64,000 bases of DNA, taken from assembly GCA_026874595.1 (NCBI GenBank), contig CM049316.1, positions 70,392,176-70,456,175 on the forward strand, given 5' to 3'. Below the pieces are notes generated by a model, which was given only the letters and a program-made list of their open reading frames with translations, did not search any database and was not told the DNA's origin. Positions 1 through 64,000 of this stretch are shown piece by piece. The stretch's first letter is position 1, and each line of letters begins with the position of its first letter. Source of the DNA: Sipunculus nudus. Lineage: Eukaryota > Annelida > Sipuncula > Golfingiida > Sipunculidae. Made by a program: the position numbers and the translations under genes.

Positions 1-1440
1 GTCAAGATCCCCCCCCCCCCCCTCACTGATTCATCTATTGATAAATTCCTATGCTTTTAACTTATGATATATTATTTCAATAAACCAATTGAAAGATTCG
101 AGGTTCAACAGATGGCATCAATCTATAAAACATTAAATTGTAGTAAATGTTAATTATTTTGTTAATTATACTTATATTGACTATTACACTTCACCAAAGC
201 GCATTACACATAACATACAGCATAAGTTTACAAAGATTTAAACTAATTTAATAAATCAAGAAAAAAAATAGATTATAAGACCTTTAAGTAAATATAAACA
301 TAAAGAATTATAAACCATTCTTTTGAAGGAGTACTCTGCATCAAGGTTAATCTGAAATGGCTATAACGGTATCAGTACTCGCTATATAATAGCTGTACTT
401 TCAACATTATTAAGCGTCCTTACGCTGAATTTGATCTTTCAGCGAACAGGACAGGCCACACAAGCACAATGGTTGGGGCCGTAATACCAGTATATAGACA
501 AGCAGAGTCATGTGCTTTATTAAACTTTTACATTTGGGACTGAATATTTGTCCTTAGTACTTCTTTGTACTGAGTAAAATACGTGAAGAAATATTAATTA
601 TAATATAAATATTTCAAAAGGAGAACAAGAACAAAACGACATTGGAAGCCGAGTACAACAAGGTTAAAATTGATAAAACGTTTACGAGGTAAGCTTGGGA
701 AAATGACAAGAATATTTACGATATGCTAATAGTAATCTTTATTCACATTTGTTAATCATTGTCATCAACTTATAATGATCTTGATATAATTAAAAAAAAA
801 TAAATCAGTTACAGAAAATCGAATGGATATATGCTTCGACCTGATTATTAAAATAATGAAAAAAGATTAAATTAAAAAATAAGTTGAAATACAAAAATAA
901 CTGTAACACCAATTTTTCTATCTAAGCCTGAACTTCACACTCGAATTTGACCTTTCCAGTGTATAATGTATATTTTGGAAAAAAAGCTCTGTTTTTAAAT
1001 CGACTTTAATTGTCTTTGGCGTTTTGTTTCACGTTAACTCTCCCGTTGCTCTGTCGAGCTGTGTTAGCTATCAAACACTTGATTGTTTTAGTCGAGTTCC
1101 CTCGTTTTTGAGCCAGATTGGCGCCTCCAGATGACCCGGCGGGACTCCGTTCGCTTAGGCACAGAAAGTAAGTCGAGAGTAGGGGAGTAGAACTGGGACA
1201 CAAGTACTATAAAAATGCCCAAATACATGTACCTGCAGGACGACTTCATTATTACTCTCTATTTACCCATAAATCCTTTGACAGAACAAGGATATGAAAC
1301 ATTTATGGCAGACCCAGGAACACAATTAACGATTTGTGTACCTTAGATGAGCATCAACAAATAAGGAAACATTGGTGAACATTAAAACAAATGCCCGTAT
1401 TGAAATTTAACATAGATAATAAGATAAAAAAGACCGGCTT
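1..1440. other. AT-rich noncoding stretch, no gene seen
   Basis: This AT-rich sequence has stops in all frames. A run of 14 C lies at 9-22. Bases 1006-1203 are somewhat GC-richer and open on the minus strand for 65 codons, but that reading has no recognisable motif. No repeat shared with the rest of the window was found here. Confidence 0.6.
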
Positions 1441-1446
1441 CCGCGG

Positions 1447-1695
1447 CCCAGGAGTAGAGTACAAGGCTAAAAACCGGGAGATCGTGAGTTCTAATCTCAG
1501 CCGATCGGCATCCACCCTTGGTGAGTGTTCTGCAGGCTTAATGGGGAAACTGTACCCCACAGTCACGTTTCACAGAGAAGCGAGTGCGTCTTTCCAGGGT
1601 TCCTAGGAGTCCAGTGCGGCACACAGAGCCTGATTGTGTTTCACCCTGTCACGAAGTCCGAAACTGGATGGAATTCTTTAGATCCGCCCATCTGA
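1447..1695 (+). repeat. tRNA-derived SINE, copy 1
   Basis: The head has a weak A-box-like stretch (GGCCCAGGAGTAGAG) and a B-box-like GAGTTCTAATCTC about 40 bases on, as in tRNA-derived SINEs. The body shares blocks in the same order with the minus strand of 55975-56303: CCGGGAGATC, TCTGCAGGCTTAATG, a GTGCGYCTTTC block followed by AGGGTTCCT, and a CAGTCCGAAACCGG-like block followed by ATGGAATTCT. This copy is shorter, about 250 against 325 bases. Two diverged copies at unrelated places support a dispersed element. The family was not identified by name. Confidence 0.7.
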
Positions 1696-2814
1696 AAAAA
1701 AAAACAGAATTTAAAAAGGCACTATGGACGGTAAAGCTTGAAACTATAATGTGCCCGTATAAATGCGTATATGGCAGTAAGAAATGCTACAAAATCATTT
1801 TTTGCGTATATGCGTGTATACCTTAATTGGCAGAAGTATGCAGTGCTAACAAAATAAGATGCCGGGTTGACATTATGTCATATCATTTCGTTAGTGCAGG
1901 CACACATTAAGCGAGAAAATCCCATGTGGCCATTTCTTCTCACGTCACTATGAGACTTGTATGAAAAAAGTGAGAAAATATATTTATTTCATACTTATTT
2001 ATATGATCTTAAATCGCCACATTACCTTGTGTGACAAAAGCTGCGTTGTTGTAACCAGCGAAATTAATGTCTATATTCAAATGAAAATAAATAAATAAAA
2101 ATAATAGGAGGAGCGGTGCTGATGCAGAGTATCGAAATATATGAATACTGATAATAGGTAGTAGATTAACATTAAATGAATATCTTCTGATGACTGTTAT
2201 GGGGGGTCACATGTATTTTGGTAAACGAAGAAAAGCTCCTTTCAGAAAGATCGCAAATGATTTAAAAACGAACTTCTCCAGACTGCTATCGTACACATAA
2301 TATCCGAACGTCAACTCTTGCATATTTACCCATTTACCCAAGTTGTTCTAAAAAGACAAACGAATAAGCCTAGTTCCGATTTACACAAACTTTCATCAAA
2401 CTCATCCCGAATTTAACGCTTGACGAATGGGCACCTGCGGATCTTATGATCTCACTAATAAATAAAATTATTATGCCCGTGTGTATTTTGATGGACTTCC
2501 TAAGCTTGCTTAACATCCTGAAGGACATTGCTTCGAAAGCTTCGCGATAATTAAACCATCACTACACGTCTCCAACAAAATATCTGCGACATTTTACAAA
2601 GTGGTCACGAATAAAAGTGGCCCATGGGCCATGACGCTCAGCTGAATTTGACATACATGTGATGTATGTATTTATTATTAATGTTATGATATGGTGAAAA
2701 ATATTTGTTAAGGAACCTTGAACAATGGATAGAATGACTTCCAGAGTGCTCAAACTGGCGTTTTGACCATAGGCCTTAGAAAATAGGATGCAGCAAACTT
2801 ATTAAGGGTTTCCG
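1696..2814. other. Noncoding stretch, nothing recognised
   Basis: AT-rich sequence with stops in every frame. There is an AAAT-rich patch near 2080-2105. No element termini, tandem structure or coding signal was seen. Confidence 0.55.
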
Positions 2815-4375
2815 ACGAGATTCGACAAAGAAATCCCTAGATGTTATTCTATGTCAAACTGCTACAATATATGTCCATCTAACTCATCTGGTGCTAATTC
2901 CATACAGAATATGGGTCAAAGTGATTTTATTTAGGGATTCTAAGAATATTTTACAGGGGGCTCCCTGGATCATCATTTAATTAGAATAAAGATTACAGGA
3001 AAAAGTCACAGTGACCCATCACGTTTCTGGATCCAACGTATAAATTTATGTGTACGTTTGACTTTCTGGTGCTCAAAGTTAGGTGTTCTGCTCGTATCTA
3101 ATAGAATAAAGGGCATCTTGAGCTAATATGAGGCTTTGAAGGAGATTTGCTCGAGGCCTCCTTGAATTTTAAGTTAGAAGGTTCTAGAAATAACTGTTAT
3201 GATTTGTGCCCATCAAACTTTCACAGTATTATTTTTTTTTGCTGTAGCTCACAGAATATATGTGACAGTGACCTTATTTCAAGATCCAATGGAGACTTTC
3301 CAAGTATCTCCCGGGATTTTACAATGGAATGTTCTAGGTCCAACAGTGAAGATTTGTGCCCATGCATTTGACTCTCAGGGTGTTTAAATGAGGCATTTTG
3401 CCGATAGCTCAGAGAAAATAGGTCACAGTGAACTAATTTCATGTTTCCATGGACATTTGCCCAGGATCTTTCTTAAAGTTACACAAGAAGATTCTTAACC
3501 TGACAGATACAATTTGTGTCCCGTCTGACTGTCTGGGTGCTAAAAATTATGTTTTTTTGGCCTACAGGTCGCATAATATAGGTCACCTTGACCTAATTTC
3601 AAGTTTCCAAAGAGATTTTCCCAGAATGTCCCCGGGTGTTGCGTTAACAGATTCTCGGCTGCACACATATGATTTGTGCTCATCTTACATTTAGGGTGCT
3701 CATATGACATCTTTTTCCTATAGGTCTAAGAAAAAAGGTCACGGTGACCTAAAGGACAAAAATTTGCCAAGGATATCCCTGAATGTTATGTTAAAAAAAT
3801 TGTAGGGCTAATGGATGCAGTTTTTTGCTCCGTCTTACTGTCTGGGTGCTCAAAATCATGTTTTCGGCCTAAGGGTCGCAGAATATAGGTCATCATGACC
3901 TTATTTAAAATTTCCAAGAATATCCCCGAACCCCCCTTGATGTTGCATTAGAAGAATCTAGGTCTAACATACTATTTGTGCCCATCTGACATTCAAGATG
4001 TTCATATGATATCTTTTTCCTATAGGTCTCAGAATATAGGTCATGGTGACTTTGTTTCATGCTTCCAAGGACGTTTGCCTAAGACCTCCCTGAATGTTAC
4101 GTTAGAATATTCTAGTCCTATTAGATACAATTTGTGTTCCGATTGACTGTCTGGGTGCTCAATATGATGTTTTCGGCCCATAGGGCGCAGAATATAGGTC
4201 ACCATGACCTAATTTCAGGTTTCCGAGATTTGACTAAGACCTTCCTGGATGTACAGTTAGAAATTTCTAGATCTAAAGGTTACGATTTGTGAACTGTTAA
4301 CGGACGGAAGGACGCCGGACAATAAGTAATCGCTATAGCTCGGATGAATTTCAGTCAGCTTAGCTGCTAAAAAAA
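2815..4375 (+). repeat. ~155-bp diverged tandem repeat array with nuclear-receptor-like palindromes and a GACGCCGGAC tail
   Basis: A unit of about 150-164 bases recurs with the anchor AGAATATAGGTCAC near 3254, 3411, 3575, 3727, 3880, 4030 and 4190. More decayed units lie upstream to about 2815. Each unit runs from the AGGTCA palindrome through TTTCAAGTTTCC, CCCTGAATGTTA, TTCTAGGTCTAAC, GATTTGTGCCCATCT and CTGGGTGCTC. The array ends in a non-repeated tail with GGACGGAAGGACGCCGGAC, then AGTCAGCTTAGCTGCTAAAA. The same tail plus part of a unit is found inverted at 42612-42795, and a partial unit at 29515-29595, so it is a dispersed element and not a local satellite. Its layout resembles bivalve elements with a tandem core such as the pearl family; that link is from memory and unproved. 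Confidence 0.8.
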
Positions 4376-4392
4376 TGATAATAATAAACTTA

Positions 4393-5130
4393 AGGGGCGT
4401 TCCCACTTCCACGAAATGATCCCCGATGCGCTTCGATTTTGATGTTTTTTCTTGGCTCTTCCTTGGCGTAGACCGCGATTTTTGTTTAAAGGCGAATCAA
4501 AACTACGCCTCGGCACGATTCATCAAATTTCATAGGCCAGATGTAGATCTTATTTACGCTTCCTTGCAGATGGTAGGTACTTTGTTGTAAGTTATATAGT
4601 AAGGTATCATCGGCGCTAATCATGTCGCTAAGTAGGCTTTTAGCCACTGTGGTATCACTACGTAAATGCCAAGAAGTTCTAAGTAACCTTTGAAAAAATG
4701 GCCTCAAACCGGCTAATAAGTATCTGAGCCGTACTTTAGAGTAATCAATAAATAACTAAGATTCATTAAACTTACTATGAATTAATCCAAATTACTTACG
4801 CTACAACGAGATGCATTACCGACACCGTTATGACGTAATAGTAATGTCTAGAGTACATTACAAAGCTGTTATCAAGCGCTAAGGGGAAAAAAACTTTTAT
4901 GAAGTAGTTTTGGCTATTAAAAGTTTCAGTGGCCTATGAACTGTCAAAGAGTTAGTTCTGTGTGTATAGAGAGAGTCAAATTTTATTGATTCCATAAAAC
5001 GTAAGGGACGTTTGACGCAACAAGGGAGAGATCAGGCCAGCCGTAATTCTTGGAGATATCAGCATACGACCTTCCGCGAAGCACCTACAGGTGTTACCGG
5101 GAGATCTTTCGCGGAAGTTGGAACGCCCCT
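4393..5130. mobile_element. TIR element, 738 bp, TTA target duplication (PIF/Harbinger-like)
   Basis: The left end reads AGGGGCGTTCCCACTTCC. The right end, read on the other strand, is AGGGGCGTTCCAACTTCC, and similarity continues for about 28 bases (CGAAA then GATC). TTA flanks both ends, at 4390-4392 and 5131-5133. Terminal inverted repeats with a 3-base TTA duplication are typical of the PIF/Harbinger superfamily. There is no transposase reading frame, so this is a nonautonomous copy. It inserted directly after the tail of the tandem array. Confidence 0.72.
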
Positions 5131-8100
5131 TTACGATACAGTTATGCCATGCTAATGAGAGCCACGGTACAGCTACAAAAGCGGTAGCCAGGTGCTACGA
5201 AAATAGTTATGTCCCTTTTTTTTAGTTTAAATAAGCCCAATTTGCGGTGAAGTGTCAGTAAAAAAGAAAAGTGTAGGAGGAGACGGACATTTTTCAGTAG
5301 CCAGGTCACGTGGAGTAATGAAAATTATAGAGGCTGACATCAAAGCTTCTGAAAAAATTACTAGTCTTCTCATCTCTTGTTCCAGCCCTCGCAAGTATTT
5401 CTTGAAACATCACAGGGTCAGATATCAGGATGTTCGTAACTCTCAAAACGTCCTTAGCTTTCTATTCCCTCATATCATTCGTCATGTCCAAGTAGGGTCT
5501 TCTCAGTATCCTAAACGTATCGTAGCGTTATGAAGTGTCGCTAATTTTTAGTGAATCATAAAGGATTTCTGATTCGTAGCTACTCATATGTATTCGTAAC
5601 AACATTTAGTTCTATATCTATTAAGTTCTAGTTTTATGTTTTTGGTCTATCGCTACCATTTCTCTCTGAATACCAATCCAGCATCAGGAACCTCATACGC
5701 TCTTGTGTTAGCTCGTCCATTTTCTGCCGTATAAAGTACAAGAATCTGACTCTAAATGATGCAAACTAGTCATTCCTCATTTTTAATAAGTTCGCCCCAG
5801 CTGATCGTTGTGCATATGAAGCGTAGCAGCTTCCTAGTGAATCGCAAGAAAGCTTTCTGGTGTGTAGCCAGTCGCAGGGGGCGTTCGTTGCACATAACAG
5901 GAGCACAGATGTTTCTTCTTATTCGCAGTGACTAGTTCCTACGACACACACTACAGATTTATTGTAGGGATTACGAACTAGCTGCGCAGTACTTCGTACT
6001 TTATTCGAAACAGCATCGTATATTTTGGGAGTGTCTTAATCCTTATGATGTCATCAGGGCCGAATTACCCGAAATGTCTTATTCATAGATTTCTGTTCGT
6101 TTCGTAGCGAATCGAGAGATCCGTTTGTGAAAGTGAGAACCCCCTTGGTCCCAAAATGCCACGACCTTTGACGACCCCTAGCGAGTACTAATGATTGGGA
6201 GGATGTATGAGGGGAGGCGGAACTTGGAGGCATTTATCATTCAATGTTATTCTCTCGAACTGCCCACACAGTGCTTCAATAAGGATGGACTACCGAACTG
6301 ACCAAGAACTTCGTGATCTACTTCTGATGGTAAAACTTGAAACGCCGCCAAAACTCGAATCGAAAGATGGTATGATTGACGTGCAGTGAGTATAGAACTG
6401 TACAGCGGAGTGGCAAAAAGCTCGACTCTCTCCGCGTGATTCCAATTTATTCCACCTCTAAAGATTACCATACACCACGATAAGATTTTATGATTTACAC
6501 CATTTCTGAATGAGAGTAAATGTTTCGATTTTTAGACATGTTGCCAAATTTAACGTATGATGTCTCGGCAGGTAAAAAAAGGCCAAAAAAATACCCCGCT
6601 TCGCACCTACATAAGTTCCCAGAGGCTGCAGAAAAACATTAATTGTGTGGCCTAAGGACCGCCTTTTTAAGACAACGTTTTGGATAATATGTCAATGTCT
6701 TCCGAATTATTCTGAAAAAGTGACACGCATCAATGTAAACTGGGCTTAATTGACAGTCGGCCTCGTGTCGCCCCACCCTGGCAAAGGGATAGGAAAAAAA
6801 AACATACTGTCACACTGACCGAAAACATATAAGTCGAATTCATTAGCGAAAAGCGAAAGAAAAAATATTATATGTGAAATGTTGTCCGCTGAATCAACAC
6901 ATCGTTGTTTTCCTATACTTGTCTACGCAGGAACTTACTAGCAGCTTTTTCGGAAACGTGTAAAGTACACTTTTTTTTTATCTTTTAACTGTCTTAGGTT
7001 TCTCATCCACCCAAGTCCCAAGGCGATTTGTCTTAACTTTCTAACTTTTTATTTTCTGGCTGGCTTCATTTCGGGAGGTGCCATTTTGGCGCCAATTTAA
7101 GAGGTTACTGATAAAAAAGTAGAGGTCCAGGGAAGCTTAACCCAAAATCTGAGATAGGGAGAATACATATTATTGTTAAAGTATTACTCTTGCTGCACAT
7201 TTGTTCATCTGTTCCAGGGTGTTGAGACCCCCCCCCCCCCCACCCACACACACATACACTTCCGAATCCCTATATCTCCTTTGGATAGTATGTAGTTCTA
7301 CTGATCTTGCCGCGAAAAAAAAAATATTTCTTTTCAAATACGCTTCCTCCATCAATTCAGTGTCATAATATACGCTGTAAAACGTGCCACTGACCAAGAA
7401 TCAGGAGAGAATCCTTTTATTGAGAGCATGTCACAGTAATTGGTTCTCTCCCTTGCGATTACAGAATGTTAACATTTCCCGTGGGTCTCAACAGTATTCA
7501 TCACTTTCCCTTTCATCACTTTCTCTTTAGTTTAAATTCCATCATTACGAGGTTTGATTTGATTACACTAGAACCGGACGACCGATTTAAAAGCAGCATG
7601 TAAAATAACACTGTCCCTTTTAAGAAAATGAGCCAAAATCATCATTCAAATCGGCCGTAATGTCTCTTTAATGAAATCACCAGTAAACACAGGGTAAGCC
7701 ACATGTAATTGTGTGAAATCTGTTTATTAATGAAGCAGACGTTTAAAAACATCAAAACCATTAAGGAACTGAACTGCTCTAGTGGGTGCAGCTTTAGTTA
7801 AGTTTTGATAAAGTAGTTTACGTTCAAGTAATTAAATCCCAGGAGTTATCACGTGCAGCTATCTGACGTCACAAACAGGTCAAAGGTCACATAATTGTAT
7901 CAACGTTGGTGTAAAGATTATTTAGAATGATTTATAGAATCATGATCTGAATGCTAGTGATATTGCTTAAAAACTACGTATAATTGCCTCATTAAATCAT
8001 GGCTTTCTAGAAGAAGTCTATTCTGTAGACTTGGAACCTCCTCCATTTGAATGAATTATGGAAGGATCACGTTAAACTTGTCATCCCTATTTTCACATTT

Positions 8101-9156
8101 TCGTCGGGATTACGGGAAAGAGTTAGTGGTAGTATTCGTCCTAATTGGATCGTTACTTTCATAAAATGGTATCATAATGTAATTTTGGCGTCCGAGGATT
8201 TGTAGACTCCACATGAGCCATGCGTCCGCCTGTCGTAAAAGAGAGGATTATGGGGAGGTAAAAGAGGGTCTTATGGGAAGAGGAGTTATCGGAAACGCGC
8301 GGGATTAGATGCCAGGGTAACTGGTAAAGTGACAAATCGCAATTATGCAGTGTTTCTTTTTAACGAGATACTCCATTTAAACTATTGATATAAGAATGGA
8401 AATGTATGACACTTTTATGTATTGAAACAGTTTTCTCTTACGAAGCGGTGACATTTATAACAATATTTTTCTACATATATATGATACCTCTGATTTTATG
8501 CCATCTGTAATTGTGTCATAAATTTTCCTATAATGTATTCACAACTGCCGTTATTCAGTATAATTCTTGATTCGATAAGTTTTGAACACGCAAATAATGA
8601 TAAATTTTGTTGAGTGTCTCAGAACACCACAGCCCACAGCTAATGCGAAAGTCAGTAACTTTTCTGAAAGAGGACTTTACTGGAGTGAAAGCATTTAGAA
8701 AGTATTTCAAATTTTAAACATTATCTCTCAATTAGACTAATTGTGTTAACATGCAGATTGGTTGCTTTAAAAAGACAAATTTCCGAAAAAGGTTTGAAAT
8801 ATCACATATTCAGCACGTTGATTATGTAAAACGTTCAAAAATATATTTATGGATAATGATAGGAAAACATGAGTTTGTAACAAATTTGAAATCAACGCTA
8901 GACTTCACTCAGCCTTCCGCGATTGCCTAATTAACGACAGCAAATTGTCAAATAAGCATCCGGATCTAAATCCAGATCATATCAAAATTTAATTGTAACC
9001 CAAAATTAAACTGAAACCCAAGGTATAATTGTAATCCAAAATACAACAGTAATCCCAAAACTTATTTATAACTCAAACTTTAATTGTAAAACCATTCCTT
9101 TTATCAATACATAAATATCTTAAATTTCGTTAACGCCATTTTAGATCACACACTCA
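5131..9156. other. Noncoding stretch with decayed transposon-like sequence at 5560-6146
   Basis: Bases 5560-6146 are rich in TTCGTAGC and GCGAATC motifs and end near 6146 in AACCCCCTT. Read on the minus strand this resembles the terminus of the 4393-5130 element (AAGGGGG, TTCTCACTTTCAC). A run of 14 C is at 7228-7241, followed by ACCCACACACACA. The 93-codon open frame at 5252-5533 has no motif I recognise. Nothing else can be supported. Confidence 0.5.
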
Positions 9157-9160
9157 TTAA

Positions 9161-9620
9161 AGGGGCCCAATCACCTATCTGACCTTTAAAAGAAAAGGTA
9201 ATCCCTTTGAGCTTTTATAAAAATAGGCAGGGAAACGTATTTTTCAACGTATACAGGCTGCTTGTATTATTTATATCAATGTGTTTATAATATGTGGGGG
9301 CCCACCAAAATAATCCCCCCAAAAATAAGAAGGGTATCTGACGCAAGTTAGATAAGCCAGAGCTTTGCAAATAGCGTTTTGCAGCAAGTGACCTTTCTAC
9401 ATCCGCATATCTGCAACTTTCCACCTTAAGTTCTATGTTTTCCCATTTGTCAACAAAGCTTTGTTTACAAACACGTAGATAAACAGGTCCATACATCCTT
9501 CACGGAGGCGTTATAACAACTTTTCATAACCATAATTACCTTTAGATCATTTATATATATATATACAGAAATCCAGAAATCACATAAATTCTTTTTCAAT
9601 AGGTGGGTGAATGTGCACCT
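9161..9620 (-). mobile_element. TTAA-flanked MITE, copy A (460 bp)
   Basis: The element is bounded by TTAA at 9157-9160 and 9621-9624. The ends are AGGGGCCCAATCACC and, on the other strand, AGGTGCACATTCACCCACC, which form imperfect terminal inverted repeats. Its reverse complement matches 15731-16165 over almost the whole length, for example the blocks around GCCTCCGTGAAGGATGTATGG and the AACAAAGCTTTGTTTACAAAC region. TTAA duplication suggests piggyBac-type mobilisation. The 93-codon minus-strand frame inside it is not conserved as protein between the copies. Confidence 0.85.
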
Positions 9621-10915
9621 TTAAGTTACACTTTGTAATCACTGCTAAATTGGGAATGCAATTAAAAGTTAAAAATGTAATTAGTGTTTAGTATCTCTGA
9701 TCTTAGATAATTCAATGATGATAGATAATATTTTGCATTATTCTAAGCTTGTGAAAAGTACACTTTGTAATCCAGAAGGTAAATAAACACATATAATTAC
9801 AATAAGTAATATACAAGACTACTCGTTATCACCGAAGAAGCTTTAGCAAGATACAAAATAGTTTAATTGTTGAAAAGGACATGTATATATAATTTCATTC
9901 TCATTAAACTCGAACAAAGGATATACAGAATGAACTACAAAGGAAATGCAAATGAACTTGAAAGGGCAACCAACACTTTGTGAAATAGACTTGTGCGCCT
10001 TCTTTCATGAGTCTATTCAGATGGAATAGTTGTGGTTATAAGTAAGTGCTTCTAGGTTTACTAAACTTGTGTGTAAGATTAAAATACTCAATGATCATGC
10101 TTCCGAGCAAAGAAACCAGCGTCTCCATTTCCCTGCCTTATTTCATATTGCAGCATCTTGCATCTTTAAGCTTCCGTCTCAGTTGTCCCATAAGCTTGGT
10201 TTCCATGTTTGATACACTGCTATCCTTACTCTATTTCTGGATATTCACCTGATGCGGAGTTGCCGGAAACTAAACTGACTCCGCCAGGAGAGTATGCGTT
10301 TATTCCCGTTCGTGTATGTGTTTGTGTGTTTGTCAACAACATAACTCGCGCAATCATGAAATTTCGGAAGAAATTTGAATAATCCATGGAAAGCCATGAA
10401 AGAATCGATAAGATTAAGGTGTTTGCCCAGCCTCTTCTCCGGATTCTGGAGCTTTATCAAAGAATATTCACAAATAAATGGTCACACTTATACACGAGAA
10501 AACTGGGAAATGAGCCAAATATTATGTGAATGCTCAGGAGGTTAAGACTCATTGGGTTGGCCCGGTCCCCTGTTCAGGTCACGGTCGAGCGCACAGCACC
10601 TCGGCGTTTTGGTGTCCAGTGTGTTTGCATAGCGTTTTTTAAACTTGTGCTCCCATGGCGTCGGCATGTATCCATCGGCATGCACATGCCTTGAATGTTC
10701 AGTTTTATATCTCGAAGCAAAACAGGTATTGTCTCCCTTTTGGTTTCGTCTTCAAGACTAAATAAAATTTAGGTTTTATTAAATATGGTGAGCTGCTCTC
10801 TATTAAATATTTTCCATCCCAAACAAAAGAGGTTATATCAAACCGCTCGTAGAAATATAACAACTTCTCATGGAGCATTTCACACTTTTGTTAGAACACT
10901 CACTCAGGGATAAGT

Positions 10916-11075
10916 ATGGGCTCCTCGGTCGCGGATCTTTAATACTCAGCTTTGGCCTCGGTCTCGATTCTACTGCCTCGGTCTCGGTTCATACAATCTC
11001 GGTCTTGGATCCCACTTCCTTGGTCTCCGATCCCATTCTCTCGGCATTGGTCTCCAATTTGCCGGTCTTGATTAT
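10916..11075 (+). repeat. CTCGGTCTCGG-type degenerate short repeat
   Basis: Motifs of the form CTCGGTCTCG, TTGGTCTCCGATCCC and CTCGGTCTTGGATCC recur about every 20-25 bases. This gives a strongly biased, low-complexity patch that falsely keeps a frame open at 10870-11079. It is possibly a relic of an element with internal subrepeats, like the GGACTCG-rich elements at 47617 and 53690, but the motif differs. Confidence 0.55.
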
Positions 11076-12352
11076 GTGATCCATATATACCCTGTCACTA
11101 AAATTTAATTGGAAAAATTGGGAAAACGTTCCCTTTCCGGCCACAAAGCGATGGGAACTCGGGCACTTTTTTATGAATCGGTGCAGGAACGCGACTATTT
11201 TTTTTTTTTTTAATTTGCAAATCTTATTCCATGGCCTTAATTACAAGCAACAACGTAACCTTATTTTCTTTACATTAGCAACACAAATTAAGAGGGATTA
11301 GATAGTTTCGTTCATCATAATTTTTATTAAATAATCATATAGCTCTATCATTAAATTGATGATAATATGATTGATTTGATAAACAGAAGAAAAAAAATCA
11401 GTCATTGCAAAACGAATATCATCGAAATTTATTATTCAATTTTGTTGAAAGATTTCAATGTCCGGAGAAAAAAAATCAGTAAATTTCTACTGAAATCAAA
11501 ATAAACATTTTCGAAGCAGTTAATCAAATTGATGCACGCGGTACTTGAGAAACCAAACTTAGCCTTAATTAATTTGCGTATTGTTTATTGGGTACTTTAC
11601 AGGTTAAATTGCAAGCCCAATAAATGGGATGGACTCGGCATTTGGAGGCATAGAAGTGCCCTGATGAGAATCCCAGATCCGATATTTCACTGGCGACGCA
11701 GATGTATTGAAGTTCAGACTAACAAAAAGTATTAGCCAGAAAATCTGGATGTAATAAGTTGGCAAATGTTAAATATAAAACGCAACATCTGTTGTAGACG
11801 ACTCTTTTAACTGATGCAGTCTGTCTGAAGAGTTCATTATTAATATTAGAGCTATATGATTTTTTTAATAACAATTATCATGAGTGCAACTATTTAAGTC
11901 CTCTTAATTTGTATTGCTGATGTAAAGGAAATAAGGTTACGTTGTGGTTTGTAATTAAGGTCACGGAATTTAAGTTTTGTATCATGTGTAGTTTCAATTT
12001 TGAAAATAACAGCCTTTATCCGCTTTCTCAAATTTCCAAGAGCTGCATTCACCAAAAGCGCAGTATTTGTCGTTCTTTTAAGACACTTTCTTCTCCCGCT
12101 GTGACACAAAAGAAAACCTCCAGGCGAACATCAAGTCAAACGGAACGGCAATACAGGGTTTAATTGTACTTTTGAGTACAATTCGGCATTATCATCTTTA
12201 AGCAGTTATTGAGTATGACGACCAAGGGATTAATGACGTTGAGTTCGCCTGATTTATTCTCGATTTATATCAGAAAAGACCAAGCTGAGAAAATATCATA
12301 GTTTACTAGTGTACTCACTGCACGGTTCATAAACATCACGTACCAGTGTATG

Positions 12353-12412
<60 letters not shown>

Positions 12413-12539
12413 TCGGGGTCATAAGAATCTAGCTTTATGATGGAGGAAGGGTCCCTTTAAATGGATAAAACAAAAAATACAGTTGTTTCTAGCTCACGTA
12501 ATATATGTTTACGTAGCATTATTTGTAGCAAAATGTGCT

Positions 12540-13215
12540 GTGACGTTTCAACAAACATGTGGCGCCACAAGATCATGTGTGTGTATGGCCAGCTTCAATA
12601 CAAGGTTTTCTAATGTACTTGTTGAGACCGTGTGTCTTGAATTTTGCTGTTCCCATTAGGATCAGGTTAGAGAGTGATACAGACACGTAAATACTTATCC
12701 GCATCCGTAAAACCGGCTCGCCACTAACAGACTAGCACCTGTTGCTTTATTGCCCCCTTCTTGCGGCAGCAGTCATAAAAATACACTAATGGTGAACAAG
12801 CTGTTAGCCATTAGTGTACAGTTGTCTGTCGCAGCTTTGTATTGTCTAGAGAGCCTTTCATACTCACCTCAATCCATTTATGATTCATGAGGAAGCGAGA
12901 CCCTGGCTTCGTTTGAATGCGGCTCAAACATTGTCGCTGTCAGGTTGTTTTATGATGTTTTCAAATTGTTGAGAACACGGCCGCCTTAACACAAATGCAA
13001 TGCAACAATTCGGACCTGTAAACTACCCCGAGAATTTTACTGCTCATTTGTTTCGCTGCAAATGCCTATCATTAGGAAACTGTAGTTAATGGACATGTTG
13101 CCAAAGCCAATCGATAGCGGTAATTACCGAACCGCCGAGATTGCCCCTCGCTCCGCCGGTTTTGCTTTGGATATAAGGTCACTGGTAATTGCTTGACTCA
13201 ATACTAAACACAATA
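12540..13215. other. GC-balanced noncoding block, candidate regulatory region
   Basis: Compared with its surroundings this block is less AT-rich, lacks simple repeats and element ends, and carries many short palindromes such as TGGCGCCACA and CACTAATGG...CCATTAGTG. It has no long open frame. Such texture is seen in conserved noncoding elements, but conservation cannot be judged from one sequence. Confidence 0.3.
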
Positions 13216-15730
13216 CAGCAGTATCTGTATCTCCTCGACCGAAAATCTGTTAATCAGCAAATCAAAGTAAGGGCCCGAACATTTTCTCGTTTACACTCTT
13301 AATGATGTATATCCATACTTGTGGAGAAGAAAACTATCCATATATCCTTTAACACTGTAAAAGTATTAATCTTTCTGTGATTTTTATGTTTTATTTTGTA
13401 TAGCCGACGTGATTTGGGTTTTACTTATTTTTTCTGTAGTTGTTACAGATATGCTGTAATAAATAAGGTACATTTTGGAAGGTCTATTAACAGTTTTGAA
13501 GGTTTTTTAGCAGTTTTGTTGTAATACTCCCGCTCCTAATCAAGCCACAAATTGGTGAGCCCGATATAATCGGACTCAATATTATTAGATCAACTCATAT
13601 ATTCCATATACAACAGGATCTCATATTATTGGGTCCGGTTAAATCAGGCTACAGATTGATCTAGCTCCCTTTTAACTGCATGTGTGCGGCGTATAGGATC
13701 CTAAATATACCGCTGCATAATTAGGTTAAGAAAACGCTTGAATCGCATAAAAAATCGTTAAAAAATAGATATTGTGTTTTTGACAGAGAAATCTATGTAA
13801 TCTTTCTAAAAAACTAAATTATTTGTATGAAAAGGACAGTTAGCCTGTATAAGTGTATATGAATAAAAACATTACGAGTATAACTGCAACAACGCCATTT
13901 GAAAATGTCTCCCGATCAGACTCCGAATCAGACTCCCAGATCTGAGTGGCCATTCCCAGAGTGCTGTGCCGCTGGCAGTTGATACATTGTAACAAGTTTA
14001 CCCTAGAGGCTGCCGTCTCGATGTTGCTGGTGGGAACTCGGAGCAGATGCTTTTGCCGCTTATCGCCACTGGTCATTCCTTATCACTGCTTAAAAAGACA
14101 ATATATTTATAATCGATATATAAAGTGAAAATCCCTGCATGTATTTAACATATAGGCTTTTGAGGAATATGACACTTTTAGCCGAGATATCATAATTTTT
14201 ATCATTAAATGGATTGTCTTTAGTTTTCTTAAAGGATCTTTCAGAGCTCTCGTACAGCGTAGCGTAATTAGACAGCACGTGAGCTAGCTAGGGCTAGCGC
14301 TCGCTCCGTCTCAGTGAATGATAGCCTATGATTTACCAAAAGTCTCTCCCGGTAAGCTATGAATGTGTTGCCAGGACAGAAAAAGGGGCCGGGGGAGTTA
14401 TGATGCTAACCATAACAAACCAAGTGTGATCCTTAATTGGAAACTGTCCTACAAGTAACTTGCTCCAGAGCTAGCTGTCATTCAAGTGGATTTGGACGTA
14501 CAATTAGAACAAAGGAAACACACGCAGCGGGTGGGAATACATATATGTACATATAAGCATACATACATACATACATACATATGTATGTATACATACATAC
14601 AAACATAAAAGTTGACCGTCACAAGTCACTAGACGTTTCGTCGGTGCGGGCCGCCATATATGAAAGTTCAAATAAAAGTAGAGTAAAGACAAACGTAGAG
14701 GTATCACTATAAGCTTTCCGGCAGAGTATTTTTTTCGGTTTGCTTATTTGCCTTTTGCCCAATGAAAATCATGAACATCGTTCAACGGTGGCAGGACGTG
14801 TATATTAAATGGTGTTCGTGGCGTTGCTGGTCCGGTTTGGTTTCGCTCGGCCCTCAAGACGACAAAAAATGGTTACAATCCGAATAAAATTAAATTCTAA
14901 ATATAAAACAAAAATTAAAAACCTGATTATAACAGTAATGTCATTCTTATCGCGTGATTACCTTCAACCTTATTCAATAGACAGTGTTAGTAAATAGGCC
15001 AGTCCAATAGAATGAAAATAACGTCCATTGTGATGCAGGCACAAGTAATCCGATCATTGTCCCAAACAACGGTTGAATATGAACATCTATACTTAAGTAT
15101 CAAATTCGATCAATATGTTAAAATGTTGATTTTCTTTCTCTGCTCTGCTGGTGTTTTGACTATGCACTTTAAAAGGTTAATATCCAGACACAGTATTTGA
15201 GATTTTTTATGGATGAAAGCAAAAGCGAAAGACGAACGAGAGCGAAAATGAAAATAAAAAAGAGATATTAAAATACATGTTTCGTATTCTCCTTATTAAC
15301 ACTGATATCGTGTCTTCCGCTTTCCTGAAATCTTGGGCAGAGGGATATTTGTTATTGTCACCCTTTTTTATAAAAAGGGGGATTTTTTTTTATTAATCTG
15401 ATAGTAATAATGATTCCTGTATTATGCACGTTTGTTGTTTAATATATTTATATTTGTGCTTTACTTTTTTAATTTCATACGTGATGATGTGTATAGGGCA
15501 TTAAAATGATTTAAATAAATGTATAATATTTAATTTTACATGAAATTAATTTAATGATTTAATTTATATAATAAAATGAACAAAGGTCATTTGAAGATGA
15601 GCAAGAGGAACATTTAAGATTAACTCCTAGAAGGTCTTCATTTTGACAGAATAAATACTTACCAGTAATTACATATGGAGTGTAAGAAATCGTCAAAAAT
15701 TCAAAATTTCTCTGAGCACCAAAGAATTAA

Positions 15731-16165
15731 AGGGGTCCATTCACCCACCTATTGAAAAAGAATTTATGTGATTGCTGGCTTCCTCTGTATATATCTCAAT
15801 GATCTAAGGGTAATAATGGTAATGAAAAGGTCTTTTAACGCCTCCGTGAAGGATGTATGGACTTGTTAATCAACATCGCGTTTGTAAACACAGCTTTGTT
15901 GACAAAAGAGAAAACATGTAACCTAAGGTGGTACGTTGCATATATGCAGAGGTGGAAAAGTCACTTTTTGCAAAACGCCATTTGCAAAGTTCTGACCCTT
16001 GATGAATTTGTTTTAATGAATTTGGCCCCACATATCATTAACAAGTTGATATGAACAAATAAAGCAGCCTGTGCGTAGTGATATCCACGTTTTCTGGCCT
16101 ATTTTAATGAAAGCTCTAAGGGATTATCTTAAGTTAATAAAGTTCAGATAGTTGATTGGGCCCCT
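15731..16165 (+). mobile_element. TTAA-flanked MITE, copy B (435 bp)
   Basis: TTAA is present at 15727-15730 and 16166-16169. The left end is AGGGGTCCATTCACCCACC and the right end, on the other strand, AGGGGCCCAATCAACTATC. The inverted repeats extend about 24 bases with few mismatches. It is the reverse complement of the 9161-9620 copy. It inserted 0.7 kb upstream of the first coding exon of the esterase-like gene, so it may lie in the gene's 5' intron or promoter region. Confidence 0.87.
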
Positions 16166-16169
16166 TTAA

Positions 16170-16883
16170 AACTACTGTATTGTCCGTGGATTGACCACAC
16201 GTTTGTGGTCATACCAGTCAAATCAGGAAGTTGGTGTTCATGTTAATCCTCCATGTCATCCCGTGTCTGGTGAATTTATTATACCGCCTGAATGCGTTAT
16301 TGACAGTCAGTGCGGGAAAAAAATGCATGGACCTATATGGTGTCACAACATTTCGACAGGGGCTGTCAACATGTATATCGCCAAGGGATATGACTCCTAT
16401 GTATAATTCAATAGCATGCGCTGACAGATAAGTCAAATAGTCTCACTTTCACCGTCTATCAGAAAACAGTGGTTTACGGAATCCAATTTACCTCTCATCA
16501 TCTCTAAATAAGAAAAGTCAGCGGAATCATCCACTAGCATTCGGGACGCTTTGATTCCATCCGGTGAACATCCTGGCACGCTCGCCAAACTATTGCTCTC
16601 TCGGATTTCTCCGATTCCCGTTCCATGTTATATTTGAATGCATCCCTGATTTCAATATTGGTGCGCTTTGTTCAACGGACAGGCAAATAACAATAACCTA
16701 TTCTCTTGCAAAACGATACTTGCTAACTTTTTCAAAGCTTTCCACCGAATTTAAATTAGATTAATCTCATAACTGATTTTTTTTACATTATCAGTTTCAA
16801 AATAATTTTTATTTAGTATTAATATATATAATTTTTTACTTCTATAACTATAAATCACCTTATCATCTATTTTATTCTTTCAG
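16170..16883 (+). other. Sequence upstream of the coding start, probably a 5'-UTR intron ending at an AG acceptor
   Basis: The last 60 bases are T-rich and end TTTTATTCTTTCAG at 16883, a good 3' splice acceptor, 21 bases before the ATG. This implies an untranslated exon farther upstream that I cannot place. Bases 16191-16430 are open in several frames for about 70 codons, but no domain is recognised. Confidence 0.5.
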
Positions 16884-16904
16884 GTTTAAGAAAAGGGAAG
16901 AAAT

Positions 16905-17398
16905 ATGAAAGAACGCAGAAGCTCCTTTATTAGCCAGATTCCCTCGGGGCATATTTTATTTCTACTATGCCTACATTGGTGTGCGCAAAGTGTGTACGGA
17001 ACTGGATGCCAGATTAAAAGGCAGATTCGACCAGGGGATACGGTCAACTCACTGGGAGAACAATTTTCCCATCGAGGAATGAAACGGTTGTACCGCATTC
17101 ATATACCAAAGAAATATAACCCGCTGGCCGACCCACCGTCGCCGCTTGTGTTGTTTCTACACGGAAACGCAGGGAGTGCGCGCAAAGCCGCAAGAAATTC
17201 TGGCTTCTTGGATAAAAGCGAAGCTGAGGGATTTATGCTTGTGTTTCCTGAGGGCATTCACAATTATGAGATTGCGTACTCCCCCGGTGCTTCGCGGATT
17301 TGTTCCTGGAACGCCGGGACTTGCTGCTCCACGGCTCATAAAGAACAAGTGAACGACGTGGCGTATATTGAAGAAGTCATTTCTGACGTCCAAAGAAG
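16905..17398 (+). CDS. Coding exon 1 of secreted CE1 / PHB-depolymerase-like protein (residues 1-165)
   Basis: This exon encodes the N-terminal part of an alpha/beta-hydrolase of the carbohydrate esterase family 1 / esterase-PHB type. Residues 1-32 look like a signal peptide: basic start, hydrophobic core HILFLLCL, then a likely cleavage after SVYG. Residues 60-70 (MKRLYRIHIPK) form the first core strand. LVLFLHGNAGSA at 81-92 carries the oxyanion-hole HG. FMLVFPEG at 110-117 and CSWNAGTCC followed by VNDVAYIEEVI at 133-158 are family hallmarks. An in-frame stop at 16887-16889 upstream makes the ATG at 16905 the first possible start. The exon ends at a GT donor (AAG|GTAACA) at 17399 in phase 2. 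The TAA just after the donor is intronic. The acceptor AG at 16882-16883 lies just upstream, so the 5' UTR is spliced. Confidence 0.9.
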
Positions 17399-17707
17399 GT
17401 AACACAATTTATGTATTGTGCACTTGTATGTTTAAGGTATTTAGAAAAAAAAATTAGCTTTTGTGGGGCTTATCTTTTTTAATTTAAATTTACAAAGAAT
17501 ATGCATCATTAGAAGTAGGAGTCAAGATGCACTAACTGAACTTAATTTTTATATGAGGTTACATAATAACGCCCTAAATCGATATGGTCAACCAACGGAG
17601 GTGACAGCATATTTAGCTCTTGTTTAAAACCTTGGGCTTAACAGACATTGAAAGTGTTGCCGAGGGGATAATGATATTAAAAACGTAATTACCCCTCTGC
17701 CAGATCC

Positions 17708-17740
17708 TTCTCTCTCTCTCTCTCTCTCTTTTTCTCTCTC
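17708..17740 (+). repeat. CT microsatellite
   Basis: A short run of TC dinucleotides with a few T interruptions, about 310 bases into the intron and upstream of the minisatellite. Confidence 0.85.
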
Positions 17741-17858
17741 GACAATTTTCGTTATGTAGGAAAGTTTCAAAGTCAAATTTTGAGCTAATATTAATTAATT
17801 AAATGGCTAGGTTGCGCCGATAAGTTTGATTGGCAGAGCGCTGTGCCCATGATCCATG

Positions 17859-19975
17859 ACAGGTTAATAGCGAGCCTAGTGCTAACACTAACCAAAAGAT
17901 GTTAGTAGCGAGCCTAGTTCTGACACTAACCATAACAGGTTAGTCGCGATTCTAGAGCTGACATTAACCATAACAGGTTAGTAGCGAGCCTAGGGCTGAC
18001 ACTAACCATAACAGGTAAGTAGCGAGCCTAGTGCTGACACTAACCATAACAGGGTGGTACCGAACCTAGTGCTGACTCAACCATAACAGGTTAGCAGCGA
18101 GCCTAGTGCTGACACAAGTCATAACAGGTTAGCAGCGAGCCTAGTGCTGACACAAGTCATAACAGGTTAGCAGCGAGCCTAGTGCTGACACAAGTCATAA
18201 CAGGTTAGCAGCGAGCCTAGTGCTGACACAAGTCATAACAGGTTAGCAGCGAGCCTAGTGCTGACACAAGTCATAACAGGTTAGCAGCGAGCCTAGTGCT
18301 GACACAAGTCATAACAGGTTAGCAGCGAGCCTAGTGCTGACACAAGTCATAACAGGTTAGCAGCGAGCCTAGTGCTGACACTAATCATAACAGATTAGCA
18401 GCGAGCCTAGTTCTAACACGGTCGATAACAGTCAAGTAGCGAGCACATGACAATTCATTGCCGAACCTAGTGCCAAAACGGCCATAACATGAGAGGTTAG
18501 GGGCGCGCCCAGTCTTAACTCGACCCATGTTAGGTTAGTGGCGAGCCTCGTGCTAACTCGGCCTATGCTAGGTTACTGGCAAGCCCAATTCTAACACAAG
18601 TGCTAATGCTAAACGGTCACAACAGGATAGTGGCAAGCCTAGTTACTAGCTTTGTGCTAACCTAGCCCGTGTCAGGTTAGTGGCGAGCCTAGTGCTAATT
18701 CGGTCTAAGTCAGATTAGCGGTAAGCCTAGTGCTAACTTGACCTATGTCAGGTTAGTGGCCAGCCTAGTGTTAACTCGATCTATGTCTGGTTAGCGGCGA
18801 GCCTAGTGCTAACTTCGCCTATGTCAGGTTAGTAGCGAGCCTAGTGTTAACTCGGTCTATGTCAGGTTAGCGGGGAGCCTAGTGCCAACTTGACCTATAT
18901 CAGGTTAGCGGCGAGCCTAGTGCTAACTTTGCCTGTGTCAGGGTAGTGGCGAGCCTAGTGTTAACTCGCTGTATGTCAGGTTACCGGCGAGCCTAGTGCT
19001 AACTTGACCTATGTCAGGTTAGTAGCGAGCCTAGTGTTAACTCGGTCTATGTCAGGTTACCGGCGAGCCTAGTGCTAACTTGACCTATGTCAGGTTAGTT
19101 GCGAGCCTAGTGTTAACTCGGTCTTTGTCAGGTTAGAGGCGAGTCCAGTACTAACTTGACCTATGTCAGGTTAGGGACGAGCCTAGTGTTAACTCGATGT
19201 ATGTTAGGTTACCGGCGAGCCTCGTGCTAACTTGGCTTATGTCAGGTTAGGGGCAAGCCTAGTGTTAACTCGGTCTATGTCAGGTTAGCATCGAGCCTAG
19301 TGTTAACTCGTCTTTGTCAGGTTAGTGGAGAGCCAAGTGTTAACTCGCTGTATGTCAGGTTACCGGCGAGCCTAGTGTTAACTTGGCCTATGTCAGGTTA
19401 GTGGAGAGCCTAGTGTTAACTTGGTCTATGTCAGGTTACCGGCGAACCTAGTGCTAATTTGGCCTATGTCAGGTTGGTGGCGAGCCTAGTGCTAACACTA
19501 TTGCTGTTGCTAAAACGACCATAATATGATAGTGGCGATCCTAGTCACTAGCCTAGTGCTAACACTAGTGGTATTGCTAAAACGACCATAATATGATAGT
19601 TGCGAGCCTAGTGCTAACCCAGTCTATGCCAACTTAGGAGCGAGCCTAGTGCTAACTCGGCCTAATTCGGGTTAGGTGTTAACAGTACCCATGACAGAGG
19701 AGAGGCGAGCCCAGTGCTAACTCAGCTATTGCCCGGTCATTAGCTAGCCTAGTGTTACCACTTCTCCTAACAGTGGCGAGCTTATTGCTTACGCGGCCCG
19801 TGACACGTGTTAGTGGCGAGCCTTGTGCTAACATCAATCAAGACATGTTAGTAGTAGCGAGCCAGATATCATCATCACCACAGGTCAGTAAGAAGCCCAG
19901 TGTTAACCGCCACGTTTACAAGTCAGTTACGAGTCTAGCCAGTGCAAACATGAACCATGACACGTAAGCGGTGAG
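17859..19975 (+). repeat. 38-bp minisatellite array (about 55 copies) with 76-bp dimers
   Basis: The unit is 38 bases and is built around GTTAGYRGCGAGCCTAGTG followed by a variable half. Three zones are visible. From 17859 to about 18100 the variants read CTGACACTAACCATAACAG. From about 18110 to 18375 there are seven units with the same CACAAGTCATAACAGG half. From about 18500 to 19480 two monomer types alternate (TTGACCTATGTCAGG then GTTAACTCGGTCTATGTCAG), giving a 76-base higher-order unit. The edges are degenerate. No spacers separate the units. It sits about 460 bases after the exon 1 donor. Confidence 0.95.
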
Positions 19976-19979
19976 TTTA

Positions 19980-22735
19980 TTACTCTCATTTCGAAGAAAA
20001 TTTTGTTTCGAGTTTTTTTTTCCAATTCAAGTTTATCATCAGAATTTCTTAATGTAGGATATACACTCCTAATTCAAAACACCGGACTAAGCTGGAATGA
20101 ACCAAACACAAAATATACCGAGTGGCCTTAAGAGAGAAAGAGAAACAAAACTGTGTAACTTGTTACCTAATCGGCACAGGGAGAACACTTTGACGTCATC
20201 TCGAATGCAGCTTCCGCTGGTGCAAAACAAGGATGTCAATTTCTTCATTTTCCTCGGCTGCACAAGGCAGCTGGGTTTCATTTTGGTTCTATGACCAAAA
20301 AGAAAATCTTATTTATTATTTTCCAAATATAAACAATGGCGCCACCGATAGTTTAACTATTGTATTTTTTAACTTAGATTCTGGTTAGTTGCAGTTTTAT
20401 ACACACAGCAAAGATTAAAAAAATTATGACACTATGTACTGTGCAGATTCAATTAGTTATAATGTAAGTAAAAATCAAGCTCATAATGCAGGAAACAAAC
20501 ATGTTGTGTTTTCTCCAAAGAACTCTCAATTTTTCCTCTGTTGTTGAAGATAGTTCCCAAAGAACACAGAATTTATACCGTGAGCTACACTCCTAACTGT
20601 GTGGTTTACACACTGCAGTCGGTCAATATCATTAAGCTTACGTTAAGCCTGATTCTTGGCATGTGCAAGAACCGGAGCAATAAGACCAACGAAAGTGGGC
20701 TGTCATGGGGTTAAACGTTGGGCTGGATGCAAAATGAAATACCACGACTCATTGGTCTGATTACGATTCTTTGCTCTGTGTAAGCCCTGGTGGTGAAACC
20801 CGGAAAATTTTGCTATTCATATCAGCCGTTATACCGAAGGGAGATGTATAACCTTTAGCAACTTGTGATCTTCAAAACATTGAAGAAATTTAAATTGCAT
20901 GCAGCTTAACCGAAGTACTAACGCTGATTGTAAACTGCATTCAATGTCCATCATTTTAAAATTAATGAAATCCCCTAATCTTATACCGGTCATAAAATAA
21001 ACACATAAGTTATCACTCTGGTTATAAACTTTATTTCGTTGCAAGTTTTATTACATGGAATACAGATATAAGGCAGAAGGATGGGTTGCTTAAAATGCAT
21101 GATATGCCAAGTAAAATCAAGATCCAATGTAGGGAAAGGGTCTTTATAATTCACAACGAAACGCGTTTACCCCCAAAACACACATACTCAAATACATTTT
21201 AAACACAAGCATGTTAATTTGGGAACACCCCTCAGACATTGAAAAGATGGGATAAAAACACACCACAGTTCTTTCTAAAAGCTTGGCTTTACGTAGCCTG
21301 ACATATAAACATGAAATAATTATCGCCATCGCACGACATATATTTCTTTTTCTTTTTTCACAAGGGGGGGGGGGTAGGGATCCCCGAAAGGCGCACCAAT
21401 TTATGAGTGAAATTCGATCGTGGGACATATGCCGCCTTTCCAATAATACTGCACAGTGCACATCCTGGTTGGGGACCGACCATGAAAATTCCCAACTGAA
21501 ATTTTAACTAACGATCTGTCCTGAGCTCTAAACCCCATTCCATCGATGCCGATGATAACAAAAAGCCGTTGATGGCACAGAAAGAAAGTTATTTTTTTTT
21601 CAAAGGATCCCTTGAGAGAAACATAAAATATTGTCTTTTTATTTCACGATTTGCACGGCTTAAAGATTATGAAAAAGATGTAGAATATTTTTATTTATAT
21701 ATATACTTAACATGGAATATAGCCTGTTTTAATTAAAGGGTTTTATGTGACCGAGAGCGAAAATGGTCCTCAATACCATCGTGAATAATGATACGTCATT
21801 TATCTAGCCCAATTTTATCGGCAGGCCTAATTTATCTGTCAAAGAGACTTAATTTGTTGATCCGAAACCATATATTTAATTCCTGTAATTAAAAAAAAAA
21901 TTAGAAGTTTATTCCAAAAGTTTGAACAAATCAGCATCACTGACTATATCTATTGGGTTACAAATCATGATAGCAGGAAGTATTTCTTGATATCATTGGT
22001 TAGTTTCGCATGTTTTTTTTAAATTAAGCTTTTACAAAATAGCTCTGTGCGCGACAACGTTAGATGAAATTATAATAGTTGTTAATCGGATTGATAGTTA
22101 ATAGTTTCTCTCTGAATTAGTAAGGAAATATGCCCGTAGATGGCAGTAAAGTGGCTCCAGTTAGGCGGTGGACTGGCCCAGTTCCGAGTCAGTGATGTCA
22201 ATCAATGTGTTTTTACCCATTTTACTGCACATTAAATTTAGAAACCACCTAGCAGGAAATTAAGGAGCACTTAGACATTAATGTCGCCCAACGTTCCTGT
22301 CATTAACTTCCCTTTAACCGGAAATGATTTACGAGACACTGAAACTTATATTGGCTATTTAGATTCATAATCATAATCAAAAACGGGCCGTAAAAATACC
22401 GATTAATTTAGGTCATACCTGAGGAACGATACATGTCACGGCTGACCACATGAATCATACATCAACTGATAAAGGACTGTTTATCAATTTTTATTTGTGT
22501 TCACTTTACTCCTACCCAATGGTGTTTATATAGGACCTCAGCTATGCAATAGTTTACATGCAATACATGAAGGTAGCGTCATCATTACACGTTTAATATT
22601 TAGTGATAAAATCATTGGCTCCTCATGCAAAAGTGTATGTTGTTTCTATACATATGCAAATTCTTTAAGGTTGAAATAAATTTGTAAGGAGGGACAGAGT
22701 ATTGTTCCAATTCTCTTCGTCTCTTACATTAACAA
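19980..22735. other. Intronic stretch, nothing recognised
   Basis: No element termini or domains were seen. A run of G lies near 21364-21374. The 105-codon minus-strand frame at 21144-21461 has no motif I recognise. A CTCF-like CCCGTAGATGGCAGT is at 22133-22147. Bases 22141-22195 have faint A-box and B-box-like spacing and may be a decayed SINE head. Confidence 0.5.
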
Positions 22736-22739
22736 ACAC

Positions 22740-23045
22740 ATTTTTGCAATAAGAAAAAACGCGCATTCTCATGGACTATAGCACACTGTGACGCGCCGAT
22801 TTGCAATGACACAGACAAACGTATTTTTGCACCTTCATAGACACGCATTTTGCACTAGCAAAACCCAGCATTTTTCAATGACAAAGACACCCTGTGAAAG
22901 ATAAAGATAAAAGTATTTTTGAACTTTCAAAGAAACGCATTTAGCACAAACTAAAACATACATTTTGGTCTTTGAAAGTCAAACATTTTCCAAAAACAAA
23001 AACGCATGCATTTTTCCTCTATAAGAGACGCGTTTTGAACAGATC
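22740..23045 (+). repeat. Degenerate ~35-bp tandem repeat
   Basis: Phrases such as ACGCATTTTGCAC, CAGCATTTTTCAATGAC, GTATTTTTGAACTTTC and AGACGCGTTTTGAAC recur with roughly 30-40 base spacing. The units are strongly diverged, so the period is approximate. Confidence 0.45.
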
Positions 23046-23049
23046 ACAA

Positions 23050-26000
23050 TGCGTTACATTTATGTATATTTTGACAATTTTTAAGTAATTGGGGTAATTG
23101 TTAGTGTTATTCAACTGAAAATGTGATATACTTTAACAGGATTTTGCAAAGAGAGTAATGCCCTACATTTGTCACTAAAAGTCATTATTCAGATCTTAAA
23201 ACAAAATAAAATGGTAAAATTCCTTGTAAATTACCTTTAGCCTGAAAAAAAGGAAAAAGTTCCATCGTTTATCCCATTTCATAATTCCCCTATTATATTC
23301 TGTGACCGTCTTCAAAGAAATATTTTGGTAAAATTTATTAGAAATTTATTAGAAGTCTTCTTCTCGCCTCATAGACAATAACTACTAAACTAATATTAAA
23401 TTTATAGCGTTGATACGAACTTTGCTGTTCTAGAAAGTTTGCAGTTTCTCATCATCGATCAAACAGATTTGTCATTGACACAGAAAGAGAAATCAGAAAT
23501 GTTCGTGTCACCACATATCCGCGAGATTCCCCAAGATGTAATCTGTCCCTGTTGTCTTTACAAAGCAATCCAACTCCTCTTAAAAGACCATCAGCTCCAA
23601 AAATAAACTTTTGTTGGTAATAGAAACAAATCATTCACCTATAAGTAAAAACCAGTCGCTTTATTCGGGAAAGGTAAAATACTTCCAAATCTGCCAGTCG
23701 GTAAAAGCTAGCCGTAAATCATTTGTTCAAGTTTACCGTAAAGATAGAAGCGTGGCCCTGTGAAATAGTTTCTTATCACAGAATGTTTGAGTGTGATGGA
23801 TGGGTTACTGCGGGCTGAACTTGGAGCTTTGGTAAATGTGATCTATTGCTGAGCTGGCGGTCTGTTTAGAATTTGAGAACAGTTACTGATGATGGTAGTG
23901 TTGTCCAAAACTTTAAACTAGTGGAAATCTTACAAGAAATGTTTTTATTAGGACAGAACCTCAGTTAACCGTAAACGGGGTGCAGAAGTATGGACGTATA
24001 AATATTTATTATACACATATAACGTATGAGCGCGGACTAGTATTGTTTGCTCTCCATGTGTATGTGCGTGTATTTTAAAAAAATCATCTCAAGTGCGGGG
24101 ATTAATGCCCCAGCTGAATGTAAAGTGTCACATAATCATGCTTTTACTAAAACTGTTTACATTTAACAAATATTTTTCACATTTCTATATACCTGACCAA
24201 AATAAAGACCAAAAGAATAATGCAAAAATTCTCATTTCTCAGCTTGAAAATTAATAATAAACTAGATGCAGCCGTGGAAAATGTACGGTTCTATATGATA
24301 AATACTTCTGTAATGAGCTTGTAAGGACTGAATGTCGCATATTTTTATCCTGTGCTTTTCGCAGGGACTGTTGATCATGATTTAAAGATCACATGGACTA
24401 GGATTCTCCAGGAAACCCCCCTCCCTTAAAATGTCAGCAAAAATATCAAATTATGCTATTCAAGAAATCAAATAAAGTAGTAGACATGTATACAGTATGT
24501 GAATTTTGAGGGGTTTTCTTGTCCGATAAACAAACATGGGCATGACATCATCATTGCCCGGAGTAATGGGGATTGTATATAAAAGCCATATATACTGTGA
24601 AAACAATTTGAAGCAATACTGTGACTATACATTGAAAAGTGAAACTTTATGAAAAATAATTTGTATAAACTAAATCTCAAAAGACATCACGAAAAACGCT
24701 GCTTTTAGTTATCAATAGATGTAAGTCTTGGGTATGATAAAAACACATACAAAATTCATTAAAGGCTCTTGCACACGAAAATGCTACTTAAAGCTGATTA
24801 AGTGGCAACACAGGCTCAGGCAAATAGATTTCTTCAATATTATCAAATGCTTGTCCTGGGTTTTGTTGATTGTCCTCTGGCTGATCGGAAACTGATGATG
24901 CTCCCAGGAAAACGACAGGTTTACCTCTTTCGGTGTAACTACGTGGCAAAAAAAAATAACTTCAGCCATGGTTCGTTGCTTTATCGTGAGTAAAACAAAT
25001 GCAAAAAGGTATACCCGGATTTTTATAGAAAATTTGCAAAGGGTTAACGCCAAACCCGTTTGAACAATCCATTAAATTTTGCAGGTTATCAGATTCAACA
25101 TAATATATTTTTCACTTGTGCCATATGACAAAAGAAGAATTCCATTGTCCCCACGTAGGAGCCACCCATTCGTATGCATTCGTTCTTCCACTCGCTAGGC
25201 GAAAAAGGGTCACTGAAGCGTGACAATGTTTTCATGAAAAGTGTACACTTGAACACATGAGTGATAAGTGTTTTAGGCTCCGACTGCGGAATTTAGTTTT
25301 GTAGTAGATTCCCATTCAGTTTAAAGATCTACTTGTAATATAGTTTGATGTTTCAAAGTCCCTGGAGCTAGCGGATCCTGAAGTAATATATGTGCATCCT
25401 CTAAGTTTAAGTTGTAGAGCTTTGAACAAATGGTTTTTCAAACCACCCTTAAATTGAAACCATTGTCTTAAAGGAAAGATATTTATGTTTTGAACGAAAA
25501 AGCTTTAATTCCTGTGCAGGGAAGTGCAGGGAAGTATTGGGATCAATTGGGATATGAGTTGACCTGTGACCACGAATTGCCTCCTTAAAAAAGAAAACGT
25601 GACAGGCATGAAGGACTTAAAGCAAAAAAGAAACAGGGGCACATAAGGGGGGGGGATATTTTTATGTGATATGGGCATTATAAAGTATGTACCTTAATGA
25701 CATTATCCCGCAAAATAAAACTTGTCCTAGAAAGAGCGCACCGCCGATACGTTTGCCGAATTTCGAAGGCTCAAATCAGAACGGAAGCAGGTAAACCATT
25801 GTCTAGAAAAAAACAGCTGCGTATTTATTATAAGGATGACTAATATCGAAGGCTTCATGTCATATATTTCTTCTTTCTAGTGGATGTACAAATAGGAAAG
25901 CCTTTCGATATTATCATTGGGATTGTATCCAATGATAAGGGTGTAAATATAAGACTTTCGCTCCAGAGAAAGTGCGAACTCCAGTCGCTTGGTACAAGTA

Positions 26001-29000
26001 CATTATTTTGTGATTGAGTAGGCTTAGTCGCTCGTTTTCTCATTTGGACCCGAGCCCGGTCTCGCTGGTATTGTTTTCCCATTACCATAATACCCGCGGT
26101 AAATTAAGGGTTCATTTGCAGCTGAGGTTCCTGTCGCCTCCCCGACCGATCTATTTACTTCGTGATTAAACATGTATTGTCAATCGTGACCTGTTATCGG
26201 TTCCTCACGTGATAAAAACCCGTTTTATACTCACGATATCTGGGTGTTTACTGTTATACCTTTATATCTGTTATACCACTTTCCCCCTGGGTCCAAACGT
26301 CAAGCTTGTCAGAGACGATGCAATAAATTTCGGTTTAAAATCAATTCTTGTATTGCATGATCATTTTGCAGGATTATGCATGACTTTATAAATCCCCATT
26401 AAGTGCATATGCTGCAAGAACGCAATTCATGTAAATAAATAAACATAAGGAAACGACTTTTTAAGGGGTAATCTGAAACCGTAGTTGGTAATCGGAATTC
26501 GATTTCAAGTTTCTGGGTGAAAATCAGAGGTCGGTTTCAGATCAAGTCTGTGAGAGATAAAGTCAAATGTAAAGGTAAAGTTTGCTTTAGTGCATGTGAG
26601 GTAAAAGAAAAGGGGGACTGAGTGGTATTTAGAGAAGAAGACGCATGTCATTTTGATTTGCCCCTCCAAAAGAAGATTTAATACTCCGGCCATCGAAAGC
26701 AAACACTAGGGTAATATTTTCTGTAGTTACCAATATGTTAATTTTTATTCGTCTTACTACTTGATAAAAAAAGTATTTGCTATGCATTGGCAACATGAAT
26801 TAGATAAATGCAGGCCGCCGTAAACGGACAAAACAGCTTAACATATTTCAAACAATGATTTTAATATATTGATTATCTAATGATGGCAAATGGCAAATGC
26901 ACCAGTCATACGATATTTAAAATAGTTTTTATCGTGCACCATAGAAATGAATCCCTAATTCAGAAATTCCATTATAATAAAAATGCGGCCATGTTTAATA
27001 AATATTTAAAACTACACTACGTCTGTGCACCTTAAAAAAAGTTTCAACCCTGTGGGGATCCAGCTTTTCAATGCAATACTCAACCACTTCTGTTATTTGA
27101 CATCAAATTGTATTAGTTTAATGAAACACTCTCATATTGTTAAATTAATAATAAAGAGATAATACGTAACAGTAAGCTTATGGTAGTTAGAGACGGGTTT
27201 TTTTTTTATCAAAATGGTTGTACTTTACCTTACCCCACTGATTGGATTTGACAGATATCAATATGTAATAGTACGAATAAATAAGGCTTTTTGTTAGGAA
27301 TATGATTAATACATGAAGCATGTCGTGTATTTTTTTACGGAATTCAAGGAAAAGTTCCACAAATACCCACATGGACTGACCAAGTCGAAAGGCTTTTTCT
27401 GGCACTTTTTTTCTACACTTAGGACAGGTAGTGTCATCTAGCGGCAAGTTATATGACTAATTCATAGTACATAGACATAGTACCCTTGTCCATTTGACTT
27501 AAAATCCGGACTTTGTTACGTTTGCGAGGTATAGAAACAAGTTTTATCTTACATTATGTTTGAGGTAAACAAAATTACTACCTGCCAATACTTAACCAAA
27601 AATCTACATGGTCCGTAAATCTATATATCCTTGACAAAAACCATCGTACATTGAAATGAGTCAAACTAATAAGATAATAACATTAAAAAAAATATCAAGA
27701 AAAGGTCCACCGATACCTGATCATGGTATATAAATAGGTAAAATATAACCTCAATAATGTTAACTAGTGCAAAGATAAGGGAACGTTGAAACACTCCCAC
27801 CATAATAGCCTTATCCATTGGCGACTACGAACACGAAAGATGAGAATGGGTTTCTCACTTTTAGTTTGAATCATATGGGAAAAAGATTTTTTGTTGTCAA
27901 TATAACGACCGAGCACTCGGCCAGCTGAATGTTACGCCGATTTTGACTCATGAAAAATAACGTAGTTTTTTCGATATGAGGCATGACACAGTTTGTTCCA
28001 TACGATTTTTCTTTTTCACTATCAGCGAATTTTCAACAAAAGCATACGACAAGTCAGCGTCAAAATAGAATATTCACAGGAAAGACATTTTCTAGACATA
28101 TCTTTCACCCAATCATTTTGGCCATGAGATCCCGCAAAAGTGCGCAGTTGCTCCAGATCCGATGATCGCGAGGAGAAAACATATAAATCGGGAACAATAT
28201 GGGATATCCTGAACCGCCGACGTCATGTCCCCATTTATATGTTCTAATGCCGATAAATTTCCTTCGACAAAATATGCGGCAAAATATGTGCCTGGCTTTC
28301 AGGATGCTGTTGCTGTCAGCACTTTTTGCCTTGAATCTTGATATATACAAAACTGGTATTGTGTGAACACAGCAGACGATGATTTGCGATATATCATGAC
28401 CTTAACTGCACTGTCTGACAAGGCAAACGACGAATCATTCGTATTCCGTGAGTCATATTGTCAGATAATTTACAAATCCGAAATGACGTTTCTGTACCTT
28501 GGTAACCGTTGCTAAGGAACAATCATATGCACATCAAGCCGCAACGGGTGCAACAGGCCAATGGTTTTAACACATTCTACCGTAAAGTATAATATAAGAA
28601 AAAAAACTGGAGCAAACACACTAAAATAAAAGTGTTTGTTTTTGCTGAATTTATTAATAAATTGAACCTCCTGAGCACAGCACATCGATTTATTTTCACA
28701 AGACGGCGTTAGTTCTTTTGCTGTAATCGGATTGGTCAATAAACTTGGTTCGTTTGTCAATAATCTAACGTTATTCTGACCCTGTATAAACACGGGAAAG
28801 TTTATCACTTTCTGTTCAATAATAAATAAACATTTTAAAGGTAAGCTTGACCCTGTAACGGCGACGCTTATTCTGTAACTATTGGTCCGTACGCCATTAT
28901 TAAAGGTTAATGTCCCGTTGCTTTGTTTGGTTTGGTGGCTTTAATTTGATTGTTTAACAGACCATGAAATTATCACTCGGCTCACTAGACCGGCTCCCTG

Positions 29001-29510
29001 CTCACATGTATCCCCTAGAGGCCCAGGGCAACGTACAGACGGGCACTAGACTACTGTCATACCAAGGTTTTAGATGATGCAAAATACCATCCTAAAGCTA
29101 TTATAGTTGTCGTAAATCTGTATGCATCTGTATACATATGACGTTTGCGTGTTCAGTGGTGCGACATAAGGCTTAAGGCACAAAGAAAACATGAAGGCAA
29201 TGTTTTTAGGCGGGGACGCCAGGAAATATAAATTTAAATCCTTGACCCAAAATATGGTAATTTTTTATACATATTCTAACATTTAATGAGAGGAGATTTT
29301 GAAAAAAATGGTTTCGTATGGCAGCCATTTGAAATCCAAGATGGCCAAATGCAAGGATGGAAACAGCAGTATTCTTTTTCTCCACGTATTGAAGTGGTAA
29401 ATCATACCGGTTTCTAAATTCTACCAAAAAAGGTTTAGGATCATGACTAAAAAAAATCAATTTTATGGCAAACTGCCACCTGACATTCATTGACCAAACG
29501 CATGTTTTAG
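23050..29510. other. Intronic stretch, nothing recognised
   Basis: AT-rich sequence with only short chance frames. It contains short G runs (25648-25656) and a weak CTCF-like GTCATCTAGCGG at 27433-27444. No terminal repeats, tandem arrays or domain-bearing frames were found by eye. Confidence 0.5.
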
Positions 29511-29514
29511 CTGT

Positions 29515-29595
29515 TAGTTCGTAGAATAAAGGTCATTTTTAGCAAATAAAAAGTTTCCATGGAGATATGACCAGGAACTATTTGAATGTTAAGCA
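29515..29595 (+). repeat. Solitary partial unit of the ~155-bp repeat family
   Basis: GTAGAATAAAGGTCA, AAGTTTCCATGGAGAT, GACCAGGAAC and TTTGAATGTTA occur in the same order as in the units of the array at 2815-4375. The second half of the AGGTCA palindrome is lost here. Confidence 0.55.
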
Positions 29596-29818
29596 ATAAC
29601 TGTATAACGGTTATTTTATTTATTTACATTATGTGCCGTGACGGAAGTATCTATCACTATATCTATCAGCTGAGCTTAAAATCTTTCACAATGTTCTTAT
29701 TTGAGGTCAGATTAATCACTATAATATTCTTAGCAATTTCCCAATTAATAAATATACAGATGAGATAACAATTTTCAAATTGATTTTAAACAATAATGTG
29801 GTTTAAGTCAGCCCACAG

Positions 29819-29838
29819 CCCCCCCCCCCCCCCCCCCC
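29819..29838 (+). repeat. Run of 20 C
   Basis: A pure homopolymer. It is preceded by TTTAAGTCAGCCC; the C run at 39981-39993 is preceded by the similar CTTAAATCAG. Confidence 0.9.
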
Positions 29839-29839
29839 A

Positions 29840-32062
29840 GTACATTGGTCAGGTAACCTTGTACATACTATTTGATATAATTAACCGTCTCAGTGACCTA
29901 TATAAGGTCTGGTCGCCTTGGATATTACACCTGCAGGTGCCCGTCGCCCTCCGTCCCCTGTATGTCGTACAGATCACAGATCAATGCTTAATCTGCCCTT
30001 GAAATGTCTAGGTTCTACTGAAATGACGGAAAAGCCGTTTCGAGCCTTTATTCGGCTATTTCCAGTCGCCCCATTGTCTCTAAAGAAATAGACCTATGCT
30101 GGTTGAATAATTGACATAGTGAATATGTAGACGGCTCGGAGCGGTGTGCCCGGGGGATGGCATTAGTTGCCGAGGTCAGCCTCCTCTGCCCGCTGAGGTT
30201 AAATAAAGCCACGTCAATTATACTAAAGCCTATAAGGTGCGCGACACCACGAGAAAATCGTCCAGCCAATATGTATTAGGGTGTTATGTGACCTTATGAA
30301 AAGTGACTTGAAATGCCTACCTCTTGTTTATCTCCTTCAGCTTTTGCTATTGAGGTTAGGCATGTGGCTGGGTCATTACACGCATGTTTTTTTTATTCAG
30401 ATGGAGTGTTTATAAAACAAAAATAAACAAAGTACAGTGGCTTATTAATAAATTGTACATTACATATATAAATTAAATACATTCTTAACAAGAAGGCATT
30501 AATAGAGTGCATGTCTTCGCCAATGTCTTAACTGATACACATCAAGAACTCGGATCATCCCAAAATTTAACTTTATTGATATGCTTTTAAAAGCTATAGT
30601 CGATTTTGCTCCGTAACCCTTGACTCCTTCTAAAAAATATTGTCTAATAGAATTCCCCTTATGAACATTGTGGAAATAGAATGGGACCGTTTGCTAGTGG
30701 GCACCCCTTGCCAATACCTGATAACTTGCATCATCTAAATTTATATTGTTTATTGTTCGAGGCGAAAGGGCCTGTTAATTTTAAACGAAAAAAAGGAAAC
30801 CTCATTAAGTGAATGTAGGTCTTTTAAATTTCACTTATAATGACGTCTTTGCGATGAGCTGATGGATGCATTACTCTTCCCTTATAAGGACGTAACCATG
30901 ACGACGTTAACGACTATTCCTTGGCCCATATTTATATTTTCTGAAAAAAAAAAAATCATCTTAATGCATTTATAATATATTCGAGATATTGCTTTGACAA
31001 ACACACATACATACATAAACCACCCAGAATACGTGCTCCTCTGCCTCCTTCGTTTGCGTCGGTAATGATTAGCTCTTGGAATATTTCACATTTTGGCCAG
31101 TAATCTGTGCAAGGCTGTGTTTAAAATAAGAATGTAGCGCAATTATGAACACCTATCGATTGATTTCACGCATATTACTTTGGTTTATAGACGATGCTGC
31201 CGGCAGACTGAAGCTTACTTTGTGAATAACTGGTCCTGCATGTTTAACGTGTGAAAATGGGTGAAAGTGCCTTTGAATCCTGAACACAGGCATTTGTCGT
31301 GATCTGAAACTTTATAAAATGCTCGAATCGTTCACGTCTTTTAATATTAGCTGCGCTTAAGTCCTTTTCTAGAAAGTATTAAAGAAGTTTTAATATAATC
31401 TAACAGCAATCAACTTGATTTATCAAAATATTTCTTTTTTATTCATGTAGTTTCGAAACCAACCACAAACAAAATGAGAAAATTAGTAATTTTGGGTACA
31501 TTACCGCACTGGCCTTTAAACGGTTTTTCCTTAACGCTAGACCATAGTTTACAAATATTTAGTTTATGTTTTCCCGGAGACTGGCCCAGTCGGTACCGCT
31601 GATAAGACTGTAATGTTCCCGCTTACTGAGCCATAAAGACTTGCTATCTGCCATGGCCTGATACTGCCATCTTGCGGCCAATTATATTACGGTTCTCCGA
31701 CCGAACTGATATATCGTCTGTGTTTATTTCGCTTTGTTCTACACATTTTATAAACGACATTAAATACTAACAGTCTGGAAAGGCTTGTTCTCCTGAAATG
31801 ACGGTCAGAGAGACAAACACCAATCATTTTCTCTTAACGGCAGATGACATTCAATGACCATGTTTTTTATCGTTCTAAGTCTCGTCAAGGCATTCATTGT
31901 AAATTAAAAAGGTAAACTTTTCGTATAATTTGTTTCATGATTTCACAAAAGTATTTACAAATATTCCCTTCACGCCTTTGCAACAATATTTTTGGTTAAT
32001 TTTTATAATTATGATCGCATAAATAGAAAATGGTATACAATACAGACAATTCTTCTTTGCCT

Positions 32063-32065
<3 letters not shown>
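29840..32065. other. Intronic stretch, nothing recognised
   Basis: Mixed AT-rich sequence. Bases 29880-30270 and 31560-31720 are closer to 50% GC and could be regulatory or old repeats. GCCATCTTGCGG at 31666-31677 is CTCF-like. No exon is supported. Confidence 0.45.
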
Positions 32066-32068
<3 letters not shown>

Positions 32069-32108
<40 letters not shown>

Positions 32109-32110
32109 AC
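32069..32110. repeat. AT microsatellite
   Basis: AT dinucleotide run with one TTT interruption. Confidence 0.9.
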
Positions 32111-32114
32111 CCCC

Positions 32115-34545
32115 TTTAACATATTTATATAATTAATAAAGCTAAAAATGCATTTTATCATTTAAATCCCTTGACATATTTATACAACTGACCATTATAT
32201 TTTCGAAAACTAGATAGAACACACGTGCAGATTAAATGAAAGAGTTCTACGCACAGTACGTTATAACAGCTCCGCTAATGAGGTTTGCGACACCCATTGA
32301 TAATAGACAAATTATTTTTATTACCAATTAATAATAGTTAAAACGAAAGTTAATAAACAAGATGTAATTAGGGAATGATATGCCTTTAATGATGTAACAT
32401 GGTGTAAGATTAAGCACATTATCATTCAAACTGAAAGCATGGGTAATTAGTAGTCACTGAAACCGGGGAATATGCGTCATAATATTTACGAAACTGAAAT
32501 ACGATTTGATTCCATGACAACAGGTATTTTTTTTTAAAGTGATATATCTTAGATATTGATATCATCACTTCACTCTAAATATGTAGATCGAGTTCACTAT
32601 CTGGATACCGGTTCGACGACTATATCTTTATTGCAGAAAGTATTGTCAGTTCAAGGATTAACGGAGATGGGCAATTCGCGACCAAATTGTGGTCGAACAA
32701 AATATCTGATGTTCCCAGCATTAAATATTCATTCTATATTTTAACAAAATATACCCAGTGACTAATATATATTTTTTAATTGTTGCATGATTATTTGAGC
32801 TCTAGCATTAGTTTTAGTTGTACGACATTTGATCTTTACTAACCGCATTCCGTTATCCTGGAAGGAAAGTCAATGATATGGTCTATTCGATAGTTTGACT
32901 TCATATTCTTTTATTTTTTAAATTTACAATTGTATGCCCAGACTTTACCTTGATAAACATTTCTAAAAAAAACGTTCAAGTCGTACTTACCAAGGGGTTC
33001 CAAATTACCCTAGGGTCTTCAAATCATCTCAAACTTACAGGAATTCTGTATTTATACTTTATCATGGGGGTTTTTAAGCTGTTTTGTCATTGGTTCTTAA
33101 TTAAAAGTAACGGATGACAATTCCTATGTAAAATATTACTCATAATTGAAATAGATTTGAATTTGTCGAGAAAGACGAGTAGAGAATAACTGCGAGTGGA
33201 TTCCATTCTGCTTAGCTTCCTTTCTTTGGAAGAATACCGAAGAGTCACTGGTATTCGTTATATTAACGTTTGTTATCGGAAAAACAACCATTTATATTTT
33301 CAAGGTATTGTCAGTATTGTCACTCAGTCAACTGTGTAAGAAAAAAGTCTACCTATTTCACTACTTCAAGTTTGATATGTGTGTAATCTTTAAAAGGTGC
33401 CATGTGATATTGTGTCACATTGTTTGTGTTTGTTCACTACATTCATAATGCATACCAGTATATCAACTGGTTAATTCAAAAGCGAAATCTAGGTATCTGA
33501 ATACTAAAGTCGGAGTTTGAATATAACCCACAATGAAACAGTCAATATTACTCTACATTCAAAAAGTACATGGTTGTCATATCCAGACACTGTAAGATTA
33601 AAACACACATACAAGAGGGGTTCGTCCGTGTTCGTCCGGACGGGTTTCCCATTGGTTGGGTTCAACCGCTGGATCCAGTTGCGTAGTTTCTAATGGGTAT
33701 TGCTGCGATAGACTATTCACGAAATGTCAGATTTAATATCAGAATTGTCAAGTTTCTGTAGACCAGAACGGGAGTGTACGAGTCGTGGTCATTGTATGTT
33801 TTCCTGGCTACCATTTCTTGCCCCTGCCAGTTATAATATTGATGAACGAAGTCCTACAAAAATGTTCCTAAAAAAAAATAACCATCAAAAGCTTAATAAA
33901 ATTATCTTTTATATTAACATGTTTTGATACAAAGCCTTTTATAACTTCTCTTTCTGAAACCTAAGAATCGAGCTTTCCCTGCCGGTCCCCTCCTTTACTT
34001 ATTAAAACTGCTTTAAATTACATTTGAAATTTTATGTTATACTTTTTTCAATATTTTGCGGTAAGCCTGTGAAGTCCCCGAAAAAGAATATTTATATGAG
34101 GAAAATTATACTCAAACAAGGCGTATAATGAAGACTAATATTTCCTGGATCAATTTAAGCTTCTGATTATACCACTGGATTTCTGGTAATCATGTTTTAT
34201 TAGGATCGTTTTACTCAGTACTTCATAAATCACGTTAATTACTTTAATTACTACAGTATAAATGTTGGTTTCCCTTCATTAAGTAGAATGTTTGAAATAT
34301 CCATCGCTAAATTTGGCCAATTGTTCCTCAGTTGTTTGTTTTGAGGAATTGTCTGGGAAACATAATAACATCACGTGATTTAGCTTCTTGCCCGATGAGA
34401 GTCAGTGACTCTGAGGTCCAGTAAAGATAATAAAACTAATTTGCGTTATGGGACGGAACGGATTGAGCAAGGGTGATAGTCAGAGTAAATACTTCATTCT
34501 TCAGATGCTGTATATGAACTAATGAATTTTTTTTTCGTGATAACG
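32115..34545. other. Intronic stretch, nothing recognised
   Basis: AT-rich throughout. A small repeated TTCGTCCG with the palindrome GTCCGGAC lies at 33619-33645. No coding or element signal was seen. Confidence 0.5.
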
Positions 34546-34547
34546 AA

Positions 34548-34578
34548 TATATAAATATATATAAATATATATATATAT
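34548..34578. repeat. AT-rich microsatellite
   Basis: ATATAA and AT units. Confidence 0.8.
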
Positions 34579-34663
34579 GCCATACCTTACACTGTTCGTG
34601 AATTGTTAGCTCAAGGTACAGATTTCCTGTCGTCTGCGATTCCAGTTAAAATCTGATCAAGGT

Positions 34664-34912
34664 TTGTTTGTTGGTCTCCCCTTTGGCATTCACCCTTCCG
34701 CGATTGTAAATGGCAAAGGAAGCCTGAAAGCCGGACAGTTAGCGGTTCTGTCTGAAGAATCAGTATTTTGCCATAGTGATGTCTGCCCTCCTACAAAAAC
34801 CGCAGACTTTGGTTTGCATTTTATGATATATCGACAATTGAACAGTGAAGTCCATGAACAGCTCAGTTCAGCTCGCGATATATCAGAAATAGTGGTGAGT
34901 GTGAAGCGGTAG
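34664..34912 (+). other. Open frame of 82 codons in the intron, doubtful
   Basis: The frame has balanced composition and is followed by a donor-like GTGAGTGTG at 34895-34903. No domain, signal or family motif is recognised, and no acceptor or partner exon is evident. The opposite strand is also open across the same bases, which argues for chance. It is recorded because it is one of the few GC-balanced frames in the intron. Confidence 0.12.
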
Positions 34913-35390
34913 ATGGGCCGGGTGGAAGAGATCTGTTCGAAATAAGAACAATCCAAATCTTCTGTAAGAATTTCCTACTGGTACTGCTTGCGTTCTGTTC
35001 AAACCAGGAATGGCTTGCCCCCCTGGTGTAGTAATTTAATATGGCCCAGTTTATATTTCAGGTGGGGGGGGGGGGAGGGGATCTGAAATCGATTTATCAA
35101 ATTTGTCCAGATCTTTGAATACCTTATATTTCCATGTAATGTGCTGCTTTTGTGAATGTTATAAGTCGATATAAATATAATTTACAATATATAAAACATT
35201 TTCAAATACTTTATTTTCATAGATTTTAATTGAACTTTTAATTAAAATCTGGTGTCTTGCACGTGGTTTATTGAAATAAAATATTGAGTTAAGGGCAAAG
35301 AAATTATGATATAGTTATATCAGCGCGGAGATAATCTGAATTATGCAAAAGTAACCTTGAAATGGGCGGAACTATCCCGAGGGGTACTAT

Positions 35391-35431
35391 GAAATCGGTT
35401 TCAGTTTACTGAGGGGAAACTGAAATTGGTC
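35391..35431. promoter_or_regulatory. Inverted pair of interferon-regulatory-factor-like motifs (hairpin)
   Basis: GGTTTCAGTTTAC and, 5 bases on, GGGAAACTGAAATTGG form an imperfect inverted repeat. Each arm carries AAACTGAAA; the right arm GAAACTGAAA fits the GAAANNGAAA core bound by IRF proteins. Function is inference only. Confidence 0.25.
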
Positions 35432-35500
35432 CGGATCAGTAGGCGCTCGCAGTTTTGCAGATGATGCAGAAAACTGCCGGGTCTGGTTGTAAAATTACCA

Positions 35501-35902
35501 ATGTCATCATTCATTAGTCGCTTTTACTGGTGTTCTCTTGTTAACTCTTTATCTCGGCTGCATGACGACACCGCGGATACCCACACCTCGGTGGCTTTCC
35601 ATCAACTGGTTCTTCTTGTGGGATGCATGTCGCGTTTGCAGACATCCGTGAAAACCAGTGTTGCTATTCAAACACGGCCCTTGCTCGGCGCAAGCTCACT
35701 ATATTGTTTTTCTTTGAGTAACCGACCATCCTGTTGGTCGCCTGGCAGACAAACTCATGCGCTCGTATTCAAGCGTGAAGAAACACTTTTGGACTTGAGC
35801 CATTTCAAAGAACGTTCTGGTTTCGGATGTTTCCTGCAAAACCGTTCGAAGATTTCTCCTGAGACAATACACAAGAAAAAAAAGTTCAAAACTTATATTT
35901 AA
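35501..35902 (+). other. Open frame of 133 codons, no recognised product
   Basis: This is the longest uninterrupted frame outside the esterase-like exons and the AT repeats. It is rich in Ser, Leu and Thr and ends in a lysine-rich tail. It has no domain I recognise, no obvious Kozak context and no splice support. It lies on the same strand inside the gene's intron. It could be chance or a decayed gene. Confidence 0.15.
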
Positions 35903-35989
35903 TACACTGCCTCTGCATGTATCACAGTTCGGTGGAGGTCCAATCCAATCAGAATGAGACGCCTCCTGAGTGCCGGAATTCTCCATTTT

Positions 35990-38580
35990 TATTTATTTTA
36001 AAATTTGAAATGTGAAATTTCAATTTGACATTATGACACTTTAGAAAATGTTCATAAGGTCCAAGGAAAGTTAGGAATTTTATTTCTTATGCCTTTTACG
36101 TATTCTTGTTTTGTTTCATTTAATTGTAAATTCATTAGAGACTTAAATGAAAGACTTAAAAATGCTTAAGGATTCAAGGTACACAACAGTCTACACAACA
36201 TACGAAATATATAAATTTGGATTTGTGTTTTTGAAGATGACAGATTACAGCCGTTGGTCTGAACTGAAGCAAGGTACTTTTCATATCAGTTAAACCCAAG
36301 TTCTCCTCACTTAAGAAGCTTGCTAACATCTGACAGAAAAACTATAGATTAGGTCACTGTAATTCTCCGAGTAACAAATCTAAAAAAGGTGTTTCAACAC
36401 CCACCGAAGTTAAGAATTGTAACCGGTTGTAAAAATACATGCAATACCCAGGAACTGCCGGACTAATTGTCATGACGTTAGGTGAGCTAATCGGGCTAAA
36501 CAAAATGACATTTGGAAAAGACGGTGCGAGCCACCTGCATATTTTCAGTTTTAATCACTTGTATTTCTTTAAGTATAACTTTGGTTTGTCCTTCACAAAG
36601 ACAAAAATCATAGCCGTTGGATACAAATGATGAGATTTCTCAGGAGCCCTAAATATAGATTGCTTTTGCCTTTATTTTCTACATGAAAAGAGGTGCAAAG
36701 ATATAAGTATTAGTGTTTCAGGTGCTATTCAATCTAATCCTTAGCAGGGCATTCACTCTAACCACTAGACTTCAAGCTTTTACACGCAGAAATAAAATGA
36801 TAAATTGTTTCCAACTTTTATTAAATCACTATATTTATGCCCTTTTTCATCGGTAAATTTGTTTTAACTGCTGAATGTCATGGTCAATGGGCCACTTATT
36901 TGATAAAATACTAGTTACAAAGCCATGAAGTACTAATTTTTAGGAGATCAAAGTGTCGGATAATAAAGTAGTAACGATTTTTTTCTCACTCAGCATTGGA
37001 TATTTCTGTAAAATTGAAAGCATGGAAATGCAAACAATGATTTGTTATGCACTGTATTACAAAAATAACATATTGTCATATAAACCTGATGAAATAAGCA
37101 GTGTACAATATGGTACAACAATAAACAATACACTTTACAACAAACTGTATGGCGTCTTAAATCCTGTTTACTGCCTTCTGCGTGACAGTTAATGGTCGTA
37201 GGAAGACAAACAGTAGTGTTCAAAATGAGTTAGAACAAATTCCATAGACCAAGACAAGACAAGTAAATATGAGTGTCTTCTTAACAAATGAATCCTGGAA
37301 TGAATTATGCATTCAACCGAACAAGTAGAAATGTGAAGTATAGACAATAGTATAAATAATTGACCTTAGGCCATCATGATTTTAATTGAATTATTCATTT
37401 CCCCCAAAGTAGAAATTTGAGGCCGTCAGACCTGAGTGACGCATTGTCATGAGCGATGTGAAAAGAGACTTGTCATTTATCAATACATCCAGTCTCTCGA
37501 TAGCTACAGTGCCCGAGGAGTGGTAACTATGACAATGATTATACAAATTGACATCAAATATCAATTAACCTTTAATGCTTTCATTATTGAATTGAAAGAG
37601 CTCATCCGCGGGTTAACATTTCATAAGTGCCAATTATAATCCCTATAATGAATTTTAAATGAATGATTTCATGTCCATTCATAAGAAAACTGAACAAAGG
37701 ATTTGAGTGCCTTCAGTCCAAACATAAACAGCCAATCAGCGCAAGCGAAGGCATAATTTTTTGATAATATACGGCTCTTATAAATTCTCAAGTTTGACGT
37801 TTCATTTATGAAATTTCAAAGATGAAACAATTACACTCATTAGTCATAATATAAATATGTTATAATCTATCATAACTTACACTGTTCTGATATAAACTTG
37901 TTTCACTGGCTGACTCATTCCGGTCTTTGTTAGCATCCAGGTCTAAGCCAGTAAGGCCCCTGCAAGTAAATGTTCGCTGCTCACTTTTATTAAACAGCAT
38001 CCGAAAAACCCTTTTAATGAAATCTTTTTGTAATATTGAAAAGTCACATTTTATTTCAAGACCTGCGTTAGTAGAAAAAAAATCTTTGCGAGTACTCATA
38101 AATTAAGAATTTTTTTAAAACAAAATACAACTTTAGAATGTACGGTTTGATAATGAAGCATATACCAACCGGTGTGACAGGCTGACTGTAGAAACCACTT
38201 GACAAAAGAAATAAAACACTCGATCGGTATTACCCGACTGACACTCGACAGGTCGTTACTGTGGTAGCACTAAATAAGGAAGGATTTCAATTCGAAAAAA
38301 TCATCAAATCCGATTACCATATTATTTGCAAGGTACACGTGCTGCTAGCGCATAGGAGTCTTTAACGGTTTTACATCTCAGGTGATATGCAAGTGAAGGG
38401 GCGCTAAGAAACCGTAATGCGGTGTTTCTACTGACCAGAAACAAAATGATTTCACAAGTATAGTTAACTACATGAATCATTGCTTTAAAGGCCAAAATGC
38501 AAACATTTATATGAGTATTCGAGTCCTTAATCTGGACGCGAGGACTCGGCTAGAATTATTACTAATGAGGTACTTCAGTA
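35990..38580. other. Intronic stretch, nothing recognised
   Basis: AT-rich with only short frames. No tandem repeats or element ends were seen. Confidence 0.5.
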
Positions 38581-38584
38581 TACA

Positions 38585-38720
38585 TTCTAAGAATCCGGGT
38601 TCTTCGCAGTGGACTGAGTGGGAAACCTTTTTGGTTCCAACTTGAACCCTAAGTACATGGTTCCTATTAGAACCTTCCAAGGGTTCTTGTATGGAATCTA
38701 ACGGGTTCCATCCATAACCC
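38585..38720 (+). repeat. Cluster of GGTTC / GAACC palindromes
   Basis: GGTTCTTCG, TTGGTTCCAACTTGAACC, GGTTCCTATTAGAACC, CCAAGGGTTCTTG and CGGGTTCCATCC lie within 135 bases and form several small hairpins. It ends about 350 bases before the exon 2 acceptor. It resembles internal sequence of small DNA transposons, but no outer ends are clear. Confidence 0.45.
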
Positions 38721-39071
38721 CTTTAATTAGAATTTTAAAAGTGGACTGACTAGTGAAACTCTGAAGTTTCTTTGTGGACCCCTTCTATAGGGTGGTTATG
38801 GAACCTTCATAGAAAACGTTGTCCAGACCGTCATATAAAACAGTAAAGATCAATTATACAGATTTTTTTCTTTTTCCTTAAAGTATACTACCTTCAACAC
38901 TTATTATCTTTTAATAACACGCATTTATATACATGTATGAACCGACCAATGAAAGAAACCAAGTAAGGCTAAAAAGATAATGCAAGTGCGAAATAGTAAA
39001 ATAAAGAGTCAAAAGGATACAAAATACATGATTGTTCATTAATCTGGTATTTTTTTAATTTTCTCCTGCAG

Positions 39072-39876
39072 GTATTGCGTCTCCCAAGATAACGTCTTCA
39101 TCGCCGGATTTGCCAACGGAGGGATGATGGCGTATCGTCTGGCATGTGAAATCGGACACCGGATCAAGGCCATCAGTGTCTACGCAGGCGCACTGCTGTT
39201 CCGCGACACGCGGGAATGCACAGTCGAGTGCATGGGATACCCAACGACACAGAATAAGTGCTTTAATACACTCAAATGTAACAGGGAAAATATTGAAAAC
39301 TTACCGCCGATTTTCGAGTGCCACAATGACCAACATCCAGTGTCGGTTTTACATATGCACGGCCTGAAGGACCCAAGAACGCCATTCAAGGGAGGCATTG
39401 GTAAAAAGAATATTGAGGAGGTAAACTATTTACCCGTGGAACTGACACTTGATTACTTGGCCAGTAAAAGCGGGTGTTCTGTAAGTAAAAAGGATATATT
39501 CCGAAATCGCACCAAGAATCGGGAGCAAGCGGTATGCATTGAGTATTTGGGATGTCCTCATAAAAGTTATCGTTTCGTTTTGTGTAAACTAACCAATGGT
39601 GGTCACTATTTACCTGGTATATCGTCGCCATTTTGCAATCCCAGGGATTCCCGCCGAAATGTGGATCGCTGCCGCGTAGCGGAACAGGAAATGGGGCCAA
39701 CGTCTGATAGCTTAGATTTCACTCAGATGTCTTGGGTTTTTTTTCGGAGGGCCATGGAGAATTCCCGGACCCCTCAGTGGGCTGCAAGAAACAATCATGC
39801 TTCTGTTGTTAACCTAATAACAACTTGGCACCTATGTCTAGCTATAATCTGGACAGTTGTTAAACTTTCCTTGTGA
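39072..39876 (+). CDS. Coding exon 2 of CE1 / PHB-depolymerase-like protein (residues 165-432), nucleophile Ser replaced by Ala
   Basis: The exon starts in phase 2 after an AG acceptor and completes Arg165. VFIAGFANGGMMAYRLACE (174-192) is the nucleophile elbow of this family, usually G-x-S-N-G-G; here Ala179 (GCC, 39112-39114) takes the place of the serine. The acid Asp265 (HGLKDPRTPFKGG) and His343 (TNGGHYLPG) are kept, as is the lid-side Cys-rich stretch near 207-225. The segment FRNRTKN holds an N-glycosylation sequon. The last ~25 residues are hydrophobic to the very end (LITTWHLCLAIIWTVVKLSL) after a polar spacer, which suggests a GPI-anchor signal or a terminal membrane segment. The stop is TGA at 39874-39876. 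Total 432 residues, a normal length. A catalytically dead or altered protein is predicted; one base change (TCC to GCC) would explain it, so an assembly error or allele is possible. Confidence 0.9.
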
Positions 39877-42600
39877 TACATTATAATTTAAACTACCCAT
39901 ATGAGCAGATATCTTGCATGTCAGGCATAATCCGCAAGTGACCTTCATAACTAATGTCTCCTTCATGTGACTTAAATCAGCCCCCCCCCCCCCTTTCCCA
40001 GTCACAGTCGCTAAAGAATGCATTTTTGAACACGACTCTTGGTTAATTTTCGTAAAAACTATAAATTTAATTAATATAAGTCTACTTTTTTTACCAATAG
40101 CCCTATTGACTTTACATGATAATTCAAATTAATCTTCTTCTACTGCATGTTATAACATTTAAAATCAAGGACTGAACGAAAGGGGAAGTGCTCCTACCTA
40201 GCACTTTTTGCTTTTTTGACTCAAAAGTCTGAACTTAACCTTTATAATTTCCCGTAGTCACTTCTGTTATCTTTTTTAAATAACGCAAATGTCCAAGGTA
40301 TACTTTATACAGTTGATCCCTATTTGTGCAGTGGATAAGGAAAAATATGCAAAGTAATTCTGAAGTTGTGCATTTTTTTAATCTAATGTTCTTTACCCGT
40401 CTCAGAATGTAAAAGCCAGATCCACGCCTATGTAACGAGTAAATAATTGAATTGATCCATCACTCATATCAAACCTGTTTACCATGTAACTTAATGTGGT
40501 ATGAGCGAGTATGCAAACATTCTGTTATATTTCTATAATAATTAAATATACATTGTAATATTTCTTCATAACTCATTCTTAATTTATGAATTTATTAATA
40601 TGTGATACATACAAATTCAAGATGTTTACACCTTAATTTTAAATTGTGGCAGTTATTGAGCACCCTCTTGAGCTAAATTTTCCGAACCCAAAAGTGAAAC
40701 CAGCGTTATTGTTCCTCATGTAATATTGCTACCGCTCAACCATTCGGGCCACCCTTCTGCCGTTTCTACTCAAATCAACCTCTTCCAGTTTTAGAATTTT
40801 TGGGCTGACAGTGCTACTTCCCATTTGTAACACTTACAATCAATCTTTTTACATTTTTAGGAAACACCTATTCACATTTCACGCTCGCATGCTTTCAAAA
40901 TAATACTTATTCCGAAAAACACCCAGAATTAAGTAATTTGCTTGGAAACAACATTCGAACAGACCACATTGTCATTTAACTACATACGCCGCTGTATGAT
41001 GAAGCCCCGCTGCATTGTGGGGCTTGGATTTCGATGCCCACAAACCTTAACGGGTAGAGTCGAACCTTTGTGAATCGGATTCTGAGCAATGTGCCATCCA
41101 GTTTTCATGGTGCAATGGTTTATAACAAACCGAACTCTGCCAGTCTTTAATGGCGAGAGAAACTGTCATCTGATTGGCCGTGGTTTCCTTGACTGACAGT
41201 ACAAAGCGCAAGACTTTTGGCTAGGAGTGATTACATTTTTAATGATGTCAGGTATGATCGCGCTCCACAGAAATACCTTAAAGGTAACATTTTGCGTTAT
41301 TTCATAAAAAGTCACCAGGGTTGACAGCCTTTGATCGGGTATCCTTGCAATAGTATCCATCTTAATTTACTGATTTTTTTTATCCTTGCAAAAGTAGCCA
41401 TCTTAATTGACTGATTATTTTTAATCCTCGCAGTAGTAGCCATCTCGATTGACTGTTTATTTTAACGTTCCAGCATACAGCCGGCAGCAGTCAAGGTTGG
41501 CTGTTTTGCATCAAACCACTGACCTTGACTGACAATTGCGGGGCTGAAGTATTGTCATTTTTCGAATTTGAATGAATGTGATCGCTTATGTATTGTCAAA
41601 GGTAGGTATTTTGTTAGTTTGTGGTATGCTAAGTTCAGGGTACCCCAGTGAGATTACTTTTTAAGATATGCCTAAAAGTTAAAAAAAAAAATTAAATTAC
41701 TTTTTTATATATCTCTGTACTTCCTTTCTATGCTGAAATACGTTTCAAATGTATTTCATTCCCATGAGGTAGATTTCAGGTTCATTTATATGTAAATTCT
41801 AAGAGACGCCTACGAGTTAATATTTGCAGTGTCCAGTGTTTATATGCGTAACAGATTTTAATGTACACAGTGGTAAAAATATTTTTTAATGTTTATTTAA
41901 TTCTAAACCAATATTTCATATCATTTAAATACACTCCGGCTAAGGACACTCGAATTCTACGTCTTAGGCCACACTCCCAAAAATATTAAAATTCCCCACA
42001 AACTAAAAAACTTTGGAGCAAGCTTTTTTTCTGTTTGTCTGTTTGTGAAATTTGCCACTTTGTAAAAAGCATATGAAAAAGTGTCACCAGTTTTAAATAG
42101 TATGATTATGTAATGTATTTTATAGTAGGGTTTTACGGATAAAGCAACAGCTGCATTATGAACACATTAAAAACAAATGTTAATTGGCGGAAGATAGGAG
42201 CTACGGTTCCGTAGAACCGTTATTTTTGGTGTAGCCTTGCCAAAGGTGACCTAATGCCATGTTGTATGCTATTTGTTTTTGTGAGCCGTATGTTTCGCAC
42301 AAAAATACTGAAGGAAAAAAGTGTAATGTTACGAAATATAACAACATTATGATAAGGGTATACTTAAATAAGTACTTGTTCTTTAAACAACCGCTCTTGA
42401 ATCCAGAATTAAAATGATTAAGAATCTTTGCTTTGATGTGATTGATTTTTGTACTGCTGCAAATATATTTACATCCTAAAAGACATACTTTTCGTGTTAT
42501 ATTTATTCTCACGGACCGATTTATTCTCGTGCATGTGTGTTTGTGTATTTTCTGCACAATTATCATGAATTATCATAGTCACTACAATTGTTGAAGCAAC
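39877..42600. other. 3' flank of the gene, no further gene seen
   Basis: No AATAAA follows closely. ATTAAA at 40541-40546, about 665 bases after the stop, is the first plausible variant poly(A) signal. A run of 13 C lies at 39981-39993. Around 41005-41030 GAAGCCCCGC...GTGGGGCTT forms a short hairpin. Open frames are short, and the antisense frames over exon 2 are shadows. Confidence 0.5.
41341..41460 (+). repeat. 41-42 bp tandem repeat, nearly three copies
   Basis: ATCCTTGCA or ATCCTCGCA starts at 41341, 41382 and 41423. Each is followed by GTAGCCATCTTAATTGACTG or a close variant and a T-rich end. Confidence 0.8.
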
Positions 42601-42611
42601 TTTTCACGATA

Positions 42612-42795
42612 TTTTAGTTCAGCTGACTTTCAGTCATCCTGAGCTGTATCACCCTTTGTCTTTCCGTTGGCCGTCTGACAGTCCGTTAGCAGGGCACAAA
42701 CCGTAACCGTTAGTCCTAGACATCAAGGGAGGTCACATAAACAGTATCCATGGACACCTGAAATTTGATCACTGCGACGTATATCCACCGAGCTA
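42612..42795 (-). repeat. Tail plus one decayed unit of the ~155-bp repeat family
   Basis: On the minus strand it matches the end of the array at 2815-4375. The tail parts TTTTAG, AGCTGACT, TCAGTCATCC and GAGCTGTA are followed by GTCCGTTAGC, CACAAACCGTAACC and CACCTGAAATT. It shows that the array's tail is an element terminus that moves with the repeat. Confidence 0.65.
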
Positions 42796-42889
42796 TAAGG
42801 ATCGTTTATGCACCAAGAATAATTAACTATATATGATACACTATCTCTAGTATAATTAATGCATGAAATTCCATGATGTTTGCTTGTTT

Positions 42890-43375
42890 TATTGATCAAG
42901 GACAATTCCATCAGTTGCTTGAGACTAGTGGCGCAACCTATATTTTCTTTTTAATTTTTTTTACGGTTTATTTTTCTATTTTTTGTACCGTCATATTCCA
43001 GCAATCGTTTCAGTTGCTTAGCTATGGTTTCATTTGTTTCCCTAAAACGTTGTTTATTTATTGATCATGACTAGTTTATCAATTCCCGAAGACTTTTTTT
43101 CTATTTTATAAAATATTTCCTCTTTTTTGTAGCTGCCACATTACATCAATGGTATCTGTTTCTCACCTGTAGTTCCATCTAGTGGCCCGAAACCTGGTGT
43201 GTTTATGATCATGACTAGGTTTGTTAGGTCCTAATGATGGATGGAGCACCGGTTTTTTAAAGCTATGTTTTATTTTAATTTTAAAGCAGCCAAATAACAT
43301 TGATGGTATCAGTTTAGCATTTTTGGTTTAATCTTGTATTCTGAAACCTGGTGTATTTATTTTCCGTTAATTTCT
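42890..43375 (+). repeat. ~150-bp diverged tandem repeat, three or more copies
   Basis: TAAAACGTTGTTTATTTA (43043), CGAAACCTGGTGTGTTTAT (43188) and TGAAACCTGGTGTATTTAT (43342) are equivalent points 146-154 bases apart. Likewise GCTGCCACATTACATCAATG and GCAGCCAAATAACATTGATG match. GATCATGACTAG occurs in two units. A CTCF-like TCCATCTAGTGG lies at 43174-43185. Confidence 0.65.
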
Positions 43376-43379
43376 GGGC

Positions 43380-44320
43380 TAAACATCCAGCCGTTGCGCT
43401 CATCTTATTCTGAACAGCAGAATTTGCTTTTGGTCTTGTTCTGAGGTTTTTTTTATCTTTTCCTCTGTATATAGACAAGCCTTGTTTCGTTCTTTTTTTT
43501 TATTAATCAAGATTGACCTGTGCTGTTTTGTCAATTGCTTATTGGGCTTGTTTTATTTTGCTTGTTTAAATATATAACTGTCCGATTACGGCAAAATCTG
43601 TTTAATGCAACATAGGTTTTGTCAATGAATGTTGGGACTTGAAAACATTCCTGTTAGTAAATGTCCAGTTATGATTAATGATTTTACTTCTCTTCAGAAG
43701 ACTGTTTAACAGAGTCAAGTATAACGTAAGACACAGCAAGTCAACATGTGTCTTGTAATTTGGAGTCATCGGAACCATCCTTAGCTGCTAATTGAGGGAT
43801 TTGATATTTTTCAGTCTAGACATATATTTTATGTGGGACCATATAACTGGTAAAAGTCGGTCTCCCTCTAGACTTAATTTATCAGGGCTACCCAATCACT
43901 ATTCACAAATAGCCGCTTAATAAATTTCCGTTAACCATGTTCCGAGAAATCGAATGAATTAATTTAAAAGGTTTTTTTTTTTCTTTTTACCTTTTTTTTT
44001 TGTTTCGGTTAAGCACTTGAACGCTGTTTATATGTTTCTTGTTTTAGTTTTCCAATATTACTTCAGTGACTTCTAGTCATTCGGCTAACTAAAGAAACCG
44101 ACAACTCTTACGCAATATCATTTTAAAAGAAATATTTCTTCCTGTTTGTCAATACGAATTCCTTTCACACAAAATACATATATCAACAAAGGCTTCATTC
44201 ACAAAATTTTCTATCGGCAAGATTATGTGCGTTTGTAAGAGCTTAAATCAATATATCTTTTTTAAGTAGAGGACGTAAGAGAGCATACATCATAAAATGC
44301 AAACAAACATGTACACAAAT
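43380..44320. other. Noncoding stretch, nothing recognised
   Basis: T-rich sequence with poly-T runs near 43973 and 43991. No frames or element ends were seen. Confidence 0.5.
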
Positions 44321-44324
44321 CCTT

Positions 44325-44460
44325 TGAGAGAAGACCTTTGACAGAAAAATTTTGACAACAAAAGTTTCACAACACAAATCTTACAGATGAACTTTGACAG
44401 GTGAATTTTGACATAAGAACTTGACAGCAGAATTTTGACAGCTGCTTTGCGTCAAAAGAC
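44325..44460 (+). repeat. Short TTTTGACAG-type minisatellite
   Basis: TTTGACAG, TTTTGACAAC, CTTTGACAGG, TTTTGACATAAG, CTTGACAGCAG and TTTTGACAGC recur about every 15-20 bases. Confidence 0.65.
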
Positions 44461-44612
44461 CCACTAGAAAGTTCTCTCCTCCCCGGCGGTCAAGCTAAAG
44501 TTATCATTTAATAGACTCCGTTTCCTTACCTGTATTGTTGTTCCCTCAGATAGGCTACATCTCCTTTTTAAACTTATTTATGGAATCGATAATTCATCCT
44601 TCTTGAACAACT

Positions 44613-44946
44613 TAAGGGCGTAGGCAGAATTTATGGAAGCGGGGGGGGGGGAGGGGGAGGGGAGGGGGGTGCCAGGATGCAGCAGCATCTCTGCTGGACA
44701 GAGTGCATACAAACACGACACACATACATACAAACAGACAAATAATCAATCATTTGTTGCCTACAGATGAAAGTGTACAGTAATGAAAGATAATGTAAAC
44801 AAAACTGCTATTTTTACATATTTAAGATTACTTTTATACTTTACTTTTCTTGGCAGATGATTAATGTCTGGAAAGTTTTCCTCAGTATTATATGCAACGT
44901 AAGATAGGGGCGTTACACCTGCGGCACTCCCCTGGCTACGCCCCTG
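44613..44946. mobile_element. MITE with AGGGGCGTAGCCAGG-type inverted repeats and G-rich core
   Basis: The left end AAGGGCGTAGGCAG and right end (other strand) CAGGGGCGTAGCCAGG are inverted repeats. A G-rich tract at 44641-44670 could form a quadruplex. The terminal sequence resembles nonautonomous hAT-like elements, but the flanking 8 bases do not match convincingly, so the exact ends and class are unsure. No coding capacity. Confidence 0.55.
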
Positions 44947-44949
44947 CGA

Positions 44950-47245
44950 CTTCCGTTCTTTGATGTTCTTAAATATTTATCAACACAGCTATCCCTTTGG
45001 TGGCGTGGTCAGCTTGCATAACAGAAATTAGAGTTAACAGGTCAAAATCACGCTTAAAACACTTGCCTGGCTACAGGGCATACATAACAAAGTGGGAGCA
45101 CTCAAATGTGCTTACCGTTATTTAATTCCATTGTTTTACCCCAAACAAAACCAGTCTCAGGGGATCGCGGGTAAAAATGTGTTTATTATGAAAGATTAAT
45201 TATTTTTAATCTATAGTTTTATGTTACAAATTATGTTAAGGAAACGATAGTATTACTATTTAAGTTACTTCCAAATGTACAAAATTAAGGGTTTAGTTTT
45301 TCGCTGTTCAATTATACAGATTTTCAAGAAAATGTCGATAAAAGTTTTTATTGTTATCACTTTATTAACTTTGTAATGCCCAAATGTATTCATATAAATG
45401 GAACTTTTTTATAAATCGCCAAAGTTGTGTTGAGAAACAACATCGGCGTTTTTAAGTGGTCTCATAAAATTAACTATACAATTCTCGATAATACCCTAAA
45501 TACTCCTCATAATGTTTCATTTCAGCAAATGGGTGTGAAAAAATAGTTCTGTGATTAAATATGTCACGGTAAAAAATATATCCCCTAATGTGCTCTCCTT
45601 GTTTCGCAATGTGAAAAATAAAATGTTTAGTGATGTTTATTGCACATATAAAAAGTGAATCTTCGTTTTATATATGAAATAACTTTCATGTATATAAAAT
45701 GTAGCGTGGGGGTAAATACAAATTTATTGTCGATTGGTCTCCTAAAAATCCGTTTCTTGTAGTCTTGTAGTTTCATCATTGCCTTATTTTTTGTAAAACA
45801 AATGAAAATAAATCTCGGAGATTGAAAAAAAAATGTTACGATTTGAAGCACTGTGATATTACATGTTGCACCAGCGTGGCAGCGCCGGCTGACACATGCC
45901 AGGGAGATGAAATGGACGTGCCGTGGTAAGATGTACACGGCGGTCCCATTGGAAAGAAAAGTAAATAAAACCCCGATTTTACCGTCCTGTGGACTTGATC
46001 TACGCCACCCGTGAGAATTCTAAAAGTATATTTGCTATGTCTGCGTACACTTTTTCTCCCGTACTGAATTACTGGATAATTCAGAAAACAAACAGCGGGA
46101 TGTTTATAGACCAGTGCGACTGCGACAGTCGATTTGGAGATGTTCATGTAGATTTAGTATTATGCCAGGCACGACCTTGTAACGGCTAAAGCTCCCTGGA
46201 GTCGTGAGAGTAGTCACTATATGGATGTTAAAATGACACCAAAGGCCTTCAAATCACTCTTTAAAAGACGGCTCCGTGTTACGCGTTATAAAAATACGAG
46301 AGCTGTGCCATTCATTAAAATACGGAAATGGGACATTTTTTTAAAGTTCTTTCGAGGGATTATGATGGTGTATAGTTTTGATGTATGCTGGTAGTTTCGG
46401 ATTTTTGGTTGTCGTAAAGTTGAATTGCCACTGTATAAAGACAAGTGACAATATACATGGTGTTTTATGAATGAACGCCTTCAGGGAAATTTCTCTCCGT
46501 GCGTGAACCACGTCAACTCAAACTAATGGTTCAATAAAATGTAAACATCCGGAAGATGAACCATGATCTTGACACGGTTCCTGGATAAAAAAAAAATATG
46601 CGGCAATATGATGACGCTATTTGTAGGCATTGGATTAAGAGTGGAAACATCATTGTGACAAACATTTTTGTACCTGGAGGAGTAAAAAATATATAAATTA
46701 TTGATGTTCTATGAGTATGACGTTTGAGAAAAAAAAAACGTATTTTGTATTCCAGAGGACATATTTAAAGCTTAATTATTCCATGGACTTTAAGACACCA
46801 TAATACGGATTTAAGGGGTCCTTTTGCCTGCCTTATATATAGGCTTATGGACTATTGTGGCCTACCTGGCCGCCTGGCCGGCGTCTCGGCGTTCACAGGT
46901 TACCTAAAAAATGAACTAAACTTAGATACATGTACTTCATATCTTCAGGACAGATTTATATAAACTATTGCTTAGATTAAAAAATGTGTCACTTGACCTA
47001 CTTCTCAAGGTCACAGAGCTATATCTAGAAATAAAAAATTGTGACCTTATTTCTGAGGAACCTTCGACTTGATCGTTATGAAATATAAGATGTTTATTGG
47101 GCTTGACAGCTTTACAGCCTGGAGGCTTAATTTATACCTATATTTATCCCCTATTTTTAATTTTTGACTAGTAAGCAGAAAATTAAAAAAAAAATAATTA
47201 AACATAAATACTTAACTTCTGGCAGGGGCATGGGCAAGGGCGCGG
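44950..47245. other. Noncoding stretch with one GC-balanced block (45840-46200)
   Basis: Bases 45840-46200 are GC-balanced and open in several frames for 66-103 codons on both strands, without recognisable motifs. Around 46989-47030, TTGACCTAC...CAAGGTCA forms another pair of AGGTCA half-sites. Nothing further is supported. Confidence 0.4.
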
Positions 47246-47249
47246 CAGA

Positions 47250-47271
47250 CCCCCCCCCCCCCCCCCCCCCC
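47250..47271 (+). repeat. Run of 22 C
   Basis: Pure homopolymer preceded by GGGCGCGGCAGA, in a short GC-rich patch. Confidence 0.9.
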
Positions 47272-47616
47272 ACCGCTATCCAGTACTCCCAGTCCTCGTG
47301 AAATTTTACTTATCTTATTTCAATATAAAAGTGTGCACATGTAATTAATATGTTGTTTATTGATAATTTTATATTTCATTAGGTTTCATCCTGTAAATAT
47401 AATATTTTTAAATATCTTCTACAATTAATATTTCAAATAACAATTAAAACTTGAGGTTTAATATAGGTTTAATATGTTTATATATACTTGAACAAATCAA
47501 ATACATTTGCAGTAAAGGTTTTATTCATGTATTTTGCCACATTCTTAAGAACCAAATGTAACTATTCAACAATAAACATACCATGAAGAGGCCCGAAAAG
47601 ATCAGAATATTTTTGC

Positions 47617-48008
47617 ACGTCGGCGTACGGACTTGAGTCTGGTTTCGAGTCCAACATTTTAGGGACTTGTACTTGCTCTAGACAATCCTGGACTGGGACT
47701 TGTTTTCAGAAGGAAGGACTCGAGAAAAAGCTCCGTGTCCGGTAGGGAAAAGCTCTGTCAGATACTTTAAAGACACGCACATGAGGACTATATTTACCAA
47801 GTTTTAGGGCGGCATCCGGAGCTTGAGTAATTTAACATTCAAGTAAATACTACGTGTAAACTTAGAAATAAATGCACATGATAATCACAAATTTCCTTTT
47901 GAAGTTTCTTTAAAAGAGGGGATTTAACTCGGACTCGGGTTCAATGTGACTTGTACTCGAAGAAGGTGGATTTGGAATCGAACCTTAAGGACTCGGACTT
48001 CATCACCG
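47617..48008 (+). mobile_element. GGACTCG-rich MITE, diverged copy
   Basis: Both ends are rich in GGACTTG, GGACTCG and GACTTGTACTCG motifs. AAGAAGGTGGA, then TTGGAATCG and CTTAAGGACTCGGACTTCATCACCGG match the right end of the element at 53690-54050. The termini are decayed (CATCACCG against CATCACTG), and the target duplication is not clear. Confidence 0.6.
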
Positions 48009-48009
48009 G

Positions 48010-48685
48010 TACTGTGGTAGACCGATACTTTGAAGACGTGCTTATAAAACTTAAAAACATTTTTTGTCTAGATTTTAATATAATATATAAGCAAATCTTA
48101 ATTTTTCTAACGTACAGTTTCCTAGTAATGTACATGAGAACTAGAGAACAGAAAAAAATAATAAAATTCTTGTTTCCTTTTAATTGTCTCTATCATTTTA
48201 AAAAATATACTTACTTTTTACCTCTGCATTTTCATATGTCTAAGTCACCCTGCTCGAGTGTTGAATTCTGTGAATAATGATTGAGAATACTTTTATCGAA
48301 CATTAATATGATTATGAGACTGTGCTAGAAATCCTCAAAAGCTGGAAAACTTACTTTGCGAAAGTCCAATAATTAACCTGATATGTCCGTGCTATATTAG
48401 CTGAGCAGGCACAAAATAAAGAGGATCATTTTTCTAACTTGATATGTAGCCAGATTTAATTGAAAGCGTCTGCCCTTTAATGGGAAAAGTTATCCTTTAT
48501 TTCACTTACGCTAAAATTAGACAAGATGGCCAAATCAAAGTACATTAAGACCAAACAGAACCAGGTACGCTGTACTTGACCTAATACAGAAACCAAAAGT
48601 AAAGTCTGGGAGGTAATTATAGAACATTAAAGCAATTTATCCAACACAGGTAAAAGGTCTGGAGCGTAATCTACAAGAACATTTA
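48010..48685. other. Noncoding stretch, nothing recognised
   Basis: AT-rich. The frame that crosses from the preceding element to 48277 is not a gene. Confidence 0.5.
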
Positions 48686-48689
48686 CCTT

Positions 48690-48905
48690 AATGTGAAAAT
48701 TGGTATTGTGTACTTTAGTAATGAGGATCTACAAGGCAGGGATTCTGTGATCCCGGGTCCTCTGTCACGTTCCTGTCCTTATTCGGCCCATCAAGAGTCG
48801 ACGATTAACGCGCTTATCGTGTTGTCCCGCTTGCTGGCTTCCGCTGGCCAGCCGCCCTCCAGGAAATCATGCTAATCCTGACCCGGCCACAACCAGGCGG
48901 CCTTC
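48690..48905. other. GC-rich noncoding block, candidate regulatory region
   Basis: This block is clearly richer in GC than its flanks and has mixed, non-repetitive sequence (TCAAGAGTCGACGATTAACG, CCGCTGGCCAGCC, CATGCTAATCC, AACCAGGCGG). A 60-codon frame is present without recognised motif. It could be an enhancer or an old unique exon. Confidence 0.25.
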
Positions 48906-49029
48906 AGTGAAGCGGAATCGAAATGGATGCTCTGTCTGATAATACGCTCACTTGACACGAGATGTGACTGTGTAAGACTTTGTATATACATACATACATA
49001 CAAACATACATACACACACATTTATATAT

Positions 49030-49765
49030 TGTTACAGATGTCTGTGTGCAGGGATGTTCCATGTGTTGTTGACATTTGGTTCGTGTAGCAAGCATAGCTC
49101 GTTGCCATGACAGCATCACCTGGCCGAGCCGGGCCGGCCCACAGATGAACCCTGACATGTAGAAACAAAGCATTCTTGTTCTAGATGTTTCCTGTAACGC
49201 GTGTGTTCTGTGTAATATGTATTGTTCTTTAGATTGTTCGGGAAATGGAAAGTTCTCGGCTTGAGATTAGAAGCTATAAATAGGGGCTGGGTTTTAGAGC
49301 CGAGAGGGAGGTGAGAGAATATTTCAGCGGACACACAAAAGAGTGAACCTTTTCCTAATATTGCGGCAGTTACAGCTTTTCTTCTAAATTTGTGACCGAT
49401 TTTGTATGGTCTTCAGTCTTCACTGCCGAGATTTCACTTTGGATTACAGTGGAATGATTTTGTGATTACATTGGGCTGTTGTTCTCTGGAAAGATTTGTG
49501 TGAACCGTTCATCCGGTTTATACATTTTAAAGGACTTGTCGATGTGGAAGTGGTGGAATCCAGGTGCTGTGCACTTTGTTTATTTTGCTGTGTGATTACA
49601 TTGATTTGCTGTTATATTGTTGTTGTACTGTGTATTGTATTGATTTAGTGTATGGTAATGTTAGGGATGTTTTAAGAATAAATAATAGTTATTTGTTAAC
49701 ATAAAACCACTGACTTCTTTGTTCATTCCCCTAGACATTTCACGCTGTATAGTGTTACAGAATCT
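49030..49765 (+). mobile_element. LTR-like repeat, copy 1 (736 bp)
   Basis: The reverse complement of 59419-60232 matches this stretch throughout, for example TTCGTGTAGC, TCGTTGCCATG, TTCTAGATGTTTC, AGAGCCGAGAGG, GAGAATATTTCAGCGGACAC and CATTTCACGCTG. It contains a TATA box (TATAAATAG, 49275-49283) and an AATAAA near 49677, the order expected in a solo LTR or similar promoter-bearing element. Both copies start and end with the octamer TGTYACAG, so this octamer is part of the element. There is no reading frame. Confidence 0.7.
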
Positions 49766-49838
49766 GATTTATTTATCTCCATTACCAAATGTATGTTCGT
49801 CACGACTACGTGATCTGTTAATATTAGGTTCCGTAACA

Positions 49839-50030
49839 ATATATATATATATATATCGCTGGCGACCCGGGTTCGATTCCCGGTGTGGCTTTGAGAGTTG
49901 GTTGTAGTTGCCCGTCCAAGGTTTCTCCGGGTCCTCCAAATTCCTCCACCCTTACTGACTACCGAGCTCAAACATCCGAGACATTAGTTATTATAATTAG
50001 TGTAAAGTAAATAAAGTTTATTTTTAATCA
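49839..50030 (+). repeat. Meta-type SINE, 5' end replaced by an AT run
   Basis: TCGCTGGCGACCC is followed by a perfect B box (GGTTCGATTCCCGG), then TTGCCCGTCCAAGGTTTCTC and GGGTCCTCCAAATTCCTCC, the pyrimidine-rich central motif of Meta-type SINEs. An A box is missing; an AT run (49839-49857) stands where it should be. The same family lies inverted at 56425-56585. It is not an intact tRNA gene. Confidence 0.75.
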
Positions 50031-50039
50031 GTCAGTTCT

Positions 50040-51125
50040 ACGTAGTCAGAATTTTGCAAAACTGATGTCAGAATGCTCGGTGGTTTGACAAAGTCGTTCT
50101 TAGATAATGAAGAATGTTTTTTTTTATACAAGGATTGTACACATTTTAATTCAGATGAGTGTTATTTGAAATTGGAAACACGGGTTTTATCTATTAATAT
50201 AAGTTTATCACAGGTCCATAATGCTGTATGATAAACAGTTCTTTGTCCTGTGCTATTCAGTTTGTAGAAATCCCGGAACTTGCTATACAAAGCAGCGGTT
50301 AGTGCGAAGGAGACGTGGAACGACTGCAGGGTATAACAGCCGTGTGAGGGAGTGTAAAAAAAGATGAAATTGCAGTTCAATCTTCACTTATCAGATGACA
50401 CCAGGGCTTGGATCCTAATTATCTGTATATGTTACAACGCCTAAGGACACGTACTTAATTTAGCCTCAGTTATCATAACGAAATTCTAGAACTTCCAGCA
50501 ACTTAAAGACGTGTCTTACCATATTGTGTTGGTGTGCTGGCTTAGGATATTTTCATATGTGAACATACGGTCAAACTTGTTCATCCGACTTTAAATAAAT
50601 GATAATAAATAATATTAATTATTTATCATGGGACTCCGTGAACTTACACAGGTTGACGGAAATTCAGTGATAACTACTGACACCAAGTAAGAAAAGACGA
50701 AGTAAAACTGCCTATTTGCCTTTAACTAAGATCATCGTAATTGTTTTGACTTACGGAAAAGCTTTATAAAACGTAAGTAAAAGACCCTTGTTGTAGAGGC
50801 AGACTAATGCTGCGTTTTAACGATGCCATACAAAAAAAAATTGTTCTGCATATTGGATTCTCTTTTTTCTTAAGTTTTTTTTATATTTGCAAATAAAGAA
50901 CAGGTCCATAATATTGTTGCTCGAATTCCCTAAAACGATTCCTAATTGTATGAAAAACGGAATAAATTTCAAGAGTTCGTAGAACATTTATTTGTGTGTG
51001 TGTATGTGTGTGTTTAGCTGGAATAAATCCGGCTTTAAATAACTGCAGACAGTATTAAGATCAAGCGCAACTATTAAAAGAGGGATATATTAACAACATT
51101 AGTGCCGTTCACTCTGAATCACAAC
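50040..51125. other. Noncoding stretch, nothing recognised
   Basis: AT-rich; a short GT microsatellite lies at 50993-51014. No frames of note. Confidence 0.5.
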
Positions 51126-51128
51126 AAG

Positions 51129-51129
51129 C

Positions 51130-51197
<68 letters not shown>
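51129..51197. repeat. AT microsatellite
   Basis: Almost pure AT dinucleotides. Confidence 0.95.
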
Positions 51198-51199
<2 letters not shown>

Positions 51200-51847
51200 T
51201 TAAAAATGTGAGCATATGGTTTTATTCAGAAAGGTGTATCATTTTGAATATGAAGATGTATTCTAAGTTACCATGATCGTAAATGCGGGACCAGGAAAAG
51301 CGTGGCAATTGTTAGGTGGTCTCAAGGCGGGGTTCCACTGTATTAACGAATCATATTAAATATAATGACCCAGTACAAGTTTATGCAAATCAGTTTATTT
51401 TAGACACGAAATACGGCAACATAACTGACTAATGTACCATTCACAGCGCCAAAATCATTTATAATCAGTCTTTTCAGGTCTTAGACGTGCAAACAACTTG
51501 GCAATAACAGAATTCTTAACGGTGGTTTAGCACAAAGATGGATAGATGATGCGCACAATTACAGCCGTTTTATACCACAGAGCACGGCTGCCATACTTAA
51601 ATAATTATACTGTCCAGTTTACACTTGATCTTCCTGTAGATATCATCAGATGTGAGCAGAGAATATTAATAAAAGATTAATCATTATTCAGTACTTATCA
51701 TATATATATATTTATCATATACCAATAAGTCATCGGGCAGACATGCAAGTTCCTTGGTATATCAGACCTACTTTAAAAGTTTCCTTCTAAACGCCTAAAG
51801 ACACGGTAGAGGCATTCAATTTAAACCCGTCATTAATCCCAACCCGG

Positions 51848-52119
51848 CAGGGGCGTCAATACAGGGAGGGGATGGGGGTATACTTTTTAGCAAGGGGGGG
51901 GGGATGGTCAATGTAATCATCCCCCTGATATTCAGAGAATAATATTCATATATTGGAAATGGAATATTTAAAACTAGAATTATAGACTTTGGTTACATTT
52001 ATGAGTTTAATATGAAATATTATATATCTTAACCTGATTAAGAATTAACATACATACCTTATATTTTAAAAGCTTATACTTAATTGTTTTTTATTTGAAA
52101 ATTTTATACAGACATACAG

Positions 52120-52181
<62 letters not shown>

Positions 52182-52255
52182 TTGTGTTGGTGCGTGTATA
52201 AAAAAAAACTCGGAGTCATCCGCCTCCCACCCTTGAAGAAAAATTAACGCCACTG
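51848..52255. mobile_element. hAT-like MITE with 8-bp target duplication (408 bp)
   Basis: The ends are CAGGGGCGTCAAT and, on the other strand, CAGTGGCGTTAAT. The flanking octamers are CAACCCGG (51840-51847) and CAACCCAG (52256-52263), 7 of 8 identical, as expected for hAT insertions. The interior has a G run (51894-51903), AT-rich sequence and an AT microsatellite (52121-52181), and no frame. Confidence 0.78.
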
Positions 52256-52259
52256 CAAC

Positions 52260-52950
52260 CCAGTTTTATCTAAATTTGGAACAGAAACGTGTTTTAGGCA
52301 AGTTAACATAATATCGAAAAATATTGATCCTTGAAAATTGTATCGCGATACGCAATATGCAAATCGCGATATACCGATATATCGATAATATCACGCAGCC
52401 CTACTTAACATTTTAGCATGGCCAGCATGAACATTTGAACCAATCTACAAAAAAAAAATGTTGACGGCTAGGAAATGCCCATTGTCTCGACAAATTGGTG
52501 GATTTGATGGAGTTGTTTTGCCTTTGCTGATGTAATTGAGCACAATTCTAGCTCTATATGTGACGCAAGGGATTTGATTGGAACGTGACGGTATAATATC
52601 ATTTGGCAATTTAGCACCAGACTGTTGCTCCCGTTAAACAAACAGCCAATAAGACCAATACTACCTCCGAATGCCATCAGCCAAATTAAAGTCTGAAACA
52701 TGATACCTTGTTCGCTGTTAATTCGTTTAGTTTTAGGGAGAGCCTGTGACATAAAAGATTTCCCGCCAAATTAACCGTACACACCAGTTGTTTGTTCGGA
52801 CCTTTAAATTATTCAGGAGGGAACAAGTGCGGTGTTACAATTTCCTCCGCTCGGATTCCTGGCGACCCCTAACGTGTGCTACGGGACTAATCACTGTGCT
52901 CGCGTCGCCTTCTCTCACAGGCTGGCAGCATTAATTATTTAGGTCGGGAC
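52260..52950. other. Noncoding stretch; GC-balanced at 52740-52930
   Basis: A 94-codon minus-strand frame at 52468-52752 has no recognised motif. The following 190 bases are GC-balanced with no repeat. Confidence 0.45.
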
Positions 52951-52952
52951 TT

Positions 52953-53045
52953 CTGTCTCTCTCTCTCTTTCTCTCTCTGTCTTTCTGTATCTGTCTGTCT
53001 TTCTGTCTCTGTCTGTCTCTGTCTCTGTCTCTGTCTCTCTCTCTC
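52953..53045 (+). repeat. TCTCTG / TCTG microsatellite
   Basis: TCTC, TCTG and TCTCTG units. They create an artefactual Arg-Asp-rich frame on the minus strand. Confidence 0.9.
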
Positions 53046-53689
53046 ACAGATCCATAACTCGGATAAAATACTTTACTGGATGATTTGGTCAAAGGGTAAG
53101 TAAACTGAATCGGTTCGTATGTACCATTATCCATAAAGAATATTAAAACTCTATAGGTCGCAAACGTTGTATACACTTAACATCAACATCTTTCAATTTA
53201 GCGTTTATCGTCCGCACAACCATGTTTTGTAATATGGTTCCTTTTTTTCTAATTGAGTTGCCTCGTTTTGAGTTAAGTCTAGCCGTGGATACACGACTCA
53301 GTAGGTAATTATATTGGGCTGGTCGTCGACTCTCTAATGAAAGAGGGCCGAAATGGCGCTAACGTTGGTCATATAATAAATATTCGAAAATACTGTTTTT
53401 TTACTGCAGCCCGGGTGTATTCTGGGTAGAGCATCGAAAGACCAGATTAGCCCTACCGACTAAATCTAATTTGTAATGACAGGGAAGACCTTTAACGAAG
53501 TTTCGTTAAGCTTCCCTGGAATTTTCTTGTGCTAATAGTATATTGCAGGAGGTAGGGATGTTCAAGCGTTCGTCAACGAGTGGGTGTGGGTGCAGCTGTT
53601 CCACTAGCTCCCCAGTACTTGTGTGTGTATGTGTGTGTGTGGGGGGGGGGGGGTGTCTTGGATACCTCTGCGCTGGCCTTGGTGTTGCA

Positions 53690-54050
53690 CAGTGATGTAG
53701 GACTGGAGTCCGAACTTGGACTCGGGTCCTGGACTCGGGCTTGTACTCGGACTCGGAGGTAAGGACTGGATAAATCAGGCCGAGCACATCTCTAGTCCTA
53801 TAGAATATTCTGTCACATAATATAAAGGTTTATGTATATGTGTATACGTACTAACAGAATAAAATTAAAATTCACATGATAATCTTAAAAACTTCCAATT
53901 TATTTTTTTTTATATATATTTGTACTGGACTCGTACTCGGACTTGCGTTCTTTATGACTCAGACTCGAAGAAGGTGGACCTGGACTCGTACCTCATGGTT
54001 TCGGACTTAGTCTTGGATTCGGATGAAGGGACTTACTAGCTACATCACTG
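53690..54050 (+). mobile_element. hAT-like MITE, GGACTCG-rich (361 bp)
   Basis: The left end CAGTGATGTAG is exactly inverted at the right end (CTACATCACTG, 54040-54050). The flanking octamers GTGTTGCA and GTATGGCA match at 6 of 8 positions. The subterminal regions are packed with ACTCGGACTCG-type motifs, the usual arrangement of hAT transposase-binding repeats. No transposase frame. The diverged relative is at 47617-48008. Confidence 0.82.
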
Positions 54051-54054
54051 GTAT

Positions 54055-54880
54055 GGCACATACAGAAGTATAGCTTAGGCGCAAGACCTCTCAACTTATA
54101 TATAGTGAATCCAAATACCAACAGATGGCGCTTGATACCAGCATTTTCACCGCTTCCTCTTTTTCGATTCGTCACACTTCCTGTGGCTGTATCATAATAA
54201 AACAAGCTATCACGTACACATTGTTATCTGTACTTGTGTATACCTTTCAGTGATGTAATGTACAAAAAAAACTGCCTAACCAACCTAGCGGTAAGTATAT
54301 AAGTTTGCAAATATTTTAGAACCGACAATGATAATACGTCTCTAACTCTCCTTCTGTTTGAATAACCAATAGTATGGTTCACAGCCTGCGCCAATACTGG
54401 CTGGGAACCAAGCTTAATAACCAATGGCTATAACAACTTATTTATATTTCCCACTTATCACAGTAATTCATTAACGAAAGGTAAAAACTTAATTCTCATA
54501 TTTTCTATCCCGAACGGCTTGGCCGAATTTTCGTATGAGAAACTTTCACATTTCAAATTTCATATGTTGTATATTGTCGGTGAATTAACCAATTACGTGT
54601 CCCGAAAAAGTCATAAAAATAATACAAGTCTTTTGCCAAAGCATGCTCCTTATTGTTGATATTTTATATGAAATAGTTTATCTATATTTCCTCGCTTTTC
54701 TAATCAGTTTTATTCAACTGTATGTGAACAATAAAGTAGGAATAGGCTACCTTTATTGTGATTTAAAAGACAGAAACGAAGGCTGCTCTGGTACACGAAC
54801 AACGCCAGATATTTAACGCTTGGTTGGTCACTTGAGGATGCGTAACTCTTTAACCTGAGCGCGCGTTCATTTCAATAACA
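54055..54880. other. Noncoding stretch with a CTCF-like motif
   Basis: CCAACAGATGGCGCT at 54118-54132 fits the CTCF core at 11 of 12 central positions. Otherwise AT-rich with no gene seen. Confidence 0.5.
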
Positions 54881-54887
54881 GCGGGTC

Positions 54888-55103
54888 GGACGGGACTGAA
54901 GTTGGACCGATATCCGAAATTCACTCAAATCAGGGATAATCGATATTCGCATGCGAATATTGAATATCATTCATATCATGCGAATATTGGATATTGGATA
55001 TTCGATATTCGCATGCGAATATCGAATATCCCTGATTTGTGTGATATTCGATATTCGCAGGCGAATATCGAATTTCGAATATCGGTCCAACTTCAGTCCC
55101 GTC
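54888..55103. mobile_element. Almost fully palindromic MITE (216 bp)
   Basis: The arms are GACGGGACTGAAGTTGGACC on the left and, read on the other strand, the same at the right. Similarity continues through CGATAT and CGAAATTC. The middle is made of nested CGATATTCGCATGCGAATAT-type palindromes. GGGTC lies directly outside both ends (54883-54887 and 55104-55108), a likely 5-base target duplication. Frames across it are by-products of the palindrome. Confidence 0.85.
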
Positions 55104-55970
55104 GGGTCAGTTGGTTTCTGGCCTGGGCCTCGTGCGGGACTTTTAACTTATTATTTAATGTCTGAAAGTAAAAATAACAAGAGGGGTAGAAAAAGACCGT
55201 CGATGACCGAACAGGTTCTCGATTTCTTTACGGAGAAAATGTGTGGGGAGGGATTCCAGCCAGAGACGGTTAACATATTGGTGAACAATTGATTTTCGGA
55301 CGTGAATTCCTTCAAGTTTGCTGGCGGGCGATTCGGATGCTCCTAAGGAACTGAAACTGTAGATAATTTTTGGCAGGACTTCTGCGATTAGAAACGTTTT
55401 TGAAGTCCATCTATAAAATTCTTCAGGAACAGAGCATTCCTCCCACCAAAACCTTTGGGAAGGATTGTACTGAACTTCTAACCTCGATAGCAGGAGACGT
55501 ACCAACTCAATCCATGGCAGATGGACTCGCAAGAGTCACAAGCCGATTCTTGTCACTGGTCAAGCCACCATTTTGGACCCACAGGTGTACCTGCGGGGTC
55601 ATAAGAAGACAGGTGAGAGGGAATGAGTGTACGGCATTGTTGACTATGTCAGCTTAGTTCCATCTGTGTTTGAACATCATGTATTAAATGCCAGTAATGG
55701 CAACCAGCCGTTAGGGAGAGGCACAACGCGAAAACCATAGATAGAATCTCATACGATTGAAGATTAAATTCGAGAATCATGAATATGGTGATATTTAATG
55801 GAAAATATAAGAAAAATTAATAAACATCTATTTTTTATGTTATACGAAAAATTACCACGGCCGGGTAAAGGGACAAATTACTTGAGAGTTGGTACTCGAG
55901 TACTTCTTTTTTTCAGTTTTCAAGTTGTTTTGTTGGAGGTAACTGACCACATTTTAATGCTAGCTCATCG
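55104..55970. other. Noncoding or decayed stretch after the palindromic MITE
   Basis: Just after the MITE, 55158-55292 could encode a 44-residue peptide starting MSESKNNKRGRKRPSMTEQ and rich in basic residues before a stop. The following bases stay fairly GC-balanced and open in other frames up to 55657. This might be a broken gene or transposon protein, but no family is recognised. Confidence 0.2.
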
Positions 55971-55974
55971 TTTG

Positions 55975-56303
55975 TACATCTGCAGAATTCCATTCCGGTT
56001 TCGGACTGCGAGACAGGGCAGCAGCACGCGCGTCCTCTCATTTGATATGGTGACCCCTGCACCCGCCCTGGATGTGTAATCTTCCCCATTGCCGGGTCAC
56101 ATAATCCAGGAACCCTCGAAAGGCGCACTCATTTGAAAATCAAACGCGGCCATTGTGCACGACCTTTACATTAAGCCTGCAGAGCATTCACTGAGGGGTG
56201 AGAGGGGACCCATGAAAGTCTTACCGCCTCAGATGAGATTCAAACTCAAGATCTCCCGGCACTGAGTTCGGTGCTCGACCCCTAAACAAGAGAATCGGTC
56301 TCA
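55975..56303 (-). repeat. tRNA-derived SINE, copy 2
   Basis: On the minus strand it reads TTTAGGGGTCGAGCACCG, CCGGGAGATC, the B box GAGTTTGAATCTC, TCTGCAGGCTTAATG, the block beginning GTGCGCCTTTCGAGGG, and CAGTCCGAAACCGGAATGG. These occur in the same order as in the copy at 1447-1695. It is fuller than that copy. Confidence 0.75.
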
Positions 56304-56424
56304 AGTAATTATTTTGATATAATGACAAGAATACAGGATTTAAAACTTAAAGTTTTTACATGGATTGTAAAATTTGTTATTCTTACTAATCGTTATTGTT
56401 ACTCTCCATGACTCGGGCGGTGGT

Positions 56425-56585
56425 ATTCGGTAGTGTCTACAGGTGGAAGAAACCAGAGAACCCGAGAAAACCACCGTCCTTGGACGGGTCACTTCAACCC
56501 ACTCTCATGGCCAAGCTGGGAAACGATCCCTGGTCGCCAGCGGAGAGAGCCGAGCGTTTCACACCTCAGCATTCCAGTTATCCAG
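56425..56585 (-). repeat. Meta-type SINE, copy 2
   Basis: On the minus strand CGCTGGCGACCAGGGATCG precedes GTGACCCGTCCAAGGACGG, GTTTTCTCGGGTTCTC and TTTCTTCCACC, matching 49853-49960. Its B box is degraded (GGGATCGTTTCCC). Confidence 0.7.
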
Positions 56586-56589
56586 TACA

Positions 56590-57370
56590 TCGTTCAAGGT
56601 GTGTAATTAATATTAATAAAAAATGATAAAATAAAATATTGATTAAATCAATATTAATTAGGGTAGCGTTTTATGTATAAAACATTAGTGACCGATGAAA
56701 AGTAAAAAGGAAATAAAAGCAAAAAGTGTTTTATTCCGTGTAACAATGTATCTGTATTCTTTTCGCATAACCTGAAATCAAAATTGAAAGTAATATACAA
56801 TTTTATCTCAGAAATCCATGGTGGTTATGCGATACTGCCATCTGGGGAGAACACATCGAACTAACAACCAAAATAAAATTGCTCATTTAACACATGTGAA
56901 AAATAAATATTTGCACAAATGTCAATTAACTTAAAATATTTTAATACTATACATGTGGTTATTTTATTTTTTATCTCAAAAGAACGCTTGTTTAACACCT
57001 TTTATTAGTATGAGTACTCGAGTGGCCAATTCGAATCTGACTAATTCTATCACGTAAACGAGTACACAAATCCAAATGAAGACTGGAGCCCTGGTACAGA
57101 CCTGCATTTTCGACATTTAAATGGTTTTCATGTATTCATGCATTGGTATATTCTAATATTTTCGGACCAATGTAAATACCCATGAGGTAGGTACCCGGTG
57201 AGGCAAGTAAAACCTAAGTCGCACATAGTTTACGACCAACAAAGGTCGTCAGTGTTTTTCACACATCTATATTCTGTTGAAAATGAATGGGCGACCGTTC
57301 GCCGATTGGTCCCAAAATGATTGCCGCAAGTCGCCGAACACTTTTTTTCTCTGCTACCACTCTGTGACCT
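56590..57370. other. Noncoding stretch, nothing recognised
   Basis: AT-rich; a CTCF-like GCCATCTGGGGA is at 56837-56848. No exon seen. Confidence 0.5.
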
Positions 57371-57371
57371 G

Positions 57372-57376
<5 letters not shown>

Positions 57377-57462
<86 letters not shown>
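57377..57462. repeat. AT microsatellite (86 bp)
   Basis: Pure AT dinucleotides. They are read as Ile-Tyr repeats in spurious frames. Confidence 0.97.
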
Positions 57463-57467
<5 letters not shown>

Positions 57468-57659
57468 GGTAACAACAAAACACTGACAGAAATTTCAAAA
57501 GGAGTCTCAAAGAAGACAAGGATAAGGTACTTGTAAAGTTGCTATACATGACAGAAAACGATACTGACTCCATGGTAGCCGTCACATAGCTGGTGAGGAG
57601 GAGAGAAAGCACCAGATCCAGGCCCCATGATGTTATGCCTGAATCCAACTGGGGTATTG

Positions 57660-58560
57660 GCCTCTTGCGATGTTCGGCGAAAATAATTTTGGGAAGAGTT
57701 GAGACTGCTCACATGAAAAATGTTGAATCATACGGAGCAGTCAAATTACAAACTGACTTGTGATTGTTCTAAGTTCAGGCTGATACGCTGCGATTGGTTG
57801 GTGATACTTCGGCTATGGTCGGCGAGGTTCTTCGACTAAACTCCTTTCCATGCGGCGATGTTCAGCGAAGCTCCGTGATAATTCGGCAAAATGTTTGCTT
57901 ATGCATCGGTGAAGTTTGCCGAATGTTCACAGATGGCTTGTCAGCATCTGCTGAGCGTCCCAGCACTGTGGCAGATGCATTGCCGAATACTGCCGAACAA
58001 TCACAAATGTATCGGAGATGCCTGATGGGTGGTCTAGAAATATTAATATTTCCAGATCCAGCCTTATTATCTTTTTCTGGCAGTTGAGGTTGCACATCTA
58101 CAGCAAGAGCTGAAAATCGGAACATGCAGTCATTCTTGAACAATTAGAAGAACAGCAAAACACATCGATGAACAAATGGAAATTATACTTATCGGCGGAA
58201 GGACACCGATGTTTCGGTGACCTTCTGATGGTATTATCTACTGATCACCGAAGTTTCGTAGAACAAAAAAACACATCAAAGAAACTTTGCAGATACGTAG
58301 GTGTCTTATCGCAGACCCAGAGCAGATGCTTTGAGATATAAAAAAAATGTCTAGGATGCTTTGCCGGGGGCTGGGGATGAATTTCCGAAGCTTATGCGAG
58401 GTTCGCTGATATTTCGTCGCTATTACTTGCGACAAAACTGCACGACCCAATTTGAATGCAACCATTGTAATTTTGACGATCTGGCGGAGCGAGGCAGTGT
58501 ACACGTTCCCGATACCCTTTGATGCTCGGCGAACTTTTTTGAGAGGTTTTGCGATAATCC
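57660..58560. repeat. Region of degenerate TTCGGCGAA-type motifs
   Basis: GTTCGGCGAAA, TTCAGCGAAG, ATTCGGCAAAA, TTGCCGAATG, TTGCCGAATACTGCCGAAC, TTTCCGAAG and CTCGGCGAAC recur on both strands at irregular spacing. Similar texture is seen at 5560-6146. It is probably a relic of a DNA transposon with internal inverted subrepeats. The overlapping 97- and 93-codon frames are by-products. Confidence 0.45.
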
Positions 58561-58944
58561 AATTTTTCTAACGCAAATGCTTCGCCAGTCGTAGCGAGTG
58601 TCGGTGGGACAGAGGCATTACATATCGGCGTTCTCTCTTTTATGTGGTGAAGAAAGATAGTCAGTGCAGAACCGTTTTCCTCCTAATGCCAATTTCCAGC
58701 TTCTGGAGGTGATTTTGAGCTGAAATTGGAAGAGCCACCCCGTTGGACCGTTTGACGATCGTCCGTGACTTATCACGACTGCAGGGGGTGATTAAGTCGC
58801 AGCTGGTCGTGTTTTTATGTCTTTTCTTTTTCTTAAATGTCACTATGCATTAAAAGGTTTTAGCTTGCATGTCATCCGCGTAGGGGTCATACTAGAAAAA
58901 GACATTAAATTTCCTGTTCATACCATTATTATCATTACTATGAT

Positions 58945-58951
58945 GATTTTG

Positions 58952-59022
<71 letters not shown>
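58945..59022 (+). repeat. ATT microsatellite
   Basis: About 25 ATT units, read as poly-isoleucine in one frame. Confidence 0.97.
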
Positions 59023-59024
<2 letters not shown>

Positions 59025-59418
59025 TTAAAACGTAACCCGCTAACGGGCACGCAAGTTCATGTGTAGTTATAGCTACCGAGTGTTCGAATCCAAAATGTGC
59101 TACATGTTTCAGTAAGACCTCGTTGGACCAGTCGGTTGATTATTCCGTATTACATCAACAGCTAAATATAAACAGTAAAACGAAATTGACGACCATACAC
59201 CAAGTCAGGTTTGTTCCATATTTTTGGGTCTTCAAAGGGACTTAAGTGTTATCTGTTTTGTATTTTAACGGCAGTGATTTGATGATTTTCACTATACAGA
59301 TGTGCGGTTGCTCATGATTGTATCATGTAATTATTTATCAATCGTAATAGCCTTAATTTGACCTCTATCTCGTGTACTTAATATAGCGGGAACTTAGCGT
59401 CGTACCCTAATTAGGTGA

Positions 59419-60232
59419 AGATTCTGTAACACTAGGCAGCGTGAAATGTCAGAGGAATGAATAATGTTGTCACTGTTTTTTTTGTTAACAAATAATTATA
59501 ATTTATTCTTAAAACAATTCTAACATTACAATACACTAAATTAATACGATTATACAGTAGAACAACAGTATAAAAGTAAATCAATACAATTAAACGGTAT
59601 AATAAATAAAGTGTAATGTACCATTGTGTCCGGATCCCAGGCTTTGATTCTGGATACCACCACTGTCACAGCTCAACAAGTCCTTTAAAACAAATAATCC
59701 AGATGAACAGTTCACATAAATCTTCTCAGAGAATAATAGTCCAATTCAATCCCGAAATCAATCTGTTGTAATCCAAAAGTGAAGTTCTGGTAATAGTCTC
59801 AAAGGCAAACTGAAGACTAAATAAAATCTGTTACAAAGTTCGAAGAATATCTATAAGTGCTGCAATTATCGGAAAGGTCCACAATCTGACTCACACTCTT
59901 CCGTGTCCGCTGAAATATTTCTCTCTCCCCTCCCCTCGGCTCTAAACACAGATATTAATAACTTTTTCATCCGAAAATTCTAGAAATGGTAAACTCCATA
60001 GAACAATACACACGTTACAGGAACAGACTTGAAACATCTAGAACAAAGAACGCTGTGTTTCTACACTTCAGACCCCACACTAAGGCCATGTCAACTCACA
60101 CGTCTCCCATGGCAACGAACTATGCTTGCGCTACACGAATCAGAATGTGACACTGCTGTGCACAATAAACCAGGGCCAACCAAACACTAATAAGAAAGTC
60201 AACAGCGCACAATAAAAGAGACACCTGTGACA
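59419..60232 (-). mobile_element. LTR-like repeat, copy 2 (814 bp), inverted relative to 49030-49765
   Basis: The minus strand matches copy 1 along its length, from TGTCACAGGTGTCT at 60232 to TAGTGTTACAGAATCT at 59419. The TATA-box region is degraded. The internal TTATTTGTTAACA followed by an A-rich stretch is kept in both. As the two copies are in opposite orientation 10 kb apart, they are separate insertions, not the two LTRs of one element. Confidence 0.7.
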
Positions 60233-60234
60233 TA

Positions 60235-63200
60235 TTTTACAATGCTGTGGAAAAAAATATACTATCCTTCGTTTTTGGAATACGGTATGATGATGAGGCC
60301 AATGATGACCTGGGATGATCGATGATATTTCAAGATTAATAGGTTCATAAGGTTAAATATAGCAATCAACCTGTGTGAATTCAATGCATCGTAGAAATCA
60401 AGCTGAAGTCGACTGATTGTCACTGTTTGCTCTGTATCTGTATCACTCGTTCTCGATTCAATAAATAGTCATCTTGGCAGCTTTTGGAACCTAAATGTAT
60501 TGCTTCAGACCTCATCTTTGCTTAAGCTTTCACGAAATCATTTTTGTTCTTGGGCCGCTGGAGAGATGACAAAAGTATCCTAAGGGGGCCCTTTTACTAA
60601 TACATCCTTAGTAATTTGACGAAGAGTCTATCGTGGCGCCACCTGTCAAAAATACGAACTCGACCCAGCGAAAATCCGTCCCCCGGTGAAGTCACACGGA
60701 CCTATCGCATCAGAAGGACGATAAATGGACATAATTATTGAATTGTATAATGGACATTCAAATAAAATGATCGTAAGTTTACTATCCAATTAAATATATT
60801 CGTGTGCACTAGAAAGTTTGGAGTTAAGTAGTTTGTGAATAACTTTAAAAACTTTGTCTTGTTTGCTATGGATAATCAGTCATCGCCCTATAAACCTCTC
60901 CTTGACACATTCACTTGTTTATCATGCTGTCATAGACATATTCAGCGGTTCATCATAAATCGTGATGATGTACTTATTGATAAACTGTGGGTTTTCCTAA
61001 TTTAATCAATCCTTTGTTTCTTCCATATTCATTTTAAGCCTTGAGTGCCACTTACCTAATTGGTAGAACTCACAATTATGGAAACAAAGCAGGCGTGGTA
61101 TTAGTACGTATTACTCCAACAGATGGCAGCACTGGCGAGAAAGCGTGGGTGTTTGTGCATTCATTTGAAATAATCTCAATAATCTGGAAATAATCAAAAT
61201 ATGATCTGGAGTTTCTGGCTCGCGCTTTATGCATTGCTGACTCCAACACAACAGACGTGCACAGACGGGCACAGAAAGAAACAATTCAGTGTTATCACTG
61301 AACATTTGTCACGCATCTCTTCCATTGCCACGCCTGGTATTTAGGTTTTTAATTTTGAAATGTCGGGAGTGAAGCAAAATGTGTCCTAAGGGGGGGGGGG
61401 CTATTCCCTTATTTATCCATATATCTAAAGATATCTCAATTTATATTCAAACGGGGTGATCGCAGCGCCACCTATGTGTATCTACCTGGGATGTGTAATC
61501 GTGTTATGTTTGAATATGAAAATAGTTAAGCCAGTCTTAATTATACAATAGCGCCAAATGTAGTATTTGGAATTAAAATGGTGCAAAAGTTGGGAATAAT
61601 GAACCGATGGGGCAGGCTAGTAATATTTAAAGCGAAATCGTACAGTAAATAATAGTTTAGTTACATTTATACCATAACGTTGTTGGATTCCTTAGTTGAT
61701 ATGCTCGGTCAGCAACTGAGAATAAGAACCATATTGATCCATAAGCCGTATTTATCGCACAAATAACAGTCTCCGGTCCATAGTGATGGATCAACCCACT
61801 ACCCCAAGTAATATCAGGTCTTGCGACCCACACCCAATAGTACCGTGTTCTTACCATCAATATTCAATAGTTTATAGCGCTTAAAGTAGGAACACGTTAT
61901 TAAGGCTAATTAATATTACATTAGGGAATACATTTTAAATTTTAATCAGATTTACATTTTTTTACTTTTTTCACTAAAATGGCTCTGGCGTGACATCGTT
62001 AACAGTACCACGTACCACTCAATATTTATAAGTGAGACACTGCAAGTCCAAATTCTGGTGTAGAAAAGAATGAGGTCGGATGCATAGCGCCATCAACAGA
62101 GCTGCTCTACTCAACTACACATTTTGGCGTTGGCTGGTCTTACATAACAGGACTTATGACACAAGGCAGTGATACCCCTTAAATGGAAAAAGTACAAGGC
62201 CGAATTCCATTCAAGGCAAAAAACATCATTGAAATATCGAATATTAGGAGTTTCAATGAAGAAGGTGGAAACCACCTCGATTCAATTGTTAAGACTGGGC
62301 AAAGATGGACGTATTTTGAGAACCATTACCAGGTTGTTTTCATGCAGAATTAAGAACGTGGCCAGAAGCGGAGGCAGGGTCTTCATTGACGATTATCTTT
62401 ATCAGTGTTCGGCATTAATAGGGTGGACTGGATCTTGATTCTTACTTTTCCTTTTAAATTTTCATAGAAATAACTAAAATAACGTTAATTTCTTTCAATT
62501 GAAACAAGAAAAACACCAATGCTGTTTATGTTTACGAATAATCATTAATATTTAATTAACTGTTAAAAAGCTTCATCCCTTATTTTATATTCGCCTTTGG
62601 ACATATGAAGCGGCCAGGTCCATACAGAATTCACTTCGAGGTTAGTAACCCTTGATTTCACGAGACGTTGTCCTACAAAGAAGGCTTTCGGGGTTTTATC
62701 TTGGCAGAAAAAAAATATTAACTACATTTTCAAAGCGAAAGTAATGCAAGATTGAAAAACATGCGGAGAATATGGTAAAATAACATGTAGCCACCCGCAA
62801 TGAAAATATAATACACAGCCATCTCAAGTACTGCAATAATATAAGTACAAAAGATTTGTGGCGCTCCACAGCAGACGACACATCCGAGTCACGTGGTATA
62901 TGCCATTTAAGGTCATCTGAATCACATGTTATGTGCCATATAAGGTGTTGCATGACTGCGCCGTAAACGTTTATGCCGGGACGCGAGGAATGAGAAATCG
63001 ATGATTTCATGGTCGGCCTTGTGTGATATATTTCATATATACGGCCTGGCCGAGTGCCTGGTCAGGGAAATACCCCAATCTTATGTTGGTGTGTAGGCCG
63101 GGTTCGCAATCTGTCATGTTTCTTTAATGCCAATCAAACCTTCTTTTCGGCAGCCCTGGCATCTCTGATATATTGAGCTGAGGTCAAGTTGGTCGTCCAT

Positions 63201-64000
63201 TTTGTTTTCCTTCCCCAGGAAACTCCTTGGAGGTGGGCCTAGAAGTTTTAATGACACATAGGGATATACCACTGCCCCAGTTCTAGCGCAAATTCAGCCA
63301 AGTTCCCGGCGCACATTTAAGTGTGGTTTTGGACAATATCCTATGACTTTTCAAAACAATGCCGCTAAATTCTAGCTTTGGCTTGGGGTAATCCCCATTT
63401 AACAGACAAGCCAACGTCACATTGGAATAATTTTTTTTTCTATCCATTTTCCTTATATATGTGAAGAATGTGCGGTTTATTTTTTGGACTTGGCTTTAAT
63501 GTTTATATTCACCAAAAGGCGAGGTGGATATTTTAAACAAACCTTATATTTTACTGAAAAAAAAGAGAAAATGTCTTCATCAAGTCATATTTATTGAGCT
63601 GTTGTTACCAAATTTACAGAACTCAAAAGTTATTACCGTATTGTGTTAACTATATGTTGCTGACTATGATAATACACAGGGACCAGCCATTCACATCATG
63701 TGTATGACTCCTTGTGATCAATAAGAAGCTTGTGCGGGTTTTGGTTTGGATTCAGCACGTGATCCGTTTTCAGGAATAGGATCAAGGAATATTCCTAAAT
63801 GTATAGTCACTTATGCACGAAAGAACGTGGGAATCTGGTGAATGCAAACGCGGTTTTGGGAAAATCACTCAATAGGGATGGCGGAAGATTTTGTTCCTAA
63901 ATAATGAAGATTTCTAGTTAAGTAAAACCATACCTTCCTCAAACTGTACTCCAATGGATACAAATCATCTCGGGGGGTACACATCCATCTTAAATAAAAC
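60235..64000. other. Terminal noncoding stretch, no gene recognised
   Basis: It contains a CTCF-like CCAACAGATGGCAGC at 61116-61130, several GGCGCCACCT-like motifs (60635, 61460) and a G run near 61390-61400. The 89-codon frame at 62169-62438 and the 104-codon minus-strand frame at 62696-63010 have no recognised motif. An exon could be missed here, since short exons without known domains cannot be called by eye. Confidence 0.45.

Follow-up and report, generated by a model that had tools for sequence, protein, structure and literature searches.

Gene structure and active-site residues

The window, which is the whole 64-kb stretch of Sipunculus nudus DNA that was analysed, corresponds to C11:70392176-70456175 of a 1.43-Gb assembly and harbors a gene with two coding exons (Table 1). 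Joined, these exons give a single open frame of 432 amino acids. Residue 179 of the product, lying inside AGFANGGMM (nucleophile elbow GFANGG), is alanine; the other residues of catalytic type, His86-Gly87, Asp265 and His343, are present. The spliced translation bears out the preliminary description of this locus as to the GCC codon of the elbow, His86-Gly87, Asp265, His343 and the length of the frame.

Table 1. Features of the window gene (positions in the window), its paralogues and the Ser-type exons found in the same assembly
Feature	Position	Strand	Basis or content
Coding exon 1, residues 1-164 and two bases of codon 165	16905..17398	+	Open frame, splice joins; re-found by genome search; contains secretory N-terminus, oxyanion HG and SWNAGTCCST motif
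Probable signal peptide, residues 1-32	16905..17000	+	Kyte-Doolittle hydrophobicity only
His86-Gly87, oxyanion motif	17160..17165	+	HG in 7/7 paralogues; H in 84/85 and G in 83/85 homologues
Intron, about 21.7 kb, phase 2, GT...AG	17399..39071	+	Position and phase identical in all seven paralogues
Coding exon 2 including stop codon, last base of codon 165 to residue 432	39072..39876	+	Open frame, splice joins; re-found by genome search
GCC, Ala179 at the nucleophile position (AGFANGGMM)	39112..39114	+	Raw sequence; alignments to PDB esterases and homologues
Insertion, residues 210-248, with four extra Cys (214, 218, 228, 234)	39205..39321	+	Invariant in seven animal proteins, absent from 85 prokaryotic homologues
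Asp265, triad acid	39370..39372	+	7/7 paralogues, 85/85 homologues
Leu294	39457..39459	+	Trp in 79/85 homologues
His343, triad base	39604..39606	+	7/7 paralogues, 83/85 homologues
Leu345	39610..39612	+	Trp in 83/85 homologues (GGHxWPG)
Hydrophobic C-terminal tail, residues 407-432, possible GPI-anchor signal	39796..39873	+	Hydrophobicity only
Three paralogues on C11	70.18-70.21, 70.41-70.43 (window gene) and 70.54-70.59 Mb		
Four paralogues on C1	5.915-5.946, 6.135-6.140, 93.96-93.98 and 94.09-94.10 Mb		
Ser-type PHB-depolymerase-like exons L115, L118	C2:4.07-4.11 Mb		Elbows GLSSGG (L115), GISSGG (L118)
Ser-type PHB-depolymerase-like exon L116	C11:16.37 Mb		Elbow GLSAGA

No second copy of the gene was detected by tblastn within the 64-kb window (next best E 2.8). 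The search for RNA families in the window gave 0 matches, and five other open reading frames there match nothing in Pfam at E<=0.01. In the intron, shortly after exon 1, a 38-bp unit forms tandem arrays (window positions 17855-19496), which coincide with a local rise in G+C content at 18-20 kb.

Both ends of the protein are hydrophobic. The best 19-residue Kyte-Doolittle window at the N-terminus scores 1.31 in the window protein and 1.31-2.13 in the seven paralogous proteins considered below (mid-protein values are 0.77-1.18), and the best window of the C-terminal tail scores 1.86 and 1.48-2.49, respectively. Judged by hydrophobicity alone, a signal peptide is likely at the N-terminus of all seven proteins, in line with the secretion proposed earlier, and the C-terminal tail of all seven could be a GPI-like signal.

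The seven-gene family and loss of the elbow serine

Searching the genome yielded 14 exon matches, which combine into seven two-exon genes (Table 1). The single intron has the same place and phase in every paralogue, the open frames span 413-432 residues, and the proteins are 35-66% identical among themselves. The elbow residue is Ala in six of them (GCC in three, GCA in two, GCT in one) and Gly (GGG) in the seventh, Ser being found in 0/7, and HG, Asp265 and His343 are kept in all. The absence of Ser at the elbow is beyond chance. The trivial explanation, an assembly or sequencing error or a decaying copy, is very unlikely because the genome holds seven intact two-exon paralogues: seven separate loci agree in the missing Ser, the open frames and the shared intron phase, and constraint at the codon level is strong. 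This explanation was rejected, and its remaining probability is negligible.

In 85 prokaryotic homologues (the best 80 of 385 relatives from genome contigs and 5 plasmid hits), the position equivalent to Ala179 is occupied by Ser in 84 cases and by Asp in one. Ala179 also aligns with the nucleophile Ser of four PDB esterases (9j07, 8jh8, 8daj and 3wyd). The earlier reading that the nucleophilic serine is lost is supported. The genome-contig loci were gathered by two peptide patterns. Pattern one fixes WNAG[TG]CC and leaves the elbow free; pattern two admits only Ala or Ser, equally, at the elbow after Gly-Phe. Since Phe precedes the elbow in only 7 of the 85 homologues, nearly the whole Ser count derives from loci that pattern one could retrieve. 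Because this pattern fixes WNAG[TG]CC, residues 135-138, 140 and 141 owe their high conservation in this sample largely to the way in which it was collected.

The single Asp belongs to L051 from the Proteobacteria MAG 336R_metabat_400, which has GFDNGA at the elbow and HA instead of HG; in L023, a near sister, the elbow reads GLSNGA. The Asp elbow of L051 is possibly an independent change of chemistry, or else an error of the MAG.

In a tree of 92 rows, the seven animal proteins form a single clade (support 100/100), which comprises a C11 subclade and a C1 subclade. Two changes between Ser and not-Ser suffice on this tree, one for the animal clade and one for L051. The route by which the family entered animals is not readable from the tree, since all other rows are prokaryotic. 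Serine was most likely lost before the split of the seven genes, and for this reason an acyl-enzyme at the ordinary site would be impossible in all of them.

The seven-gene family is strongly conserved at the protein level, the pairwise values being 0.71-0.84 for pS, which is saturated, and 0.22-0.47 for pN. Omega computed on the paralogue pairs is finite in only 8 of 21 (0.08-0.30; dS is saturated in the other 13) and can be taken to be low, with no weight on the precise figures. Across the seven genes, 85 of the 86 invariant residues with degenerate codons are encoded by more than one codon, which disfavours gene conversion as the source of the shared Ala and elbow. The suggestion of selection and not decay, made from the window gene, is sustained by these values and by the intact state of all seven paralogues. 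Invariant columns make up 91 of 392 overall. The elbow window, residues 176-187 (AGFANGGMMAYR in the window gene), has 10 invariant residues out of 12, the top value among all 12-residue windows, and this value was reached in 0 of 20,000 permutations.

A Ser-type member of the subfamily was not found in the same genome with the profile NF050058 (E<=0.1; 21 matches, the 14 exons at the top followed by seven weaker hits), although a divergent Ser-type gene could escape this search, which treats exons one at a time and gives scores to the best candidates alone. At E<=0.1 the profile is unspecific: in a control it matched in 13 of 14 well-known genomes, none of the matches being above its cut-off. 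Among the weaker hits, L115 keeps Ser and matches the PHB depolymerase 2d80 (E 1e-6), and L118 and L116 are Ser-containing PHB-depolymerase-like exons that resemble L115 by eye; the three look like a different subfamily from the seven paralogues. By eye, L114 resembles a bacterial S-formylglutathione hydrolase and lies beside an alcohol dehydrogenase, L117 and L120 have other Ser-type elbows, and L119 has no clear relative. A scan of viral contigs with a single protein, which reaches close relatives only, gave three pattern matches, none of them relatives. A description of such an animal family was not found in the titles and abstract beginnings of the open-licence PMC literature, a scope within which absence is not proven.

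Bacterial genes are carried by contigs C60, C61, C62, C66, C72, C74, C75, C89, C115 and C123 of the assembly and come from either symbionts or contaminants. They include nine cox1 matches with open frames of 577-578 aa on C60-C89 (the C60 locus alone was read); C123 has genes of a cbb3-type oxidase, and C115 a gene resembling formylglutathione hydrolase. Searches of the assembly with COX1 and COX3 returned bacterial-type genes and a short COX1 fragment with TGA on C5 (open frame of 85 aa), and no clear mitochondrial contig.

Family assignment, fold and an apparently rebuilt pocket

The best profile for the window protein is NF050058 (e_dPHAscl_type1, extracellular short-chain-length PHA depolymerase, catalytic domain type 1; E 1.3e-35, 123.2 bits), which covers nearly the whole domain. 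Its curated cut-off of 150 bits is missed by all three animal proteins that were scored of the seven (window protein 123.2, paralogue A 133.5, paralogue E 140.3), and the bacterial proteins L009 and L006 pass it with 159.7 and 167.7 bits. The catalytic Ser of the profile is replaced in all seven proteins, by Ala in six and by Gly in one, whereas the triad Asp and His and the HG motif are found in each of them. With PF10503 (Esterase_PHB), the window protein scores 11.6 bits, under the gathering score of 23, and the genome gave 0 matches at E<=0.001 among 3 candidates scored. The alpha/beta hydrolase fold is supported by PF02230 (32 bits, cut-off 23) and PF00326 (27.6 bits, cut-off 22.6). The nearest PDB entry by sequence is the feruloyl esterase 9j07, with E 2.5e-14 for the single sequence and 9.4e-47 with the family profile. 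Sequence comparison thus places the family closest to extracellular PHA depolymerases of type 1 and feruloyl esterases, below the NF050058 cut-off.

An AlphaFold model of the bacterial homologue L009 was obtained with alignment A4, which contains 39 of the 85 homologues (alignment A3 contains 22 of the 85 and 4 of the 7 animal proteins); its pLDDT is 89.7 and its pTM 0.86. The model puts Ser182, which corresponds to Ala179, after strand 171-181 and before helix 183-194. Strands 86-92, 221-227 and 296-301 are followed by His93-Gly94, Asp230 and His306, respectively. The predicted layout is that of a classic triad, with Ser182 placed as expected of a nucleophile elbow. Through alignment to this model, Ala179, His86-Gly87, Asp265 and His343 are predicted to occupy the corresponding places of L009.

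Forty-one positions are conserved at >=90% in the 85 homologues. Thirty of them are unchanged in all seven animal proteins and six in some; without the six pattern-fixed positions (135-138, 140 and 141) the kept share is 25 of 35. Five positions are replaced in 7/7, namely Ser179, Phe154 (by Tyr), Trp294 (by Phe or Leu), Trp345 (by Leu, Val or Ile) and Ala381 (by Phe). Position 345 is two residues after the catalytic His. The animal ligand may well differ from that of the homologues because both conserved Trp are absent in all seven proteins, and the aromatic-ester or polyester ligand put forward in the preliminary description finds no support here. The oxyanion HG had also been called intact, which holds, but the stretch around it is conserved only in part: residue 88 is Gly in 73 of 85 homologues, Asn in three paralogues and Ser in four, which may change how a carbonyl is bound. 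It would seem that the pocket was remodelled and not simply inactivated, so the ancestral ligand should not be taken for granted.

Residues 140-143 (17322-17333) contain CC in 7/7 animal proteins and in 81 of 85 homologues, the latter count being biased by the search pattern. In the animal proteins CC is followed by an invariant Ser-Thr (CCST, 7/7), whereas 62 of 85 homologues have Gly at position 142. Hydrolysis could in principle proceed with a displaced nucleophile such as Ser142 or Thr143, for which this conservation is the entire support. Most serine hydrolases need the elbow geometry, and no structure places Ser142 or Thr143 near His343; such a hydrolase is considered very improbable.

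Six extra Cys occur in every one of the seven animal proteins and in none of the 85 homologues: four lie at 214-234 and the other two at 353 and 365. Cys-rich insertions peculiar to these animal proteins would suit a partner or regulator which binds other proteins through its hydrolase surface, as neuroligin-type proteins do, with a pocket that plays no role; non-catalytic cholinesterase-like proteins do exist, according to PMC5943944. The conservation maximum, however, lies at the pocket elbow and not in the insertions, and this role appears quite improbable.

Possible function and comparison with known systems

The elbow serine is missing in every copy found and the other active-site framework is kept; therefore the proteins probably serve binding or a different chemistry, not ester cleavage. 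The reading that we favour, with moderate confidence, is a conserved non-hydrolytic family at the cell surface which may hold a ligand in the old pocket. Its relatives are Ser-type extracellular esterases from the PHA-depolymerase/feruloyl-esterase clade, and its members would be secreted, disulfide-rich alpha/beta-hydrolase proteins, probably GPI-anchored as far as hydrophobicity alone can tell. The kept elbow, the oxyanion HG and Asp/His would line the pocket, where a carbonyl-containing ligand could be held uncleaved, as in a natural Ser-to-Ala substrate trap. The protein would serve as a receptor or for capture on the outer face of the cell. Ligand binding is favoured by seven of seven proteins being without Ser yet with HG, Asp and His, by three different Ala codons, by the 100/100 clade and by the conservation peak at the elbow. 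Saturated pS with low pN, the hydrophobic ends, the extra Cys in 7/7, the lack of a detected Ser-type subfamily member and the elbow of the L009 model are also consistent with it.

The same pattern fits an enzyme (a lyase, an isomerase, a cofactor-free oxygenase or one that catalyses a transfer) whose general base is the His-Asp dyad and whose functional state is the Ala elbow. This is the strongest rival of ligand binding, although its own probability is low. Non-enzymes derived from enzymes often lose a larger share of the triad, which counts against ligand binding. Conservation of the animal proteins peaks at the elbow, a point in favour of the dyad enzyme as well. The retention of His and Asp in 7/7 despite 35-66% identity leans towards this enzyme only slightly, because 30 of the 41 conserved positions are retained in all seven anyway. 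The Gly of one paralogue in place of Ala speaks against it. The dioxygenases of the HOD/AqdC type with the ABH fold provide a precedent that works alike: according to PMC10548524, the nucleophile is dispensable in them, some, such as AqdC, naturally have Ala at the elbow, and the His-Asp dyad serves as the base. However, no HOD/AqdC dioxygenase is named among 28 PDB profile matches at E<=1e-5, a profile list and not a pairwise comparison. A dyad and oxyanion site derived from a PHA depolymerase or feruloyl esterase could, together with the Ala elbow, carry out non-hydrolytic catalysis at the cell surface as an independent parallel to AqdC; this particular version is likewise of low probability. 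The label of pseudoenzyme given to the window protein earlier goes further than the evidence, since a His-Asp dyad is able to catalyse without serine (PMC10548524).

The family raises the question whether an esterase pocket without its nucleophile is retained because it binds a ligand or because of dyad chemistry. The seven natural variants, one of them with Gly, form a ready series for testing the function of the pocket. If the proteins do act at the surface as receptors of microbial or food-derived ester ligands, they would constitute a new animal recognition system.

Proteins of the NF050058 type share WNxGxCC, HG, GxxNGG, Asp and His in register with the animal proteins, but the latter are devoid of the serine and both Trp, possess extra Cys, a hydrophobic C-terminal tail and an intron, and score below 150 bits. 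The feruloyl esterase 9j07 differs in having Ser at the elbow, and its alignment has gaps over most of the WNAGTCC stretch. The entry 2d80, from Penicillium, is likewise an alpha/beta hydrolase bearing the PHB-depolymerase name and has relatives within the same genome; unlike the seven paralogues, these relatives keep Ser (GLSSGG in L115) and look like another subfamily.

The gibberellin receptor GID1 is a precedent for the receptor function. According to PMC3531792, it has the hydrolase fold and is believed to descend from an esterase that lost one residue of the triad. GID1 is, however, a plant protein of another family, and it lost His and kept Ser and Asp. Serine-less proteins with the hydrolase fold are already known; what is unusual here is a set of seven genes of ancient duplication, for which no Ser-type sister was found in the same genome and in whose proteins the elbow is the most conserved part.
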